Shown one piece after another: positions 1-64,000 of a stretch of DNA of 64,000 bases. The stretch covers positions 1 through 64,000 of the forward strand of contig CACDMX010000005.1 of the NCBI GenBank assembly GCA_902554035.1, read 5' to 3'. Positions within the stretch are counted from its first letter, which is position 1. Each line of letters opens with the position of its first letter. Origin of the DNA: an uncultured Pelagibacteraceae bacterium. GTDB taxonomy: Bacteria; Pseudomonadota; Alphaproteobacteria; Pelagibacterales; Pelagibacteraceae. Position numbers and translations under genes: made by a program. The notes under the pieces were generated by a model. It saw nothing but the letters and a program-made list of their open reading frames with translations, ran no database searches and was not told where the DNA came from.

Positions 1-494
1 ACCCACATATTTGGCTAGATCCAATGAATGCAAAAGTAATTTTAAGTGAAATGGCAGAACACTTAATCGAAAATGATCCAAAAAATGAGGCCAAATATAA
101 AGCAAATTTAAAAAAGGCACATAAAGACTTAGATAAACTTACTAAAAAAGTTAAATCCGGATTAAACAAAGATTTTAAATCAATAGTTTTTCATGATGCG
201 TATCAATACTTTGAGGAAAGATTTGATATTAATATTCTTGGTGCATTTACTGTAAATACAGACGTAATGCCTGGTGCTGAACAATTAGCTGAAATAAGAG
301 AAGTAATTGAGCATGATAAAGTAAGCTGCATATTCTCTGAGCCACAATTTAATCCTGATATTATTAAGGCTGTAGCAAAAGATACTAATGTTGCAACAGG
401 GGTCATAGATCCATTAGGAGCTACTCTTAATCCTGGTAAAGATTTATATTTTGATTTAATTAAAAATATGTCTAAGTCCTTTAAAGGATGTTAA
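1..494 (+). CDS. znuA: Zinc ABC transporter substrate-binding protein ZnuA (C-terminal part)
   Basis: The gene enters from the left edge; the frame is open from base 3, so about 163 C-terminal residues are visible. It opens with the family hallmark DPHIWLDP (the His is a zinc ligand), followed by HDAYQYFE with the next ligand His and GVIDPLG with the acidic ligand near the end. In the family this is a periplasmic cluster A-I protein that delivers Zn(II) to ZnuBC. The next gene, 8 bases downstream, is a COG0523 GTPase, which supports zinc rather than manganese as substrate. The promoter, where a Zur site would be expected, is outside the window. The 5' end is missing only because of the window cut. 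Confidence 0.93.
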   Translation, partial: PHIWLDPMNAKVILSEMAEHLIENDPKNEAKYKANLKKAHKDLDKLTKKVKSGLNKDFKSIVFHDAYQYFEERFDINILGAFTVNTDVMPGAEQLAEIREVIEHDKVSCIFSEPQFNPDIIKAVAKDTNVATGVIDPLGATLNPGKDLYFDLIKNMSKSFKGC

Positions 495-502
495 TTTAAT
501 TA

Positions 503-1477
503 ATGACAGAAACTAACAAACAAGTTCCTGTTACTGTTTTAACAGGATTCTTAGGTGCTGGAAAAACTACACTTCTTAATAGAATTCTTACAGAACAGCA
601 CGGTCAAAAGTACGCCGTTATTGTAAATGAATTTGGTGAACAAGGTATTGATAATGATCTTGTAGTGGATGCTGACGAAGAAGTTTTTGAAATGAACAAT
701 GGCTGTATATGCTGCACAGTCAGAGGTGACCTAATAAGAATACTTAGTGGGTTAATGAAACGAGCTGATAAACTTGATGCGATTATAGTTGAAACAACAG
801 GTTTAGCAGATCCAGCTCCTGTAGCTCAAACCTTCTTTGTAGATCAAGATGTAGCAAACAAAACAAAGTTAGATGCAATTGTTACAGTTGCAGATGCAGT
901 TCATTTAAGCTCACAAATTGAAGATCATCACGAAGCTGAGGAACAAATTGCTTTTGGTGATGTAATATTACTAAACAAAATAGATCTTGTGAAAGATGAG
1001 AATATAGACGTAGTAACAAAGAGAATTCGTAAAATTAATCCTTTTGCTAAAATTATTAAAACAACAAAATGTGGGGCACCACTAAAGGAAATTCTTAATC
1101 TTGATGCATTTAGTTTAAAACGTATTTTAGAGGTAGAACCAGATTTTCTTGAGTCAGATCATGATCATGAGCATGATGATGATGTTACAAGTTTATCATT
1201 CGTATCAGATACACCTCTTGACATGGAAAAATTTCAAAACTGGTTTGGAAAACTTTTGCAGACAAAAGGTCAAGATATTATGAGAACTAAAGGAATACTT
1301 GACTTTAAAGGTGAAAATGATCGATATGTATTTCAAGGTGTTCATATGTTGATGGATGCTTCTCCTATGGGAAAATGGCCCGAAAATAAAGAACGTAGTT
1401 CTAGACTAGTGTTTATTGGACGTAACCTAGATACAATGAATTTAAAAGAAGGATTTGAAGCCTGTAAATCAGAATGA
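503..1477 (+). CDS. COG0523 (CobW/YciC/ZagA-type) GTPase, putative zinc metallochaperone
   Basis: The 324-residue protein has a P-loop at residues 15-23 (GFLGAGKTT), the COG0523 metal-binding motif GCICC with Cys68, Cys70 and Cys71, a Walker-B-like ETTGLADP and the guanine-specificity motif NKID. An acidic His stretch (DHDHEHDDD) sits near residue 220, followed by a CobW C-terminal domain. Family members insert or allocate Zn, Co or Ni; those next to zinc importers are usually induced on zinc starvation. It lies 8 bases after znuA and its stop overlaps the next start by four bases (ATGA), so the two are probably translated together. A cobalamin role is unlikely because no cobalt genes are nearby. 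Confidence 0.9.
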   Translation: MTETNKQVPVTVLTGFLGAGKTTLLNRILTEQHGQKYAVIVNEFGEQGIDNDLVVDADEEVFEMNNGCICCTVRGDLIRILSGLMKRADKLDAIIVETTGLADPAPVAQTFFVDQDVANKTKLDAIVTVADAVHLSSQIEDHHEAEEQIAFGDVILLNKIDLVKDENIDVVTKRIRKINPFAKIIKTTKCGAPLKEILNLDAFSLKRILEVEPDFLESDHDHEHDDDVTSLSFVSDTPLDMEKFQNWFGKLLQTKGQDIMRTKGILDFKGENDRYVFQGVHMLMDASPMGKWPENKERSSRLVFIGRNLDTMNLKEGFEACKSE

Positions 1478-2508
1478 CAACTGATTTAAATCAATTTCCA
1501 CAGTTAGATAAAACAAAATTCGAACAAAGAGGAATTCAGTTAGAAATTGGAGTTCCAGTAACATGCGCAGTTTCAATTGGCAATAATATAGCCGCTGGTT
1601 TTGGTGATGGTACTATAAGAATTTTCAGTTCTGGAGAAAAACACAAAACTTTAAAGGTTCATAAAGGTGTTATTCTTTGCATGGCAAAGGACGGTGATAA
1701 TATTTTAACTGGTGGTGATGATGGTTATTTTTTAAAAATTTCACTTAATGGTGAAATAAATGAAATTACAAACTTTGGTTCACGATGGGTGGATCATGTT
1801 GCAGCACATAATGGAAACCTAGTCTGTTCTTCAGGTAAGGTGGTTTATTATTGGGATAAAAATAAAAAAGAACCAAAATCTTTAAATCATGATAGTACGA
1901 TTGGAGGTTTAGTGTTTGATGCAAAAGGAAGACGGTTGGCTGTATCTAGATACGGGGGTGTTACAATTTGGAAAAAAGATTACAGTAATAAATGGAAATC
2001 AACAAAATTAGATTGGAAAGGTTCTCATAATAAAGTGAGTTTTAGCCCAGATGGTAAATACTTAGTAACGTCTATGCAAGAAAATGTACTTCGTTGCTGG
2101 CGTTTAAAAGATAAGCTTGATTTTGCTATGTCAGGATATGGTTCAAAAGTTAAAAGTTTTGCATTCATTGGTGATACAAGTTACTTAGCAACATCAGGAT
2201 CGACAGATGCAATATGTTGGCCCTTTGACGGTGAAGGACCAATGGGACGTAAACCTATTTGTCTTCCTTATATAGGAAATAAACAAGTTACATTTATAGA
2301 ACCATTTCCTGATGAAAAAGCAATTTTTGCTGGTTTGAGTGATGGTTCTGTTTTTTTATCTCAAATTGAAAATGAAAATAACACTATAATAATTAGAAGT
2401 TTCACAGGTTCTGAAGTTAGTGCAATCGCAATGACTGATGATAAATCAAGTATATTTATTGGTGACATGAATGGAAATACTTTATGGACTTCAATTTGGG
2501 ATCAATAA
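1474..2508 (+). CDS. WD40-repeat protein of the zinc cluster
   Basis: This 344-residue protein has no signal peptide or membrane segment and is built from recurring beta-propeller blades. Recognisable blade pieces include VTCAVSIGNNIAAGFGDGTIRIF near the start, ILTGGDDGYFLKI, VSFSPDGKYLVTSMQENVLRCWRL, SYLATSGSTDAICW and SIFIGDMNGNTLW at the end, about seven in all. It is probably a cytoplasmic scaffold; no catalytic motif is visible. Its ATG overlaps the stop of the COG0523 GTPase, and the next small gene follows 3 bases after its stop. WD40 proteins are uncommon in streamlined genomes, so a specific link to the GTPase or to zinc allocation is plausible, but that is inference from position. 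Confidence 0.85.
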   Translation: MTTDLNQFPQLDKTKFEQRGIQLEIGVPVTCAVSIGNNIAAGFGDGTIRIFSSGEKHKTLKVHKGVILCMAKDGDNILTGGDDGYFLKISLNGEINEITNFGSRWVDHVAAHNGNLVCSSGKVVYYWDKNKKEPKSLNHDSTIGGLVFDAKGRRLAVSRYGGVTIWKKDYSNKWKSTKLDWKGSHNKVSFSPDGKYLVTSMQENVLRCWRLKDKLDFAMSGYGSKVKSFAFIGDTSYLATSGSTDAICWPFDGEGPMGRKPICLPYIGNKQVTFIEPFPDEKAIFAGLSDGSVFLSQIENENNTIIIRSFTGSEVSAIAMTDDKSSIFIGDMNGNTLWTSIWDQ

Positions 2509-2511
2509 AAA

Positions 2512-2754
2512 ATGTTTAATAAAAAAAAACCAAATTTAGAAGCAATTCAGAATTTAAAAAATTATTTTATAAAAAAATATGAAATACCAGAAAGTACAAT
2601 TTTAAGCATTGCAGAATTAAATTGTCATGAACCTGATTGTCCTCCGACAGAAACAGTAGTAACTGCTAGATCAATAGATGGATCTACTCAAAACTGGAAA
2701 ATCCATAAATCTATAGATGAAATAAGTGAAAATGACGTTAATGATTTAGAATAA
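2512..2754 (+). CDS. Small conserved-looking cytoplasmic protein with CHEPDCPP motif
   Basis: An 80-residue soluble protein starting 3 bases after the WD40 gene, in the same operon. I do not recognise a named family. The middle carries ELNCHEPDCPPTETVV, with Cys38, His39 and Cys43 close together, which could bind a metal ion. The ends are Lys-rich (N terminus) and acidic (C terminus). Position behind znuA, a COG0523 GTPase and a WD40 protein suggests a part in zinc handling, perhaps as a client or carrier. That function is inferred only from context. Confidence 0.75.
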   Translation: MFNKKKPNLEAIQNLKNYFIKKYEIPESTILSIAELNCHEPDCPPTETVVTARSIDGSTQNWKIHKSIDEISENDVNDLE

Positions 2755-2792
2755 AAATTGATCTTTAGCCATAAATAATATCTAATAATGGG

Positions 2793-3791
2793 ATGAGTAC
2801 AGTTTCCCTAACACTAGATGAAATATTTGATTTAGCTAAAAAGACTTTATTAGCTAATGGGTGCGATGAAGAAACAGCTTCAATTCTGTCAGATTTAATT
2901 AGAAATGCTGAAAGGGATGGATCTTTATCTCATGGTCTTTTTAGATTACCAGCATATGTGAGTGGTTTAAAAAGTGGAAAAATTAATGGTAAAGGAAAAC
3001 CAGAAGTAAAAAAGATTTCTTCATCAGTAATAAAAGTAAAAGGTAATAATTGTTTAGCACCTGTTGTTTTAAATAAAGGTTTGCCTGAATTAGCTAAAGC
3101 TGCAAAAGAAAAAGGTGTTGCAGTACTTGCAATAAATAATTCTCATCATATGGCTGCTATGTGGCCTGAAACAGAAAAATTAGCTGAAGAAGGTTTAGTT
3201 GCTTTTGCGTGTACATCATACAAACCAGCAGTGGCACCTGCTGGAGCAATCAAACCATTATTTGGAACAAATCCAATTTCATTTGCTTGGCCTAGACCTG
3301 GAAAAACTCCAGTCGTTTATGATATGGCAACTGCATCAATGGCAATGGGTGAGGTACAAGTTGCTAAAAGAGAAGGGCATAAAGTTCCACCTGGAACTGG
3401 TTTAACTAAGGATGGTAAGGAAACAACTGACCCAGGTGCAATAGCTGATGGAGGTGTACTTCTTCCTTTTGGAGGCTATAAAGGTTCAGCAATAGCAATG
3501 ATGGTAGAATTAATGGCAGGAGCTTTAGTTGGTGATAATTTTAGTTTTGAAACAGCTGCAAAAGATAAAAATGATGGAGGTCCACCAAGTGGGGGAGAGT
3601 TTATTTTAGCAATCTCTCCTGAAAAAACTTCAGGTACAGATTGGTCTAAACACGCAGAAGAATTTTTTAATAAAATGAAATCAATGGATGGAGTTAGGCT
3701 TCCAGGAGAAAGACGTCATAAAAATAGATTAGATAAAGGTCCAAGAAATATAAATGAAGAGTTAGTAAATAAAATTAAGTCTTTAAGCTAG
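2793..3791 (+). CDS. LDH2/malate dehydrogenase-family NAD(P)-dependent oxidoreductase
   Basis: The 332-residue protein matches the Ldh_2 fold (YlbC, malate/L-lactate/ureidoglycolate dehydrogenases, delta-1-piperideine-2-carboxylate reductase). Visible family marks are DGSLSHGLFRL near residues 42-52, INNSHHMAAMWP with His118 and His119, LFGTNPISFAWP in the cofactor region, and LLPFGGYKGSAIAMMVE. Family enzymes reduce 2-oxo or cyclic imino acids in the cytoplasm; the exact substrate cannot be read from the sequence. It follows the zinc cluster after 38 bases and converges with xthA, overlapping its end by 9 bases. Length and motifs are complete. Confidence 0.88.
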   Translation: MSTVSLTLDEIFDLAKKTLLANGCDEETASILSDLIRNAERDGSLSHGLFRLPAYVSGLKSGKINGKGKPEVKKISSSVIKVKGNNCLAPVVLNKGLPELAKAAKEKGVAVLAINNSHHMAAMWPETEKLAEEGLVAFACTSYKPAVAPAGAIKPLFGTNPISFAWPRPGKTPVVYDMATASMAMGEVQVAKREGHKVPPGTGLTKDGKETTDPGAIADGGVLLPFGGYKGSAIAMMVELMAGALVGDNFSFETAAKDKNDGGPPSGGEFILAISPEKTSGTDWSKHAEEFFNKMKSMDGVRLPGERRHKNRLDKGPRNINEELVNKIKSLS

Positions 3792-4559
3792 TTCAATTTC
3801 AATGGGAGTATGATCGGATGGTTTTTGCCTTCCACGTGGGAATTTATTTATTTTAACATCCTTAACAATACCAATTAACGAACTAGATACTAAAAAATGA
3901 TCAATTCTCATACCATTATTTTTTTGCCAAGCTCCACTTGTATAATCCCAAAATGTATATCCTTCTTTTTCTGGATTTATAAATCTATAAGCATCATGAA
4001 AACCTAAGTTAATTAATTCCCTTAATTTTTTTCTAATTTCTAATCTAAATAAAGCATCATTTTCATAACTTTTAGGATTATGAACATCTTCAGCTGAAGG
4101 GATTATATTAAAGTCTCCTCCTATAATTATATTTTCATTTTGTTTAGATAAGGATTTTAATTTTTTAATTAAGCTGTCTAGCCAGTAAAGTTTATAAGTA
4201 TATTTTTCAGTATCTACTGGATTTCCATTGGGTGTATAAATATTTATTAAAGTTATATTTTTATTTTTATGTTTTATTTCAGCTGAAATTACTCTTGATT
4301 GCTTGTTTTTATCTTTAAAAATATCATTCTGAATATTATTTAATTTCTTTTTTGAGACAATAGCTACACCGTTGTAACTCTTTTGACCAAATACATAATT
4401 TTCATATTTTAATTTTTTTATATCCTCGTAAGGGTAAGTTTCGTCAGGTGTTTTGATTTCCTGCATCATCATTATGTCTGGTGAAAATTTTTTTAAATAT
4501 TCTTTGATATTTTCAATTCGAGCTCTTACTGAATTAACATTCCAGGAGCTTATTAACAT
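3783..4559 (-). CDS. xthA: Exodeoxyribonuclease III (AP endonuclease)
   Basis: The protein read from the internal Met (MLISSWNVNSVRARIENI) is 258 residues, the usual ExoIII length. It has MQEIK with the metal-binding Glu, GGDFNIIP with the catalytic Asp and Asn, MRIDHFLVS, and the C-terminal DHTPIEIEL with the active-site His. It incises abasic sites and trims 3' ends in base-excision repair. I chose 4559 as start because the longer frame adds ten hydrophobic residues not found in the family, and because this ATG overlaps the stop of the upstream Fe-S carrier by one base (TAATG), a coupling seen repeatedly in this window. Confidence 0.93.
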   Translation of the reverse strand: MLISSWNVNSVRARIENIKEYLKKFSPDIMMMQEIKTPDETYPYEDIKKLKYENYVFGQKSYNGVAIVSKKKLNNIQNDIFKDKNKQSRVISAEIKHKNKNITLINIYTPNGNPVDTEKYTYKLYWLDSLIKKLKSLSKQNENIIIGGDFNIIPSAEDVHNPKSYENDALFRLEIRKKLRELINLGFHDAYRFINPEKEGYTFWDYTSGAWQKNNGMRIDHFLVSSSLIGIVKDVKINKFPRGRQKPSDHTPIEIELA

Positions 4560-4876
4560 TAAAGTGAGAATGATACACCACAACCACAAGAAGATTTACT
4601 TTGTGGGTTGTTAATTTTAAATGAGTTACCGATTAATTCTTCTGAATAATCAACCTCTGATCCTTTTAATAGATCTGCTGAATTTTTATCTATCAATATA
4701 TTTTCATGCTTTAGATCGTCATCATTTTGTTTTTGATCGAAAGAAAAATCATATTGAAAACCTGAGCAACCACCACCCTTGATAGCGATTCTAAAAAAAG
4801 ACCCTTTATCCTTAGTTGAAAGCAAATGATTGATTTGTTTTATTGCTTTATCTGTAAATTTAATTTCTTTAATCAT
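4559..4876 (-). CDS. A-type iron-sulfur carrier (ErpA/IscA family)
   Basis: A 105-residue HesB/IscA-domain protein. The three conserved cysteines are present: Cys37 in IKGGGCSGFQYDF and Cys97 and Cys99 in the C-terminal SCGCGVSFSL. A-type carriers receive Fe-S clusters from the SUF or ISC machinery and pass them to apo-enzymes; this window contains no suf genes, so it is a stand-alone carrier copy. It is translationally coupled to xthA. ErpA, IscA and SufA cannot be told apart from this sequence, so no symbol is given. Its start lies divergent to dgt, 50 bases away. Confidence 0.9.
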   Translation of the reverse strand: MIKEIKFTDKAIKQINHLLSTKDKGSFFRIAIKGGGCSGFQYDFSFDQKQNDDDLKHENILIDKNSADLLKGSEVDYSEELIGNSFKINNPQSKSSCGCGVSFSL

Positions 4877-4926
4877 ATAAGAACACTGTTATTACTAATA
4901 TAATATTTATTTACCAAGTTTAAAGG

Positions 4927-6048
4927 ATGAAAAATTACTCAAAAATAGGACTATTTAAAAGTAAAGGAAGGCTTTTTAAGGAGCCAGTTAATCAATATAG
5001 AAGTCCATTTCAAAGGGATAGAGATAGAATAATTCATAGTGCATCATTTAGAAGGTTAAAACATAAAACTCAGGTCTTTGTTAACACTGGAGGCGACCAT
5101 TACAGAACTAGGATTACTCATTCTCTTGAAGTAGCTCAAATAGCAAGATCTATAACAAGATATTTAAACCTTAATGATGATCTAGCCGAAACATTAAGCT
5201 TAGCACATGACTTAGGTCATACACCTTTTGGTCACGCAGGAGAAGATGCGTTAAACGAATGTATGATTGATCATGGGGGGTTTGATCATAATTTACAGAC
5301 ATTAAGAATAATTATGTTCCTGGAAAATAAATATTTAAAATTTAAAGGTTTAAATCTAACCATAGAAACTTTAGATGGACTTTTAAAACATAATGGCCCA
5401 TTTGAAGATCATTCAAGACTTGATACTCTTATAGGAGTAAAAAATCTTAGAGGAAAAATTAAATTTTCGAATTACCCTTCTTTAGAAGCACAAATTGCTG
5501 CTATGGCAGATGATATTGCTTACAACAATCATGATATACAGGATGGAATCCAAGCCAAATTATTTACATTGAAAGATTTAATAGAAATTGATTTTTTTAA
5601 GGAAATTTTTAAATTCCACAAAAAAAATTTAAAAGGTAAAAACCAAGAAATTTTGATATATCAAATAATTAGAGACTCAATAGATCTAATGGTTAAAGAT
5701 TTAATAAATAATACAATTAAAAATATAAAATATTTTAAAATTAAAAATTTAAAAGATGTTTATAACTCACCAAAAACACTTGCCAGCTTCTCTGATGATT
5801 TTAATATTATTGATAAAGAGATTAGATTTTTTCTAAGATCTAAAATGTATAATAATTCTCAAGTATTAACTAAAAATAATAAAGGGAAAAAAATTATAAA
5901 ATCTTTATTTAATCTGATTTCAAAAAAACCTTATAAATTTTTAGCTAAACGTAAGTTTACTAAAAAAGAAAAGTTTAGAGTTATTGCTGATTTTATTTCC
6001 GGCATGACTGACAGATATGCAATTAATTTATATAATAGTACTAAATGA
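4927..6048 (+). CDS. dgt: dGTPase-like HD-domain triphosphohydrolase
   Basis: The 373-residue protein carries the HD-domain metal ligands His65 (RITHSLEVAQ), His94-Asp95 and His98 (SLAHDLGHTPFGH) and a later Asp in MADDIAYNNHDIQDG. The flanking SPFQRDRDRIIHSASFRRLKHKTQVF is typical of the type 2 dNTP triphosphohydrolase family of alphaproteobacteria. It would cleave dGTP or other dNTPs to the nucleoside and triphosphate and so influence dNTP pools. The stop codon overlaps the argS start (ATGA), making a two-gene translational unit, the usual neighbour pair in this class. The start has a weak upstream AAAGG. Confidence 0.92.
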   Translation: MKNYSKIGLFKSKGRLFKEPVNQYRSPFQRDRDRIIHSASFRRLKHKTQVFVNTGGDHYRTRITHSLEVAQIARSITRYLNLNDDLAETLSLAHDLGHTPFGHAGEDALNECMIDHGGFDHNLQTLRIIMFLENKYLKFKGLNLTIETLDGLLKHNGPFEDHSRLDTLIGVKNLRGKIKFSNYPSLEAQIAAMADDIAYNNHDIQDGIQAKLFTLKDLIEIDFFKEIFKFHKKNLKGKNQEILIYQIIRDSIDLMVKDLINNTIKNIKYFKIKNLKDVYNSPKTLASFSDDFNIIDKEIRFFLRSKMYNNSQVLTKNNKGKKIIKSLFNLISKKPYKFLAKRKFTKKEKFRVIADFISGMTDRYAINLYNSTK

Positions 6049-7778
6049 ATATATTTGACCTTTATTTAGAAAAAACTTTAAAAGTAGTTAAACAAGCTAA
6101 CAAAGATAAACTTATTGAAGTCCCTGAAAATTTAAAAGGGATAAATGTTGATATTCCACCTCCACAATTCAATTGCGATATTTCAACCAATGTTGCAATG
6201 GTTCTAGCCAAACCTAATAAAAAATCTCCTATAGATGTTGCAAATCAATTAGTAACTTTAATTAAAAATGATGATGCTGAAATCGAAGATATTTCAGTAG
6301 CTAAACCAGGTTTTATCAACATTAAATTTAAAAATTCTTTTTGGAATAATTTTTTAAAAGAAGTAATTTCAAGTGGTAATAATTTTGGTGTAAATAAAAA
6401 AATTACAAAAAAAAAATTTCTTATTGAATTCGTTTCTGCAAACCCAACAGGACCACTTCATGTTGGTCATTGTCGTGGAGCAATACTAGGAGATGTTTTA
6501 TCAAATTTATTATTATTTAATAATCATACTGTTAGCAAAGAATATTATGTTAATGATTATGGAAATCAAATTTTACATTTTTCAAAATCTGTTTATTTCA
6601 GAATAAGAGAAATTCTCAAAAAAGATGCTTTTCCAAAAGATAACGCTGATGTATATCCAGGCGATTACATTATTGATATTGCGAAAAATATTATCAAAAA
6701 TAATAAAGATTTAGATTTTGATAACTTTGAAAAAATATCATCAAAACTTACAAGTTTATCAGTTCAAGAATCTTTAAAATTAATTAAATTTAACCTAAAG
6801 AATCTTGGAATAGTTCACGATAAATTTATTAGTGAAACGGACATTGTAAATAATAACGAAGTTGAAAAAACTATAAATAAACTTAAAAAAAATAATTTTG
6901 TTTATGAAGGCAAAATTAAAGCACCAGAGAGTGAAAAAAGTTCTAAATGGACTGAAAGAAACCAGTTACTATTTAAATCAACAGATTTCGGAGATGATAA
7001 AGATAGAGCTCTTCAGAAATCAGACAAATCATGGACTTATTTTGCTAGTGACGTTGCATACCATAATAATAAACTTGATAGAAAATTTGACGTTTTAATA
7101 AATATTCTTGGAGCTGACCACGCTGGATATATAAAAAGAATTACATCTGTGGTGGAGGCATTATCAGGAAAAAAAAACAAACTTGTTTGTAAAGTTAGTC
7201 AACTAGTTAAGCTAATTAAAGATGGAAAACCATTTAAAATGTCTAAAAGAAAAGGAGATTATATAACAGTTGAAGATTTAATAAATGAAGTTGGAAAAGA
7301 TGCAACAAGATTTATTATGCTAAATAGAAGTAGCGATGTAGAATTAGATTTTGATTTTACTAAAGTCAAGGAAAAATCAAAAGATAATCAGCTTTATTAT
7401 GTTCAATATTGTTATGCAAGAATTGCGTCTGTTTATAGAAATGTAGGAAAACAAATCAACGATGAAATTAAATTTAAAAAAATAAATTTTAATTATAATG
7501 ATGAAGAGATAAAAATATTTAAAAAAATTTCTGAGTGGCCAAGATGTGTAGATGTAGCTTCTGCAAAGCTGGAACCTCACAGAGTCCCTGTCTATTTATA
7601 TGAGTTAGCTTCAGAATTTCATTCGTATTGGAATATGGGAAAAGATGATGAAAGTAAAAGATTTATTAATTCAGATAATACTATAACCCCAGATAAACTT
7701 ATTTTACTAAAAGTTGTTTCAAATGTAATTAAATCTGGGATGAAGATATTAAACGTTGAAACACCAGAGAAAATGTAA
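6045..7778 (+). CDS. argS: Arginyl-tRNA synthetase
   Basis: A 577-residue class Ia synthetase. It shows an N-terminal Arg-tRNA domain (about residues 1-90), the HIGH-type signature in SANPTGPLHVGHCRGA, the KMSKS-type FKMSKRKGDYITV, and a C-terminal DALR anticodon-binding domain with YVQYCYARIASV. It charges tRNA-Arg with arginine. It starts inside the dgt stop and its stop overlaps the start of the next small gene by one base, so it heads a run that continues through nagZ, scpAB and the tat genes. Confidence 0.96.
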   Translation: MNIFDLYLEKTLKVVKQANKDKLIEVPENLKGINVDIPPPQFNCDISTNVAMVLAKPNKKSPIDVANQLVTLIKNDDAEIEDISVAKPGFINIKFKNSFWNNFLKEVISSGNNFGVNKKITKKKFLIEFVSANPTGPLHVGHCRGAILGDVLSNLLLFNNHTVSKEYYVNDYGNQILHFSKSVYFRIREILKKDAFPKDNADVYPGDYIIDIAKNIIKNNKDLDFDNFEKISSKLTSLSVQESLKLIKFNLKNLGIVHDKFISETDIVNNNEVEKTINKLKKNNFVYEGKIKAPESEKSSKWTERNQLLFKSTDFGDDKDRALQKSDKSWTYFASDVAYHNNKLDRKFDVLINILGADHAGYIKRITSVVEALSGKKNKLVCKVSQLVKLIKDGKPFKMSKRKGDYITVEDLINEVGKDATRFIMLNRSSDVELDFDFTKVKEKSKDNQLYYVQYCYARIASVYRNVGKQINDEIKFKKINFNYNDEEIKIFKKISEWPRCVDVASAKLEPHRVPVYLYELASEFHSYWNMGKDDESKRFINSDNTITPDKLILLKVVSNVIKSGMKILNVETPEKM

Positions 7779-8038
7779 TGATTAAAGAAGTAAAATATAT
7801 CTTTTATTTAGTTACTATTGTACTTTTTTTTGTATTAACTATAAAATTTTATTTTTCTGATGATAATAAGAAGAATAATTTTAGATCTATAAGCTCTATA
7901 AATGAGAAGATTAATATATATTCTATTAATTTGCCTTTATTAATAAATGATACAGATAATATTATTGAATATGTAGAAAATAAAGTTTCTAAAAATAAAA
8001 AAAAATATCATTTTTGGAAGTTGCTAGAAAATGATTAA
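7778..8038 (+). CDS. Short inner-membrane protein in the SPOR-gene position
   Basis: An 86-residue protein with one transmembrane helix (about residues 6-26, YIFYLVTIVLFFVLTIKFYF) and a polar Asn/Lys-rich tail. No known domain is recognisable. In many alphaproteobacteria the slot between argS and nagZ holds a much longer membrane-anchored SPOR-domain protein, so this may be a shortened derivative that lost its peptidoglycan-binding SPOR domain. It starts on the argS stop and overlaps nagZ by 8 bases, which suggests it is translated and not a decayed gene. Function unknown. Confidence 0.7.
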   Translation: MIKEVKYIFYLVTIVLFFVLTIKFYFSDDNKKNNFRSISSINEKINIYSINLPLLINDTDNIIEYVENKVSKNKKKYHFWKLLEND

Positions 8039-8981
8039 AAATCGTAGAGCTTTCATAACAGGTTTAAAATCAATAACTTTGAATCATGAAGAAAAAAAGT
8101 TTTTAAAAAAATATAAACCATGGGGAGTAATAATCTTCTCAAGAAATATAAAAACTTTCAACCAGCTACAAAAATTAACAAATAATATTAAAAAAATATT
8201 TAATGATAATAACTATCCAATTCTAATAGATGAAGAGGGTGGTAGAGTTAATCGTCTTAAAAATTTATTTGATACGAGTATTTTTACTGGAGAATTTTTT
8301 GGTAAAATTTATAAAAAAGATCTTAAAAAATTTAATTTATATTTTTCTATTTATGTTAAACAACTTTCATATATTCTAAGAAAAGTTGGAATAAATATAA
8401 ATACTGTTCCTGTTCTAGATATTAGAAGAAAAGATACTGATAAAGTTATTGGAAATAGATCTTTTGGAAATAATCCTAAATTTGTAAGTAAAATTGGAGA
8501 TTTTTATATTAAAGAATTTCATAAAAATCATATAGCAAGTGTAATTAAACACATACCTGGTCATGGCTTAGCTAAAGTAGATAGCCATAAAAAAACTCCA
8601 GTAGTAAATTTAGGTTTAAAGCAATTAATCAAAAACGATTTTTACCCTTTTAAAAAAAAGAGTAGTTTTTTTGCGATGACAGCGCATATAGTTTATAATA
8701 AAGTTGATAAACTTAATACTGCAACACATTCAAAAACAGTCATAAATTTAGTCAGAAAAAAAATTAAGTTTAAAAATCTTATAGTTTCAGATGATATTTC
8801 CATGAAATCGCTAAAATACTCGACTGCAGAAAACACCAAAAAAGCATTTAGTGCAGGTTGTAATCTTGTTTTGCACTGCAATGGAAAAATCAATGAAATG
8901 AGGATTGTTGCAAAAAACTCGCCAAAGGTTAATAAATTTATAATTACAAAAACATCACAATTTTATAAAATGTTAAAGTAA
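8031..8981 (+). CDS. nagZ: Beta-N-acetylhexosaminidase (GH3)
   Basis: The 316-residue protein has the GH3 NagZ marks: LIDEEGGRVNRL near residue 70, KHIPGHG with the acid/base His loop followed by DSHKKTPVV, and SDDISMKSL with the catalytic Asp nucleophile. NagZ acts in the cytoplasm, removing GlcNAc from 1,6-anhydro-MurNAc-peptides during peptidoglycan recycling. It overlaps the preceding membrane gene and is followed after 7 bases by scpA, the standard alphaproteobacterial order. No recycling permease or amidase is visible in the window. Confidence 0.93.
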   Translation: MIKNRRAFITGLKSITLNHEEKKFLKKYKPWGVIIFSRNIKTFNQLQKLTNNIKKIFNDNNYPILIDEEGGRVNRLKNLFDTSIFTGEFFGKIYKKDLKKFNLYFSIYVKQLSYILRKVGININTVPVLDIRRKDTDKVIGNRSFGNNPKFVSKIGDFYIKEFHKNHIASVIKHIPGHGLAKVDSHKKTPVVNLGLKQLIKNDFYPFKKKSSFFAMTAHIVYNKVDKLNTATHSKTVINLVRKKIKFKNLIVSDDISMKSLKYSTAENTKKAFSAGCNLVLHCNGKINEMRIVAKNSPKVNKFIITKTSQFYKMLK

Positions 8982-8988
8982 TATTGCT

Positions 8989-9738
8989 ATGCAAAATTTT
9001 GATACAGAACAGTTTAAAGTAAATCTCGCTCAATATAATGGACCTTTAGATGTATTATTGGACCTAGCTAAATCACAAAAAGTTGATTTAGAAAAAATAT
9101 CAATCACAAAGTTAGCTGATCAATTCCACGAATTTATAACTAAAGTAAAAAATATTAATTTAGAAATTGCTTCAGAATATTTACTTATGGCAACTTGGTT
9201 AGCATATCTTAAATCAAAGTTATTACTTCCCGAATCTGATGAGGAGGAGTTTAAAGCACAAGAAGTTGCTGAAAAATTAAAATTACAACTAAAAAAATTA
9301 GAGTTGATAAGATTATTATCTGATCAAATGTTAAAAAGAAAACGTTTAGGCAAAGATGTTTTTATGCGTGGCATTAAAGGTAGAATAAAATCTATTTATA
9401 ATAGTACTTACTCACTTACACTTTATGAATTATTAAAATGTTATGCATCAATCGTTATGACAAAAGACTTTCAAAGAATTAATATACCAAGATTACCAGT
9501 TTTTACCACTGAAGATGGAATTGAGACTATTAAAAAATTTATTGTCAATTTGATGAGTTGGAAAAATATTGAAGATTTAATACCTAAAAATTTTAAAACT
9601 ATTAAAAAATATAAAAGAACCGGACTTGCAGGAATTTTTGCTGGTTCTTTAGAGTTAGCAAAAGAAGGAAATATATTAATTAAACAAGAAAAATTATTTT
9701 CAGATATATTTATTAAAAATAAAAATGAGCAAAATTAA
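8989..9738 (+). CDS. scpA: Segregation and condensation protein A
   Basis: A 249-residue kleisin. The N-terminal domain shows YNGPLDVLLDLAKSQKVDLEKISITKLADQF and the second block EYLLMATWLAYLKSKLLLP, both typical ScpA helices that contact the SMC neck; the C-terminal winged helix is more variable and ends with LELAKEGNILIKQE. ScpA bridges SMC heads and recruits ScpB in the chromosome condensin. It overlaps scpB by 14 bases, so the two subunits are likely made in fixed ratio. The smc gene is not in this window. Confidence 0.93.
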   Translation: MQNFDTEQFKVNLAQYNGPLDVLLDLAKSQKVDLEKISITKLADQFHEFITKVKNINLEIASEYLLMATWLAYLKSKLLLPESDEEEFKAQEVAEKLKLQLKKLELIRLLSDQMLKRKRLGKDVFMRGIKGRIKSIYNSTYSLTLYELLKCYASIVMTKDFQRINIPRLPVFTTEDGIETIKKFIVNLMSWKNIEDLIPKNFKTIKKYKRTGLAGIFAGSLELAKEGNILIKQEKLFSDIFIKNKNEQN

Positions 9739-10411
9739 AAAAAGTAATATAGTTAAGTTTCCCGAAAATATTAATTCTGGAGACAGAGAAGTTGAAGCAG
9801 TAGTTTTTGCTGCGGCAGAACCTTTGGATGTAGAGACTATTGAGTCACGTGTTTCAAAAAAAATTAATGTTTTAAAAACTTTAGAAAAACTTCAGAAATT
9901 TTATGAGAAAAGAGGTTTTAATTTAGTTTGTATCTCGAAAAGATGGTCTTTTAGAACTGCTGAAAACTTGTCTGAATTAATGTCTCAACAAAAAAATGTT
10001 GAAAAAAAACTTTCAAAAGCAGCAATTGAAACTCTTTCAATTATTGTTTATCACCAACCAGTTACAAGAGCTGAAATAGAGGAAATACGAGGCGTTGCAT
10101 TTGGAACTAATACTCTAGAAATATTAATGCAATTAGACTGGGTTAAACCCTCTGGTAGAAAAGACGTTCCTGGTAAACCCTTACAATATGTAACAACAGA
10201 TAATTTTTTAAGTCATTTTAGTTTAAAAAAATTATCCGATTTACCAACTGTTGATGAACTCGGATCTGCAGGCCTGATTGATAGTACTAATATAGATTCT
10301 TCAATTTTTGGTACTGGTAAATTTTATAAAGAAAAACAAGATGAGAAAAAAGAAAATATCTATTCAAACATTGATGAAATGTTAAGTAGCACCTTGAAAA
10401 ATGAAGACTAA
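9725..10411 (+). CDS. scpB: Segregation and condensation protein B
   Basis: A 228-residue protein with two winged-helix domains: [16 protein letters not shown] near residues 24-39 and the strongly conserved [27 protein letters not shown] near 100-126, followed by LLQ-type helix residues and [15 protein letters not shown]. ScpB dimers bind ScpA within the SMC condensin complex. The last 50 residues are charged and probably unstructured. It lies between scpA and tatA as in most alphaproteobacteria. Confidence 0.93.
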
Positions 10412-10458
10412 TTAAAAAAGAAACTTTTAATTATCAGTTAAAAAGGTTATATATAATT

Positions 10459-10659
10459 ATGAGTATAGGTTTTTGGCAAATAGCAATAGTAGTAATTTTG
10501 GTGGTTCTTCTATTTGGAAGAGGCAAAATTTCCAGTTTAATGGGCGATGTTGCAAAAGGAATTAAAAGCTTTAAAAAAGGTATGGCTAGCGACGCAACTG
10601 AAGACTCTGAGCCAAAAAACATTTCTGAAAATAATCAAGATACAAATAATAAAGACTAA
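10459..10659 (+). CDS. tatA: Sec-independent translocase subunit TatA
   Basis: A 66-residue protein with an N-terminal membrane helix ([17 protein letters not shown]), the conserved FGRGKI hinge and an amphipathic helix ([16 protein letters not shown]), then an acidic tail. TatA forms the variable-size channel of the twin-arginine translocase. It starts the tatABC set. A short AT-rich inverted segment precedes it (about 10412-10440), so it may have its own promoter, but I see no clear hexamers. Confidence 0.94.
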
Positions 10660-10664
10660 ATCTG

Positions 10665-10886
10665 ATGCCACAAATTGGTTGGCTTGAAATATTAATTATA
10701 GTTGGAATCGCAATTATTGTAATTGGACCAAAAGACTTTCCCATAGTTTTAAAAAAGATAGGTTCTTGGATTGGGACAGCTAAAAAATATTTAAATCAAA
10801 TATCAGATGAAATTTCAATTACAGAAGATACTAATATTGAAAATTTGAGAGAAAAAAAAGTAAACAAAAAGGAAAATGACAAATAG
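10665..10886 (+). CDS. tatB: Sec-independent translocase subunit TatB
   Basis: A 73-residue TatA/B-family protein with the TatB-type start PQIGWLEILIIVGIAIIVIGPKDFP (Glu8 in the helix is the TatB hallmark) and an amphipathic helix VLKKIGSWIGTAKKYLNQI. TatB with TatC forms the signal-peptide receptor. It is much shorter than the E. coli protein because the C-terminal tail is reduced, as expected in a small genome. It lies 5 bases after tatA and overlaps tatC by 11 bases. Confidence 0.92.
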   Translation: MPQIGWLEILIIVGIAIIVIGPKDFPIVLKKIGSWIGTAKKYLNQISDEISITEDTNIENLREKKVNKKENDK

Positions 10887-11640
10887 TGATAATGAAAATA
10901 GTTTTATTTCGCATCTTGTAGAATTAAGAAAAAGATTAATACATTCTTTTATTTTTTTATTTATTTTTTTTATAGTTTCTTACTACTTTGCCGAATATAT
11001 TTATGGTTTTTTAGTAGAACCTTATTCAAATGCAGTTAAAAATGATGGATTTGAAAGAAGATTAATTTTCACTGCGCTTCAGGAAACTTTTTTAACATAT
11101 ATTAAGGTTTCTTTTTTTGCTGCTTTTTTTGTAACATGTCCTTTTATATTGATGCAAATTTGGAAATTTATTGCACCAGGTTTATATAAACATGAAAAAT
11201 CAGCAATCTTACCATATCTAATTTTAACACCTTTTTTATTCTTTTTAGGTGGAATACTTGTTTACTACTTAATTATGCCACTTGCGATTAAGTTTTTTTT
11301 ATCTTTTGAATCTACTGGAATTAATACAAATCTTCCAATTCAACTTGAAGCTAAAGTAAATGAATACTTATCATTAATTATGAAATTGATTTTTGCATTT
11401 GGTTTAAGTTTTCAATTACCTGTTATATTAAGTTTATTGGCGAGAGTAGGAGTCGTTGATTCTAAATTTTTAAAAGAAAGACGTAAATATGTTGTCGTAA
11501 TAATATTTGCAGCTGCAGCAATTCTTACTCCACCTGATCCAGTCACTCAAATAGGATTGGCTATTCCACTTTTAATTTTGTATGAATTGTCTATATATTC
11601 TGTAAATATAATCGAAAAAAAAGCCAAAAATAATGCATAA
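10876..11640 (+). CDS. tatC: Sec-independent translocase subunit TatC
   Basis: A 254-residue protein with six membrane helices and the TatC signatures SFISHLVELRKRLIHS at the N terminus, FTALQETFLTYIKVSFFAA, FGLSFQLPV and LTPPDPVTQIGLAIPLLILYE. TatC recognises the twin-arginine signal of folded cargo. One probable lipoprotein cargo, an M48 protease with an RRKFL signal, is encoded in this window at 24.7-25.5 kb. The gene overlaps serS by 8 bases. Confidence 0.96.
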   Translation: MTNSDNENSFISHLVELRKRLIHSFIFLFIFFIVSYYFAEYIYGFLVEPYSNAVKNDGFERRLIFTALQETFLTYIKVSFFAAFFVTCPFILMQIWKFIAPGLYKHEKSAILPYLILTPFLFFLGGILVYYLIMPLAIKFFLSFESTGINTNLPIQLEAKVNEYLSLIMKLIFAFGLSFQLPVILSLLARVGVVDSKFLKERRKYVVVIIFAAAAILTPPDPVTQIGLAIPLLILYELSIYSVNIIEKKAKNNA

Positions 11641-12892
11641 TATTAAAGATATCAGAAATAATTCAAATTTATTTAAAGAGTCTCTTAAAAAAAGATTTAT
11701 TGATATAGATATAAATGAAATACTAAAACTGGATGAAAACAATAGAAAGTTAATTCAAGAAAAAGAAAGCTTAGAAAGTGAAAAAAAACAAATCTCTAAA
11801 TCAAAAAATAAAGAATTATTTAAAAAATCAAAAATTATTTCAGAAAAAATTGACTCAATTGAAATAAAACAAAAAAAATTAAAAGCAAGTCTAGATACAA
11901 TTCTATCATCTTTGCCCAATATTCCATTAAACGATGTACCTGTTGGCAAAGATGAAAGTTCAAATGTTGAAGTTTCTAAATCTGGAACAATTCCTAATTT
12001 TAATTTTAAACCTAAATCGCATTTTGAGCTTGGAGAAAAGCTTAATATGCTTGATTTTGAATTGGCGACAAAAACTACCGGATCAAGATTTGTATTTGTT
12101 AAGGATAAATTAGCTTTGCTTGAAAGAGCAATCTCAAATTTTATGATAGAAGTTCATGTTAATCAAAACGGTTATCAAGAAATATCTCCACCTTTAATTG
12201 CATCTGAAAGCACAATGTATGGTACTGGTCAATTGCCAAAATTTGAAAATGATCAATTTGAGATTAAATTCGATGAAAAAACTGATCGTAAATTTTTAAT
12301 CCCAACTGCTGAAGTTATTTTAACAAATATGGGTAAAAATAAAATATTTCATCAAGAAGAACTACCTTTGAGGCTAGTTGCTTCAACACCTTGCTTTAGA
12401 AAAGAAGCAGGAAGTTATGGAAAAGATACAAAAGGAATGATCAGACAACACCAATTTTATAAAGTTGAGCTTGTTAGTATTGTTGAGCAAGAAAATTGTT
12501 TATCTGAACTTGACAGAATGACTAACTGTGCAACAAAAATTCTTGACATGTTAAAATTACCTTACCGTAAAATAATTTTGTCATCAGGAGACATGGGTTT
12601 TAGTGCTGAAAAAACATTTGATATTGAAGTTTGGCTTCCTTCTGAAAATAAATATCGCGAAATATCAAGTTGCTCATCATGTGGAACTTTTCAAGCACGG
12701 CGAATGAAAGCTAGATACAAAAATAAAAACAAAGATACATTTTTCGTAGGTACATTAAATGGGAGTGGTTTGGCAGTAGGGCGAACTCTTATTGCAATTC
12801 TAGAAAATTACCAAGAGTCCGATGGCTCTATTAAAATTCCAGATGCTTTAAAACCTTATATGAATAATCTTGACAAAATAGTTAAGAAATAG
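11633..12892 (+). CDS. serS: Seryl-tRNA synthetase
   Basis: A 419-residue class II synthetase with the N-terminal coiled-coil tRNA-binding arm (about residues 25-105, Lys/Glu-rich), motif 2 in TPCFRKEAGSYGKDTKGMIRQHQF and motif 3 in GSGLAVGRTLIAILENYQ. It charges all tRNA-Ser species, including the tRNA-Ser(UGA) encoded at 28.5 kb. Start overlaps tatC. The 52 bases after the stop lead to yajC, which has its own strong ribosome-binding site. Confidence 0.96.
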   Translation: MHNIKDIRNNSNLFKESLKKRFIDIDINEILKLDENNRKLIQEKESLESEKKQISKSKNKELFKKSKIISEKIDSIEIKQKKLKASLDTILSSLPNIPLNDVPVGKDESSNVEVSKSGTIPNFNFKPKSHFELGEKLNMLDFELATKTTGSRFVFVKDKLALLERAISNFMIEVHVNQNGYQEISPPLIASESTMYGTGQLPKFENDQFEIKFDEKTDRKFLIPTAEVILTNMGKNKIFHQEELPLRLVASTPCFRKEAGSYGKDTKGMIRQHQFYKVELVSIVEQENCLSELDRMTNCATKILDMLKLPYRKIILSSGDMGFSAEKTFDIEVWLPSENKYREISSCSSCGTFQARRMKARYKNKNKDTFFVGTLNGSGLAVGRTLIAILENYQESDGSIKIPDALKPYMNNLDKIVKK

Positions 12893-12944
12893 AGTTGTTT
12901 TAATAATACATATAGTATAAATAAAACTAAAAATAAGGAGTTTA

Positions 12945-13232
12945 ATGTCAAATTCAGGAATTGGTCAATTTATACCATTAATTCTTATATTTGTTGTTTT
13001 TTATTTTTTTCTTATAAGACCGCAACAAAAAAAAGTTAAGGCACACAAATTAATGGTTGAAAGTCTAAAAAGAGGAGACAAAGTTATTACTTCTGGCGGC
13101 ATAATTGGTACAGTTGAAAGAGTGATGGATAACGATAGAGCTGAAATTTCTATTTCAAATGATGTTAAGGTGGAAGTTATTAGGTCAACTGGTATCCAAG
13201 GACTTTTAAATTCCCCAGAACCAAAAAAATAG
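12945..13232 (+). CDS. yajC: Preprotein translocase subunit YajC
   Basis: A 95-residue protein with one N-terminal membrane helix (FIPLILIFVVFYFFLIRPQQ) and the typical RPQQKKVKAHK and GDKVITSGGIIGTVERV segments. YajC associates with SecDF at the Sec translocon. An AAGGAG at 12935-12940 precedes the ATG by only four bases; this is the clearest Shine-Dalgarno in the Sec region and may mark the head of a yajC-secD-secF unit. Confidence 0.94.
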   Translation: MSNSGIGQFIPLILIFVVFYFFLIRPQQKKVKAHKLMVESLKRGDKVITSGGIIGTVERVMDNDRAEISISNDVKVEVIRSTGIQGLLNSPEPKK

Positions 13233-13244
13233 CATAAATTTAAA

Positions 13245-14807
13245 GTGTTATATTTTTCTAAAATTAGAATTTTTCTAATAACAATTTTTACATTATTTTT
13301 CGTATATATATTTCTATCAAATTTCATAAAATCAGATGATTTATTTTTTAGTAAAAAAATTAATTTAGGCTTAGATCTGCAAGGCGGATCTTATCTTTTA
13401 TTAGAAATTGACAACGCACCTGTCATAACTCAAAAACTTCAAAATTCTATACCATCTTTTAAAAAATACTTTAAAGAAAAAAAAATTGATCTTAAAAATT
13501 TTAAAATCTCTGAAGATAAATTTTTAATCTTCGAGGCTAAAGAAGAAGACATATTACAGATAAAAGAGATCCTTGAAGCAAAAGAAGATAATCTCATAAA
13601 TAATTATTATCCTAGATTTAAAGCTCATAAATTTGACTTTGTTGAAAAAAATAATTTATTTAAACTTAGTTTTTCTAAATATGGTCTTATTGAAATTAAA
13701 GATGCACTACAAAATCAAGCCTTAGAGACAATTAGAAGAAGAGTAGATGAAATTGGAACAAACGAACCAAATATAATTAAACGAGGTAGCGATAGAATTG
13801 TAGTTGAGCTTCCAGGTCTAGATGATCCTTCTAGGATCAAAAATTTACTTGGTAAAACTGCAAATTTATCTTTTAGATTTATTATTCAAGGTTCTGAAGA
13901 AACTTTTGGTTCTGAAAAATTAATATTTGAAGATGGATCAGAATCTAATGCAATTGTAAGTAAAAGAATTATTTTAAGTGGAGAAAATTTGATTGATGCT
14001 AAACCATCTATGGATTCTGAAACAAATGAAACTGTTGTTAATTTTACACTAGATAGAGTTGGAGCGAAAAGATTTGGCAAAGCAACTACAAAAGGCATTG
14101 GTAAAAGATTAGCTATAGTTTTAGATGGCAAGATAATTAGTGCTCCAGTAGTTAGAGATGCTATTGTTAGCGGATCAGGTCAAATCAGTGGCGATTTTAC
14201 TTTCCAATCAGCTACAGATTTAGCACTTCTTTTAAGATCAGGGGCTCTTCCTGCACCATTAAATATAATTGAAGAAAGAACGGTTGGTCCGGACCTTGGA
14301 CAGGACTCAATCAATGCAGGGATTGCTGCTCTAATTATTGGATTTCTTTTAGTTATATTTTTTATGATTTTTAAATATAAAATTTTTGGAATTATTGCTG
14401 ATACAGCACTTATATTAAATTTATTTCTTTTAGTTGGTATTTTAACATTATTTGAAGCTACTTTAACATTACCAGGTATTGCAGGAATAATTCTTACAGT
14501 TGGTATGGCAGTGGATGCAAACGTTTTGATTTTTGAGCGAATTAAAGAAGAGTTAAAAAATGAAAATAATCAATTAGTAGCTTTTGATAGTGGTTATGAA
14601 AAGTCTAAATCAGCAGTTATAGATGCAAATATAACAACTTTACTAGCTGCTATAATTTTATTTTTTATGGGATCAGGTCCAGTCAAAGGATTTTCAGTTA
14701 CTCTTGGAGTTGGTATATTTACGACACTATTTTCTGTTTATTTTATAGCACGACTGCTTACATCCATCTATGTAATAAAAAATAAGAAAAAGGAAAAATT
14801 AATATAA
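13245..14807 (+). CDS. secD: Protein translocase subunit SecD
   Basis: A 520-residue RND-superfamily protein. The first helix is followed by NLGLDLQGGSYLLLEI, the periplasmic P1 domains by IRRRVDEIGTNEPNI and GDRIVVELPG-type residues, and the C-terminal half has five helices with the proton-relay region TVGMAVDANVLIFERIKEEL. SecD with SecF uses the proton gradient to pull proteins out on the periplasmic side. Start codon is GTG, 12 bases after yajC; no ATG lies near enough to replace it without removing the first helix. It ends in a TAATG overlap with secF. Confidence 0.95.
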   Translation: MLYFSKIRIFLITIFTLFFVYIFLSNFIKSDDLFFSKKINLGLDLQGGSYLLLEIDNAPVITQKLQNSIPSFKKYFKEKKIDLKNFKISEDKFLIFEAKEEDILQIKEILEAKEDNLINNYYPRFKAHKFDFVEKNNLFKLSFSKYGLIEIKDALQNQALETIRRRVDEIGTNEPNIIKRGSDRIVVELPGLDDPSRIKNLLGKTANLSFRFIIQGSEETFGSEKLIFEDGSESNAIVSKRIILSGENLIDAKPSMDSETNETVVNFTLDRVGAKRFGKATTKGIGKRLAIVLDGKIISAPVVRDAIVSGSGQISGDFTFQSATDLALLLRSGALPAPLNIIEERTVGPDLGQDSINAGIAALIIGFLLVIFFMIFKYKIFGIIADTALILNLFLLVGILTLFEATLTLPGIAGIILTVGMAVDANVLIFERIKEELKNENNQLVAFDSGYEKSKSAVIDANITTLLAAIILFFMGSGPVKGFSVTLGVGIFTTLFSVYFIARLLTSIYVIKNKKKEKLI

Positions 14808-15706
14808 TGATTAACAAAATACCCTTTAATAAATTTTATAAGTTATTTAATGTAATTTCATTTATAATGATTTTTTTATCAATTATATTGCTCTTATTTA
14901 AAGGTTTGAATTTTGGCGTTGATTTTAAAGGTGGCACTTTAATTGAGTTAAGAGTTACTGATAAATCTATCACTATTACTAATTTAAGAGATTCTCTTAA
15001 CCAAATAAATCTTGGAGATGTTACTGTTAAAAAGTTTGGTAAAGAGAAAGATTATTTAATAAAGTTTGAAAAAAAAGATTTTAATAATCCAAATTTTATA
15101 AATGAAATTAAATCAAAACTTACTACTTCTTTAGGAAATAATTTTGAATTCAGGCGAGTTGAAAATGTTGGTCCCAAGGTAAGCTCTGAACTTTTGAAAT
15201 CTGGGATAATAGCTATTTCTTTATCCCTAGCTGCTATGTTGATATATATATGGATACGTTTTGAATGGCAATTTAGTCTTGGAGCAATTGTTGCTTTATT
15301 TCATGATGTTATAATTACTTTAGGTATATTTTCTTTATTTAGTTTAGAAATAAATCTTTCAATTGTTGCAGCAGTTTTAACTATTGTGGGTTACTCGATG
15401 AATGATACAGTTGTGATATTTGATAGGGTTCGTGAAAATTTAAAAAAATATTCAGATATAAAAATATTTGAATTGTCTAATATATCTATTAACGAAACCT
15501 TATCTAGAACAATTATAACCTCAGTTACGACACTACTTGCTTTATTTTCGATTTTTTTCTTTGGTGGTGAAATATTAAAAGGTTTCTCGTTAGCAATGAT
15601 ACTTGGAGTTTTTTTTGGTACTTACTCATCAATTTATATTGCAAATCCAATACTAGTATCTCTTAAAGTATCACAAAAAACTATTCTTAAAGAAGATAAG
15701 GATTAA
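14807..15706 (+). CDS. secF: Protein translocase subunit SecF
   Basis: A 299-residue six-helix protein with FGVDFKGGTLIELR after the first helix and the relay motif VGYSMNDTVVIFDRVRENL. It is the partner of SecD and is translationally coupled to it by a one-base overlap. The 3' end runs convergently into the PuuD-like gene, sharing four bases with it, so no room remains for an intrinsic terminator between them. Confidence 0.95.
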   Translation: MINKIPFNKFYKLFNVISFIMIFLSIILLLFKGLNFGVDFKGGTLIELRVTDKSITITNLRDSLNQINLGDVTVKKFGKEKDYLIKFEKKDFNNPNFINEIKSKLTTSLGNNFEFRRVENVGPKVSSELLKSGIIAISLSLAAMLIYIWIRFEWQFSLGAIVALFHDVIITLGIFSLFSLEINLSIVAAVLTIVGYSMNDTVVIFDRVRENLKKYSDIKIFELSNISINETLSRTIITSVTTLLALFSIFFFGGEILKGFSLAMILGVFFGTYSSIYIANPILVSLKVSQKTILKEDKD

Positions 15707-16305
15707 TAAAGATTTTGCGCCGCTACCATTGTAAGAAGCATTGGTAATGAAAGAAGTGTATTAGTTCTAGAAAAGAGCATAGCCATTCTCGCTGATTTTG
15801 CTTTTTTATCAGCGTCACATTCCACAATTCCTAATGCTCTTTTTTGATTTGGCCAAATTACAAACCACACATTAAAAGCCATTATAAGACCTAGCCACAT
15901 GCCGATTCCAATAGCAGTATTTTTTCCACCTCCAGAACCAATTCCAAGAGTCATTGCATCGTGAAGGTAGCCGCTTAAATGACCTAATATAAGACCCGAA
16001 ATAATTGTTAAAAGAGCGGCCCATCTAAAGTAGAAAAGTGCTGCTGGGGCTATTACTTTTCCTATTGCTGGCTTCTGTTCATCTGGGATTTTTGCCATGT
16101 TAGGTATTTGGACAAAATTAAAATACCAAAGTAGTCCAATCCACATTATAGCAACAACCACGTGGATGAATCTGAATAACCAACTCCAAAAATATCTATC
16201 AAACTCAAATCCATCGTTACCAAAAAAGAGGCCAAGAAACAGTATAATCGCTAATCCTAAGGATGCGTGGATTGTTTTTGGTAGTGAAGAAAGAAGCTTA
16301 TCCAT
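15703..16305 (-). CDS. PuuD-like (urate-hydroxylase membrane domain) integral membrane protein
   Basis: A 200-residue protein with four or five membrane helices and many Trp residues. The segment RFIHVVVAIMWIGLLWYFNFVQIPNMAKI, plus IGMWLGLIMAFNVWFVIWPNQKR and the terminal RTNTLLSLPMLLTMVAAQN, resembles the membrane domain of the PuuD urate hydroxylase family. The full urate oxidases are about twice as long and end in a cytochrome c domain with CxxCH; no such domain is present here. His in HVVVAIMW could bind haem. Its role is unknown; urate oxidation is unlikely without the cytochrome. It lies 35 bases after uvrA on the same strand. Confidence 0.75.
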   Translation of the reverse strand: MDKLLSSLPKTIHASLGLAIILFLGLFFGNDGFEFDRYFWSWLFRFIHVVVAIMWIGLLWYFNFVQIPNMAKIPDEQKPAIGKVIAPAALFYFRWAALLTIISGLILGHLSGYLHDAMTLGIGSGGGKNTAIGIGMWLGLIMAFNVWFVIWPNQKRALGIVECDADKKAKSARMAMLFSRTNTLLSLPMLLTMVAAQNLY

Positions 16306-16340
16306 AATTATTAAACTTATACACTATCCTAAATTAAATT

Positions 16341-19217
16341 TTAAGCTGTTTTTTTATATTTATTATTCAACATTGGTTTTAAAAAATTACCTGTATAGCT
16401 GTCTTTTATATCACAAATTTCCTCAGGTTTACCCTCTGCGATAATTTTTCCACCATTTACACCACCATCAGGACCCATATCAACAATATAGTCCGCAGTC
16501 TTAATTACATCTAGATTATGTTCAATTACAACAACTGAATTACCTAAAGCAACAAATGTATGTAGGATTTCTAATAGCTTTTTTATATCATGCTGATGCA
16601 AACCCGTTGTTGGTTCATCTAGGATATACATTGTTCTACCAGTTGATCTTTTTGATAACTCTTTTGCTAATTTTATTCTCTGAGCCTCGCCTCCAGACAG
16701 TGTAGTTGCTTGTTGACCAATTTTTATATAACCAAGACCTACCTTTTTAAGAGTCAATAATTTCGTTTTAATATTTGAAATATTTTCAAAATACTCACAA
16801 CCTTCATCAACAGTCATATTTAAAACATCTGCTATACTTTTATTTTTAAATTTAATTTCTAAAGTTTCTCTATTATATCTAGTACCTTTGCATTCATCAC
16901 ATTGAATATAAACATCTGGTAAAAAGTGCATTTCATAAGTGATAACACCGTCACCCTCACATGCTTCACATCTTCCGCCTTTGACATTAAAAGAAAATCT
17001 CCCAGGTTTATAACCACGACTTTTTGACTCCGGTAGTGACGTAAACCAATCTCTAATAGGACCAAAAGCACCAGTGTAAGTTGCTGGATTTGATCTAGGG
17101 GTTCTTCCAATTGGTGATTGGTCTATGTTTATAACTTTATCAATTAATTCAATACCCTTGAAATTTTTAAAAGGTTTAGGAATTTTTCTAGATTTATTAT
17201 TATTTAGAGTTAAGTTTAATGCATTATACAAGGTTTGAAGTATTAAAGTAGACTTACCACTTCCAGAAACTCCAGTTACACAAGTTAAACTACCTAATGG
17301 TATTTTTAAATTTACATTTTTTAAATTATTACCAGTGGCTCCACTTATTTCCAAAAATCTACCATTTTTTGCTAATCTTCTTTTATTTGGAATTTCTATA
17401 AAAAACTTATTTGATAAATATTTTCCAGTAATACTATCTGTGTTTTGTAAGATTTGATCATAGCTTCCTTGCGCTACTATTTCACCACCGTTACTTCCTG
17501 CTTTAGGTCCTAGATCAATAATATGATCTGAATTAACCATTGTTTCAGTATCATGTTCAACAACTATGACAGTATTACCTAAATCTCTTAATCTCTTTAA
17601 TGCATTAATTAATTTTACATTATCTTTTTGATGTAAACCGATTGATGGTTCATCTAATACATACAAAACACCCGTTAAACCTGATCCTATTTGCGACGCT
17701 AATCTAATTCTTTGCGACTCACCACCAGATAGCGTTCCTGACTCTCTAGATAAAGTTAAATAATCCAAACCTACATTTAGCAAAAAATTCAATCTTTCGT
17801 TAATTTCTTTAAGAATATGTTCCGCTATTTTTAATTGTATTTTTGTAAGTTTAACTTCAAGATTTTTGAACCATTTTGTTGCTTCAAGAATTGATTTTTC
17901 TGTAACCTGACTTATATTCAATTCATCTATTTTAACGCATAAAGCTTCATCTTTTAATCTTTGACCATTACATTTTTCACAATTAGTATCAGATTGATAT
18001 TGAGCTATTTCTTCTCTTTTCCAATCACTATCGGTTTCAAGATATCTTCTTTCTAGATTATTAATCACACCTTCAAAAGCTTTTTTATATGAATATTTTT
18101 CGTATCCATCATCATATGAAAACTTTATTTCTTCATCATCAGAACCATATAAAATTATATCTTTAATTTTTTTGTTTAATTTATTCCATTTTTCATTTAA
18201 TGAAAAACCGTAATGTTTAGATAATGATGAAAGGGTTTGAGCATAGTACATTGTAGTCGTTTTTGACCAAGGTTCAATTGCACCTTCTGCAATTGTTTTT
18301 TTTTCATTTGGAATAACTAATTTTGGGTCAACATTCAATTTAATTCCAATACCATCACATTCTGCACAAGCTCCATAAGGACTATTAAAAGAAAACAATC
18401 TTGGTTCAATTTCCTCTATTGTAAAACCACTTTCAGGACAAGCAAATTTAGTAGAAAAAATTATTTTCTCAATTTTTCTATATTTTTTTGGCAACGTTTC
18501 ATTTTCGTATTCTACAAACAAAAGACCATTAGAAAGATTTATTGATGTTTCAATACTTTCAGCTAATCTATTACCCAGCTCAGAGCTCAGAATAATTCTA
18601 TCAATTAATACCGAAATATCATGCTTAATTTTTTTGTTAAGCTCGGGAACTTTATCAATTTCATATAAAATATTATCTATTTTTATTTTTCTAAATCCTC
18701 TTTTTTTATAACTGAGAATTTCTTTTTTATATTCACCTTTACGACCTCTTACTACTGGAGAAAACAAATATATAGTAGATTTTTTTGGTAGTTTTTTTAT
18801 TTTATCTACAATTTGAGATATTGTTTGAGACTGGATTGGTTTTCCTGTAAATGGAGAGTAAGGAATTCCCACTCGAGCATAGAGAACTCTCATGTAATCA
18901 TAAATTTCTGTAACAGTTGCTACTGTTGATCTTGGATTTTTTGATGTATTTTTTTGTTCTATTGAAATTGCTGGACTTAATCCCTCAATTAGATCGACGT
19001 TTGGTTTTTTCATTTTATCTAAAAACTGTCTTGCATAGGCTGATAAACTCTCCACATATCTTCGTTGTCCTTCAGCATAAATTGTATCAAAAGCTAAAGA
19101 TGATTTTCCAGACCCTGACAGTCCTGTTATTACAACAAATTGATCTTTTGGTACTTCTAAAGAAATGTTCTTCAAATTATGTTCTTTTGCGCCCTTAATA
19201 ACTATCTTTTTTTGCAT
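16341..19217 (-). CDS. uvrA: Excinuclease ABC subunit A
   Basis: A 958-residue ABC-ATPase dimer-like protein. Walker A motifs are GLSGSGKSS (residues 32-40) and GVSGSGKST; two ABC signatures read [13 protein letters not shown] and [13 protein letters not shown]. The second (CEKCNGQRL) and third (CEACEG ... CDECKG) zinc modules are intact. The first reads CPESGF, with Ser where E. coli has the second Cys, then [10 protein letters not shown]; from memory this variant also occurs in other alphaproteobacteria. UvrA finds DNA lesions for nucleotide excision repair. It is divergent from ssb across 91 bases, where a SOS box could sit, but I do not see a convincing GTTC-type repeat. Confidence 0.97.
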
Positions 19218-19265
19218 ATTTTTAGTTGCTTTAAATTAATAAAATTAATATTGAGAATAAAATTG

Positions 19266-19274
19266 TGATATAAT
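19266..19274 (+). promoter_or_regulatory. Extended -10 promoter for ssb
   Basis: TGATATAAT is a perfect extended -10 (TG, one base, TATAAT) 34 bases before the ssb ATG. No good -35 lies at 17 bases; the nearest is TTAATA at 19245-19250 with an 18-base spacer. It likely drives ssb and possibly gyrA, whose start is 5 bases after the ssb stop. Confidence 0.5.
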
Positions 19275-19308
19275 TTTACATCATTAATTTTAAAAAATAT
19301 AAAATATT

Positions 19309-19758
19309 ATGGCTGGAAGTTTAAATAAAGTATTATTAATTGGTCGTTTAGGCGCAGATCCCGAAATAAAGCAAATGGTTAATGGAAAAAGCGTAGCACG
19401 CTTAAGTTTAGCGACTAGTCAATCCTGGAAAGATAAGAATACAGGAGAAAAAAAAGAAAAAACTGAATGGCACCGTATAGTTGTATTTAATGAGGGGTTA
19501 GTAAATGTAGTTCAACAGTATTTAAAAAAAGGTGCTCAAATTTATGTTGAGGGACAACTTTCTACTAGAAAATGGAAAGATGAACAATCTGGCCAAGATA
19601 AATATTCAACAGAAATAGTAATTCAAGGCTATAATTCATCACTGACAATGCTTGGTGGTGGTTCCTCATCTCAAATTGATAAAAATCAAAGCATAAATAA
19701 AAACGCTGACGAAGCGTCACAGTTATCCAACGATTTGGATGATGATATTCCTTTTTAG
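19309..19758 (+). CDS. ssb: Single-stranded DNA-binding protein
   Basis: A 149-residue SSB. The OB fold begins [20 protein letters not shown] and includes [29 protein letters not shown], and the C-terminal partner-binding tip DDDIPF is intact. It covers single-stranded DNA in replication and repair and recruits partners through the tail. It is divergent from uvrA, a common pairing across proteobacteria, and is followed after 5 bases by gyrA. Confidence 0.97.
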
Positions 19759-19763
19759 TTTTT

Positions 19764-22343
19764 ATGGAAAAAAACGAAATATCTAAAGAAAATAAAATTA
19801 AATTAATTTCAATGCATGACGAAATGAGCTCGTCATATTTATCTTATGCTATGAGTGTAATCATTAGCAGGGCACTTCCTGATATTAGAGATGGCTTAAA
19901 ACCAGTTCACAGAAGAATTTTATATGCCATGCATAAAGGAGGCTACGATTGGTCAAAGCAATTTAGAAAATCAGCAAGAATAGTTGGAGATGTAATTGGT
20001 AAATATCACCCACATGGCGATCAATCAGTTTATGATGCGCTAGTAAGAATGGTTCAAGATTTTTCAATGAGTCTTCCTTTGGTAGAAGGACAAGGTAATT
20101 TTGGTTCTGTGGATGGAGACCCTGCTGCCGCTATGAGATATACTGAAACAAGACTTTCTAAAGTTTCACAGTATTTAATCGATGATATAGAAAAAAATAC
20201 AATAGATTTTAAAAGTAATTATGACGAAACAGAAAAAGAACCGTCAGTTTTGCCTGCTCAATTTCCTAATCTATTAGTTAATGGAGCAGGTGGTATTGCT
20301 GTCGGAATGGCAACAAGCATCCCACCACATAATCTTGGAGAAATAATCAATGGCACATTAGCTCTTATAGATAACAAGGATATTAAGATTAATGAGTTAA
20401 TGAAACACATTCCTGGTCCAGACTTTCCTACTGGTGGTATTATAATAGGTAAAAACATTATTAAAGAAGGATATAAAACTGGTAGAGGCTCTTTTAAAAT
20501 AAGAGGAGAGATTAAAATTGAACAGCTTAAAAATGGGAGAGAACGTTTAGTAATTTCATCAATACCTTATCAAGTAAATAAATCTGCTTTAAATGAAAGA
20601 ATAGCTGAACTGGTAAGAGATAAAAAAATTGAAGGAATAAGAGATATACGAGATGAGTCCAATAGAGAAGGAGTTAGAGTTGCGATAGATTTAAGGTCAA
20701 ACACAGAACCTGAAACAGTAAAACGACAGCTGTTTAAGTTTACCTCTATAGAAAGCTCTTTCGGATTTAATACACTAGCAATTGTAGATAACAAACCGAA
20801 AACGTGTAACTTAAAAGAATTTTTAGAAAATTTCTTAAAGTTTAGAGAAGACGTAGTTATAAAAAAAACCAAATTTGATCTTAAAAAAGCTGAGGACAGG
20901 GCCCATATTTTAGTCGGTCTGTCCGTTAGTGTTGAAAATTTAGATAAGGTTATTAAAATAATTAGAAATTCAGAAAACCCTGAAGTCGCAAAAATTAAAC
21001 TTTTAGAAACAAAATGGAAAATAAACAAATCTATTAAGTTAATAAATTTATTACAGGAAAAAAAATCAAAAAATATATATTCATTATCTAACGAACAAGT
21101 GATTTCAATATTAGAATTAAGACTTCAAAAACTTACTGCTTTAGGTATTAATGAAATTCAAGCAGAGATAAAAAATCTATCTGAACTTATTTTGCAATAT
21201 AAAAAAATTATAAATTCTAAAAAAGAACTTTTAAAAGTTATCAGCAAAGAACTTAACTATATTAAAGAAAAATTTTCTGTACCTAGAAGAACACAAATAA
21301 TTGATGCTGTGTTAAATTATGATATCGAAGAAACTATTCAAAAGGAGGCAGTTATTATAACTGTTACTTTACAAGGCTATATTAAAAGAGGAGCTTTAAG
21401 CAATATAAAACAACAGAAAAGAGGCGGTAAAGGTAAATCAGGAATTAAAACAAGAGATGAAGACTCTGTCGTGCAAACATTATCGGTTAACACACACACC
21501 CCGGTATTATTTTTTTCTACAGAGGGTCTTGTTTATAAAATTAAAGCTTGGAAAATTCCTGAAGGGTCGTCTTCATCTAAAGGTAAATCTTTATTTAATA
21601 TTTTGCCCTTAAAAAACCACCAGTCTATAAGCTCTATAATGCCTTATCCTGACAAGGAATCTGATTGGAATAATTTATGTATCGTTTTTGCAACTTCAAA
21701 AGGAAAGGTTAGAAAAAATAATTTAGAAGATTTTTCTTCAATCAATGCCTCTGGAAAAATTGCAATGAAATTGGACTCAAATGATAAAATAGTTGGTGTT
21801 AAAATATGTCGAGATGATCAAGATATAATTTTAAGCACGCAAAATGGAAAATGTATAAGATTTGACTCAAAAAAACTTAGAATATTCAAAGGAAGATCAT
21901 CTAAAGGTATCAAAGGAATAAATTTATCAAATGACGACTCAATAGTTTCATTATCGATAATTGATCAAGATTCTGAAAAGAAAAATAGAAAATTAAATAA
22001 AAATGATAAATCTGAGTTAAAAGCAAAAGAAAAATTCATATTATCTATTACTAAAAACGGTTTTGGCAAAAGAACATCTCATTATGATTTTAGAGTCACT
22101 AACAGAGGAGGGAAGGGTATCATAGGTATTGTTAATTCTGAAAGAAATGGAAATGTAGCATCTTCATTTCCTGTTAATGAAGGTGATGAAATTTTAATTT
22201 CTACTAACAAAGGACGAGTTATAAGAGTTGCTGTTAAAGAAATTAGAATTGCTGGAAGAAATACACAGGGAGTAAGAATTATTAAACTTTCTGGGGATGA
22301 AAAAGTTGTTTCTGCAGCAAAAATAGATGATAACTTACTTTAA
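19764..22343 (+). CDS. gyrA: DNA gyrase subunit A
   Basis: An 859-residue type IIA topoisomerase subunit. The active-site Tyr126 is in [11 protein letters not shown], and the GyrA-box [10 protein letters not shown] in the C-terminal beta-pinwheel identifies it as gyrase A and not ParC. With GyrB it introduces negative supercoils. In the quinolone-binding region the sequence is [15 protein letters not shown]: the position of E. coli Ser83 is Gln86 and Asp87 is kept as Asp90. It sits 5 bases after ssb and its stop overlaps the coaD start by one base (TAATG). Confidence 0.97.
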
Positions 22344-22837
22344 TGAAAAACAATGTTATATATCCAGGTACTTTTGACCCTATAACTTTTGGTCATATTG
22401 ATGTTATCAAAAAAGCATTCAAAATTTCTAATAATATAATTGTAGCAATATCTGATTCTAAAAATAAAAAATATTTATTTGATGCTGATGAAAGAGTAGA
22501 AATAGTTAAAAATGCTCTTTATCATGATTTAAAGTTAAGTAAAAAAAAGATTAAAGTTGTAACATTCAAATCTCTTACAACAAATTTGTGCAAGAAATAT
22601 AAATCAAATATCATTTTAAGAGGACTACGTGCAGTTTCAGATTTTGAATATGAGTTTCAATTAGCTGGAATGAATAGAAAGTTAAATAATAATATTGAAA
22701 CAATTTTTTTAATGTCAAATGTTGAAAATCAAATAATCTCATCAAATTTTGTAAAAGAAATAGTTTCTTTAGGAGGAGACATTAAAAAATTTACTACAAA
22801 AAGTACAATAAAAGCATTAAAGCTTAAATATGATTAA
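22343..22837 (+). CDS. coaD: Phosphopantetheine adenylyltransferase
   Basis: A 164-residue nucleotidyltransferase with YPGTFDPITFGHIDVI (the TxGH nucleotide site), ILRGLRAVSDFEYEFQLA and ISSNFVKEIVSLGGD. It makes dephospho-CoA from 4'-phosphopantetheine and ATP. Coupled to gyrA by a one-base overlap and overlapping the next gene by 8 bases. Length and motifs are standard. Confidence 0.95.
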   Translation: MKNNVIYPGTFDPITFGHIDVIKKAFKISNNIIVAISDSKNKKYLFDADERVEIVKNALYHDLKLSKKKIKVVTFKSLTTNLCKKYKSNIILRGLRAVSDFEYEFQLAGMNRKLNNNIETIFLMSNVENQIISSNFVKEIVSLGGDIKKFTTKSTIKALKLKYD

Positions 22838-23390
22838 GATTATATTTAAAGTTTTATTTTTATTAATATTAACAATTAACAATTCAATTGGAGAGGAAAA
22901 CATAATGATATTAAAACTTAAAGATGGAGATGTAAAAATTGAATTATTTCAGGATACAGCACCAAATCATGTTAAAAGAATTAAAGATTTAGCAAATAGT
23001 GGTGCTTATGATAACGTAGTCTTTCATAGAGTAATTGATGGATTCATGGCTCAAACAGGTGATGTAAAGTTTGGGAATTCAACTAGTGATGATTTTGATT
23101 TAAATAGAGCAGGCATGGGTGGATCAGACTTTCCAGATTTAAAACAAGAGTTTAATAATCTTCCTCATGAAAGAGGAACTTTATCAATGGCAAGATCTCA
23201 GGATCCAAATAGTGCGAATAGTCAATTTTTTATTTGTTTCGAACCCGCACCATTTTTGGACCGTCAATACACTGTTTTTGGAAAGGTTATTGAAGGTATG
23301 GAATTTGTTGATAAAATTAAAAGAGGCGACCAGAATAAAAACGGATCTGTAGAAAATCCTGATAAAATTATAAGTTTTAAATCATTGTAG
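22830..23390 (+). CDS. Exported cyclophilin-type peptidyl-prolyl isomerase
   Basis: A 186-residue protein. Residues 1-21 form a signal peptide (IIFKVLFLLILTINNSIGEE), so the enzyme acts in the periplasm. The cyclophilin domain shows VVFHRVIDGFMAQTGDV (catalytic Arg), RGTLSMARSQDPNSANSQFFIC and FLDRQYTVFGKVIEGME. It speeds cis-trans isomerisation at proline during folding of exported proteins. An internal Met at residue 25 could give a cytoplasmic form, but the signal peptide has the expected charge pattern, so the long start is preferred. Confidence 0.92.
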   Translation: MIKIIFKVLFLLILTINNSIGEENIMILKLKDGDVKIELFQDTAPNHVKRIKDLANSGAYDNVVFHRVIDGFMAQTGDVKFGNSTSDDFDLNRAGMGGSDFPDLKQEFNNLPHERGTLSMARSQDPNSANSQFFICFEPAPFLDRQYTVFGKVIEGMEFVDKIKRGDQNKNGSVENPDKIISFKSL

Positions 23391-23397
23391 ATATTTA

Positions 23398-24510
23398 ATG
23401 GCATTAAAAAAATTTTCTTTTAATGTTATAAAAAAAAATGATCACGCAAGACTTGGCTTGATTAAAACTCATAGAGGTAACATCAAAACACCAACCTTTA
23501 TGCCTGTTGGAACGCAAGCAACAGTTAAAGCTACCTTTATTGATGATATAATTAAAACTGGATCAGAAATAATACTATCCAATACTTATCACTTAATGTT
23601 AAGGCCAGGGGTTGCTAGAGTTAAACATGCAGGTGGTCTCCACTCTTTCATGAATTGTCCACTCCCTATTCTTACAGATTCTGGTGGCTTTCAAGTTATG
23701 TCATTATCAAAATTAAATAAAGTTGATCGAGAAAAAGGGGCTATATTCAACTCTCATATAGATGGAAAAAGAATTATTCTTAGTCCAGAGGAAAGTATTA
23801 AAATACAAAAAGGTTTAAATTCAGATATTTTAATGGTTATGGATGAATGTCCCAAAAAAACTAAAGATTATAATCTAATTAAAAAATCTATGGAATTATC
23901 AATCTACTGGGCACAAAGATCTAAAAAAGAATTTGGAAAAATTCCTCATAAAGCTTTATTTGGTATAGTTCAAGGAGGACTATTCGAAGATTTAAGAATA
24001 AAATCTTTAAATGAACTCATAAATATAGGTTTTGACGGATATGCTATTGGCGGTTTAGCAGTTGGTGAAACACAAAATGAAATGTTTAAAGTTTTAGATG
24101 ATTTAAAAGATTTTATGCCGATTATTAAGCCTAGATATCTTATGGGCGTAGGAACACCCTCAGATATATTGGGCGCCGTTAAAAGAGGCATTGACATGTT
24201 TGATTGTGTTTTACCAACGAGATCTGGCAGGACAGGTCTTGCTTTTACATGGAATGGGAGAATCAATATTAAAAATTCAAAATACAAGAAAGATAATTCT
24301 CCGTTAGATAGTAAGTGTAAAAACTTTAATTTAAATAAATATTCTAAAAATTACCTAAATCATTTATTTAATACTAATGAAATTTTAGCATCTATGTTAT
24401 TAACTTTACATAATATTAATTTTTATCAGGAATTAATGGAATCAATTAGGTACCACATCAAAAATAGCACTTTTAACGAATTTCACGATAAATATATTGA
24501 CAAGTTGTAA
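23398..24510 (+). CDS. tgt: tRNA-guanine transglycosylase, zinc site degraded
   Basis: A 370-residue protein with the Tgt motifs DSGGFQVMSL (catalytic/base-recognition Asp), GIVQGG, DGYAIGGLAVGE, and GVGTPSDILGAVKRGIDMFDCVLPTRSGRTG. It exchanges guanine 34 for preQ1 in GUN tRNAs. The C-terminal zinc motif is normally CxCxxC and a His 26 residues on. Here the aligned stretch reads CKNFNLNKYSKNYL: only the first Cys is kept, the other two are Asn and Leu, while the His in TLHNINFY remains. It ends the ssb-gyrA-coaD-ppi-tgt run. Whether the enzyme folds without zinc cannot be told from sequence. Confidence 0.93.
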   Translation: MALKKFSFNVIKKNDHARLGLIKTHRGNIKTPTFMPVGTQATVKATFIDDIIKTGSEIILSNTYHLMLRPGVARVKHAGGLHSFMNCPLPILTDSGGFQVMSLSKLNKVDREKGAIFNSHIDGKRIILSPEESIKIQKGLNSDILMVMDECPKKTKDYNLIKKSMELSIYWAQRSKKEFGKIPHKALFGIVQGGLFEDLRIKSLNELINIGFDGYAIGGLAVGETQNEMFKVLDDLKDFMPIIKPRYLMGVGTPSDILGAVKRGIDMFDCVLPTRSGRTGLAFTWNGRINIKNSKYKKDNSPLDSKCKNFNLNKYSKNYLNHLFNTNEILASMLLTLHNINFYQELMESIRYHIKNSTFNEFHDKYIDKL

Positions 24511-24522
24511 CATTTATAAATC

Positions 24523-24550
24523 TTGATAATTTTAAAAAAATGTCTATAAG
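24523..24550 (+). promoter_or_regulatory. Promoter of tRNA-Lys
   Basis: TTGATA at 24523-24528 and TATAAG at 24545-24550 are separated by 16 bases, and the tRNA begins 14 bases after the -10 element. Both hexamers are close to the sigma-70 consensus. A run of seven T follows the -10 element. Confidence 0.6.
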
Positions 24551-24563
24551 TTTTTTTGTTGTT

Positions 24564-24639
<76 letters not shown>

Positions 24640-24659
24640 TTTCTTAAGAAGACTAATCT

Positions 24660-25487
24660 TTAACTTATTTTGTTAGGCGGATAATTAATCATTACTTCGT
24701 ATATCCATTCATTAATTTTTTTAATTCTATTTTCTGCAGAAGGGTGGGTGCTCATAAATTCAGGTACATTTTTACCTTTATTAGCTTCTTTCATTCGTTC
24801 CCATAATAAAGGGGTTTCTCTTATATCAAATCCTGATAATGATGAAAAAATTAAACCTAGATAGTCAGCCTCACTTTCTTGTTTTCTATTAAAAGGGTTA
24901 AAGATACCAATTTTTGTTAGCATTCCAACAGTATTCATTCCGGTTGTTCTATTTACTTGAGATAATTTTCCACCTGACAAAACATCGGTGATTTGAGTAG
25001 CAACATTTATTACAACATTTCTACTAGCTCTTTCAACTGAGTGTTTTGCTACAGCATGCGCTATTTCGTGACCCATAACTGCTGCTAGTCCATTTATATT
25101 TTTTGTGACTTCAAACATGCCAGTATAAACAGCTATTTTTCCACCAGGCATACACCATGCGTTTTTAATTTTTTTATTATCAATTAATATATACTCCCAA
25201 TCAAAATAAGCTGTTGGGTCTGTCTGGTTTGTTTGGATAAAATATTCACTAATTGAGTCCTGCATTTTTTTACCAATCTCCTTAATATTCTTCAATTCTT
25301 TACCTTCAGTTATAAGCTTTTCATCATTTTTGACTTTCTCGTAGATTTGAGCAGCCTGAGCATTTAACTTTGCTTCAGGGATCAGTTTGAGTTGTTTACG
25401 ATCAGTTATTGGTGTTGTACCACATGAAGTTAGTACTATATTACAACATCCACAGCCCATATAAGTAAGAAATTTTCTTCTATCCAT
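24660..25487 (-). CDS. M48-family metalloprotease, probable Tat-exported lipoprotein
   Basis: A 275-residue zinc protease. The N terminus MDRRKFLTYMG has a twin-arginine motif; the hydrophobic stretch ends in the lipobox-like LTSC, so the mature protein would start at Cys22 and be membrane-anchored in the periplasm. The catalytic HExxH is MGHEIAHAVAKH near residue 138, the third ligand Glu is in KQESEADYLGL, and LLWERM and STHPSAENRI are family marks. It resembles LoiP/BepA-type proteases that act on outer-membrane proteins. Unusually Cys-rich start (CGCC). It is transcribed alone, towards tRNA-Lys. Confidence 0.9.
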   Translation of the reverse strand: MDRRKFLTYMGCGCCNIVLTSCGTTPITDRKQLKLIPEAKLNAQAAQIYEKVKNDEKLITEGKELKNIKEIGKKMQDSISEYFIQTNQTDPTAYFDWEYILIDNKKIKNAWCMPGGKIAVYTGMFEVTKNINGLAAVMGHEIAHAVAKHSVERASRNVVINVATQITDVLSGGKLSQVNRTTGMNTVGMLTKIGIFNPFNRKQESEADYLGLIFSSLSGFDIRETPLLWERMKEANKGKNVPEFMSTHPSAENRIKKINEWIYEVMINYPPNKIS

Positions 25488-25531
25488 TTCTTTATTATAT
25501 TATATAATTAATTATAAATCTCAATTAAAGT

Positions 25532-26149
25532 ATGGCTGTTAAAAAAAAAAGAAAATCATTAGCACTAAAGTTACGAAATTACTTTTTTACTGGGGTTGTT
25601 GTGCTTATTCCAATTGGATTTACGCTATATCTTACAAAGTTTTTGATTGGTGTTTCATCAAAACTCATACCAACACAAATTAATCCAAACACTTATTTGC
25701 ATTTCTCTATACCTGGATTGGAAATATTATTAACTATAATTTTAATAACAATTGTTGGTGGTTTGTCTTTATCGTTTTTAGGTAGAAAGTTTTTACAAAT
25801 AGTTGACGATTTGTTTAAAAGAATTCCTATTTTGAGAACTATTTATTCTGCAATTGGACAGATGACTGAAACTTTTACTAAAAAAGATAATTCTAAAAAA
25901 TCAGTAGTTCTTGTTGAATATCCAAAAAAAGGCACTTGGGCTGTTGGATTTGCTACCAAAGATAACAAAACCGAAATGTCTAACAAAACTAATCAAAAAC
26001 TTGTTAATGTATTCATACCTACTACACCAAACCCTACAAGCGGATTTTTATTAATGTTCCCAAAAAAAGATTTAATTTACCTTGATATGACTTTTGAAGA
26101 AGCTTCAAAATTTATTGTTTCTGCTGGAACCTCAAATCCAAAAAATTAA
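25532..26149 (+). CDS. DUF502-family membrane protein
   Basis: A 205-residue protein with two N-terminal membrane helices (NYFFTGVVVLIPIGFTLYLT and LEILLTIILITIVGGLSLSFLG) and the family motif IPILRTIYSAIGQMTETF followed by VVLVEYPKKGTWAVGF and VFIPTTPNPTSGFLLMFPKKD. DUF502 is widespread in bacteria and plants but has no settled bacterial function; I do not propose one. It is divergent from the M48 protease and converges with recG, sharing four bases with it. Confidence 0.9.
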   Translation: MAVKKKRKSLALKLRNYFFTGVVVLIPIGFTLYLTKFLIGVSSKLIPTQINPNTYLHFSIPGLEILLTIILITIVGGLSLSFLGRKFLQIVDDLFKRIPILRTIYSAIGQMTETFTKKDNSKKSVVLVEYPKKGTWAVGFATKDNKTEMSNKTNQKLVNVFIPTTPNPTSGFLLMFPKKDLIYLDMTFEEASKFIVSAGTSNPKN

Positions 26150-28185
26150 ACTAGATCATTTAATATATCGGCTCTATCATAAAGTTTAAGTAAAGGCAGA
26201 TATTTATCTAAATTTTCTTTTTCGTTTTCAATTCTTTTAATTTCTTTTTCAGCCATTAAAAAAAGGTCTTCATTTAACACAGGATCGGCTAACCTAAAGC
26301 TTTTTAGACCACTTTGTTTAAAACCAAGTAAATCACCATATCCTCTAAGCTTCATATCATTTTCTGAAATTTTAAAGCCATCATTGCTTTCTTTTAAAAT
26401 CTTGATCCTTTTTCTTGCATTTATACTCAGATTTTTTTTATACATTAAAATACAATAAGCATCCCTAGATCCTCTTCCAACTCTTCCTCTTAATTGGTGA
26501 AGTTGAGATAGACCAAACTTGTTAGCATTTTCTATTATTATTAAATTAGCATTAGGAAAATCTATTCCAACTTCTATAACAGTTGTTGACACAAGGATAC
26601 TAATCTCCTTATTTAAAAATTTAAGCAAAATTTTGTTTTTTTTCTCTTTATCTAATTCTCCATGTAAAAGCCCAACTTTATGATTGAATATTTTTTTTAA
26701 ACTTTCATACCTTAATATAGCTGACTGATGATCAATCTTTTTTGACTCTTCAATTAAAGGACAGACCCAAAATACTTGATTTTCATTTTTTATTTGTTTT
26801 TTTACAAATGAAATAACTTCATTAATTTTAGTATCAATTTTGCTATAAGTTTTTATTTCTTTTCTGCCTACTGGTTTATTCTTTATTATGGATGTATCCA
26901 TATCTCCAAATATTGTCATAATCATCGTTCTAGGAATAGGAGTTGCTGACATAACAAGTACATCACAATCTTTGCCTCCTTTATCGGAGAGCATTTTTCT
27001 TTGCTTTACACCAAACTTATGTTGTTCATCTATTATAGCTAATCCTAATTTATAAAATTTTATTTTTTCCTGAAATAACGAGTGAGTCCCAATTAAAAGA
27101 TTTATTTTATTATTAATTAGATCACTTTTGATAACTTTACGTTCATGATATTTTGTTTTACTAGTCAAAATTGATATATTTTCTGATTTATCAAGTATTT
27201 TTTTTGCTATTTCGTAAATTTGTTTAGCTAAAATTTCTGTAGGGACCATTAATGCAACTTGATAACCACTCTTGATTACATTTACGGAAGATATTAAAGC
27301 TACAATAGTTTTTCCACTACCTACATCTCCTTGCAAAAGTCTGAACATTTTTTCATTTGATTTTAAGTCAGCATTAATTTCATCTAACGCTCTAAGCTGA
27401 TCTAGAGTTAGATTAAAATCAATTTTATTTTTAATTTTATTAAAATATTTTGTATCAAAAATTTTTTTATTTTTTTTTATTTTTTTAATTTTTCGTCTTA
27501 ATGCTGAATTTATTAAAAATGTTGACATAATTTCATCAAATATAAGCCTATCTAAAAAATAACCTTTTTTTTTAACATTCTTTGGGTTGTGCAATTCTAA
27601 TATTGATTCTTTCCAAGATATATTATTAAAAAATTTTAAAATTTTTTTGCTATGCCATTCATTTAGGTCAGGTATTTTTTTAAGAACATCTGTAATTATT
27701 TTATGATATTTTTTTTCCTTTAATCCTTCCGTCAAGCTATACCTTGAAAAAATCTTTTTTATAGAATTTGAGTCTGACGAAATATGTGTAGGATTAACTA
27801 TTTGATACTTATTTTTATAATAACCAATTTTTCCACTTATTGTTACCTTTGTATTTATTGGAAGTATTTTTTTAATATATCCTTCGTAACTATTAAAAAA
27901 AATACATTCTATTTTTCCTGTACTATCTTCACACAATACCTTGTTAGGTAAATTTCGTATTCTAGGAAATGAATATTTTTTTACATCGATCATTAATGTT
28001 TGAACTTTGCCTATTTGTAGTTCATTGACCTTAACTAAATCAGTTCTATCTGTAAAATCTTTAGGCAGATTCCAAAGCAGATCAAAAATTGTATTTATGT
28101 TCTTTTTTTTAAATAATTTAGCAGTTTTATTTCCAATACCTTTTATGGTATTTATATCGGATAATAAATATTCATAAGAATTCAT
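26146..28185 (-). CDS. recG: ATP-dependent DNA helicase RecG
   Basis: A 679-residue superfamily 2 helicase. It has an N-terminal wedge domain with an OB fold (NKVLCEDSTGKIECIFFN), motif I LLQGDVGSGKTIVA, motif II IDEQHKFGVKQR, motif III MSATPIPRTM, motif VI QLRGRVGRG and the C-terminal TRG-type RGYGDLLGFKQSG. It remodels stalled forks and branched DNA. sdhE starts divergently 17 bases away. Confidence 0.96.
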   Translation of the reverse strand: MNSYEYLLSDINTIKGIGNKTAKLFKKKNINTIFDLLWNLPKDFTDRTDLVKVNELQIGKVQTLMIDVKKYSFPRIRNLPNKVLCEDSTGKIECIFFNSYEGYIKKILPINTKVTISGKIGYYKNKYQIVNPTHISSDSNSIKKIFSRYSLTEGLKEKKYHKIITDVLKKIPDLNEWHSKKILKFFNNISWKESILELHNPKNVKKKGYFLDRLIFDEIMSTFLINSALRRKIKKIKKNKKIFDTKYFNKIKNKIDFNLTLDQLRALDEINADLKSNEKMFRLLQGDVGSGKTIVALISSVNVIKSGYQVALMVPTEILAKQIYEIAKKILDKSENISILTSKTKYHERKVIKSDLINNKINLLIGTHSLFQEKIKFYKLGLAIIDEQHKFGVKQRKMLSDKGGKDCDVLVMSATPIPRTMIMTIFGDMDTSIIKNKPVGRKEIKTYSKIDTKINEVISFVKKQIKNENQVFWVCPLIEESKKIDHQSAILRYESLKKIFNHKVGLLHGELDKEKKNKILLKFLNKEISILVSTTVIEVGIDFPNANLIIIENANKFGLSQLHQLRGRVGRGSRDAYCILMYKKNLSINARKRIKILKESNDGFKISENDMKLRGYGDLLGFKQSGLKSFRLADPVLNEDLFLMAEKEIKRIENEKENLDKYLPLLKLYDRADILNDLV

Positions 28186-28202
28186 TTGTTACTTATATAG
28201 TC

Positions 28203-28454
28203 ATGACACAAAATAAAGAAGATCTTAAAAACAAAATTATTTATAGAGCTTCCTACAGAGGATCAAAGGAAATGGATATATTAATGACAAGTTTTGTTAA
28301 ATCAGTTATTAATAATATTGACATATCGCAACTAGAGGACCTTAATTACTTAGTCAATCTTGATGATGAATACCTTATATCTATCAAAAAAAAAGAATCT
28401 GAATTAAATTTTACAAATTCATTAATAAAAAAATTTCAAAATTTTAAAGTGTAA
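28203..28454 (+). CDS. sdhE: Succinate dehydrogenase flavinylation/assembly factor SdhE
   Basis: An 83-residue DUF339/YgfY protein with IIYRASYRGSKEMDILMTSFV, the conserved Arg-Gly segment that contacts SdhA, and a helical bundle ending in LDDEYL. It promotes covalent FAD attachment to the succinate dehydrogenase flavoprotein. In alphaproteobacteria it commonly lies next to recG, as here. The stop codon abuts the 3' end of the tRNA-Ser gene on the opposite strand. Confidence 0.9.
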   Translation: MTQNKEDLKNKIIYRASYRGSKEMDILMTSFVKSVINNIDISQLEDLNYLVNLDDEYLISIKKKESELNFTNSLIKKFQNFKV

Positions 28455-28544
28455 TGGCGGAGAGACTGGGATTCGAACCCAGGAAAGAGTTGCCCCTTTG
28501 CCGGTTTTCAAGACCGGTGCTTTCAACCGCTCAGCCATCTCTCC
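28455..28544 (-). tRNA. tRNA-Ser (UGA)
   Basis: On the minus strand the sequence begins GGAGAGATGGCTGAGCGG and forms a class II tRNA of 90 bases: acceptor GGAGAGA/TCTCTCC, anticodon stem CCGGT/ACCGG around loop CTTGAAA with anticodon TGA, a long variable arm (CAAAGGGGCAACTCTTT) and T loop TTCGAAT. Discriminator G and an encoded CCA. It would read UCN serine codons. Confidence 0.96.
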
Positions 28545-28621
28545 TTCGCTAGTGTTTATTCCGATTTTAAAACCTTTTCAACTTAAAAATGATATATAAA
28601 TTATTTAATTCAAATAATTTT

Positions 28622-29503
28622 ATGAAACATTCTCAGTTTAAAAAAGGAATAATTTATGCAACTGTCGGATCTTTATGGTGGGGCATTTTAGGTACATTAT
28701 TTTTTAAATATATTTCATCCCTAGGTGCACTAGAGGTTACTATTCATAGGGTAATCTGGACCAGTGTAATTTTATTTTTTACTTCATTTATTTTTAAAAA
28801 GTTTGATGAATTTAAAAAAATATTTAAACAAAAAAATAAATTAATTATTCTTTTTTTTACAAGTATCTTAATTTTCCTAAACTGGGGTACATGGATTTAT
28901 GCTATATCAGTTAACAAAATTATTGATGCTAGTTATGGATATTTTATTTTTCCCATTTTTAATGTTTTTTTAGGTTATATTTTTTTAAAAGAGAAAATCA
29001 ATTTTAAAAGAATTTTATCAATTTTTGCAGTATTAATTTCATCTTTATATTTATTATTTAATTTAGAATCTTTTCCATGGGTTGGATTTCTAGTAGTATT
29101 TTTTTGGGGGACCTATAATTTATTACGAAAAAAAATTAATGTTGATACCGATATCGGTCTTTTCATTGAAAGTTTATTTATTCTACCGATTGCTTTTTTT
29201 ATTTTCTACATAATTTATATAAGTGGCAGTAATAATTTTACAATTGAAGAACCTTTAAATATGTTGTTATTGTTCCTAGGGGGAGTCATGACAGTGATTC
29301 CTTTGTATTTATTCATTAAGGGATTAGAAAAAACTTCAATGGCTACCTCAGGTCTGATTTTTTTTGTAACTCCAACAAGTCAATTTTTATTGGGTTTTTT
29401 TTACTTTAATGAACCTTTTGATATACCTAAGTTAATAAGCTTTATTATTATATGGATAGCTGTATTTATTTATCTTAAAGATTTGTATGAAAATAATTTA
29501 TAA
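28622..29503 (+). CDS. RarD-like EamA/DMT-superfamily transporter
   Basis: From the Met at 28622 the protein is 293 residues with about ten membrane helices. KKGIIYATVGSLWWG, the pair ALEVTIHRVIWTSVIL and NWGTWIYAISVNKIIDASYGYFI match RarD proteins closely. RarD family members move small organic molecules; the substrate is not known. The frame is open to an earlier ATG (28589), but the extra eleven residues precede the usual family start. It overlaps mltB by 17 bases. Confidence 0.88.
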   Translation: MKHSQFKKGIIYATVGSLWWGILGTLFFKYISSLGALEVTIHRVIWTSVILFFTSFIFKKFDEFKKIFKQKNKLIILFFTSILIFLNWGTWIYAISVNKIIDASYGYFIFPIFNVFLGYIFLKEKINFKRILSIFAVLISSLYLLFNLESFPWVGFLVVFFWGTYNLLRKKINVDTDIGLFIESLFILPIAFFIFYIIYISGSNNFTIEEPLNMLLLFLGGVMTVIPLYLFIKGLEKTSMATSGLIFFVTPTSQFLLGFFYFNEPFDIPKLISFIIIWIAVFIYLKDLYENNL

Positions 29504-30488
29504 AATTATCTTAATCTTCATTTTTACCTTTTATCAGTCAAATGTATCAATTGCAGAAGAATCCTTTGATGCATGGCTTAAATCTTTTAAAAAAGTTGCT
29601 CTTAAAAATGGCATTTCTGAAAAAACTTTTGATATTTCAATGTCAAATGTAAAATTTAACCCAAAAGTTATTGAATACGATCGTTACCAACCAGAATTTT
29701 ACGAGGATACAAAAACTTATATCAGCAAAAGAACTTCAAAAAAGAAAGTTAAAAATGCTTTGAAAATTTATAAAAAAAACAAATTTTTGATAGATAAAGT
29801 TGAAAATGAATTTTCTGTAGAAAAAGAATTATTATTAGCATTAATGGGTATCGAAACTAATTTTGGTAAATATTTGGGCAAGATGGATATCCTGTCATCT
29901 TTGGCTACCTTAAGCTATGATAGGCGTAGAAGTGAATTTTTTACAAATGAGCTTATTATAATTTTAAAATTAATTAACGATGGTATAGTTGATCATTCTA
30001 TACTTTACGGATCCTGGGCAGGAGCTTTTGGTAATTTTCAATTTATGCCATCTACGATAAAAAGTTATGCTATAGATTATGACAAAAATAATGTGATTGA
30101 ATTAAAAAAGGTTGAAGATTCATTTGCATCTGCCGCTAATTATATAAAAAAAATTGGATGGAATAAAAATGATTTTTGTTTCAAGAAAGTTCATTTATCA
30201 AACAAAATACCAAAAAAATACTTGAATACTTCAGCAAGAAAAATAAAAAACAAAACTTCTATAAAAAAAATTAAAAGGTTTTTGATTAATAAAGATAGTT
30301 ATAATTTAAACGATAAAAGTATAGTTGGGGTGATAACTCCTGATAAAGATATCATTCCTGATGCAGAAAATTTAAGTCCTGCTTATATAGTATTTGATAA
30401 TTATGAGCTTGTATTAAAATGGAATCGTTCTTTGAGATTTGCTCTAGCTGTATGCACTTTAAAAGATAAAATATCTAATGAATTGTAA
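29487..30488 (+). CDS. Lytic murein transglycosylase, MltB type
   Basis: A 333-residue SLT_2 family enzyme with a signal peptide (residues 1-22, IYKIILIFIFTFYQSNVSIA) and no lipobox, so soluble periplasmic. The catalytic Glu lies in LLALMGIETNFGKYLG, followed by SSLATLSYDRRRSEFF and GSWAGAFGNFQFMPST. It cuts glycan strands and leaves 1,6-anhydro-MurNAc ends, the substrate class later handled by NagZ. It starts within the end of the transporter gene and overlaps the next gene by 11 bases. Confidence 0.92.
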   Translation: MKIIYKIILIFIFTFYQSNVSIAEESFDAWLKSFKKVALKNGISEKTFDISMSNVKFNPKVIEYDRYQPEFYEDTKTYISKRTSKKKVKNALKIYKKNKFLIDKVENEFSVEKELLLALMGIETNFGKYLGKMDILSSLATLSYDRRRSEFFTNELIIILKLINDGIVDHSILYGSWAGAFGNFQFMPSTIKSYAIDYDKNNVIELKKVEDSFASAANYIKKIGWNKNDFCFKKVHLSNKIPKKYLNTSARKIKNKTSIKKIKRFLINKDSYNLNDKSIVGVITPDKDIIPDAENLSPAYIVFDNYELVLKWNRSLRFALAVCTLKDKISNEL

Positions 30489-31233
30489 ATATTTCTTAAT
30501 CATATTGTTATTTACAATAAATTCGTGCTCTACAAATGTAAATTATTTAAAAAAAGATGAGTCTTTTGATAAAGAGACTTTTAGAAATAATGGTTTTGCT
30601 TTAATTTATGAAGATAGTTTTTATAAAGATAAAATTGTTACTTCAAAATTAGATGATCGGGATTTATTAATATTTCAAAGAAATTTAAAAAAAGGATCTG
30701 TAGTAAAAATAACTAACAATGAAAATAAAAAATCAATAATTGCAAAAGTTGGAAAAAAAACTAATTATCCATCTTTTAATAATTCAGTTATTACTAAAAG
30801 GATAGCTAAATCAATAGACTTAAATTTTGATGAACCGTATATTGAGATTACTGAAATAATAAATAGTTCCTCATTTATTGCAAAAAAAGCGAAAACTTTT
30901 GAAGAAGAAAAAATGGTAGCAGACAAGGCTCCTGTAGATACGATTAGCATAAACAATTTGGGTGAAAAGAAAAAAGTGCCTAAAAAAGTAAAAAAAGATA
31001 CTTTTTCGTATATAATAAAAATTGCTGATTTTTATTTTTTAGATACGGCAAATCTTATGATAGAAAGAATCAAAAGCGAAACATCAATTAAAGAAATAAA
31101 GGTAAAAAGTCTCTCTAAAACTAATTTTAGAGTTTTTTTAGGACCATTTAATAACTTAAATTCACTAAAAAAAGCTTTTAATGATATAAGTTTATTAAAC
31201 TTCGAAAATATTGAATTTATTAAAAATGATTAA
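30478..31233 (+). CDS. RlpA-like septal lipoprotein with SPOR domain
   Basis: A 251-residue lipoprotein: signal helix and lipobox INSC with Cys17 as the acylated residue. Residues about 35-130 align loosely with the RlpA double-psi barrel (GFALIYEDSFYKDK, LKKGSVVKITNNENKKSIIAKV, ITKRIAKSIDL), and residues about 175-250 form a SPOR domain (FSYIIKIADFYFLDTANLMIERI ... FRVFLGPF). In RlpA enzymes the barrel has a catalytic His and an NDRGP motif; neither is visible here, so the transglycosylase activity may be lost. It lies between mltB and a D,D-carboxypeptidase, all in one overlapping run. Confidence 0.78.
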   Translation: MNCKYFLIILLFTINSCSTNVNYLKKDESFDKETFRNNGFALIYEDSFYKDKIVTSKLDDRDLLIFQRNLKKGSVVKITNNENKKSIIAKVGKKTNYPSFNNSVITKRIAKSIDLNFDEPYIEITEIINSSSFIAKKAKTFEEEKMVADKAPVDTISINNLGEKKKVPKKVKKDTFSYIIKIADFYFLDTANLMIERIKSETSIKEIKVKSLSKTNFRVFLGPFNNLNSLKKAFNDISLLNFENIEFIKND

Positions 31234-32377
31234 ACAACTCATCTATGTACTTATATTTACTTTAAATAGTATTAATTTTGTAAATGCAAAATTCGATATT
31301 AAAGCAAGTACAGCAATTTTGCAGGATTTTTCCTCTGGAGAAATTTTATATGAAAAAGATGCTGATTTGCAAATATATCCAGCCTCAATGACAAAAATAA
31401 TGACGTCTATAATTGCTTTTGAGCTTATTAAAAAAGGCGACTTAAGTTTAGATGACAAGTTTATGGTCTCAGAAAATGCATGGAGATTATCAAAAAGTGG
31501 ATACTCATCAATGTTTATTATGATAGGCGATGAGGTTAGTGTCGAAAATCTTCTTAAAGGAATAATTGTAGCTTCGGGGAATGATGCATGCGTTGCACTT
31601 GCTGAAGGCATTGCTGGGTCAGAAGAAGAATTTGCAATTATGATGACGTCAAAAGCAAAAGAAATAGGTATGGAGAACACAAATTTTTCTAATTCTTCAG
31701 GAATTGATCATATTAACAATTATTCAACTGTTAGAGATATTATGATTATGTCTAACTATTTAATAAAAAATTATCCAGATTTATATGAATATTTTAAAGA
31801 AACAGAATTTACATGGGATAGAACTGGTGGCGATCCAATCACTCAAGGTAATAGAAATCCTTTGCTATATAAAAATATTGGAGCCGATGGTATTAAAACT
31901 GGACATCTAGCAATATCAAAATATTCATTAGCAGCTTCAATTTTTAAAAAAAATAGGAGATTAATTTCTGTCGGCAGTGGATTTGAAAGTAAAAATTCCA
32001 GATCAAGAGAGTCAACAAAACTTCTAATTTGGGGCCTTACAAACTTTGATTTAATAGAAATAGTAAAAAAAAATTCCGAGTTGACAGAACTGGATGTTTG
32101 GTTAGGACAAAAAGATAAAGTTAAAGTTTATGTAAATCAAGATATTTATAAAACAATACCCAAAGCTAGGAAAAGATATATTAAAGCTATTGTGGAATAT
32201 AACGGACCAATTGAGGCACCAATTAAAAAAAATGATACACTAGGAACTTTAAAATTATTTTATAAAGATGAATTATTAAAATCCTATGATGTTTTGGCCT
32301 TTGAAGAAATAAAAAAAATAAATGTTTTTAGCAGATTAATAAAATCAATTAACTATTTAATCTGGGGTGATGTATAA
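31211..32377 (+). CDS. D-alanyl-D-alanine carboxypeptidase (PBP5/6 family)
   Basis: A 388-residue S11 peptidase with a signal peptide (YVLIFTLNSINFVNA). Active-site motifs are SMTKIM (Ser-x-x-Lys), SGNDA (SxN) and KTGHL (KTG). The C-terminal PBP5-type beta domain spans about residues 285-370. It trims the terminal D-Ala from peptidoglycan stems in the periplasm. It overlaps the RlpA-like gene by 23 bases and tmk by 11, so this cell-wall trio is followed directly by replication genes. Confidence 0.94.
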   Translation: MNLLKMIKQLIYVLIFTLNSINFVNAKFDIKASTAILQDFSSGEILYEKDADLQIYPASMTKIMTSIIAFELIKKGDLSLDDKFMVSENAWRLSKSGYSSMFIMIGDEVSVENLLKGIIVASGNDACVALAEGIAGSEEEFAIMMTSKAKEIGMENTNFSNSSGIDHINNYSTVRDIMIMSNYLIKNYPDLYEYFKETEFTWDRTGGDPITQGNRNPLLYKNIGADGIKTGHLAISKYSLAASIFKKNRRLISVGSGFESKNSRSRESTKLLIWGLTNFDLIEIVKKNSELTELDVWLGQKDKVKVYVNQDIYKTIPKARKRYIKAIVEYNGPIEAPIKKNDTLGTLKLFYKDELLKSYDVLAFEEIKKINVFSRLIKSINYLIWGDV

Positions 32378-32987
32378 AAAACCAGTAATAGTTTTTGAAG
32401 GTATTGAAGGATCAGGCAAAACGCTTCATTCAAGATTTTTGTCAAATTATTTTAAAAAAAAAAAAATTAAGTTTATTAAATTTAGAGAGCCAGGTGGCTG
32501 CTCAAGTTCTGAAAAAATTAGGAAATTAATTTTAGACAATAAATCTAACTTTCATAAAATAACGGATCTTTTTCTTTATTTTGCATCAAGAAACGAAAAT
32601 TTAGAAAAAATTATTAAAAATAATTACGGTAAAAAATTAATACTGATAGACAGGTTTTTTGACTCAACAATTGCTTATCAACATTATGGCATGGGAATTG
32701 ATCTAAAATTAATTAATTCTTTAAGTAGTTACTTTATAAAAAAAATTAATGTAGATTTAACCTTTTTGAATTTAGTCAATATGACAAACCTAAGAATGAG
32801 ACTTGCCAAAAGAAAAAAGTTAAATCGTTACGATAAATTTAAATTAAGTTTTTATAGAAATGTTCAAAATGGTTATATAAAATTATATAAAAAAAATAAA
32901 AGAAGATATAGAGTTATTGACTCAAATTTATCTATATCAATCAATAAGCAAAAAATTATTAGAGAGGTAGAAAAATTATTAAGATGA
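32367..32987 (+). CDS. tmk: Thymidylate kinase
   Basis: A 206-residue P-loop kinase with FEGIEGSGKTLHSRFL (Walker A), the DR(Y/F) site IDRFFDSTIAYQ and KFREPGG near residue 40. It phosphorylates dTMP to dTDP. The LID region is basic (RMRLAKRKKLNRYDKF). The starts and stops of dac, tmk and holB overlap, giving the usual tmk-holB-metG-tatD order. Confidence 0.94.
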   Translation: MMYKKPVIVFEGIEGSGKTLHSRFLSNYFKKKKIKFIKFREPGGCSSSEKIRKLILDNKSNFHKITDLFLYFASRNENLEKIIKNNYGKKLILIDRFFDSTIAYQHYGMGIDLKLINSLSSYFIKKINVDLTFLNLVNMTNLRMRLAKRKKLNRYDKFKLSFYRNVQNGYIKLYKKNKRRYRVIDSNLSISINKQKIIREVEKLLR

Positions 32988-33922
32988 AATTAAATCCAAG
33001 ATATCAAAAAAATCTATACTGCCTTTCCAAACAGTTAGGTTTATTAATTGACCTTTATAATAAAAAATTGTTATCAAATAAAATTATATTTTCAGGCCCT
33101 AAAGGAGTAGGTAAATCAACTCTAGCTTATCATTTGATAAACTATATTTTTTCTAAGGATGAAGAAAATTCTTATAATTTGAATGAGAATTTAATAAACG
33201 TACAAAACAAGTCATATAAATTAATTGAAAATCGATCTCACCCAAACTTTTATAATATTGATTTAGTTGATGATAAGAGAAATATTGAAATTTCTCAAAT
33301 TCGTGAAATGATTAATTATGCGAATAAATCAAGTTTTAACAATAAAGAAAGATTTGTTTTAATTGATAGTGTTGAGAATTTAAATTTAAATTCATTGAAT
33401 GCGTTGCTTAAAATTATTGAAGAGCCAAATGAAAACTTATTTTTTTTATTAATTCATGATTCAAATAAAAATATTTCAAAAACATTAAAATCTCGTTGTA
33501 TTTCATTTAATATAGGTTTGACAAATATTGAAAGTAAAAAAGTGGCACGAAATATTATTGAAGAAGATGTTGAAAATATTTTAAGCGATGAGTTAATAAA
33601 TTACTATATATCACCAGGCGATATAGTCGGTTTAGTTAAGTTTGTAAAAGAAAATGATTTAGATTTTAAAAATAAAACTTTAAAAGAAATGTTATTAATA
33701 TTAATTAATGAAAATTATTATTCAAAAGATAAATTTATTAAATATTATATTTTTGTTTTAATTCAATCTTATTTTTTGAAACTTTTATCTATAAATAAAT
33801 CAAAAAATAAAGTTCAGTATTTATATAATAAGTTTATGAGTATGAGCAAAAATTGCGTTAAGTACAATTTAAATTATGAGAATTTGTTTATGGAGTTGAA
33901 ATATAAAATTTTAAATGAATAA
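32984..33922 (+). CDS. holB: DNA polymerase III subunit delta'
   Basis: A 312-residue AAA+ clamp-loader protein with FSGPKGVGKSTLAYHLINYI (Walker A), VLIDSVENLNLNSLNALLKIIEEP (the delta'/tau sensor block) and KTLKSRCISFN (SRC motif). The C-terminal collar domain is weakly conserved. With delta and tau it loads the sliding clamp. It overlaps tmk by four bases and metG by eight. Confidence 0.92.
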   Translation: MKLNPRYQKNLYCLSKQLGLLIDLYNKKLLSNKIIFSGPKGVGKSTLAYHLINYIFSKDEENSYNLNENLINVQNKSYKLIENRSHPNFYNIDLVDDKRNIEISQIREMINYANKSSFNNKERFVLIDSVENLNLNSLNALLKIIEEPNENLFFLLIHDSNKNISKTLKSRCISFNIGLTNIESKKVARNIIEEDVENILSDELINYYISPGDIVGLVKFVKENDLDFKNKTLKEMLLILINENYYSKDKFIKYYIFVLIQSYFLKLLSINKSKNKVQYLYNKFMSMSKNCVKYNLNYENLFMELKYKILNE

Positions 33923-35453
33923 AAATTTTTATATAACTACACCAATCTACTATCCATCAGCAAAACCCCATATGGGTCATGCTTACTCCAGTATTATTGC
34001 TGATTTTTTTGCTCGTATTAAAAAAATTCAAGGTTCAAAAGTTTTTTTTTTAACTGGTACTGACGAACATGGCTTAAAAATTCAAAGAGCTGCAGAAAAA
34101 AAAAATATGAAACCAAAAGATTTTTGTGATGAAATAAGTATAACCTTTAGAGACTTGTCTAAAACCCTGAATCTTTCAAATAATGACTTTATAAGAACAA
34201 CTGAAAAAAGACATTTTGTTTCTGTTCAAAATCTCTGGAACATACTTGAAAACAAAAAGGAAATTTATTTATCGAAGTACTCTGGATGGTATTCTGTGTC
34301 AGATGAAGCTTTTTATAGCGATGACGAAATTATCGATGAGGATGGAATTAAAAAATCTAAATCTTCTGGTTCTTTAGTTGAATGGGTTGAGGAGGAGTCT
34401 TATTTTTTTAAACTCTCTAATTGGGAAAAACCACTTCTGAAGTACTATGAAGAAAATCCTAATTTTATAATGCCAGAAAGTAGAAAAAATGAGGTCGTTA
34501 GTTTTGTTAAAAGTGGATTAAAAGACTTATCAGTTAGTAGAAAATCTTTTTCTTGGGGAATAAAAGTTCCATCAAATCCAAATCATGTAATATATGTTTG
34601 GTTAGATGCTTTAACAAACTATTTAAGCGCTCTAAATTACCCTGATACTAATGATAAATTATTTAAAGACTTCTGGCCTGCATCCGTTCACTTAATTGGT
34701 AAAGATATTTTAAGATTTCATGCTGTTTATTGGCCTGCATTTCTATTAGCAGCAAATATACCTTTGCCTAAAAGAGTATATGGTCATGGATGGATTTTGT
34801 CAGGAGACGAAAAAATGTCTAAATCTAAGGGAAATATTTTAGACCCAATTGAAATTATAAAAAAATATGGATTAGATCCATTACGATATTATTTAATTAA
34901 AGAAGTATCTTTTGGTAATGATGGAAATATCTCGAAAGAAAAGTTAGAAAGTTGCATAAATAGTGATCTCGCTAACAATTATGGCAATCTTTGTCAAAGA
35001 GTTTTTGCTTTTAATGAAAAAAATTTAAAACTAGAAATTCCGAGTAAGATTAAATTTAATGATAGTGATTTAGTTATACTTAACAATTTTGATAAAAATT
35101 ATGATAATCTTATTAGCTTTATTGACAATCAAGATATTAATTCATATATAAATTTTATCGTTCAGCAACTTTTTACTGCAAACAAATATTTTAATGATGA
35201 AGAACCGTGGAAAAAAAAGGGAGATGAAGAAAGATTAGGTACAATTATTTATGTTTCTTTAGAATTGATAAGAAAAATTACAATCTTATTGTATCCTATA
35301 ATACCTACTAGTGCATTAAAAATATTAAATGCTTTTGAAATAAATGAAAATGAAATTGACTTTAAAAGTATTAAAAGTAATAATTTTTTAAACCTTGGAC
35401 AAAAAATTAAAAAAATAAATATTTTATTTAAAAAAATAGAGAAAAATGATTGA
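33915..35453 (+). CDS. metG: Methionyl-tRNA synthetase
   Basis: A 512-residue class Ia enzyme with PIYYPSAKPHMGHAYSS (HIGH box) and KMSKSKGNILDP. The zinc-knuckle region of the long MetG form is absent: the connective peptide reads GWYSVSDEAFYSDDEI without cysteines, the metal-free short form common in alphaproteobacteria. It charges both initiator and elongator tRNA-Met. It overlaps holB and tatD by eight bases each. Confidence 0.95.
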   Translation: MNKNFYITTPIYYPSAKPHMGHAYSSIIADFFARIKKIQGSKVFFLTGTDEHGLKIQRAAEKKNMKPKDFCDEISITFRDLSKTLNLSNNDFIRTTEKRHFVSVQNLWNILENKKEIYLSKYSGWYSVSDEAFYSDDEIIDEDGIKKSKSSGSLVEWVEEESYFFKLSNWEKPLLKYYEENPNFIMPESRKNEVVSFVKSGLKDLSVSRKSFSWGIKVPSNPNHVIYVWLDALTNYLSALNYPDTNDKLFKDFWPASVHLIGKDILRFHAVYWPAFLLAANIPLPKRVYGHGWILSGDEKMSKSKGNILDPIEIIKKYGLDPLRYYLIKEVSFGNDGNISKEKLESCINSDLANNYGNLCQRVFAFNEKNLKLEIPSKIKFNDSDLVILNNFDKNYDNLISFIDNQDINSYINFIVQQLFTANKYFNDEEPWKKKGDEERLGTIIYVSLELIRKITILLYPIIPTSALKILNAFEINENEIDFKSIKSNNFLNLGQKIKKINILFKKIEKND

Positions 35454-36210
35454 TTCACATTGTCATCTAGATCACGATCCACTTTATAAAAATTTAGACA
35501 ATATAATTTTAAATTCTAAGAAAGTAGGTGTAGAGAAACTACTAACAATATGTACAACAAACGAAAGTTTTAAAAATATATTAAAAATAATTAAAAAAGA
35601 CAAAATTATATTTGGAACCTTTGGTATTCACCCTCATGAAGCTAACGGTAATATTTTGAGTGTAGATGAGATAATAAATTCAGTTAAAATTGATAGCAAA
35701 ATAATTGGTGTTGGTGAAACTGGCCTTGATTTCTATTATAATAACAGCGACAAAAAATCCCAAATAAAAAGTTTTATTAATCATATTGATGCTTCGATAG
35801 AATTAAATATGCCTGTCATAGTTCATTCAAGGAATGCAGAAATAGAAACATTTGAAATTTTAAATAAATATAAAAAAAACAAAAATATTAAAATATTAAT
35901 GCATTGTTTTACAGGTTCAAAAAATTTTTCAAAAAAACTTTTAGAATTAAATACTTTTTTTTCAGCGAGTGGTATTATTACATTCAAAAATAGCGTGGAT
36001 CTACAATCTACGTTTAAAGAAATACCTTTTGAAAAATTATTAATTGAAACTGATAGCCCTTTTTTGGCGCCTGTTCCAATGAGAGGAAAAAAAAATGAAC
36101 CATCATTTATAAAATACACATTAGAGAAATTGTCAGAAATTAAAAGTATTGATGTTAAAACGTTAGACAAAATAACAACTGATAATTTTAATAAATTGTT
36201 TTTTAATTAA
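35446..36210 (+). CDS. tatD: TatD-family metal-dependent DNase
   Basis: A 254-residue amidohydrolase-fold protein with DSHCHLDHD (metal His residues), FGIHPHEA, VGETGLDFYY, HSRNAE, MHCFTGS and IETDSPFLAP. TatD enzymes are 3'-5' exonucleases linked to DNA fragmentation and repair; the name is historical and there is no export role. It follows metG and its stop overlaps the next start by one base (TAATG). Confidence 0.93.
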   Translation: MIDSHCHLDHDPLYKNLDNIILNSKKVGVEKLLTICTTNESFKNILKIIKKDKIIFGTFGIHPHEANGNILSVDEIINSVKIDSKIIGVGETGLDFYYNNSDKKSQIKSFINHIDASIELNMPVIVHSRNAEIETFEILNKYKKNKNIKILMHCFTGSKNFSKKLLELNTFFSASGIITFKNSVDLQSTFKEIPFEKLLIETDSPFLAPVPMRGKKNEPSFIKYTLEKLSEIKSIDVKTLDKITTDNFNKLFFN

Positions 36211-36986
36211 TGAGCATCAAATTTACAATATTAGGGTGTGGCAGTTCAATGGGTGTCCCCAGAGCTGATGGACATTGGGGAAACTGTAATCCTTTTGAAA
36301 AAAAAAATTATCGTACAAGATGTTCTGCAATGGTTTCTAGTGATAAAATGAATATTTTATTTGATACTTCACCTGATATAAGGTTTCAGCTTCTAAAAGA
36401 AAATACAAAATTTATCAATAAAGTTTTTTATAGTCATGGTCATGCTGATCAAACTCATGGAATTAATGATTTAAGGATATTTTATTTGAAAAATAGAAAA
36501 AAAATTGATGTTTATACTGATGAAATAACCCAAAAATACTTAAAAAAACATTTTAATTATTGTTTTAGTAATAAAAAAGACTATCCAGCTATTCTAAAAA
36601 TAAATAAATTAAAAAAAAATAATATTTTTAATATCTCTAAAAACGAGAAAATTTCTATTAAGCCAATTAAAGTAAGACATGGTAATATTGATAGTTTAGC
36701 TTTTATAATTAATAATTCTTGCGCTTATGCTAGTGATATTAATGAAATTTATAAAAGAGACTTTAAATTTTTTTATAATTTAAAATATTTAGTTATAGAT
36801 TGCTTGAGAATTTCTTACCATCCATCACATTTTAATCTTAGCAATGTTCTGAGTATAGTTAAAAAATTTAAACCTAAAAAAACTATTTTAACCAATTTAC
36901 ACTCAGATCTTGATTATAATTATTTATTGAAAATTCTCCCTAAGAATGTAAAACCAGCTTACGACGGGCTATCATTTTTTATTTAA
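36210..36986 (+). CDS. MBL-fold hydrolase (PhnP-like)
   Basis: A 258-residue metallo-beta-lactamase fold protein. It begins KFTILGCGSSMGVPRADGHWGNCNP, the start shared by PhnP and related phosphodiesterases, and has the zinc motif FYSHGHADQTHGINDLR, CAYASDIN and LTNLHSDLDY. It probably hydrolyses cyclic phosphodiesters or tRNA/nucleotide by-products; the substrate is not known. This gene usually follows tatD in alphaproteobacteria, which supports a housekeeping role unrelated to phosphonate use; no phn genes are present. Confidence 0.88.
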   Translation: MSIKFTILGCGSSMGVPRADGHWGNCNPFEKKNYRTRCSAMVSSDKMNILFDTSPDIRFQLLKENTKFINKVFYSHGHADQTHGINDLRIFYLKNRKKIDVYTDEITQKYLKKHFNYCFSNKKDYPAILKINKLKKNNIFNISKNEKISIKPIKVRHGNIDSLAFIINNSCAYASDINEIYKRDFKFFYNLKYLVIDCLRISYHPSHFNLSNVLSIVKKFKPKKTILTNLHSDLDYNYLLKILPKNVKPAYDGLSFFI

Positions 36987-37871
36987 ATGACAAAAAAAAT
37001 TATTGTAGTAACTGGTGGGGCTGGATTTGTAGGTAGCAACTTAATTAATCTATTAATAAAAAAAACAGATTTTAAAATAATTAGTATTGATAACTATTCA
37101 TCTGGTTCAGTTAAAAATCATGTTAAATCAAGAAAAGTTAATTATATCAAAGGAGACACAAAAAATATTTTTCAAATTTTGAAAAATTCAAAAAATATTC
37201 ATACTGTTTTTCATTTTGGTGAGTTTGCCAGAATTTATCAAAGTTTCATAAAAATGAGCGAATGTTTAAATTCAAATACAATTGGAAGTAATGCTATTTT
37301 TAATTATTGTTTAAAAAATAAAATTAAGCTAATTTATTCAGCAACTTCAGCAAGCTTAGGTAATAGGGGAAATGATAAAAATTTATCACCATACGCATTT
37401 ACAAAAGCTAAAAACCTAGAATTATTAGAAAACTTAAAAAAATGGTTTAATTTTAAATATGAAGTAATTTATTTTTATAACGTTTATGGCCCAAATCAAA
37501 TCTGTGAAGGTAAAATGGCTACAGTTATAGGAATTTTTGAAAATTGTTATAAAAAAAATAAAGCACTTCCAGTAGTTAAGCCTGGAAATCAAACAAGAAG
37601 ATTTACACATATCAATGATACAGTAGAAATTTGCTATAAAGCATGGAAAAAAAACTTGTGTAGACATTATAGTATCGCTAACCATAAAAGCTATTCAATA
37701 CTTCAAGTGGCAAAAATGTTTAACTCAAAAATAAAATTTCTTTCTAAACGTCCAGGGGAAAGATATGCTTCAGCTCTTACAAATATGCATTTATCAAACA
37801 AAGTTTATAAACATTTTGGAAAAATTAGTTTAAAAAACTATATTCAAAATTTTACGAATAAATTTATTTAA
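36987..37871 (+). CDS. NAD-dependent sugar epimerase/dehydratase (SDR family)
   Basis: A 294-residue extended SDR. The nucleotide-binding motif TGGAGFVGSNL is at residues 9-19; the catalytic site is YSATSASLGN with Ser and YAFTK with the Tyr-x3-Lys pair. Its closest resemblance is to UDP-glucose 4-epimerases and dTDP-sugar enzymes, supplying nucleotide sugars for surface glycans. Its ATG follows the previous stop directly. It lies about 5 kb before the surface island and may supply it. It is convergent with gpx, overlapping by eight bases. Confidence 0.88.
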   Translation: MTKKIIVVTGGAGFVGSNLINLLIKKTDFKIISIDNYSSGSVKNHVKSRKVNYIKGDTKNIFQILKNSKNIHTVFHFGEFARIYQSFIKMSECLNSNTIGSNAIFNYCLKNKIKLIYSATSASLGNRGNDKNLSPYAFTKAKNLELLENLKKWFNFKYEVIYFYNVYGPNQICEGKMATVIGIFENCYKKNKALPVVKPGNQTRRFTHINDTVEICYKAWKKNLCRHYSIANHKSYSILQVAKMFNSKIKFLSKRPGERYASALTNMHLSNKVYKHFGKISLKNYIQNFTNKFI

Positions 37872-38412
37872 GAGTTTTCTCAATTGCTTTTGTAATCTTG
37901 CTAGACAGTGGATTTGTAAATGAAACAAACGTATCTACGACTTTTCCGTTTTTATCAATTAATATTTTATGAAAATTCCATTTTGGTATAGCAGATTTGC
38001 CATAATTTTTTTTTGCCCACTTATAAATTTCGTGAGCTTTTTCACCCTTAACATTATAAATAGAAGTTAATGGGAAATTAATTTTAAAGTTAACCTCACA
38101 AAAATTTTTAATTTCTTTTTCATTATCTTTTTCTTGATTAAAGGAATTTGATGGAACTCCAATGACTACAAAACCTTCTTCACGATATCTTTCCCATAAC
38201 TTTTGAAGATCGTTATATTGATTTGTAAACCCGCAATAACTTGCTGTATTTACTAAAAGGATTGATTTATTTTTATAATCTTTGAAATTTATTACTTCAC
38301 CAGTAATAGAATCAATTTTAAAATCATAGATTAATTTATCATATTCAGCTAAAGCGTTAATTTTATTAAAAAACATGAATATAGCAACTAACAGAATAAC
38401 TATTTTTTTCAT
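37864..38412 (-). CDS. Glutathione peroxidase family, exported
   Basis: A 182-residue thioredoxin-fold peroxidase. Residues 1-20 look like a signal peptide (IVILLVAIFMFFNKINALA). The peroxidatic Cys is in VNTASYCGFTNQY (Cys, not selenocysteine), with FPSNSFNQ-type VIGVPSNSFNQE and the WNFHKILID motif. It would reduce peroxides in the periplasm using thioredoxin or glutathione-like donors. It shares an orientation with nhaA, 9 bases downstream of it. Confidence 0.9.
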   Translation of the reverse strand: MKKIVILLVAIFMFFNKINALAEYDKLIYDFKIDSITGEVINFKDYKNKSILLVNTASYCGFTNQYNDLQKLWERYREEGFVVIGVPSNSFNQEKDNEKEIKNFCEVNFKINFPLTSIYNVKGEKAHEIYKWAKKNYGKSAIPKWNFHKILIDKNGKVVDTFVSFTNPLSSKITKAIEKTLK

Positions 38413-38421
38413 AATTAAATT

Positions 38422-39594
38422 TTATCTATTAGGTGTAAGTAGTATAAGAAAGTAGCCAGTTAAAGTGGATAATAATGACCCAGTCAAAACTCCGATTTTT
38501 ACTCCATCCATATACTGCATATTTTCTACAAAAGCTAAATTTCCAACAAATAAACTCATAGTAAAACCAATCCCTGTTAAAATTCCCACTCCATAAAAAT
38601 TGAACCAATTTGAATTGTTTGGCATTTGTGCAATTTTTAGTTTTATAGAAATATAAGAAAATACAAAAACTCCTAATTGTTTACCTAAAAATAAACCTAA
38701 CACTATACCTAAAGGAACTTTATCTAGTAAAAATGACAACGAAAGACCCTCTAATGATACACCGGCATTAGCAAATGCAAATAAAGGCATTATTCCAAAT
38801 GCAACATAAGGACTAATTGCATGTTCAATTTTTATTAATAAAGAAAAATCTTTTTCTTTTTTTCTGTGTGGTATGGTCATAGCCAACAGAACTCCTGCTA
38901 TTGTTGCATGAATACCTGAATTGTGAGTAAAATCCCAGAGGAAAATTCCAACAATCAAATAAGGTAAAAACTTTTTTACATTGAATTTATTTATGACTAA
39001 CAACGTTAAAAAAGTCAGAGTCATTAAAGACAAATATTTTAAACTTAAATCACCTGAGTAGAATATAGCAATTATTAGAATAGCTCCTAAATCATCTATT
39101 ATTGCTAAAGCTGTTAAAAAAACTTTTAAAGACAAAGGTACTCTCTTTCCTAATAATGAAAGTACACCTAAAGAGAAAGCTATATCTGTAGCAGAAGGAA
39201 TAGCCCATCCATTTAATGTTTCACTATCTCCCCAATTTATAAAAATGTAAAAAAGCGCAGGAACCAACATACCACCTACAGCACCTATAATTGGCAATAA
39301 AGCTTGTTTCATGTTTGAAAGCTCACCTTGTAAAAATTCTCTTTTAATTTCCAAGGTTACAAAGAAAAAAAATATTGCCATTAATCCATCATTAATCCAA
39401 TGGATTATCGACAGTTTTAAGCCAAAATTATTTATACCTATAAACAAATATTTATTTAAAGTAGAAAAATATAAATTAGACAAATCAGAATTGCTTACTA
39501 TCAAAGCAATTATTGCAGCGAATAAAAGAATTAAACCACTCGCTGCTTCTAATTTAAAAAACCATTTAAATGGCTTTGATATATAATTTATCAT
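38422..39594 (-). CDS. nhaA: Na+/H+ antiporter NhaA
   Basis: A 390-residue, twelve-helix antiporter. The ATDIAFSLGVLSLLG motif holds the conserved Asp of helix IV and AIIDDLGAILIIAIFY holds the paired Asp residues of helix V that bind Na+ and H+. NhaA swaps internal Na+ for H+, useful in sea water. It overlaps no gene and starts 3 bases after the zinc-ribbon gene, so these two and gpx may form one minus-strand unit. Confidence 0.95.
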   Translation of the reverse strand: MINYISKPFKWFFKLEAASGLILLFAAIIALIVSNSDLSNLYFSTLNKYLFIGINNFGLKLSIIHWINDGLMAIFFFFVTLEIKREFLQGELSNMKQALLPIIGAVGGMLVPALFYIFINWGDSETLNGWAIPSATDIAFSLGVLSLLGKRVPLSLKVFLTALAIIDDLGAILIIAIFYSGDLSLKYLSLMTLTFLTLLVINKFNVKKFLPYLIVGIFLWDFTHNSGIHATIAGVLLAMTIPHRKKEKDFSLLIKIEHAISPYVAFGIMPLFAFANAGVSLEGLSLSFLLDKVPLGIVLGLFLGKQLGVFVFSYISIKLKIAQMPNNSNWFNFYGVGILTGIGFTMSLFVGNLAFVENMQYMDGVKIGVLTGSLLSTLTGYFLILLTPNR

Positions 39595-39597
39595 TTT

Positions 39598-40047
39598 TTA
39601 TTTTAATAAGTCTTTAATGAACAACATGATATCTTTAATTGTTTCATACAAGCTATTAAGAATTAAATCAAATCCTGGAATTATTAAAGTTAAAGGATTT
39701 TTAAATGTATCAGCTAAAATAACTAATGCGACAAAAGAGATAATTACAACTACCAAAATACTTAAAGTGTTAATTTTTTTATTTATTTTATCTTTTTTTT
39801 TTATCTTTGGTATAGTTGTTTCAGCTTCTGATATTAAATCTTCTGTAACATCAGGAATATCTTTTTCAATATTTTTAGGTATTTTGACTGAAGGTTTTTT
39901 TACTTCTTTTATAACTTCTTTTTTTATTTCTTTTTTGAAAAACCATTTCTCGCTACATGCACCACATTGAAGCATTTTCCCTTCTCTTGGAATTAAAGAG
40001 GCATTAACTTCAAATTTTTTCTTACAACGAGGACATGCAATTATCAT
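39598..40047 (-). CDS. Zinc-ribbon (MJ0042-type) single-pass membrane protein
   Basis: A 149-residue protein. The first 40 residues are a zinc ribbon, IIACPRCKKKF and LQCGACSEKWFF, with two CxxC pairs. A Lys/Glu/Pro-rich linker follows, then one membrane helix (LSILVVVIISFVALVILADTF, about residues 95-115). Proteins of this type are common in alphaproteobacteria near ftsEX or transport genes, with no assigned function. It is read away from tRNA-Pro. Confidence 0.85.
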   Translation of the reverse strand: MIIACPRCKKKFEVNASLIPREGKMLQCGACSEKWFFKKEIKKEVIKEVKKPSVKIPKNIEKDIPDVTEDLISEAETTIPKIKKKDKINKKINTLSILVVVIISFVALVILADTFKNPLTLIIPGFDLILNSLYETIKDIMLFIKDLLK

Positions 40048-40104
40048 AATTTCTTATATATCAGATTTTCATTAAATTTCTTCAATTTTGCTAATATTTA
40101 CCCT

Positions 40105-40132
40105 TTGAAATTACTATTAACTACGGTATTAG
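40105..40132 (+). promoter_or_regulatory. Promoter of tRNA-Pro and following genes
   Basis: TTGAAA at 40105-40110 and TATTAG at 40127-40132, 16 bases apart, with the tRNA beginning 9 bases after the -10 element. The same promoter may feed the NDUFS4-like gene that starts 4 bases after the tRNA. Confidence 0.5.
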
Positions 40133-40141
40133 TTACCCATT

Positions 40142-40218
<77 letters not shown>

Positions 40219-40222
40219 TTTT

Positions 40223-40504
40223 ATGAAAAAGGCAAAAATTTATATACCAACTAAAACTGCGATGCAGTCAGGTTTATCAAAAAGCAATAAATGGGTCTTA
40301 GAATTTAATACCGAAAATAAACATCTGAATCCATTAATGGGTTGGGAAACTTCATCTAATACACTTTCAGAGGTAAGATTAGAATTTACAACAAAAGATC
40401 TTGCCATAAATTATGCAAAAAAAAATAATATTAGTTTTGATTTAATAGAACCAAAAAAAAGAAAATTAGTTAAAAAGTCATACGCTGATAATTTTATAAA
40501 ATAA
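40223..40504 (+). CDS. NADH dehydrogenase accessory subunit (NDUFS4/ETC complex I subunit family)
   Basis: A 93-residue protein with [41 protein letters not shown] and [20 protein letters not shown], the pattern of the NDUFS4 (18-kDa) subunit of mitochondrial and alphaproteobacterial complex I. It stabilises the NADH-oxidising arm. The frame is open back into tRNA-Pro, but that would put 16 residues inside the tRNA, so I place the start at the first Met after it. In many alphaproteobacteria this gene also follows a tRNA. Confidence 0.88.
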
Positions 40505-41500
40505 ATGTTTAAATTTTTTACTCAAAAAAAGTGGTTTTTATGGAGTATATTTGGTTCAATATTTATATTGGTGTCTACATGGTATCAAGTTCAACTTGAT
40601 GTAAAAATAAATGAGTGGTTTGGAGATTTTTACGATACTTTACAAAAAGCTCTAACCACACCTAACTCTGTTTCTGAGTCAGAATTTATTGGATATCTTT
40701 TTACTTTTGCAAGAATTGCAGCTTTATGGATTTTGATAGCAGTATTTACAGGATTTTTTACTAGTCATTGGGTGTTTAGATGGAGAACTGCCATGGCAGA
40801 TCACTATCATGATCAATGGTTGAAAGCTAGACTTACAGAAGGCGCATCTCAAAGGGTTCAAGAAGATACATTGAAGTTTGCAAGAATAATGGAAGGTTTG
40901 GGCACAGGTTTGCTTGACAGTATTATGACATTAATTGCTTTTACTCCAATTTTATGGGGCCTTTCAAAACAAATTGATGTATTACCATGGATAGGGGAGG
41001 TTGATCATGCTTTAGTTTGGGTTGCAATTATATCGGCTTTAGGAGGTACAATTCTTTTAGCTGTGGTGGGTATTAGATTACCAGGTATTGAATACGATAT
41101 TCAGAAAGAAGAAGCTGGATATAGAAAAGAACTTGTTCATGGTGAGGATGATCCAATTAGAGCGGCTCCACCTACCATTGGTCAGTTGTATAATAGAGTA
41201 AGGGGCATTCATTACAAATCATATTTCCATTATCTATATTTCAATACAGTTAAATGGAGCTACTTTCAAGGAATGGTAATTGTTCCTTATTTAGCATTAG
41301 CACCAACAATAGTAACAGGAGCTATAACATTGGGATTTGTTCAACAAATAACCAGAGCTTTTGGTAGAGTTGAAGGATCTCTACAGTATTTAGTAAAAAG
41401 CTGGTCTACTATAGTAGAGCTAATTTCTGTTTGGAAAAGATTAAGAGAATTTGAGGCAAAATTATATTCTGCAGATAATGATACTAAAGTTAAAATTTAA
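40505..41500 (+). CDS. SbmA/BacA-family peptide transporter
   Basis: A 331-residue membrane protein with about seven helices. RWRTAMADHYHDQWL, ASQRVQEDTLKFARIMEGLGTGLLDSIMTLIAF and FGRVEGSLQYLVKSWSTIVEL match SbmA/BacA proteins, which import peptides with the proton gradient and have an ABC-like membrane fold without an ATPase. It is shorter than SbmA of E. coli (406), mostly at the ends. The ATG starts directly after the preceding stop, and glpX follows after 2 bases. Substrate unknown. Confidence 0.9.
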   Translation: MFKFFTQKKWFLWSIFGSIFILVSTWYQVQLDVKINEWFGDFYDTLQKALTTPNSVSESEFIGYLFTFARIAALWILIAVFTGFFTSHWVFRWRTAMADHYHDQWLKARLTEGASQRVQEDTLKFARIMEGLGTGLLDSIMTLIAFTPILWGLSKQIDVLPWIGEVDHALVWVAIISALGGTILLAVVGIRLPGIEYDIQKEEAGYRKELVHGEDDPIRAAPPTIGQLYNRVRGIHYKSYFHYLYFNTVKWSYFQGMVIVPYLALAPTIVTGAITLGFVQQITRAFGRVEGSLQYLVKSWSTIVELISVWKRLREFEAKLYSADNDTKVKI

Positions 41501-41502
41501 TA

Positions 41503-42447
41503 ATGAGCTTAGATAAAAATTTAATTGATAATCTGGTAAATATAACAACTGATGCTTCCATTGCTTGTTATAAATATGTGGGTAAAAATGATAAGAAAAT
41601 TGCTGATAAAGCAGCAACAGACTCAATGCGTCAAAATTTAAATAATTTAAATATAGATGGAAAGGTTGTTATAGGTGAAGGTGAACTTGATAATGCACCA
41701 ATGTTATATATAGGTGAAAAACTAGGCACTGGTAAGGGTCCAAGTATTGATATAGCAGTCGATCCACTTGAAGGTACAAATTTTGCTGCAAAAAATTTAC
41801 CGGGTGCTTTATCTGTTATAAGTATAGCCTCAAGAGGTAATTTATTTAATGCCCCAGAAACCTATATGAACAAATTAGCTGTTGGTAAAGATATACCTTA
41901 TGATGCAACAGATTTAGATTTCTCTGTTGAAAAAAATATAAAAAATATTGCAGATTCAAAAAATACAAGTCCCAGTGAGTTAAGCGCCTGTATACTAGAC
42001 AGACCCAGACACAAGGAAATCATTGATAAATTAATTCAATTGAAAGTAAATTTGAAATTATTATCTGATGGTGATGTTACTGGTGCGCTTTTGGTCACAG
42101 AGAAAAAGTATAAAATTGATATATTTTTAGGTATAGGTGGTGGTCCAGAAGGAGTATTAGCAGCTTCCGCTTTAGATGCTTATGGATGCAAGTTTCAAGG
42201 ACGATTTTTATTTAAAAGTGATAATGATATTAATAGAGCAAAAAAAATGGGTATAAAAGACTTAAATAAAAAATATAATTTAGAAGAAATAGTAAAAGGA
42301 GATTCCATTTTTTGCGCTACAGGAATTACCACTGGCGATCTTGTAAATGGGATTAAATTAGAAAATGGAAAATTTATTACAGAAACATTAGTTACTCATA
42401 AAAATTCAACAATCAATATTGTAAAAAAAGAGGTACCAATTACTTGA
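41503..42447 (+). CDS. glpX: Class II fructose-1,6-bisphosphatase
   Basis: A 314-residue GlpX-type phosphatase. Metal and substrate motifs are VIGEGELDNAPMLYIGE, DIAVDPLEGTNFAAKN, LSDGDVTGALLV and FLGIGGGPEGVLAASAL. It converts fructose 1,6-bisphosphate to fructose 6-phosphate in gluconeogenesis. It is the last core gene before tRNA-Glu and the surface island. Confidence 0.95.
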   Translation: MSLDKNLIDNLVNITTDASIACYKYVGKNDKKIADKAATDSMRQNLNNLNIDGKVVIGEGELDNAPMLYIGEKLGTGKGPSIDIAVDPLEGTNFAAKNLPGALSVISIASRGNLFNAPETYMNKLAVGKDIPYDATDLDFSVEKNIKNIADSKNTSPSELSACILDRPRHKEIIDKLIQLKVNLKLLSDGDVTGALLVTEKKYKIDIFLGIGGGPEGVLAASALDAYGCKFQGRFLFKSDNDINRAKKMGIKDLNKKYNLEEIVKGDSIFCATGITTGDLVNGIKLENGKFITETLVTHKNSTINIVKKEVPIT

Positions 42448-42482
42448 TTAATTACTCTATTTACAATAAAAGATCCAAATTT

Positions 42483-42557
42483 GGTCCCTTCGTCTATCGG
42501 TTAGGACACGTGGTTTTCATCCTCGAAAGAGGGGTTCGATTCCCCTAGGGACCGCCA
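42483..42557 (+). tRNA. tRNA-Glu (UUC)
   Basis: Acceptor GGTCCCT pairs perfectly with AGGGACC; the D arm is GTC-TATCGGTTAG-GAC; the anticodon loop is TTTTCAT with anticodon TTC; T arm AGGGG/CCCCT with loop TTCGATT; discriminator G and encoded CCA. The anticodon stem reads CGTGG/CCTCG, leaving a T-T opposition at pair 29-41. It lies 35 bases after glpX and marks the left edge of the surface-glycan island. Confidence 0.95.
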
Positions 42558-42603
42558 ACAATTTTTTTTGACTTTTTTCATTATTCTGATGTATTTATAA
42601 TTA

Positions 42604-43149
42604 ATGAGAAAAACTCTTTTTACACATGGTCAAATATATAATTTGGATCAAGTTAAAGAATTGAATACAAAAATTAGAGAAAATTTTATTAAAACTGCTC
42701 AAGATCGTCCAGCTGAAGATGCAGTCAAAACATCTGAGGTTAAATTTTTAAAACTTGGAAGTATTGGTAATTTAATAAACCCATTTATTCAATTTTGCTA
42801 TTCAGCCAATGTTAACGCTTTCGGTTTTGACCTTTTTTCACTTAATTCTGATAAAACTCTTAATTATAATATCTATCAAAAAAATACAGAGTATAATTGG
42901 CATACTGACGGAGAACCCAACAATCCAATTAGAGATATTAAACTTACCTGTCTTTTGAATTTGTCTGATGAAAACTATGAGGGAGGAGATTTAAAACTCT
43001 TTGATGGAAAAGAAAGAAATATTGACAATTTTAATAAAATAGGATCGGCTGTAGTTTTTCCCTCTTTTATTAATCATAGGGTATCGAAAGTCACATCTGG
43101 GTCAAGACATACTTTAGCAATATGGTGGTATGGACCAAAATTTAGATAA
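42604..43149 (+). CDS. 2-oxoglutarate/Fe(II)-dependent dioxygenase (prolyl-4-hydroxylase fold)
   Basis: A 181-residue protein with a single double-stranded beta-helix domain. The iron ligands are His100 and Asp102 (NWHTDGE) and His158 (SFINHRVSKV); Arg168 in SGSRHTLAIWWYG would bind 2-oxoglutarate. EGGDLKLFDG is typical of the 2OG-FeII_Oxy family. Substrate is unknown. It is the first gene of the surface island, 46 bases after tRNA-Glu and 10 before the sugar dehydrogenase. Confidence 0.88.
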   Translation: MRKTLFTHGQIYNLDQVKELNTKIRENFIKTAQDRPAEDAVKTSEVKFLKLGSIGNLINPFIQFCYSANVNAFGFDLFSLNSDKTLNYNIYQKNTEYNWHTDGEPNNPIRDIKLTCLLNLSDENYEGGDLKLFDGKERNIDNFNKIGSAVVFPSFINHRVSKVTSGSRHTLAIWWYGPKFR

Positions 43150-43159
43150 AACTTAAAAT

Positions 43160-44095
43160 ATGAACAATGTATTAATTATAGGTTATGGATATTGGGGACC
43201 AAAACTTACAAGAAATTTTTCAAATTCTAATTATTTTAATTTACATTCTATTTGCGATTTAAATAATTCAAAATTAAAAGAAGCTAAAAAGAACTACCCT
43301 AACGTTAAAATTTATACTAATTACCAAGATGCTATAAGAAATAATAAGTTTCAATTAGTTGTTATCTCAACACCAACCACTACACACTACAAAATAGCAA
43401 AAAAAATTATTCAAAATAAAATGAATGTTTTGGTTGAGAAGCCTTTATGTTTAAATTTAAAAGAACATTTAAATTTAAACCGTCTAGCCAAATATAATAA
43501 AGTAAAAATTTTTATTGATTATCCATTTATACATTCTGGTGGGATTAATTATGTTAAAGAATTAATAAAAAATAATAAATACGGTAAAATTAATTCTATT
43601 GAATCCTATAGAGAACAGGCACCAATCAGAAAAGATACTGATGTTTTTTGGGATTTATCAATACATGATATCTCAATATTTTCTTATCTTTTAAGTAAAA
43701 AAAGAATTTTATCTATAAAACCAATAATCTATAATAAAAAACAAAAAAATTTCAAAAAGATATCAATATTTTTACAATATAATAATACCAATGTTTTTAT
43801 TAAAAATAATTGGGACTCTCCTACAAAAATAAGATTGATAAAATTTGTTTTTGATAAAGCTATTGTTTATTTAGATGAAAATGAAACTTTGTATAAGATT
43901 AAAATTTATAAAAAATTAAATAATCAATTTAATAATTATAGTCTAGAAGTTCCGAATATAGACTTGACCGAACCATTAATGAACCTGATTAATCATATTT
44001 ATTATAGTATTACAAAAAATAAAAATAATCTATTGAATGAAAAATTTTATACTAACGTTACGAAAACAATGACAATGATACAAAATAGGTTATGA
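43160..44095 (+). CDS. Gfo/Idh/MocA-family sugar oxidoreductase
   Basis: A 311-residue NAD(P)-dependent oxidoreductase: Rossmann start VLIIGYGYWGPKLTRNF, VVISTPTTTHYKIAKK, the family Lys in VLVEKPLCLN and WDLSIHDISIFSYL with the His-Asp pair. Such enzymes oxidise C3 of UDP-sugars or related hexoses before transamination (WbpB/WlbA types). With the DegT aminotransferase at 49.3 kb and the hexapeptide acyltransferase at 45.7 kb it could make a 3-acetamido sugar; that grouping is inference. It overlaps the GIY-YIG gene by four bases. Confidence 0.88.
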   Translation: MNNVLIIGYGYWGPKLTRNFSNSNYFNLHSICDLNNSKLKEAKKNYPNVKIYTNYQDAIRNNKFQLVVISTPTTTHYKIAKKIIQNKMNVLVEKPLCLNLKEHLNLNRLAKYNKVKIFIDYPFIHSGGINYVKELIKNNKYGKINSIESYREQAPIRKDTDVFWDLSIHDISIFSYLLSKKRILSIKPIIYNKKQKNFKKISIFLQYNNTNVFIKNNWDSPTKIRLIKFVFDKAIVYLDENETLYKIKIYKKLNNQFNNYSLEVPNIDLTEPLMNLINHIYYSITKNKNNLLNEKFYTNVTKTMTMIQNRL

Positions 44096-44349
44096 GCTAT
44101 TATGTTTATATGCTCCTAACCAAAAGAGCTGGAAAATTTTTAAGTTATGTTGGGTACACAAGCAACCTAAAAAAAAGAATAAATAAGCACAATACTTCAA
44201 AAGGTGCTAAATTTACTAAGGGAAGTACTTGGAAAATTATATATAAAAGAAAATTTATTTCTAAAATTGATGCCTTAAGATATGAATATTTGTTAAAAAA
44301 CAATAAAAAACTAAGATTTAAATTAAAAACTAGAGGTATTTACTCATAA
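44092..44349 (+). CDS. GIY-YIG domain protein (YhbQ/UvrC-N type)
   Basis: An 85-residue stand-alone GIY-YIG nuclease domain. The motif is relaxed: YYVYMLL in place of GIY and SYVGYTSNLKKRINKHN in place of YIG, with the Arg of the active site kept and a Glu in LRYEYLLKNN. Small proteins of this group are widespread in marine bacteria and their substrate is not known. It starts within the end of the sugar oxidoreductase and ends one base before the MBL gene, so it is part of the island operon. Confidence 0.87.
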   Translation: MSYYVYMLLTKRAGKFLSYVGYTSNLKKRINKHNTSKGAKFTKGSTWKIIYKRKFISKIDALRYEYLLKNNKKLRFKLKTRGIYS

Positions 44350-44350
44350 A

Positions 44351-45670
44351 ATGTACTTAAATTATAATGATAATATTCGTAAAAAAAGTATTACTTTATC
44401 AGATTTTCTTGACAATGATGATGATGGAGTTTTTTATATTGGACATGCATCAATATTGGTTAGATTAAATAAAAAAAAATTTATCTTTGATGCTATAAAA
44501 AATACAAATTTTTACAATAACAGTTGGCTTTTTTTTCCAAGCCAAGTAAATGATGAGAGAATTTATAACGTTGATGGTGTTTTTGTGTCTCATATTCATG
44601 GCGATCATTACGACCCTAAATTACTTATAAATTTTCAAAAAAGAGGTATTCCAATATATATATTAGATGGAAGACAAGGCTTTAATAAAGATTTAGAAAG
44701 AAAAAAAATAATTGTAAAAAAAATACCGGTCAATAAAAAAATAGAAATAGAAAAAGGTATTTGGGTTTATGGATGTTTGCATGAGTATAATGATATAGAT
44801 TCCTCACTTTTGATTTCAAATAATAATTTAAGCATTTATCATGGAAACGATAATTTTATTACTCAGAAGACATTAATACCTTTTAAAAAAAAAGTTGGTA
44901 AAATAGATATAGCTTGTATACCATTTGCCTTTATCCATTATTATCCATACTTATTGAATAGTATTAAAAAAAAGGATAACAAAGTTGAAGGTTCAAGATT
45001 AGAAAACCTATTTATGAACTATGGCATAAAACAAGCTAAAATATTAAATCCAAAAGTAATAATACCATTTGGTTCAAACTTATTTCATCTTGATGATCCA
45101 AATTCTTCAATGAACAAAGCTGTAGCAACACCAGTTGACTTTGTTAATTATGCTAAAAAATACCACAAAAATTCAAAAAATAACTATAAAACAATGCTTT
45201 CAGGATCTTTTGCTTTAAAGAATAATGATAAAATTAGTTGCTATTACGAAAAAATATCTTCACAAAAATTTAACAAACAACTTAAATTATTTACAATTAA
45301 AAAAAGAAATCTGCTAAAATTTAAAAAAATTCGAAAAAAAACTAATCTTTCAAGTAAATATTTAAGTATTATTAGTAAAAAGATATCTAAAAATAAAAAT
45401 AAAATTAATCATAAAATTTTAATCTCTAATGAGTCTCAAAATGATAATAAAATATGTATAAATTTATGTAATAATAAAGTTACAATATCTAAAAATAAAA
45501 CATTACCTTTTAATAGTCATTATTTCATTGTTCAAGATAATGAATTTAATCAATGGGTTAAAAATAAAATTACTTTTGAGGAAGTTTTAGGAACTCGGAG
45601 ATTTAGATATGAACGATACCCTAACAAATATGATGTTAAGGTTAATAGCATTTATACAAATTTTTTATAA
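44351..45670 (+). CDS. MBL-fold protein resembling CMP-sialic-acid hydroxylase
   Basis: A 439-residue protein. The metallo-beta-lactamase domain covers about residues 25-300: GHASILVR and the zinc motif SHIHGDHYD with His81, His83, Asp85 and His86, later LSIYHGNDNF. The C-terminal 130 residues are Lys-rich and end with GTRRFRYERYPNKYDV. The arrangement recalls CMP-Neu5Ac hydroxylase-like proteins, but the N-terminal Rieske domain of the animal enzyme is missing. In the island it likely modifies a surface sugar; the identity of that sugar is not visible. Confidence 0.75.
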   Translation: MYLNYNDNIRKKSITLSDFLDNDDDGVFYIGHASILVRLNKKKFIFDAIKNTNFYNNSWLFFPSQVNDERIYNVDGVFVSHIHGDHYDPKLLINFQKRGIPIYILDGRQGFNKDLERKKIIVKKIPVNKKIEIEKGIWVYGCLHEYNDIDSSLLISNNNLSIYHGNDNFITQKTLIPFKKKVGKIDIACIPFAFIHYYPYLLNSIKKKDNKVEGSRLENLFMNYGIKQAKILNPKVIIPFGSNLFHLDDPNSSMNKAVATPVDFVNYAKKYHKNSKNNYKTMLSGSFALKNNDKISCYYEKISSQKFNKQLKLFTIKKRNLLKFKKIRKKTNLSSKYLSIISKKISKNKNKINHKILISNESQNDNKICINLCNNKVTISKNKTLPFNSHYFIVQDNEFNQWVKNKITFEEVLGTRRFRYERYPNKYDVKVNSIYTNFL

Positions 45671-45674
45671 TTAA

Positions 45675-46406
45675 ATGAAAAATTATTCCATAGGTAAAAA
45701 CTGCGAAATTTCAAAAAATTCTATAATCTATGATAACGTCATAATTGAAGATAATGTAAAAATATCTGATTTTTGCATCATAGGTTTTGACCCTAAAAAA
45801 CAATATAATAAAAAGTTAGTAATTAAAAAAAATGCAATAATTAATTCGCATACAACTATTTATCAGAATTCCGAAATTGGAGAGAATAACTTAATTGGTC
45901 ACAATGTACTTATAAGGGAAGAGTCATTCTTAGAAAAAAATGTACAAATAGGAAGTTATTCTGACTTAGAGGGTCGTTGTAGTATAGGTGAATTTAGCAA
46001 ACTTCATAGCTGCGTACATGTAGGGCAACACTCAAAGATAATGAGCTATGTTTATATTTTTCCATATGTGATTTTAACTAACGATCCAATTCCACCTAGC
46101 GATATTAGGGAAGGGGTAATTTTAGAGCCTTTTTCTATAATCTGTACAAGATCAACAATTTTACCTGGAAAAAAAATTGGTTTTGGATCTTTTGTAGGCG
46201 CAAATAGTTTAGTTAATCAGAACATGAAGCCAGAAACTATTGGAATCGGTAACCCCTTTAAGATTAAAAGCGATCTTTCAATTATGAAATTACCAGGTAC
46301 AAAAATAAATGCTTATCCTTGGGTTGAAAGATTTAAAAAGGATTATCCTAGCAATATTAAGGAAATCTATAGTGATTTAAGAAAAAAATATTTAAATTTT
46401 AAATAA
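45675..46406 (+). CDS. Left-handed beta-helix (hexapeptide) acyltransferase
   Basis: A 243-residue protein dominated by hexapeptide repeats such as IGENNLIGHNVLI, VQIGSYSDLEGR, CSIGEF and IGFGSFVGANSLV, followed by GIGNPFKIKSD. Such enzymes N- or O-acetylate nucleotide sugars (WbpD, WlbB, PglD types). The C terminus after residue 200 is a short extra tail (WVERFKKDYP). It lies 4 bases after the MBL gene and converges with the 3-hydroxyacyl-CoA dehydrogenase-like gene, overlapping by 15 bases. Confidence 0.85.
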   Translation: MKNYSIGKNCEISKNSIIYDNVIIEDNVKISDFCIIGFDPKKQYNKKLVIKKNAIINSHTTIYQNSEIGENNLIGHNVLIREESFLEKNVQIGSYSDLEGRCSIGEFSKLHSCVHVGQHSKIMSYVYIFPYVILTNDPIPPSDIREGVILEPFSIICTRSTILPGKKIGFGSFVGANSLVNQNMKPETIGIGNPFKIKSDLSIMKLPGTKINAYPWVERFKKDYPSNIKEIYSDLRKKYLNFK

Positions 46407-47153
46407 CTTTTTATTTTTATAACCTAATATATTTTGTTTAACAGAATTCTTTATTAGATTAGGTACATAAAAAGATTTATCAAACTTATTTAAATTAGTT
46501 AAAATACTCAAGGAAGTGTCTAAACCAATCATATTAATTAGCTTAATAGGATCATTATTTAATATAATTTTATAAATTTTTTTTAAATCTTTAATGTTAG
46601 CTTTTTCAATTTCTAATAAATAAAAAAAATATGAAAGATTTTTAAATAAAATTCTATTTACTAAAAAACCAGGGATATTTTGCACAATAATAACATCGTA
46701 GGATATTTTTTTAAGAGATGATACAACATGATTTAAATCAGATTCTACATAAGAGTTATTTTTATATAATTCTACTATTGGCAAGGTAACAGGATTCATA
46801 AAATGTAAAATATTTATATTTTTTCCTAGTTCATCGACTGATAATGAAGATGTATTACTGAAAATATTTTTGTTGTAACTTAACTGTGAAAAAATTTTTT
46901 TTTTAATTACAGTATTCTCAGTTAAGGTTTCTATAGTAAAGTTTTCCTCAAGCTGACTAATATTCCTGATTATTTTAAAATTTCCGCTTTTATTTAAATT
47001 TAAAACCTTTTCAATTTTAATAATTTCTTTTTTAATAAAATCTTCAAGATTTTCATCGGAATTTTGCCATATAATCACCTCATAACCAAGAGCAACAAAT
47101 AATGAACATATTTGTTTGCCCATATAACCAGAACCTAAAACATTTATTTTCAT
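46392..47153 (-). CDS. 3-hydroxyacyl-CoA dehydrogenase-like oxidoreductase
   Basis: A 253-residue Rossmann protein on the opposite strand to its neighbours. It begins KINVLGSGYMGKQICSLF, the NAD motif, and has TLTENTVIKKKIFSQL, NIFSNTSSLSVDEL, LHFMNPVTLPIVEL and IVQNIPGFLVNRILF, all matching the N-terminal and C-terminal domains of PaaH/FadB-type dehydrogenases. The E of VTE-type catalytic segments and the His of HFMNP are kept. In the island it may act on a short acyl or sugar-acid group. Substrate unknown. Confidence 0.78.
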   Translation of the reverse strand: MKINVLGSGYMGKQICSLFVALGYEVIIWQNSDENLEDFIKKEIIKIEKVLNLNKSGNFKIIRNISQLEENFTIETLTENTVIKKKIFSQLSYNKNIFSNTSSLSVDELGKNINILHFMNPVTLPIVELYKNNSYVESDLNHVVSSLKKISYDVIIVQNIPGFLVNRILFKNLSYFFYLLEIEKANIKDLKKIYKIILNNDPIKLINMIGLDTSLSILTNLNKFDKSFYVPNLIKNSVKQNILGYKNKKLFKI

Positions 47154-47204
47154 TAATGGTTTTATATTACATTAAATTTGATAAAAGAAAATTAATAGAT
47201 TTTT

Positions 47205-49337
47205 ATGAATAAAAAAATTTTTATCATTCTGCCCCATAAGGATCAATTTATAAAAAATTATGCTGGATCTGCATCAATATGGGTTAAGGATTTTTTTAAA
47301 AAAACAAAGTTTAAAAATAAAATTAAAATATTTGGATCTACCGATAAATTAAAAAATGTTTTTATAAAGAAAAATTATTCAAATATTAAAATTCCAAATA
47401 TTAAGATATTAAGTAAATCAGATTTTTATACAAAAAAGCTAATTATTCAATGTGTTAAACAAAAACCTTCAGTTGTTGAAATTCATAATAGGCCATCTTA
47501 CCTATTGACGATAGCAAAAAGATTTTCAAAAACTAATTTTATATTAGTAATACATAACGACCCACAAAATCTTAGAGGCTCAAATACTGTAGAGGAAAGA
47601 AAACATCTTCTTAAATTGTGTTATAAAATTTATTTTGTAAGCTCTTGGGTTGAGGAAAAGTTTTTTTCTGGTATTGATAAAAACTTTTATACTAATTTTC
47701 ATACTATTTATCCAAGTATTGATAAAATTAATAAACTTCCCTCAAAAAAAAAGATTATAATTTTTTCAGGCAAACTCAATGCAGCTAAAGGTTTTGATAA
47801 ATTTGCTAAAGCTATTATTAAAATTTTAAATAAATATAAAGATTGGAAATCTGTAATAATTGGAGACGAACCAAGAGAAAAATATTTTTTTAATCATAAA
47901 AGGTTAATTTTTACAGGATGGATACCGCAGGATAAAGTTCTAAATCTATATAATGATTCCAGTATAACTGTAGTTCCATCTTTATGGGAAGAGCCTTTTG
48001 GAAGGTCATCCTTAGAGGCGGGATCAAGAGGAAACGCAGTAATTATTTCAAAGAAAGGAGGTCTTCCTGAAACTATAGATAATCCGATTTTTTTAAAAAA
48101 TGTTACATCTTCTTCAATTTATTCTGAACTAAACAAATTAATTAAAAATAAAAAGTTACTAAAACGTTTGCAATTAATCTCATTTAAAAAACCGCTACAT
48201 TTAATAAAAAAAAATATTTTAATAATAGATAAACATAGAAGAAATATCTTAGAGCCCATTAAAAAAATAAATATTAATAAAAACTCAAAATTAAAAATTT
48301 TACATGTTTTTAATCGTGCTGAAAAAATTGGTGGACGTATTTATTTTATCTCCACTGGTAAAAAAATTGAGAATGGACTTATAAGATTAGGACATGATGT
48401 TGAAGGAATAAGTGATAGAGATGTATTAAGCTATAATTCAAAAATAAATGCTAGAAATGTTCTTAATCGTGTTTTTTTAGAAAAGTCATTATATTACAGA
48501 CCTGATATAATATTGTTGGGTCATGTAAATACCATAGATGAAGAGAGTTTTTCTAAAATTAAAAACGTGAGTAAACATACTATTTTTTCTCAATGGTATG
48601 AAGATAATTTAACTTTAAATGGTCCAGATTTTCAAAAAAATTTACTAAATCTCAAAACTAATTTTAAGTATTTAGATAATTTTTTCATATCCACGCATCC
48701 AGACGATGTTAGCAAAAAAATTCCTCGTATAAGATATCACTTTTTGCCTACACCAGTTGATAAAAATATTGAAAAATTAAACATTTACGCTCAAGATGAT
48801 TATACTCATGATGTTTTTTTTGCAATGAGTCATGGAGTAAATAGAGGCATAATTAAATCTGGAAAAAAAGATGAAAGAGAATTATTTGTCAAACAATTAA
48901 TAGACCTTAATAAAGATTTAAAATTTGATATTTACGGCTACAATGATAGAAATCCTGTTTGGTCAGAGAGTTTTTATTCAGCAATATCGAGATCTTCTAT
49001 GGCAGTCAATTTAAATAGGGGCAAACCAAAAAAGTACTCATCAAGTAACAGAATTGGATCACTAATCGGTAATGGACTATTGACATTTATAGATTACAAA
49101 AAAAAGTTTAATCATTTCTTTAAAGATAATGAGATAATTTTTTATCATAATAAAAATGATTTATCTGAAAAACTTAAGTTTTATAAACAAAATTCAAAAC
49201 AAAGAAAAATTATTGCAAAAAATGGTCAAAGTAAATATTTTAAATTATTTAATGAAATTGAAGTCGCAAAATATATTGTTGAGGAATCATTGGGAACAAA
49301 TAATTATAAGCCAAAATGGTTTGATTATCTAAGGTAG
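47205..49337 (+). CDS. Two-domain glycosyltransferase (GT4-like plus CgeB-like)
   Basis: A 710-residue protein holding two glycosyltransferase units. Residues about 1-340 are GT4-like: IIFSGKLNAAKGFDKFAKAI, GWIPQDKVLNLY and VPSLWEEPFGRSSLEAGSRG (acceptor/donor EX7E region). Residues about 360-710 start a new fold with LKILHVFNRAEKIGGRIYF and end with RIGSLIGNGLLTF and a CgeB/Glyco_trans_1_2-like C terminus. Such fusions add two sugars in sequence. No membrane helix is present, so it works on the cytoplasmic face. The largest gene of the island. Confidence 0.82.
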   Translation: MNKKIFIILPHKDQFIKNYAGSASIWVKDFFKKTKFKNKIKIFGSTDKLKNVFIKKNYSNIKIPNIKILSKSDFYTKKLIIQCVKQKPSVVEIHNRPSYLLTIAKRFSKTNFILVIHNDPQNLRGSNTVEERKHLLKLCYKIYFVSSWVEEKFFSGIDKNFYTNFHTIYPSIDKINKLPSKKKIIIFSGKLNAAKGFDKFAKAIIKILNKYKDWKSVIIGDEPREKYFFNHKRLIFTGWIPQDKVLNLYNDSSITVVPSLWEEPFGRSSLEAGSRGNAVIISKKGGLPETIDNPIFLKNVTSSSIYSELNKLIKNKKLLKRLQLISFKKPLHLIKKNILIIDKHRRNILEPIKKININKNSKLKILHVFNRAEKIGGRIYFISTGKKIENGLIRLGHDVEGISDRDVLSYNSKINARNVLNRVFLEKSLYYRPDIILLGHVNTIDEESFSKIKNVSKHTIFSQWYEDNLTLNGPDFQKNLLNLKTNFKYLDNFFISTHPDDVSKKIPRIRYHFLPTPVDKNIEKLNIYAQDDYTHDVFFAMSHGVNRGIIKSGKKDERELFVKQLIDLNKDLKFDIYGYNDRNPVWSESFYSAISRSSMAVNLNRGKPKKYSSSNRIGSLIGNGLLTFIDYKKKFNHFFKDNEIIFYHNKNDLSEKLKFYKQNSKQRKIIAKNGQSKYFKLFNEIEVAKYIVEESLGTNNYKPKWFDYLR

Positions 49338-49338
49338 C

Positions 49339-50430
49339 ATGAAATTTTTAAATATTCATAAACAAGATAAAAAAATATTCAAAAATTTAATAAATGATTT
49401 TAAAAAAAATATTAACAAAGGTGATTTCATATTAGGAAAGTCTGTTGAAACTTTTGAAAGAGAATTTGCTAGTTATTGTGGCTCTAAATATGCAATAGGT
49501 TGTGGCAATGGTACAGATGCACTAACTATTGCTCTAAAAGCTTTGAATCTTCCTAATAAATCGGAAGTTATTATTCCTGCTATGACATACTGCTCAACAG
49601 CATTTGCTGTTATTAATGCAAATTTAAAACCTGTTCTTGCTGATATTGATTTTATGACACCGACAATTTCTTTAAATCAAATAAAAAAAAAAATAAATCC
49701 TAGAACAAAAGTTATAATTCCTGTACATCTATATGGCTCATCAGCCAATATAAATGGTATAAAGAAAATAATTAATAAAAAAAAAATTAAGGTTATTGAT
49801 GACTGTGCTCAAGCTCATGGCGCTTATGATGACTCAATCAAAAATAAAAAAAGAATAGGATCTACTAGTGATATCTCTTGTTTTAGTTTTTATCCAGGTA
49901 AAAATTTAGGTGCGTATGGAGATGCGGGTATAATAACAACTAATAGTAAAATTTATAACAAAATTATTCGCAAAATGAGAAATTTAGGATCTGAAAAAAA
50001 ATTTATTCATGAATATATTGGTTTAAATAGTAGACTTGATACTCTGCAAGCTTCAATCTTAACTAAAAAACTCAATTTTTTAGACAAAAATAATTTAAAA
50101 AGAAAAAATATTGCTTATTTTTATGACAAACAAATTAATAGTTCCAAAATTGAAAAATTGAAATATTCTAATACTTGCGTATACCATCAATATGTAATTT
50201 TAACAAAATATAGAAAAAAACTTATTAATTTGTTTAAAAAGAAAAAAATTCCCTTTGGCTTTCATTACCCATATGCCTTAAATCAAATACATGCTTTGAG
50301 AAAATTTTTTAAAAATCAAAAATACCCTAACGCTGAAAAAATTGCTTCACAAGGTATTAGTCTTCCAATAGATCCTAATTTAAGAAATAAGGATTTAAGA
50401 AAAGTAGTTAAAGTAATCAATTCTTTTTGA
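49339..50430 (+). CDS. DegT/DnrJ/EryC1/StrS-type sugar aminotransferase
   Basis: A 363-residue PLP enzyme of the sugar aminotransferase group. The N-terminal substrate loop is GDFILGKSVETFEREFASYCG, the cofactor region GCGNGTDALTIALKAL, and the Lys that binds PLP is in SFYPGKNLGAYGDAG. It aminates a keto sugar nucleotide, plausibly the product of the Gfo/Idh/MocA enzyme upstream. Its start lies one base after the preceding stop, in the same run of plus-strand genes. Confidence 0.92.
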   Translation: MKFLNIHKQDKKIFKNLINDFKKNINKGDFILGKSVETFEREFASYCGSKYAIGCGNGTDALTIALKALNLPNKSEVIIPAMTYCSTAFAVINANLKPVLADIDFMTPTISLNQIKKKINPRTKVIIPVHLYGSSANINGIKKIINKKKIKVIDDCAQAHGAYDDSIKNKKRIGSTSDISCFSFYPGKNLGAYGDAGIITTNSKIYNKIIRKMRNLGSEKKFIHEYIGLNSRLDTLQASILTKKLNFLDKNNLKRKNIAYFYDKQINSSKIEKLKYSNTCVYHQYVILTKYRKKLINLFKKKKIPFGFHYPYALNQIHALRKFFKNQKYPNAEKIASQGISLPIDPNLRNKDLRKVVKVINSF

Positions 50431-50439
50431 AAAAAAATT

Positions 50440-51474
50440 TTGAAAAAAAATATTTTAATTTTTAAAAATGACGCTGTTGGTGATTTAGTGCAAAGTCTTG
50501 ATGCAATAAACAATATTGTTATCAATAATAAAGGACACAATATTATTATTTATTTATCAGAAAGAAGTAAAAATTTTGATTTTTTGTTTGACCGTCAAAA
50601 AATAAAAATTTTAAATATAAATTACGATTTATCTTTACTAGAAAAATTTAAGATTATATATCAACTATTAATAACTAATACTAAAGCTGTATATATTTTA
50701 ACACCAAAAAACTTTTATTTTTATTTACCTCTAATCTTTAAAAATATCAAATTTTATGCTTTATGTGTAAATTCAATTAACAATTATAAGAGACCCGGAA
50801 ACTTTTTCAGAAAGTATTTACATAAATTTGTAGTTAATGAGAGAGACAAAATAACAAAAAGAGAATCTACCATGGAAATACAAAGACAATTAACAAGAGA
50901 AAATAAATCTGATGAGAGATATAAAATAGGATTAATACCTAAGTTTAACTATGATAATTTTATAAATGTAAAAAACTATATTTACTTTCATCTAAAAATA
51001 TCAAATTTTAATAAACTAGGGTGGGGCATAACTGAACTGAAAATGATATTTGAAGAATTTTTAAAATATAAAAAAAAAGTAATCTTCACAAGAGACATAG
51101 AGAAATTAGATGCTGAAAATGATTATAAAAGTATTTTTAATGTAGTTGATTTCAATACAAAGGATAAAATACTTAATAATACAAATATATACCTTTATGA
51201 TAATATTAAAGGTAGCGATCTTTATAATGTAATAAGAAATGCAGATAAAGTAGTTTCATTTCATGGTATGATGACTAACTTAGCTTCAATAGAAAAAAAA
51301 CCCGTCTTAGATTTATTTTACTGCAATATAAAAACACTTGAAGATTTTAGAAGATATAAAAATGCTTTGTATGAATTTAAGCCAAATTATAAGAATTATG
51401 ATTTTATAGTACCAAGTAAAAATATAAAAAAAACAATTAATAAAATGCAATTCTTTCTCAAAAAAGACTTATGA
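50440..51474 (+). CDS. Glycosyltransferase, GT9 (heptosyltransferase)-like
   Basis: A 344-residue protein starting with a TTG codon: KKNILIFKNDAVGDLVQSLDAI is the GT9-type N terminus (ILIxKxxxxGDxV). The second half has VVSFHGMMTNLASIEKKPVLDLF, the donor-binding segment that corresponds to DSGLxH in heptosyltransferases but with FHGMM in place of it. It likely adds a sugar to the lipopolysaccharide core. No ATG lies upstream in frame that would keep the conserved start. It overlaps the next gene by four bases. Confidence 0.75.
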   Translation: MKKNILIFKNDAVGDLVQSLDAINNIVINNKGHNIIIYLSERSKNFDFLFDRQKIKILNINYDLSLLEKFKIIYQLLITNTKAVYILTPKNFYFYLPLIFKNIKFYALCVNSINNYKRPGNFFRKYLHKFVVNERDKITKRESTMEIQRQLTRENKSDERYKIGLIPKFNYDNFINVKNYIYFHLKISNFNKLGWGITELKMIFEEFLKYKKKVIFTRDIEKLDAENDYKSIFNVVDFNTKDKILNNTNIYLYDNIKGSDLYNVIRNADKVVSFHGMMTNLASIEKKPVLDLFYCNIKTLEDFRRYKNALYEFKPNYKNYDFIVPSKNIKKTINKMQFFLKKDL

Positions 51475-52412
51475 AAAAAAAAATAATTGTACGAATTTCC
51501 AATGAAATAGGGAATCAGTTATTTATGTATGCTTCAAGCTATGCAATTTCAAAAAAGCTTAATAGGTTACTTTACCTGGATAATGAAACAGCTTTTACAT
51601 CGAGAAAAAATATCAGTGCCTATGGCTTAAATAATTTTATGATTAGCGGTATAATCGCTGGTAAAAAAGATAAATTCTTAGGCGTTATAGGCTATTTAAA
51701 AAGAAAAATATTAAAAAAAATTAATTTAATTCTTAGTAAAAAAATTTTTTATGAAGAACCTAAAAATAAAAAAAAAATAACAAAATATTCAGATCAAATT
51801 TTTAAGATGAATTTTTCGAACAATCTATATATAGAAGGATATTTTGAGACCGAAAAGTATTTTGATGATTTTAGGGAAAATATTTTAAAAGAATTCTCTT
51901 TTTTGGATGTTGATAAATATATTAAATCACCTTTTTATAACTATCTTAATAAAAAAAATTCAGTATCTATATGTTTACGACAAAATAGATATATTGAAGG
52001 AAAAAATAAAAATAATAAAGTGAATCAAGAAAAATCAGATAATTTTAAATTAGAACAAATTAAATTTATTAACAAATCAATTAAATATATTGAGAATAAT
52101 GTACCTAAACCAAAATTTTATCTATGGTCAAACGATTTTGATAATATTGATATGTCATTGTTTTGTTCTGGTGTGACAAAAATAAAACACAGTGGTGATA
52201 TTTTAAGTGGTATCGATAAAAGATCACTTGATTTATTTCTTATTTCTCAATGTAATCATCATATTGTAATACCATCGTCTTTTAATTGGTGGGGAGCATG
52301 GCTGTCACAAAAAAAAAACAAAATTATATGTAGACCTAATGATGATTTTTTTACTGATTTTAAAGTAAATAATCTAGATTTTTGGCCACCTAGTTGGAAG
52401 GAAATATCATGA
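51471..52412 (+). CDS. Alpha-1,2-fucosyltransferase-like glycosyltransferase (GT11)
   Basis: A 313-residue protein with the GT11 layout: IIVRISNEIGNQLFMYASSYAISKKL at the start, an intermediate EGYFETEKYFDDFRENIL, and SSFNWWGAWLSQKKNKII near the end. The HxRxxD donor motif is changed to SICLRQNRYIEG: Arg is kept, His and Asp are not. It would add fucose or a related deoxy sugar to a surface glycan if active. It overlaps the following methyltransferase by 19 bases. Confidence 0.85.
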   Translation: MKKKIIVRISNEIGNQLFMYASSYAISKKLNRLLYLDNETAFTSRKNISAYGLNNFMISGIIAGKKDKFLGVIGYLKRKILKKINLILSKKIFYEEPKNKKKITKYSDQIFKMNFSNNLYIEGYFETEKYFDDFRENILKEFSFLDVDKYIKSPFYNYLNKKNSVSICLRQNRYIEGKNKNNKVNQEKSDNFKLEQIKFINKSIKYIENNVPKPKFYLWSNDFDNIDMSLFCSGVTKIKHSGDILSGIDKRSLDLFLISQCNHHIVIPSSFNWWGAWLSQKKNKIICRPNDDFFTDFKVNNLDFWPPSWKEIS

Positions 52413-53092
52413 GTTTGATTGAAATAGGAAAAAAATATCCATCTAGCAAAAATATTTCAGGTTTTATTCAATTATATGAAAAATATTTTTCCTCTTTAAG
52501 AGACTCAAAAATAAATATTTTAGAAATAGGAATAGAAAATGGTGATAGTTTGCGTATTTGGCGTGAGTATTTCTCTAAAGCAAATATTTGCGGCGTTGAT
52601 ATCGATAAAAAAAATTTTAAAATAGACAATGTTGATATTCAACATGGAGACCAATCAAATAATGTTTTCTTATTATCTCTAATTAATATTTATAAAAATT
52701 TCGATATTATTATTGATGATGGAAGTCATCAAGCAAAACACATAATTTCTTCTTTCAATTTTCTATTTCCTTATTTAAATGATAACGGTATTTATATAAT
52801 CGAAGATCTTCAGACATCTTACTTTCCGAGATATGGTGGCTCAAGAATTAATCTTAATAAAAAACAATCTTCTATGAATTTTGTTAAATCTTTAGCTGAC
52901 TCAATCAATTATGAAAAAAACAATCGTCCTTTTTTTAAAAAAAATAAATTTGATGGATTAATTAAATCTATTCATTTTCATCAAAATATAGCTTTTATTT
53001 ATAAAGGACAAAGTATAAAATATTTTTATAATCAAGATTTTAAAGAAACTTTATCAGATAAAATAAAAAAATTTTTATCTTATTTTTTTTAA
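52394..53092 (+). CDS. SAM-dependent methyltransferase (CmcI-like, class I)
   Basis: A 232-residue class I methyltransferase. Motif I is ILEIGIENGDSLRIWREYF, with GVDIDKK for the adenosine-binding acid; FDIIIDDGSHQAKHIISSF gives the metal-binding Asp pair and NGIYIIEDLQTSYFP the later motif. The closest resemblance is to CmcI and to sugar O-methyltransferases of deoxysugar pathways. In the island it most likely methylates a glycan residue. It ends four bases into the recombinase gene on the other strand. Confidence 0.85.
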   Translation: MEGNIMSLIEIGKKYPSSKNISGFIQLYEKYFSSLRDSKINILEIGIENGDSLRIWREYFSKANICGVDIDKKNFKIDNVDIQHGDQSNNVFLLSLINIYKNFDIIIDDGSHQAKHIISSFNFLFPYLNDNGIYIIEDLQTSYFPRYGGSRINLNKKQSSMNFVKSLADSINYEKNNRPFFKKNKFDGLIKSIHFHQNIAFIYKGQSIKYFYNQDFKETLSDKIKKFLSYFF

Positions 53093-54042
53093 AATTTTAT
53101 TTTATTTAAAGCGTTATTTTTAAATATATTTGCTTCTCTAATATATCTTCTGACCATTTGTGTTGTTTTATGACCTGTCATTGCCATAATGCTTCTTTCA
53201 TCTGCCCCTGACTCAGCAGCTACTGTTGCAAAACCTGATCTTAAACTATGACCTGAAAAATTTTTATTTTCAATTCCCGCTAAATTCAAATATTCTTTAA
53301 TTAACAAAACTACTGATTGATCTGTTAATCTATTCTCAGTCAAAGTTGACCCTTTTGTAAATCTTCTAAAAATTGGCCCAGATTTTATTTTAGATAGTTC
53401 TAGCCATTTTTGTAAATTTACTACCGGACAATAAATTTCATTATTAAAGTAGGGCAGTCCTTTTATCATGCCTTCGCCGAATTGATCTGTTTTGGATCTT
53501 TTAATAATGATTTTAAGGCCTTCAGGAACAAACTCTATGTCTTCATGATCAATTAAAACAAGTTCTGTTCGTCTAAATCCCCCTCCAAAGCCAACTAAAA
53601 TTATAGTTTTATCCCTTTGTTTTTTAATTTCATCAATTTTTTGTTCATTAATCACATTAATTATTGATTTTAAATGATTGATTAATATAGGTTTTTTTCC
53701 TTTTTGAATACTGCCTTTTACTCTCTTTATGCCCATCAGATTTTCAATAATGATTGGATGTTTTGTATCTAAATAATGACCTTTTAATTTGTGAACCATA
53801 CTTATTGAAACTAATCTTCTTCTTAAAGTGCTAATTTTTGAATTTTTAGAAAGATGGGTTAGGTATAAAGAAACTGTTTTAGGTTCTGATGGCAATGAAT
53901 TTAGTCCATGCTTTGCACAAAAAGTCCCGAAGTCCTTAAAATCAGATTTATAGGCCCTTAAAGTGTTATTAGCTTTAGATGACTTCAGGTTATTTAAAGT
54001 TGCCTCATGAAGCGATTTTAAGTCTGTTGTTAACTCATTCAT
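53089..54042 (-). CDS. Tyrosine recombinase/integrase
   Basis: A 317-residue tyrosine recombinase. The N-terminal SAM-like core-binding domain spans about residues 8-110 (NNTLRAYKSDFKDFGTFCAKHG). The catalytic residues are Arg157 in GGFRRTELVLI, Lys184 in KRSKTDQ, His265 and Arg268 in SGHSLRSGFA, His291 in MTGHKTT and the nucleophile Tyr300 in MVRRYIREAN. All six are intact. It lies at the right edge of the surface island. Its ATG abuts a perfect inverted repeat with no Shine-Dalgarno. It is not a typical XerC/D, which are shorter at the N terminus. Confidence 0.92.
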   Translation of the reverse strand: MNELTTDLKSLHEATLNNLKSSKANNTLRAYKSDFKDFGTFCAKHGLNSLPSEPKTVSLYLTHLSKNSKISTLRRRLVSISMVHKLKGHYLDTKHPIIIENLMGIKRVKGSIQKGKKPILINHLKSIINVINEQKIDEIKKQRDKTIILVGFGGGFRRTELVLIDHEDIEFVPEGLKIIIKRSKTDQFGEGMIKGLPYFNNEIYCPVVNLQKWLELSKIKSGPIFRRFTKGSTLTENRLTDQSVVLLIKEYLNLAGIENKNFSGHSLRSGFATVAAESGADERSIMAMTGHKTTQMVRRYIREANIFKNNALNKIKF

Positions 54043-54083
54043 ATTATTACTATTGATAACAATTAATTATCAATAGTAATAAT
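54043..54083. repeat. 17-bp inverted repeat with 7-bp spacer beside the recombinase
   Basis: The arm ATTATTACTATTGATAA (54043-54059) and its exact reverse complement (54067-54083) flank the 7-base spacer CAATTAA. The left arm begins at the base next to the recombinase start codon. Long arms around an asymmetric 6-8 bp spacer are the form of tyrosine-recombinase core sites such as loxP and FRT, so this may be the binding and crossover site. It may equally be an operator, or a hairpin in the recombinase messenger that limits translation. Confidence 0.85.
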
Positions 54084-54127
54084 ATAACTCATTTAATAAG
54101 TCAAGCAAATAAGTTAAAGGAAATTAG

Positions 54128-54292
54128 ATGCCAAAATATGTTTTAATAGGACTAATAGTAATAATTGGTTTGTTTTTAGCAATGAATATCTGGTCAAAAC
54201 TTACTGAAAAAACTAAAAACAGAACTATTGCAGCAATTTTTGGAGTGATAATGATTGCCTTCATTGTGCTAATTGCCCTACTAATATTCTGA
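54128..54292 (+). CDS. 54-residue two-helix membrane protein
   Basis: A short gene encoding a protein with two hydrophobic helices (about residues 4-20, YVLIGLIVIIGLFLAMN, and 34-54, TIAAIFGVIMIAFIVLIALLIF) joined by a polar loop with Lys and Thr. AAAGGA is placed 7 bases before the ATG, one of the better ribosome-binding sites here. The codon pattern matches its neighbours. It is divergent from the recombinase, with the inverted repeat between them. No family is recognised; it looks like the small hydrophobic proteins of toxin or holin type, but that is only shape. Confidence 0.7.
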   Translation: MPKYVLIGLIVIIGLFLAMNIWSKLTEKTKNRTIAAIFGVIMIAFIVLIALLIF

Positions 54293-54379
54293 AAGTTATT
54301 AACATAATTCACATACCATCTGAAAAAACACTTAAAAAGTGATATATACAACTAAATCATTTTGATAATGTTTAATTAA

Positions 54380-54560
54380 TTAAGGGGCAACCCTTAACTG
54401 GCCGATTGGGGAAAAACCGAGAGGTTCAAGCCCAGGGGGCAGAAAGTCTTGCGGAGTAGCGCTAAAATCGTAAGGCGGAAGGCATGGCGGTAGCGCATAC
54501 AACGACGTGCCAAAACTACTGTTCTTTGTGCCCTAAAAAGCACAAGGAAACAGGGTTTCT
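54380..54560 (+). ncRNA. G+C-rich structured RNA of unknown class
   Basis: By hand count 73 of the 130 bases at 54381-54510 are G or C (56%), against roughly 27% around it. Predicted hairpins: TTAAGGG-GCAA-CCCTTAA (54380-54397, GNRA loop); GCC-TTGGG-AACC-GAGA-GGTT-CCCAG-GGC (54401-54440, GNRA loop, internal loops GAAA/CAAG); CTTGCG/CGTAAG (54448-54453 with 54469-54474); and a stem of CTGTT plus CTTTGTGC with GCACAAGG plus AACAG (54519-54553). GCGCTA (54459-54464) in the third loop can pair with TAGCGC (54491-54496), a pseudoknot. Strand is assumed plus. It lies just before the MGMT gene and could be its leader or a separate RNA. I could not match it to tmRNA, RNase P, SRP or 6S RNA. Confidence 0.7.
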
Positions 54561-54570
54561 CAAAATTTCT

Positions 54571-54846
54571 ATGATTCTTAAAGGTACCAAATTTCAGTTA
54601 AAGGTCTGGAAATACTTAAAAACAATACCAAAAGGTAGAGTTAAAACCTATAAGCAGGTTGCTTTAGCTATTAATATGCCAAAAGCTTCTCGTGCTGTAG
54701 CTAATGCGTGTGCTAAAAACCCTTATGCTCCAAAGATACCTTGTCATAGAGTGATAAGATCAGATGGCACTTTAGGAGGTTATTCTGCTCCGGGAGGCAT
54801 AAAAAAAAAGAAAAAAATACTAAAAAAAGAAGGTTTTTTAGCTTAA
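54571..54846 (+). CDS. Minimal O6-alkylguanine-DNA alkyltransferase domain
   Basis: A 91-residue protein consisting only of the MGMT C-terminal domain: FQLKVWKYLKTIPKGRVKTYKQVA, the winged helix NMPKASRAVANACAKNP, and IPCHRVIRSDGTLGGYS with the alkyl-acceptor Cys. It therefore has the acceptor residue that alkyltransferase-like proteins lack. The regulatory N-terminal domain of Ogt/Ada is absent. It would remove alkyl groups from guanine. An in-frame ATG at 54484 exists, but that would place 29 residues inside the structured RNA and does not match the family, so 54571 is preferred. Confidence 0.82.
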   Translation: MILKGTKFQLKVWKYLKTIPKGRVKTYKQVALAINMPKASRAVANACAKNPYAPKIPCHRVIRSDGTLGGYSAPGGIKKKKKILKKEGFLA

Positions 54847-55187
54847 AAGTTACTAATAGCAACGTTTTTTAATGTTAAGAATAAATCATGAGTTTTTTTT
54901 TGAGTTCCCCCTTCAGTTGTACTAATCAGATGCTTATTGCTAAATAAACCCCTTCTATGGCTTTTTAAATGCTATATTCTGTTTCTGCAAACCTTCAGTA
55001 TAAAATCTTTTCAATATGTTTTTACATAATGTTTAAAGCCATTTTTCTAAGTTTTTTAAATGAAATTATTTAATAAATCTTTATTTCAAATATCTAGATT
55101 AATACATAAGAAATTACTTTAAATATATAAATTTATTCAATAAATTCAGCATTATAAACAATAAACTTAAAGTAATAGTTTAATATA
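54847..55187. other. Gene-free AT-rich spacer
   Basis: A 341-base stretch without a convincing gene. A weak hairpin AACGTT-TTTT-AATGTT lies at about 54862-54877, followed by a run of T near 54896, and may end the MGMT transcript. The rest is AT-rich with stop codons in all frames; a short C-rich patch (TTCCCCCTTC, about 54905) is unexplained. It is the longest gene-free stretch I find in the window. Confidence 0.5.
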
Positions 55188-56036
55188 CTAAACAGGTAGC
55201 TTAGAGGCCTCTCTTTTAAAAATATATACGCCAGATAAAATAATTACAAACAAACCAACAAAAGTCCAGTTATCTGGGAAGTGGTTAAAGAAATAGTAAC
55301 CAATTATTATGTTTGTAATTATTTCAAAATAACCAAAAGGTGCTAATTTAGAAGCATCAGCATACTTTAACGAAAGTATAAGTAGTAAGTGACCTATTGA
55401 AGCAAAAAAACCAATAGCAAACATCATGTACCATTCGGTTAAAGTAGGTTTAACCCAAACAGCAGGCATAATCATTGAGCCAATAATGGCCCCTACTACA
55501 CCAGTTAATAATAAAGTCAAAAGAGGATGATCGGAATTATGAAGTTTTCTAGTTACAATTAAATAAATGCCGTATAAAAATCCAGTACCTAAAGCAGCAA
55601 TACTAGCCAAACTTATCTCAACAAAACCAGGTCTTAAAACTATTAAAGACCCTATAAATCCAATAATAACAGCAACCCATCTTCTTAAGCCCACTTTTTC
55701 ATTTAATAAAATTGGAGATAATATTGTTACAATCAAAGGAGCTATGAAAGCTAAAGTTAAAGCTTTTGCTAGGGATATAATAGAAATTGAGTAAAAAAAT
55801 AAAATATTAGCGCAAAATAGTAATAATCCACGAATAATTTGAAGTTTAGGTTGTTGAGTCCATTTAAGATCTTTTTTAAAGAAAAAAAACATAATTGGAA
55901 AGGCAATTAAAACTGTAAAGAAGTATCTAGACCAAGTAATTTGAAGAATTGGTATTGATGAACTTAAATATTTAGCAAAGCCATCCATTATAGGCAGCAT
56001 AATCCATGCAGACAAATTTAATAATATAGCCTTCAT
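55188..56036 (-). CDS. EamA-domain (DMT superfamily) transporter
   Basis: A 282-residue protein with ten predicted helices in two EamA repeats. Marks are GFAKYLSSSIPILQITWSRYFFTVLIAFP, ALTLAFIAPLIVTILSPILLNEKVGLRRWVAVIIGFIG and KYADASKLAPFGYFEII. DMT transporters export or import amino acids and other metabolites; no substrate can be assigned. It ends the minus-strand run argC-hom-AEC-DMT and its start codon abuts the AEC gene stop. Confidence 0.9.
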   Translation of the reverse strand: MKAILLNLSAWIMLPIMDGFAKYLSSSIPILQITWSRYFFTVLIAFPIMFFFFKKDLKWTQQPKLQIIRGLLLFCANILFFYSISIISLAKALTLAFIAPLIVTILSPILLNEKVGLRRWVAVIIGFIGSLIVLRPGFVEISLASIAALGTGFLYGIYLIVTRKLHNSDHPLLTLLLTGVVGAIIGSMIMPAVWVKPTLTEWYMMFAIGFFASIGHLLLILSLKYADASKLAPFGYFEIITNIIIGYYFFNHFPDNWTFVGLFVIILSGVYIFKREASKLPV

Positions 56037-56939
56037 TTAAGAAAAATATCTTAAAGCAAAATAAACTACAATAGGTAAAGTTATAAATGACATCAATGTA
56101 GAAACAACAATTGTACTTGCCACACTGTCTACAATTTTCTTAGGAGAGTAAATACTGGCGACTAAGTAATTTAAAACTGCGCTAGGCATTGAACATTGAA
56201 TTAATAAAACGCCAGCAGCAAAACCTGAAAGGTCAAAATAAAATATTATAACAACTCCTATAATTGGGCCTAGTATCATTCTTGAAAATGAGGAAACTAA
56301 TGCATTTAATAATGAAAAAACTTTTAATCTTGTTAAAGCTATACCCAGGGACATTAGAATTAAAAATATGGTAGCATACATCAACCATTCAGTTGTATTA
56401 ATTACAAATGTAGGCAAATCTATATTAAGATATAAAATAATTGCCGAAAAGATAATTGCATAAAATGGTGGATTCTTAAAAATTACATTTAAATTAAATT
56501 TTCTATCCGCAAGAAATACACCTAAAGTAAAATGAAACAAAATAATCAAAGAAGTGATTGAAGCTGATACCCCAAGACCTTCCGATCCATAGGCAAAAAG
56601 ACAAATGGGCACACCCATATTTCCTGTATTAGGTAAAATTAGTGGTGGAAGTTCTCTTATTATATCTTTTGTTTTCAAAAAAAAAAGTGTTGGTATGCCA
56701 ACTAAAGCAAAACAGAAAATAGCTAATAAATAGTACCAAAAATAATCTTTAAAAATATCAAAAGTTATACCTGTTGAAGTAACAGCAAAAATAATCATTG
56801 CTGGAGTACCTATATTTGCAGCAAAATTAGTAATAAAAGAAGTATCTATTTTCGGATTATTTTTTCCTAAATAATAACCAATGCCAACAACAAAAAAAAC
56901 AGGAAATAAAACCTCAAATAGCTTGAAATATATTTCCAT
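56037..56939 (-). CDS. AEC-family (auxin efflux carrier) transporter
   Basis: A 300-residue membrane protein with ten helices. VFFVVGIGYYLGKNNPKIDT at the start, GTPAMIIFAVTSTG, LPNTGNMGVPICLFAYG and QCSMPSAVLNYLVASIY are typical of the AEC family, which exports malonate, malate or other organic anions. The substrate is unknown. It sits one base after homoserine dehydrogenase and directly before the DMT transporter gene. Confidence 0.9.
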   Translation of the reverse strand: MEIYFKLFEVLFPVFFVVGIGYYLGKNNPKIDTSFITNFAANIGTPAMIIFAVTSTGITFDIFKDYFWYYLLAIFCFALVGIPTLFFLKTKDIIRELPPLILPNTGNMGVPICLFAYGSEGLGVSASITSLIILFHFTLGVFLADRKFNLNVIFKNPPFYAIIFSAIILYLNIDLPTFVINTTEWLMYATIFLILMSLGIALTRLKVFSLLNALVSSFSRMILGPIIGVVIIFYFDLSGFAAGVLLIQCSMPSAVLNYLVASIYSPKKIVDSVASTIVVSTLMSFITLPIVVYFALRYFS

Positions 56940-56940
56940 T

Positions 56941-58236
56941 TTAAAGAAGTCTTATCAAGATAGGGTTTTTTAATATATTCTTATTAGATCTTAATGATTT
57001 TAAACAACTTTGAACATCTTGTTCTTTTGTTTTATGAGTTATAATCACTATTGATGCTGTCTTTTTTCTGTTATCTGGTATTTGAATTAATCGTGCTACA
57101 GAAATTTTTCTATTAGCTAATTGCTTAGTTATTTGTGACAGTACTCCAGGTCTATCTTTAACTTCTATTCTTAAATACAAAGAATTTGAGTATTTATTTA
57201 AATTATAAACGTTTACTGCTTTTCTTTTTTTATAAGATATACCAAATGGATATTTAATATTTCCTCTTAATATTGATAAAAGGTCTGACATCAAAGCTGA
57301 TGATGTTGGCCCAGGTCCGGCCCCTTCACCTTGCAAAATACTTTCACCAATTGGATAACCATGAATTATTACAGCGTTCATTACACCATTTACATTTCCT
57401 ATATAGCTATCCTTGTTAACTAAACATGGATGAACTCTTTCAAATAGTTGATTTTTAATTAATTCGGTAATTCCAACTAACTTTATTCTTAAATTAAGTT
57501 TTTCAGCAATTTCTATATCTTTAAAATCTATATTCTCAATTCCCTCCATTAAACATTTCACTTTTGATATTTTTTTATTAAAAGCAAGAGAAGATAAAAT
57601 CCTTACTTTGGCAAAAGCATCATAACCATTTAAATCAAGTTTAGGATTACCAGGTTCGGCATAACCTAAAGATTGAGCCTTTTTTAAAACATTTGTAAAA
57701 GTATCTTTTGTCAATTCCATTTCAGACAAAATATAATTACATGTGCCATTTAAAATTCCATGCACTTTTGTAATTTTGTTTGTAGCTAAACCTTCTTTAA
57801 TTGTTCTTAAAATTGGTATACCGCCAGCAACAGAGGCCTCAAATTCTAAGTTTACTTTATTTTTTTCTGCTAACATTGATAAATAATCACCATGCTTTGC
57901 AATTAGAGCTTTGTTTGGTGTTATGACATGTATTTTGTTTTTTAAAGCAAGTTCAACTACTTTTTTTGAAATGCCATCTGATTTGCCAATTGCCTCAAAT
58001 ATAACATCCAAACTCCCTCTTTTAATTATATCTAAAGGATTTTTGTAAAATATATTTTTATTAATTTTAAATTTTCTTTTTTTGTTTGGATTTTTTGCTG
58101 ATATTGCTACAACTCTGATTCTCTTTCCTGTTTTTAGTTCAATGTCTCTTTTTTTTGTAATTAACTCGTTTAGCAGGTAGTTTCCTATTTGACCCAAGCC
58201 AATAACAGCGATGTTTATATTTTTTTTCATAATCAA
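56941..58236 (-). CDS. hom: Homoserine dehydrogenase
   Basis: A 431-residue protein: NAD(P) motif VIGLGQIGNYLLNEL, substrate-binding KALIAKHGDYLS, GILNGTCNYILSEME and YAEPGNPKLDLNGYDAFAKV, and a C-terminal ACT domain starting RIEVKDRPGVLSQITKQLANRKISV. It reduces aspartate semialdehyde to homoserine for threonine and methionine synthesis; the ACT domain suggests feedback control by threonine. A Met two codons downstream is an alternative start. The product feeds metY, located 2.6 kb away. Confidence 0.95.
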   Translation of the reverse strand: MIMKKNINIAVIGLGQIGNYLLNELITKKRDIELKTGKRIRVVAISAKNPNKKRKFKINKNIFYKNPLDIIKRGSLDVIFEAIGKSDGISKKVVELALKNKIHVITPNKALIAKHGDYLSMLAEKNKVNLEFEASVAGGIPILRTIKEGLATNKITKVHGILNGTCNYILSEMELTKDTFTNVLKKAQSLGYAEPGNPKLDLNGYDAFAKVRILSSLAFNKKISKVKCLMEGIENIDFKDIEIAEKLNLRIKLVGITELIKNQLFERVHPCLVNKDSYIGNVNGVMNAVIIHGYPIGESILQGEGAGPGPTSSALMSDLLSILRGNIKYPFGISYKKRKAVNVYNLNKYSNSLYLRIEVKDRPGVLSQITKQLANRKISVARLIQIPDNRKKTASIVIITHKTKEQDVQSCLKSLRSNKNILKNPILIRLL

Positions 58237-58724
58237 TTATCAATATTTGGATAATCTGAACCTTTTGTATAGTTTATTAAAAAATTTTTAAATTGATCAA
58301 ATGACATTTGGTTATCAAAATTTGTAACTTTATTAGAATTATTGGATGTTTCTATTAAAGAAATTTTTTTCTTAATTTTAACTTCTTTTGAATCTTTAGT
58401 CATTTTATTTTTGTAATTAAGTTTAACCTTTTTCTCTATTTTTGGTTTGTTATCATTTTTTTTAACTTTTTTTCCAATTAAATTTTCCTCTGTGATGGTT
58501 CTTTTTTCTTTTATTACTTTATTTATATCATTTGTTTTTAATGGATTTATTGTATGATTTTTTAAATTTACATCTATTTTTTTTGATTGAGAAACCTTTG
58601 AAGAGCAAGGTTCTAAATTTTCATTAATACAACCCAAAATTATTTTTGTTTCCCAAGAATAAGCTAAAGCTGGCAATACTGATAAAAATAAAGTGATAAA
58701 AAAAAATTTATTTATCTTTATCAT
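58233..58724 (-). CDS. Exported lysine-rich protein of unknown function
   Basis: A 163-residue protein with a signal peptide (residues 1-22, cleavage after ALA). The mature part has two early Cys residues (Cys32 and Cys40, ILGCINENLEPCSS), a long Lys/Asn/Glu-rich low-complexity middle without hydrophobic core, and a more ordered C-terminal segment MSFDQFKNFLINYTKGSDYP. The two cysteines could form a disulfide in the periplasm. It overlaps hom by four bases and argC by four, so it is translated with biosynthetic genes although nothing links it to them. No family recognised. Confidence 0.72.
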   Translation of the reverse strand: MIKINKFFFITLFLSVLPALAYSWETKIILGCINENLEPCSSKVSQSKKIDVNLKNHTINPLKTNDINKVIKEKRTITEENLIGKKVKKNDNKPKIEKKVKLNYKNKMTKDSKEVKIKKKISLIETSNNSNKVTNFDNQMSFDQFKNFLINYTKGSDYPNIDN

Positions 58725-59746
58725 AGCAAACCCCTACTCTCTGGTAAATTAAATTTAATATTCATATTCTGTACCGCTTGTCCAGATCCTCCTTTAATTA
58801 AATTATCAATAGCGGACAATATAATATACTTATTTTTATATTTTGTTTTACACACTGATATATGACAATAATTAGTATTAATTACATCATTTGTGCTTAA
58901 TAAACTATTAATCTTCATGACTTTAATAAATTTTTTCTTAGCATAAGTATTTTTAAATATTTTATTTATTTTATTAATTGAATTATTACCTTTTGTTTCA
59001 ATATAAATTGTACTCAAAATTCCTTTAAACATTGGTGATAAATGTGGTGTAAAAGTAATATTAAATTTTCTTTTTTTTGAAAATTTTTTCAATTCCTGTT
59101 CTATTTCAGAATTATGTCTATGAAAACCTACCCCATATGCTTTAATTGATTCATATAAATTTTTACCAGCATACTTTTTATGAACTCCTCTTCCGGCACC
59201 AGAATAACCTGATTTTGAGTCAATAATTATATTATCTAGTTTTAATATATTCTTTTTTATAAGAGGAACTAGGGGTAACAAAATTGATGTTGGATAACAT
59301 CCTGGACAAGAAATTATTTGGTAATTTTTAATTTTTTTCTCAGTAAATTCAGGTAGCGAATAAATACTTTTTATAATATTTTGAGGAGCCCTGTGATTTT
59401 GTTTATACCATTTTAAATATTTTCTTGCAGAGTTTAATCTAAAATCAGCAGCTATATCTATTAAAACATTTTTTTCTAATAAATATTTTGAAATTTCTTG
59501 AGCTTCACCATTAGGTAATGCTGTAAAAATAACATCAACATCTTTAAGAAATGCTTTTTTAAATTTAACAATTTTTGGTAACTTTTTTGATCTTAATGAT
59601 TTTTCATAAAAATATATATTCTTTCCTACGGATGTGTTTCCACATAAGTATTTAATTGAAACATTTTTATGTTTGCTAAGAATTTTAATTAACTCTATTC
59701 CTATATATCCAGTTGATCCAGCGATTAGCACGTTAAGATTGGGCAT
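58721..59746 (-). CDS. argC: N-acetyl-gamma-glutamyl-phosphate reductase
   Basis: A 341-residue type 1 ArgC. The NADP motif is IAGSTGYIGIELIKIL, the catalytic Cys is in ISCPGCYPTSILLPL, and SKSGYSGAGRG and HRHNSEIEQEL are standard. It performs the third step of arginine synthesis. In alphaproteobacteria argC often follows rplM-rpsI, as in this window, where it begins 33 bases after rpsI on the same strand. Confidence 0.95.
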   Translation of the reverse strand: MPNLNVLIAGSTGYIGIELIKILSKHKNVSIKYLCGNTSVGKNIYFYEKSLRSKKLPKIVKFKKAFLKDVDVIFTALPNGEAQEISKYLLEKNVLIDIAADFRLNSARKYLKWYKQNHRAPQNIIKSIYSLPEFTEKKIKNYQIISCPGCYPTSILLPLVPLIKKNILKLDNIIIDSKSGYSGAGRGVHKKYAGKNLYESIKAYGVGFHRHNSEIEQELKKFSKKRKFNITFTPHLSPMFKGILSTIYIETKGNNSINKINKIFKNTYAKKKFIKVMKINSLLSTNDVINTNYCHISVCKTKYKNKYIILSAIDNLIKGGSGQAVQNMNIKFNLPESRGLL

Positions 59747-59779
59747 TTTTTATTATAACAGTTATTAAAGAAAAAAAAA

Positions 59780-60196
59780 TTATCTTTTAGAAAACTGAAA
59801 GCTTCTTCTAGCTTTTCTATGACCGTATTTTTTTCTTTCAACAGCCCTAGAATCTCGTGTGGTTAGTTTTTCTTTTTTGAGCGTGGGTTTAAGACTCGAA
59901 TCAAATAGTAATAATGCTTTTGAAATGCCATGTACCATGGCTCCAGCTTGACCTGTATGACCACCACCTTTTACACTACATCTTACATCGTAACCAGTTG
60001 CCTGGTTAATAATTTCAAAAGGTCTTAAAATTTGCATTTTATGGTTTGATCTTTGAAAATAATCTTCATAATTTTTTCCATTAACATAGATTTTCCCAGA
60101 TCCTTTTTTTAACCAAATTTTAGCAATAGATTTTTTTCTTCGTCCTGTTGCATACATGCTATCTTTAAAATCAATTTTTGTTATTTCTTCTTTCAT
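59780..60196 (-). CDS. rpsI: 30S ribosomal protein S9
   Basis: A 138-residue S9 with YATGRRKKSIAKIWLKKGSGKI, GGGHTGQAGAMVHGISKALL, LTTRDSRAVERKKYGHRKARRSFQFSKR; the C-terminal Lys-Arg tail reaches the P-site tRNA. It lies seven bases after rplM, the conserved pair. Confidence 0.97.
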   Translation of the reverse strand: MKEEITKIDFKDSMYATGRRKKSIAKIWLKKGSGKIYVNGKNYEDYFQRSNHKMQILRPFEIINQATGYDVRCSVKGGGHTGQAGAMVHGISKALLLFDSSLKPTLKKEKLTTRDSRAVERKKYGHRKARRSFQFSKR

Positions 60197-60203
60197 AATA
60201 AAT

Positions 60204-60662
60204 TTAATTTCTAACTATATTCTTATTATTTAACTTTGATATATCAATTACTTTTGGATTTTGCGCTGAGTGGGGATGATTTTCACCGACATAAATTTTT
60301 AACTTAGTTAATTGTTTTCTACCAAGAACACCTCCGGGTAACATTCTTTTAACAGCTAGTTTAAGGCTTTCATCTGGCTTTTTTTTACTAAGTTTTTCAG
60401 GTGTTTCTTCTTTAATTCCCCCTGGATAACCTGTGTGTCTAAAATATTTTTTATTTTGAAATTTTTTTCCAGTAAATCTTATTTTTTCAATATTCTTAAC
60501 AACAACAAAATCTCCATCATCTACATGTGGACTATAAGTATTTTTATTTTTTCCTCTAATAATTTTTGAGATAATAGTTGCAAGTCTTCCTACAACTGCG
60601 TTTTTAGCATCTATTTCAAACCAGGTACTCGATATATCGCTTTTTTTAACAAATTTTGTCAT
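60204..60662 (-). CDS. rplM: 50S ribosomal protein L13
   Basis: A 152-residue L13 with TWFEIDAKNAVVGRLATIISKIIRGKNKNTY, HVDDGDFVVVKNIEKIRFTGKK, RHTGYPGG and MLPGGVLGRKQLTKLKIYVG. L13 binds early in 50S assembly. The ATG stands only nine bases from a good -10 hexamer, with no Shine-Dalgarno, so the messenger may be leaderless. It is divergent from metY over 209 bases. Confidence 0.97.
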   Translation of the reverse strand: MTKFVKKSDISSTWFEIDAKNAVVGRLATIISKIIRGKNKNTYSPHVDDGDFVVVKNIEKIRFTGKKFQNKKYFRHTGYPGGIKEETPEKLSKKKPDESLKLAVKRMLPGGVLGRKQLTKLKIYVGENHPHSAQNPKVIDISKLNNKNIVRN

Positions 60663-60671
60663 TGTGCAGGA

Positions 60672-60699
60672 TTAATACTTCTTATTTACGAAAAGTCAA
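60672..60699 (-). promoter_or_regulatory. Promoter of rplM-rpsI
   Basis: On the minus strand TTGACT (60699-60694) and TATTAA (60677-60672) are 16 bases apart. The distance from the -10 element to the rplM ATG is nine bases, which puts the expected transcript start about 3-4 bases before the ATG. Confidence 0.55.
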
Positions 60700-60822
60700 A
60701 TGCTAGGTTGTATAAAAATTGTTTAAAAACAACAGCAATCAACACTTTTTTAATATCTTGCACCAAGTATCAAATTTATAATAAACTATATTTACGAAAT
60801 ATTTTCGAAGGTATTAAAATTT

Positions 60823-60869
60823 ACTTGTGCACCTTGAATTATCAAAAGCACAAAAATAAATGGAGGAGA
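60823..60869 (+). promoter_or_regulatory. SAM-V-like riboswitch in the metY leader
   Basis: The leader forms a stem TTGTGC (60825-60830) with GCACAA (60848-60853) around the loop ACCTTGAATTATCAAAA. CCTT in that loop (60832-60835) can pair with GAGG (60863-60866) in the metY Shine-Dalgarno GGAGGAG, a compact pseudoknot that would hide the ribosome site. This matches my recollection of the SAM-II/SAM-V fold described for marine SAR11-type bacteria upstream of metY. When SAM is high the site would close and metY would be turned down. The exact consensus needs a covariance search. Confidence 0.62.
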
Positions 60870-60871
60870 AA

Positions 60872-62200
60872 ATGTCAAAAACTATAAAAAATCCAGAAAC
60901 TATTGCTTTACACGGTGGGGATTACAGAAGTGATCCGGCAACAACTGCTGTAGCAGTGCCTGTATATAGAACAACTTCTTATCAATTTAAAGATACTGAA
61001 AATGCAGCAAATCTTTTTGCATTAAAAGAATTTGGAAATATCTATACAAGAATAATGAATCCAACAAACGATGTGCTCGAAAAAAGAGTTGCAGCTCTTG
61101 AGGGGGGGCTTGCTTGTGTTACTGTAGGATCAGGACAAGCTGCATCAACATTTGCAATTATGAACCTTTGTCAATCAGGTGATAATTTTATTAGTTCAAC
61201 AGATTTGTATGGTGGAACTGTTAATTTATTTACGCATACTTTAAAAAAACTAGGCATAGAATGTAGATATGCTGATCCATCTGATCCCAAAAATTTTGAA
61301 AAACTTATCGATGAAAACACTAGAGCTTTTTATGCTGAAACTTTGCCAAATCCTTATCTTAGAGTGTTTCCAATTCAAGAAGTTGCTGATATAGGGAAAA
61401 AACATAATATTCCATTAATAATGGATAACACTGCTTCTCCTGTAATTTGTAAACCAATTGAGCACGGAGCTGCTGTTGTTGTTCATTCGCTTACTAAGTT
61501 TATTGGAGGACATGGAACAGTTATTGGAGGATGTTTAGTTGATGGTGGTAATTTTGATTGGACCGCTAATCCTAAAAGACAGCCAAATTTCAATGAACCT
61601 GATGCCAGTTATGGAGGAGCTATTTGGGGTCAAGTAGTTCCACAGTTAACAGGAGCAAATGTTGCGTTCGCCGTAAGAGCTAGAGTCTGTTTGCTTAGAG
61701 ATCTTGGGGCACCGCTAGCACCTGATAATGCCTGGGGCATTATACAAGGTCTAGAGACCGCACCTTTAAGAATGAAACAACATTGCTCAAATGCTGAAAA
61801 GGTTGTTGATTTTTTAAAAAAACATAAAAATGTAGAAAGAGTTATTTATCCAACTCTTCACGAAGGCGAAATTGCAGCCAGATCAAAAAAATATCTAAAA
61901 GGTGGCAATGGAGCTTTGGTAGGAATAGAAGTTAAAGGTGGTGTCGAAGCTGGTAAGAAATTTATAGAGTCTCTTAAAATGTTTTACCATGTAGCAAATA
62001 TAGGCGATGCAAGAAGTCTTGCTATACATCCTGCAACTACTACCCATAGTCAATTAACTCCAGAAGAGTTGTTGGCTGCTGGTGTAACACCAGGATATGT
62101 AAGACTATCAATTGGTATTGAGCATCCAGACGATATAATAGAAGATTTAAACCAAGCTTTAAATTCTTCGGGTAAGCCTAACCTTAAAGCGGTAGGTTAG
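60872..62200 (+). CDS. metY: O-acetylhomoserine sulfhydrylase
   Basis: A PLP enzyme of 442 residues from the chosen start. Residues ALHGGDYRSDPATTAVAVPVYRTTSY at the N terminus, VGSGQAASTFAIMNL, MDNTASPVICKP and the PLP-lysine segment VVHSLTKFIGGHGTVIGG identify the Cys/Met metabolism group, with the long insertion of MetY. It makes homocysteine from O-acetylhomoserine and sulfide. An ATG at 60860 is in frame, but the sequence between the two contains the strong GGAGGAG, so 60872 is the start. The stop region overlaps ctaA by 17 bases. Confidence 0.94.
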   Translation: MSKTIKNPETIALHGGDYRSDPATTAVAVPVYRTTSYQFKDTENAANLFALKEFGNIYTRIMNPTNDVLEKRVAALEGGLACVTVGSGQAASTFAIMNLCQSGDNFISSTDLYGGTVNLFTHTLKKLGIECRYADPSDPKNFEKLIDENTRAFYAETLPNPYLRVFPIQEVADIGKKHNIPLIMDNTASPVICKPIEHGAAVVVHSLTKFIGGHGTVIGGCLVDGGNFDWTANPKRQPNFNEPDASYGGAIWGQVVPQLTGANVAFAVRARVCLLRDLGAPLAPDNAWGIIQGLETAPLRMKQHCSNAEKVVDFLKKHKNVERVIYPTLHEGEIAARSKKYLKGGNGALVGIEVKGGVEAGKKFIESLKMFYHVANIGDARSLAIHPATTTHSQLTPEELLAAGVTPGYVRLSIGIEHPDDIIEDLNQALNSSGKPNLKAVG

Positions 62201-63209
62201 ATTTTGTATTTTTAAATAAAAAATAAATACAAGAACTAACTAAAAAAATTGAACTTATTTGGTGCATAGATGCAAGAGCTATCTGTGCACCATATAATAA
62301 CGTTAAAATTCCCAAGATAATCTGAATAAATAAAAGTAAACCAATAAGTAGAATTGGGTAGTATAAATTAATTATTTTTTTTTTATAAACTTTATACAAA
62401 ACAATTAAATAAAAAAATAAAATTCCATAAGCTAAATTTCTATGTATAAATTGTACAATTGATGGATCATTGAAAGCACTTAGTTTGAATAAATTATACA
62501 CAGTATTATCGTCTGGAAAATAAGTTGATCCCATTAGAGGCCAAGAATTATAAATTTTTCCAGCATCCATGCCAGAAACAAAAGCACCAATAGATATTTG
62601 AACATAAATTAAAAACAACAGTATTAAAGGATAATAATAGTTAATTTTATCACCGGTTAAATCGATATTTTTAAGTTTTAAATAATTCCAAAAAATTAAA
62701 GACAAAATAAAAAAAGCTACTATCAAGTGAACGGCTAACCTGTAGTGACTTACATCAACCCTATCAACTAACCCACTAGAAACCATGTACCATCCGATAA
62801 AACCTTGAATACATATTAAAGAAAAAATAAAATACAGATTTAAAAGTTTAAAAATTCCTAGTTTTACTGAAAAATATATTAGAGGTAATAGGAAAGAAAT
62901 TCCTATAAGTCTGCCAAAGAATCTATGTATCCATTCCCACCAAAATATTATTTTAAATTCATTTAAAGACATAGAATAATTTTGTAATTTAAATTCGGGA
63001 ATTTTCTTGTACAAATTAAAATAATCAATCCATTGTGACTCATTAAAAGGAGGAATAATACCGGAAAAAAGTTGCCACTTAGTTATAGATAATCCAGAAT
63101 CAGTTAATCTTGTTAATCCTCCAACAATTATCATAATGGAAATCATCCAAAACATAAGAATTAACCATTTGGACATACTGGACTTTATTTCATTATTCTC
63201 TATATACAT
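62184..63209 (-). CDS. ctaA: Heme A synthase (COX15/CtaA)
   Basis: A 341-residue protein with eight membrane helices in two four-helix bundles. WWEWIHRFFGRLIG and VSHYRLAVHLIVAFFILS in the first half and FIHRNLAYGILFF and ASMHQISSIFLVSS in the second carry the four paired His that bind hemes; GLTRLTDSGLSITKWQLFSG is the alphaproteobacterial (type 2) start. It oxidises the C8 methyl of heme O for the aa3-type oxidase. It overlaps metY at the 3' end. Confidence 0.95.
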   Translation of the reverse strand: MYIENNEIKSSMSKWLILMFWMISIMIIVGGLTRLTDSGLSITKWQLFSGIIPPFNESQWIDYFNLYKKIPEFKLQNYSMSLNEFKIIFWWEWIHRFFGRLIGISFLLPLIYFSVKLGIFKLLNLYFIFSLICIQGFIGWYMVSSGLVDRVDVSHYRLAVHLIVAFFILSLIFWNYLKLKNIDLTGDKINYYYPLILLFLIYVQISIGAFVSGMDAGKIYNSWPLMGSTYFPDDNTVYNLFKLSAFNDPSIVQFIHRNLAYGILFFYLIVLYKVYKKKIINLYYPILLIGLLLFIQIILGILTLLYGAQIALASMHQISSIFLVSSCIYFLFKNTKSNLPL

Positions 63210-63252
63210 GTCAATATAAATATAATAATTATATATTAATCATATTGATTAA

Positions 63253-63543
63253 ATGTCGCCCAAGAAACTTAAAAAATTAAATAAAATAAGAAAAAAATTA
63301 GATAAACTTGATAATTCATTTATTAAACTTATTAAAAAAAGAACACTATTGGTCAGAAAGGTTTTGGAATTAAAGGAATATAAAAATCAGATAGTTGATA
63401 AAAAAAGAATAAAAATAATACTTAATGAAATTAAAAAAAAATCTATAAAAAACAATATTGACCCAAGAATAACTCATAGGATCTGGAAAAATATGATTTG
63501 GTCATATATAGATTTTGAAAAAAGGAACTTCCGTAAAAAATAA
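63253..63543 (+). CDS. Chorismate mutase (AroQ type)
   Basis: A 96-residue all-helical protein: NKIRKKLDKLDNSFIKLIKKRTLLVRKVLELK has the two Arg and the Lys of the AroQ active site, and DKKRIKIIL and IWKNMIWSYIDFEKRNF complete the bundle. It converts chorismate to prephenate for Phe/Tyr synthesis. It is monofunctional, lacking a fused prephenate dehydratase. It is divergent from ctaA and its stop abuts the 3' end of rpmG. Confidence 0.88.
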   Translation: MSPKKLKKLNKIRKKLDKLDNSFIKLIKKRTLLVRKVLELKEYKNQIVDKKRIKIILNEIKKKSIKNNIDPRITHRIWKNMIWSYIDFEKRNFRKK

Positions 63544-63735
63544 TTATTTACTATGAGGCGGTAGTTTTTTTTCTACAAAAATTTCGTGTTTTCTTGTAGA
63601 AGGGTTATATTTTTTTGCTTTAAGTTTAACTTTTGCTTTCTCACCACCCGCAGGTTTCTTAACATAATAGAAATAAGGACTATCTGGTTTTGATTCAGGA
63701 ACTAAACGAACTTTAATGTGAGTTTTTTTTGCCAT
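63544..63735 (-). CDS. rpmG: 50S ribosomal protein L33
   Basis: A 63-residue L33: AKKTHIKVRLVPESKPDSPYFYYVKKPA, KAKVKLKAKKYNPSTRKHEIFVEKKLP. There are no CxxC pairs, so this is the zinc-free (C-minus) form. It is longer than the E. coli protein by about eight residues in the first loop. Its ATG is one base after the stop of the MerR-type gene. Confidence 0.93.
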   Translation of the reverse strand: MAKKTHIKVRLVPESKPDSPYFYYVKKPAGGEKAKVKLKAKKYNPSTRKHEIFVEKKLPPHSK

Positions 63736-63736
63736 T

Positions 63737-64000
63737 TTATTTTAATTTTTTTAGTTCCTTAGCTAAATTAAGTATTTTTTTAAGTTTATTTTTAATTTTT
63801 AAATTATCCTCTTTTATAGAATTATTTGAAATTTCGTCAAGTTTTAAAGACTTATTATTATTAAGCAGTTTTTTGACACCATTAATTGTCATGCCCTGCT
63901 CTTTTAATAAAAAATGTATTTTTTTAAGAGTTAAAATACATTTTTCATCATAATATCTTCTTTTACCAGCTAATACTTTAGGTTTTATCTGCTTGAATTC
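63737..64000 (-). CDS. MerR-family transcriptional regulator (C-terminal part)
   Basis: A partial gene running off the right edge; 87 residues are visible plus stop. The start of the visible part, FKQIKPKVLAGKRRYYDEKCI, is the second half of a MerR winged helix (the GxRxY element), followed by LLKEQGMTINGVKKLL, the characteristic helix-turn after it, and a Lys/Asn-rich C-terminal coiled coil. In alphaproteobacteria this regulator often follows ihfA. No effector-binding domain is visible, as in the short MlrA-like and heat-shock-like members. Confidence 0.85.
   Translation of the reverse strand, partial: EFKQIKPKVLAGKRRYYDEKCILTLKKIHFLLKEQGMTINGVKKLLNNNKSLKLDEISNNSIKEDNLKIKNKLKKILNLAKELKKLK

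Follow-up and report, generated by a model that had tools for sequence, protein, structure and literature searches.

The window (the whole 64,000-nucleotide stretch of DNA analysed here, from an uncultured Pelagibacteraceae bacterium) carries a tyrosine recombinase gene whose start codon is overlapped by a perfect inverted repeat with 19-bp arms and a 7-bp asymmetric spacer (Table 1). Read along the coding strand of the recombinase, the repeat is ATATTATTACTATTGATAA TTAATTG TTATCAATAGTAATAATAT and ends with the first two bases (AT) of the start codon. No other close inverted repeat in the window is as long, and third-order Markov simulations of the window sequence (30 runs) gave arms of at most 15. 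An initial annotation had described a perfect inverted repeat with the asymmetric spacer CAATTAA next to an intact tyrosine recombinase, and both descriptions were confirmed: the open reading frame is whole and the residues R157, K184, H265, R268, H291 and Y300 are invariant. The arms are exact reverse complements as described, but their length is 19 rather than 17 bp; similarly, the arm reported to lie beside the ATG does adjoin the start codon and in fact takes in its AT. The neighbourhood has several other features. A small hydrophobic open reading frame (54 aa) is divergent from the recombinase gene, and the 85-bp gap between them contains the site. An IMES-2 RNA (RF02035, ∼160 bits) follows in the same divergent orientation a few hundred base pairs from the site; of 13 recombinase loci inspected in the Pelagibacteraceae, 10 also have it (for instance L003, 3714–3854), and it appears to be conserved beside the terminus site discussed below. 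On the 3′ side, the recombinase gene is abutted by an island of sugar-type and glycosyltransferase genes, perhaps a variable terminus region.

Table 1. Coordinates of the features in the window and of similar sites on pelagiphage contigs
Feature	Position	Strand	Remark
Tyrosine recombinase, 317 aa	53089–54042	−	Q242 aligns with E. coli XerD Q221
Full inverted repeat, this strain	54041–54085	.	One arm overlaps two start-codon bases
Left arm, ATATTATTACTATTGATAA	54041–54059		Perfect 19-bp arm
Right arm, TTATCAATAGTAATAATAT	54067–54085		Perfect 19-bp arm
Asymmetric 7-bp spacer TTAATTG, presumed crossover region	54060–54066	−	CAATTAA on the + strand
dif-like core site 11-7-11, ACTATTGATAA TTAATTG TTATCAATAGT	54049–54077	−	Kept in all 158 Pelagibacteraceae upstream regions
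−35 element TTGACT of the putative recombinase promoter	54099–54104	−	
−10-like hexamer TATTAC in the upstream arm	54076–54081	−	17 bp past the −35 element
Small hydrophobic ORF, 54 aa	54128–54292	+	
IMES-2 RNA	54373–54513	+	
Sugar-type/glycosyltransferase gene island	47205–53092		
Pelagiphage sites, single or tandem	L432–L460; L461 35382–35441; L463 ∼35828–35888; L464 3333–3362		Intergenic, by terminase genes

The initial annotation had staked the idea of a recombination site on the repeat being conserved together with the recombinase in relatives. A GATAA-N7-TTATC site was found in all 158 upstream regions of the orthologous recombinase examined in Pelagibacteraceae (genera g1 to g6; some of the 158 loci represent the same genome fetched twice), so that the idea passed. 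The conserved core is YGATAA-TTAAT(T/G)G-TTATCR, in which T(−9), GATAA, spacer bases 1 to 3, TTATC and A(+15) do not vary among these loci; the spacer is TTAATTG in 123, TTAATGG in 31 and another sequence in 4. All 17 arm pairs are kept in only 1 of 82 distinct relatives, the long perfect arms being peculiar to this strain. Judged from these alignments, the conserved unit is a site of about 29 bp (11-7-11) rather than the long perfect arms. The suggestion that further copies be sought was followed by a pattern search of 300 genomes, which returned a single match in 151 and never two; the listed matches adjoin the recombinase gene and, among them, the orientation of the site relative to that gene is constant. 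In the complete genome G012 it is the sole site with at least 11 pairs, and no second copy of comparable symmetry was found there. A single A+T-rich palindrome between genes on each chromosome is what Xer/dif systems are expected to have.

The recombinase gene has a similar distribution. Of 201 Pelagibacter genomes, 142 have an orthologue, always as a single copy (the set includes many incomplete genomes, contig ends truncate a few of the matches, and the gene is split on one G083 contig), and a match was obtained in 96 of 107 Pelagibacteraceae genomes. The 11 genomes without a match fit incomplete assemblies, yet one of them (G327) is 99% complete; G309 (1,308,759 bp) has both gene and site. 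The split gene (G083:C8) is in two oppositely oriented pieces within a single contig and probably reflects a chimera formed during amplification.

Two types of arm were distinguished: TATTACTAnyGATAA...TTATCrnTAGTAATA (type one) and TTCCGATAA...TTATCGGAA (type two). Type-one arms always accompany a recombinase with Q at one residue and a 12-residue insertion, type-two arms a recombinase with K and no insertion. By script, arm type and recombinase subtype agree in 147 cases (131 and 16 distinct) and disagree in none, where 147 counts distinct sequences and not independent changes on the tree; the 13 read by eye concur. Both arm types occur inside each of the genera g1, g2 and g5. The dyad symmetry is kept by two-sided changes (51 cells versus 25.0 ± 3.4 in shuffles; 42 distinct sites), and the paired positions reach 87.9% versus 19–68% for slid versions of the same 42 sites. 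The Q/K residue aligns with Q221 of E. coli XerD (the offset was checked against the printed numbering), for which a contact with dif position 24 has been predicted; the specificity of XerD is set by dif positions 23–24 (PMC2731167). The two arm types differ at the places corresponding to these positions. The 29-bp site and this single residue offer handles for an experimental test.

The location of the site relative to the replication terminus was also analysed. In G012 (1,343,202 bp) the site lies at 617,600 and the cumulative GC-skew maximum at 615,773, 1.8 kb apart; the TA-skew minimum is at 620,846 and the GC-skew minimum, on the origin side, is half a chromosome off at 1,290,840. Skew scans of 400 kb around the site in each of two other genomes gave local GC-skew maxima 0.6 kb (G298; site 674,671, maximum 675,249) and 1.0 kb (G082; site 160,139, maximum 159,092) away, and the GC-skew maximum of the window itself, at 52,648, is 1.4 kb from the site. 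A site near the GC-skew switch, as expected of Xer/dif systems, is found in three complete genomes which, since they belong to one genus, are not independent observations. More broadly, ftsK and the site are separated by ∼45–50% of the chromosome in each of 11 complete genomes, which represent four genera (G414 by rounded length); in G012, ftsK is 17 kb from the GC-skew minimum. The heptamer GAGTAGG points towards the site on both chromosome arms (54:8 in G012; 19:4 and 13:4 in the held-out G298 and G082) and may be considered a candidate SAR11 KOPS only, as its bias is not clearly above the background purine skew. AGTAGGG and GTAGGG likewise point siteward.

The recombinase contains the N-terminal SAM-like/core-binding and catalytic domains only (PF02899 and PF00589). 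As expected of the Xer class, it is a simple tyrosine recombinase with the R-K-H-R-H-Y residues found throughout the lineage, and no other PF00589 protein was found in the genome from which the window comes or in two complete genomes. It does not reach the NCBIfam cut-offs for XerC and XerD (335 and 330 bits; scores of 59 and 72.5) or for XerS (NF003462; 45 bits against 267), and in a phylogenetic tree it stands apart from XerC/XerD with 100/100 support. The best fold match of an AlphaFold2 model (pLDDT 80) is Cre (Z ∼21), followed by XerH (Z 19.4), the likeness to the latter being one of fold only; identity to P1 Cre, a long branch in the tree, is ∼18%. In a sister family of the same order the XerD model typically finds two matches per genome, of ∼320 and ∼255 bits, interpreted as XerD and XerC. 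Among the Pelagibacteraceae it finds none above 87 bits, and the top match is the recombinase adjacent to the site. FtsK-gamma, also expected of a Xer/dif system, was present in 13 of 13 genomes; because the recombinase is distant from XerC/XerD, its activation by FtsK cannot be assumed. The FtsK-gamma match in the genome of the window (G000:C1:8229–8411) includes one TGA, perhaps just the normal ftsK stop. An earlier survey, based on homology to known Xer proteins and dif, listed SAR11 as devoid of dif/Xer and took this as streamlining with loss of a ‘non-vital’ function (PMC2731167). Full-text literature searches, with subscription papers mostly outside their scope, returned no report of a SAR11 dif site.

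The nearest relatives found outside SAR11 are plasmid ‘site-specific integrases’ (45% identity for that of Alicyclobacillus pAACI01), and relatives at 38% identity occur on phage-like contigs; copies are sporadic in other Alphaproteobacteria (18 of ∼380). In the tree, whose sampling is thin beyond viruses and plasmids, the SAR11 sequences form one clade (100/100) among plasmid and phage relatives. Of 79 distinct plasmid/phage relatives, 38 showed palindromic GATAA-N6- or N7-TTATC cores, which with few exceptions lie upstream of the gene, at distances from 25 to ∼1260 nt; spacers of 4, 5, 8, 9 and 10 gave none in the same 79 relatives, and shuffles gave one. A phage-type site on L399, TTCCGATAA-TTGATGG-TTATCGGAA, is one spacer base away from a SAR11 site. 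Plasmid pAACI01 has a single copy of the site, as expected of resolution rather than inversion. It appears most likely from these sequences that the SAR11 recombinase descends from a Cre-like plasmid or phage recombinase which brought its site with it and displaced XerC/XerD. Small viral contigs (L393–L411; 8–22 kb) encode a related recombinase, mostly with GATAA-GTGATGA-TTATC 100–200 nt upstream, and apparently represent a separate recombinase/site family.

Similar sites were also found in phages. The exact 19-bp core of this strain is absent from viral contigs. A shorter core common to both arm types, GATAATTAATKGTTATC, occurs in 29 IMG/VR contigs, ∼11 lineages having SAR11-type arms and no promoter. 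Annotated contigs have genes for terminase, portal and capsid proteins; the portal of one shares 86.5% identity with that of pelagiphage HTVC106P, and others resemble the HTVC010P group. Several contigs have tandem sites of both arm types beside the terminase genes, and cultured HTVC035P, HTVC100P and HTVC106P have degenerate tandem pairs at the same place, with spacers unlike that of the host; such a site is absent from HTVC010P. Neither the phage contigs, which are partial, nor HTVC106P and HTVC010P yielded a tyrosine recombinase, and phages related to HTVC010P have been called lytic since no integrase was found (PMC6811365). The phage copies suggest that these supposedly lytic SAR11 phages use the recombinase of their host. 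Integration at the host site gained no support: with one phage terminase as probe, no lysogen was identified in 399 genomes (one phage contig was found, in G178). For the three cultured phages with degenerate pairs, the unlike spacers make integration at dif doubtful and resolution of phage multimers a better guess.

The position of the site relative to a putative promoter raises the question of regulation. TTGAC is located 38 (±1) nt ahead of the spacer in 158 of 158 loci, and this fixed element, together with the −10-like hexamer in the upstream arm, would place the transcription start within the repeat. We infer a sigma-70-type promoter of the recombinase gene in SAR11. A generic promoter scan did not report the −35/−10 pair, because the −10-like hexamer is devoid of the final T; the argument for the promoter is the spacing, which is fixed across the 158 loci. 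The right half-site mostly begins 15–17 nt ahead of the ATG. Such an arrangement would suit an operator at which the recombinase, or another dimeric regulator, represses its own promoter while the recombination site is elsewhere. We regard this as improbable: an operator needs neither a location at the GC-skew switch, nor an asymmetric spacer, nor promoterless copies in phages, the distance between core and gene varies widely in the plasmid and phage relatives, and G012 offers no other copy of comparable symmetry. Self-repression, one of the functions envisaged initially, is nevertheless plausible as a side effect, but not as the sole function, because the −35 element is at a fixed distance and promoter and site overlap.

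Another explanation is that the repeat is a switch or the att site of a mobile element, where inversion, excision or integration occurs. The plasmid and phage affinities of the recombinase and the similar sites on pelagiphages speak for it. However, the site is present in single copy, in constant orientation to a gene which is a single orthologue throughout one family, no element intervenes between site and promoter in the 158 loci, and the terminase probe revealed no lysogen, so that we hold this explanation to be very unlikely. Inversion or excision, which the initial annotation had suggested looking for, does not agree with a site which never exceeds one per genome and is at the terminus; for these two reasons dimer resolution is preferred. 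Least credible is the translational hairpin by the start codon that had also been suggested: an RNA with both arms would fold strongly (−23.8 kcal/mol, z −7.4), but transcription probably starts within the repeat, the 5′ end then remaining folds no better than shuffles (−3.0 kcal/mol), the arms are imperfect in relatives, and relatives keep the core at varied distances from the gene.

Recognition of the repeat as a recombinase core site, with an asymmetric spacer that would give direction, was the central proposal of the initial annotation; it is well supported by conservation with the recombinase, by covariation of arms and protein and by the presence of the same site in relatives and phages. 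We consider it very probable, on the basis of sequence comparisons, that the repeat serves SAR11 as its dif site, that the sole Xer-type recombinase of SAR11 is the product of the adjacent gene and that the two resolve chromosome dimers at the terminus. We infer the following course of binding and strand exchange. Two recombinase monomers would bind the 11-bp half-sites YGATAA/TTATCR; after a crossover has fused sister chromosomes, FtsK, if the system depends on it, would pump DNA towards the terminus and pair the two copies of the site, and a recombinase tetramer would exchange strands in the 7-bp asymmetric spacer, giving two monomers again. Bound recombinase would probably limit its own synthesis through the overlapping promoter. 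With confidence only a little better than even, we favour a broader scenario: a domesticated Cre-like recombinase of a plasmid or phage, with a site overlapping its own promoter, replaced XerCD/dif in SAR11; two specificity alleles circulate among the genera; and pelagiphages, some of them related to the HTVC010P group, where no integrase is found, have both alleles in tandem so that the recombinase of the host can integrate or resolve the phage genomes. SAR11 rank among Earth's most abundant cells and, if true, a terminus module of one gene and one site would overturn the reported absence of dif/Xer (PMC2731167) and provide an example of XerCD replacement by a mobile-element recombinase.

A close parallel in organization is XerL/dif of the Legionellales, which also has a single recombinase, a terminus site with symmetric arms and a site-mimicking mobile element, in a lineage once believed to be without dif/Xer; XerL was demonstrated experimentally, whereas the SAR11 case comes from sequence, with a 7-bp spacer, other arms and a site located in the putative promoter of the recombinase gene (PMC9765430). 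XerS/difSL of streptococci and XerH/difH of epsilonproteobacteria similarly combine one recombinase with a dif site at or near its gene and at the terminus; XerS differs in sequence family and in size (∼355 versus 317 aa), and difSL has an 11-bp central region (PMC5357621, PMC2731167). With XerCD/dif the SAR11 system shares half-sites of the form ...ATAA / TTAT..., the terminus location and a genomic FtsK-gamma; it has one recombinase, far below the XerC/XerD model cut-offs, instead of two, a pair of near-identical half-sites, and a spacer of 7 instead of 6 bp. The comparison with loxP made in the initial annotation proves apt: Cre of phage P1 is the best match of the model, its site is symmetric with a short asymmetric spacer, and lox is likewise upstream of cre. 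loxP has 13-bp half-sites and an 8-bp spacer, versus 11 and 7 bp in SAR11, where the recombinase is ∼18% identical to Cre and the site is chromosomal, located at the terminus and vertically inherited.

What the first reader, a model, noticed from the sequence alone, without database searches (positions are those of the whole stretch)
54380..54560. Unassigned G+C-rich structured RNA beside the recombinase
About 56% G+C by hand count at 54381-54510 in an otherwise roughly 27% G+C region, two hairpins with GNRA tetraloops, a symmetrical internal loop (GAAA/CAAG) and a loop-to-distal pairing GCGCTA/TAGCGC. This is the signature of a selected structured RNA in an AT-rich genome. It does not read as tmRNA, RNase P RNA, SRP RNA or 6S RNA. 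It may be a stand-alone RNA or the 5' leader of the MGMT-domain gene that starts 11 bases later.
Basis: seen in the sequence. Interest (0 to 1): 0.86.

Follow-up and report, generated by a model that had tools for sequence, protein, structure and literature searches.

The report
IMES-2, a SAR11 stand-alone structured RNA
The G+C-rich structured RNA is real and belongs to a catalogued but functionally unknown marine RNA family (IMES-2); comparison across SAR11 bacteria shows it is a free-standing RNA gene with its own promoter region and terminator, not part of the neighbouring DNA-repair gene or recombinase.

Summary
Bases 54373-54513 (+) match Rfam RF02035, IMES-2, end to end at 159.5 bits (gathering score 54.7). 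The family is known; I found no known function. It occurs once per genome in about half of SAR11 genomes (200 of 397 in the order), in six genera of one family, and not in other Alphaproteobacteria sampled. The RNA lies between a Xer-like recombinase and an MGMT gene only in the window's genus; elsewhere it sits 3' of mnmA or in two other places. Everywhere it keeps an upstream element (DnaA-box-like sites, a conserved -35 block, a -10) and a terminator-like hairpin. It is therefore a stand-alone gene of about 185 nt, probably acting in trans, not an MGMT leader; recombinase-MGMT pairs without it exist. No 6S RNA (38 genomes) and no Hfq (31 genomes) was detected in SAR11, so Hfq-type antisense action is unlikely. 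Molecular function remains unknown.

The parts
54373..54513 (+). IMES-2 RNA core (Rfam RF02035, model positions 1-141): P1 (GCAA loop), P2 with 4x4 internal loop and GAGA loop, P3 and P4 with large kissing loops
   Evidence: cmscan 159.5 bits, E 6e-42; covariation in 81 sequences
54459..54464 (+). P3-loop side of the kissing interaction, GCGCUA
   Evidence: pairs with the P4 loop; compensatory changes in other genera
54491..54496 (+). P4-loop side of the kissing interaction, UAGCGC
   Evidence: as above
54514..54560 (+). Terminator-like hairpin and short U-tract; with the core it defines a transcript of about 185 nt
   Evidence: z -4.3 here; a different hairpin plus T-run lies at the same place in other genera. 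The strict terminator scan did not call it in the window because the T-run is interrupted
54290..54376 (+). Upstream element conserved with IMES-2 in every genus
   Evidence: alignment A2; model R1 finds it at 49 bits here and at IMES-2 in all eight IMES-2-bearing genomes searched, with no comparable second site
54296..54313 (+). Tandem DnaA-box-like nonamers TTATTAACA and TAATTCACA
   Evidence: 56 diverged upstream sequences: 54 hold a + strand nonamer within one mismatch of TTATNCACA, against 5.5% in shuffles
54337..54345 (+). AAGTGATAT, conserved block at the -35 position
54364..54369 (+). GATAAT, likely -10
   Evidence: start site about 54373-54377, inferred
54571..54846 (+). Downstream neighbour, not part of the RNA gene: short MGMT/Ogt DNA-binding-domain protein with PCHR
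   Evidence: Pfam PF01035; NCBIfam ogt superfamily. The earlier ATG at 54484 lies inside the RNA and is not conserved
53089..54042 (-). Upstream neighbour, not part of the RNA gene: Xer-like tyrosine recombinase
   Evidence: Pfam PF00589; XerD-type, below NCBIfam cut-offs

Best explanation
This is IMES-2 (Rfam RF02035), a stand-alone non-coding RNA gene of SAR11 bacteria. Shown by comparison: it is a single-copy unit with its own conserved upstream element and 3' hairpin, and it folds into P1, P2 (with an internal loop) and two hairpins, P3 and P4, whose loops pair. Inferred: it is transcribed alone as about 185 nt, the P3-P4 kissing interaction holds a compact core whose invariant unpaired bases (the AAA between P2 and P3, the UAG segments of both loops, the AAC-G-AC of P4) bind a protein or a large RNA machine, and it acts in trans as a regulatory or ribonucleoprotein RNA. 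What it binds is not known; the 'acts in trans with a protein' step alone I would put at about 0.6.
For: Identity: 159.5 bits over the full model. Structure. Autonomy: four unrelated neighbourhoods, the same upstream element in all, a terminator-like hairpin in all. One copy per genome wherever found at family threshold. Confined to one SAR11 family: no hit in 385 genomes drawn across the class apart from SAR11 ones, none in phage or plasmid records, none in viral contigs by exact pattern. Not a leader: 16 genomes have the recombinase-MGMT pair without it. Hfq not detected in 31 SAR11 genomes while 5 controls ring, which argues against Hfq-dependent base-pairing.
Against: No transcript data were available. 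No target, partner protein or phenotype is known. Many near-complete genomes of the same genus lack it even with lax filters and a broader model, so it is not essential in all SAR11. The terminator T-run in the window itself is weak. The step from 'autonomous RNA gene' to 'trans-acting RNA' is inference.
Confidence: 0.85

Rival explanations
1. It is a 5' leader or attenuator of the MGMT gene: the RNA folds or binds something and its terminator hairpin decides whether MGMT is transcribed.
For: In many loci of this genus the MGMT start codon follows the terminator T-run directly, so MGMT may depend on read-through.
Against: In other genera the RNA is followed by an oppositely oriented gene and no MGMT; in some loci of this genus another small ORF comes first (L008, L229); MGMT persists next to the recombinase without the RNA in 16 genomes.
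Confidence: 0.06
2. It is a functional part of the recombinase locus, for example an attachment site or a cassette carried by it.
For: In the genus nearly all copies lie beside the recombinase, and the interval between recombinase and MGMT holds variable small ORFs.
Against: Other genera and G066 carry it 3' of mnmA or elsewhere without the recombinase. On the recombinase tree, presence of the RNA is scattered like shuffled labels (15 changes, shuffled mean 14), while it clusters on the tree of the EamA gene on the other side (7 changes, shuffled mean 13, 0 of 500 shuffles as low).
Confidence: 0.05
3. It is the SAR11 counterpart of 6S RNA, binding RNA polymerase.
For: 6S RNA is not detected in 38 SAR11 genomes while E. 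coli, B. subtilis and Caulobacter controls ring; single-copy, stand-alone, independently terminated RNA.
Against: Four hairpins with a kissing interaction, not one long rod with a central bubble; genomes without IMES-2 also lack 6S.
Confidence: 0.07
4. It is coding: the N-terminal part of a longer MGMT protein starting at 54484.
For: An ORF starts at 54484 inside the RNA and reads into MGMT.
Against: The frame holds stops in other genomes (8 of the first 30 listed) or is shifted (two pieces); the ATG is absent in other genera; MGMT in genomes without the RNA aligns only from residue 28-32 on.
Confidence: 0.01

Closest known systems
IMES-2 RNA motif, Rfam RF02035 (from memory: Weinberg et al. 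2009, 'identified in marine environmental sequences')
   Same: Sequence and secondary structure over all 141 model positions, far above the curated cut-off
   Different: Nothing in the core. This report adds, without claiming priority: host family and copy number, alternative loci, patchy absence in the genus, upstream element, terminator, and covariation for the P3-P4 loop pairing, which the Rfam model's structure line does not show (such lines cannot show pseudoknots, so it may be in the original description)
6S RNA, RF00013
   Same: Stand-alone RNA of about 185 nt; function could overlap
   Different: No covariance-model match, different architecture
IMES-1 RNA, RF02034
   Same: Named in the same marine series
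   Different: No match over its cut-off in any of 38 SAR11 genomes; not the same host range here

Membership tests
IMES-2 (RF02035) | Covariance-model score over the curated gathering score | tested here: met
   159.5 against 54.7 bits, positions 1-141 of 141
IMES-2 (RF02035) | Consensus helices kept through compensatory change | tested here: met
   94.4% of 3638 cells paired, 32 of 45 pairs with change on both sides
IMES-2 (RF02035) | Transcribed in the ocean as a small RNA | not testable with these tools
   no transcriptome data; the original papers are not in the held library
MGMT cis-leader | Conserved linkage to the downstream gene | tested here: not met
   other neighbourhoods; MGMT without the RNA
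6S RNA (RF00013) | Match to the family model | tested here: not met
   no match in the region or in 38 genomes
tmRNA, RNase P RNA, SRP RNA | Match to the family models | tested here: not met
   cmscan against all 4227 families gives only IMES-2 at this place
Hfq-dependent antisense sRNA | Hfq encoded by the host | tested here: not met
   PF17209 not found in 31 of 31 SAR11 genomes; controls ring

The most novel reading that the evidence does not exclude
IMES-2 is a SAR11-specific global regulatory RNA whose transcription is controlled by DnaA through the tandem boxes upstream, coupling a growth- or replication-state signal to a ribonucleoprotein in cells in which neither Hfq nor 6S RNA is detected.
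Probability: 0.1. Interest if true: 0.75.

Novelty: already known. Interest (0 to 1): 0.36.

Why it matters
SAR11 is among the most abundant bacterial groups in the sea and has very few regulators. The family has had a name but, as far as I could find, no assigned function. Fixing its hosts, showing that it is an autonomous gene, giving its likely ends and promoter element, and showing sister genomes that naturally lack it at the same locus makes function testable by comparing natural plus and minus strains.

Tried and rejected
Divergent IMES-2 in genomes called negative: lax search and a broader model found only chance scores. Another gene sharing the upstream element: none at comparable score; second-best hits (E about 0.005) are as strong in positive as in negative genomes. 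IMES-1 in the same genomes: none over cut-off. Phage, plasmid or viral origin: no match. Origin of replication (because of the DnaA-like boxes): in complete genome G128 the RNA lies near the cumulative-skew maximum, so near the terminus, not the origin (sparse sampling). Coding extension of MGMT: rejected. Weak pntA and TtnuCD15 hits: far below their cut-offs. Literature on IMES function: none in the held library.

Full report
Observation. The stretch 54400-54519 has 55.8% G+C in surroundings of roughly 20-35%, and 54373-54520 folds better than all 200 shuffles.

Identity. Against all 4227 Rfam families the window gives one match here: IMES-2, RF02035, 159.5 bits, E 6e-42, model complete. With a permissive threshold only two weak chance hits are added.

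Hosts. The window's genome has one copy. Among 121 relatives 35 have one, all in the window's genus. Among 397 genomes of the order 200 have one; in the at least 90% complete ones 75 of 151; 6 of 13 genera. Among 385 genomes spread over the class only SAR11 genomes of this family match. A pattern scan of named genomes returned contigs titled Pelagibacteraceae (taxonomy), and contig lengths there equal those of relatives searched here (for example 118,477 bases), so the window is from SAR11. Absence in one-contig genomes of the same genus holds with lax filters and with a model of my own that includes the diverged genera.

Structure. 81 distinct sequences from six genera were aligned with a covariance model. 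All helices are supported. The loop-loop helix is not in the Rfam structure line; its two sides change together: GCGCUA/UAGCGC here, GCACUA/UAGUGC in L134, GUACUA/UAGUAC in L135, GUGCUA/UAGCAC in L115, AGCACU/AGUGCU in the most distant genus. The P3 loop here is self-complementary (UAGCGCUA), but that palindrome is lost in L134 and L115 while the P3-P4 complementarity is kept, so P3-P4 pairing is the selected one; whether within or between molecules is open. Caveat: the alignment was fitted to the nested helices (not to the loop-loop helix), and counts include related sequences.

Neighbourhood. In the window's genus the order is recombinase (divergent), small variable ORFs, IMES-2, MGMT, EamA transporter. 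In genera g9, g10, g13 and in G066 of the window's own genus it follows mnmA and faces an oppositely oriented gene of about 230 codons; in g6 it lies between a nuclease-like and an SRAP-like gene, in g12 beside a YdiU/SelO-like gene (these gene names are from reading the translations, not from a family search). Sixteen genomes of the genus have the recombinase and MGMT with other small ORFs or little between them and no IMES-2. The RNA therefore travels as its own unit.

Signals. Upstream, every genus keeps TTATCCMCA-N2-ATTCACAG at about -92 to -73 (with variation), a block around AAGTGATAC at the -35 position and TGATAT at -10. 54 of 56 diverged sequences hold a DnaA-box-like nonamer on the + strand within one mismatch (5.5% expected in shuffles; related sequences, so not independent). 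The element finds IMES-2 in all eight positive genomes searched and nothing comparable elsewhere. Downstream, different hairpins followed by T-runs stand at the same place in all genera. In the window the T-run is interrupted and the strict scan does not call a terminator.

Mechanism. Shown: autonomous, structured, single-copy, family-restricted, dispensable in some lineages. Inferred: separate transcription of about 185 nt; compact kissing-loop fold; trans action with a protein or RNA machine. Hfq is not detected in SAR11 and neither is 6S RNA, so neither standard route is available to lean on. The DnaA link is a sequence resemblance only.

Linkage. On the recombinase tree the presence of IMES-2 is scattered as shuffled labels are; on the EamA tree it is clustered. 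The recombinase allele thus reassorts against the RNA, and the RNA belongs to the stable MGMT-EamA side, at the edge of a sugar-gene region upstream of the recombinase. Both trees carry several poorly supported forks.

Verdict. A correct and careful observation of a known RNA family. The added value is the evidence for an autonomous gene, its promoter element and terminator, the covarying kissing loop, and natural plus and minus genomes.

Noticed in passing
54043-54083, next to the recombinase start (54042): Inverted repeat ATTATTACTATTGATAA-CAATTAA-TTATCAATAGTAATAAT, dif-like. Its core GATAACNNTTAATTATC occurs once in 226 of 325 fetched loci, including nearly all that carry the recombinase. 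In G064 and G065, whose recombinases are about 62% identical, the arms read TTTCCGATAA/TTATCGGAAA. It looks like the recombinase's own core or operator site.
   Followed up: partly
53089-54042, and G128:C1 near 1.339 Mb: The Xer-like recombinase is conserved (mostly 86-92% identity) in 50 of 73 genomes of the genus, single-copy, and in G128 lies near the cumulative GC-skew maximum. A one-recombinase Xer/dif-like system at the terminus is possible; not tested.
   Followed up: partly
54084-54300 and the same interval in L063-L078: The interval between recombinase and MGMT holds different small ORFs in different genomes (small membrane proteins, a GNAT-like acetyltransferase by eye), resembling a cassette spot.
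   Followed up: no
54484-54846: Automatic gene calling would start MGMT at 54484 inside the RNA; the likely start is 54571.
   Followed up: yes
49339-53092: Sugar-aminotransferase, glycosyltransferase and methyltransferase genes end at the recombinase, like the edge of a SAR11 hypervariable cell-surface region (HVR2 of HTCC1062 also contains an integrase, PMC2217521).
   Followed up: no
G000 and 30 other SAR11 genomes: No Hfq (PF17209) and, in 38 genomes, no 6S RNA detected across the order, although controls ring.
   Followed up: partly
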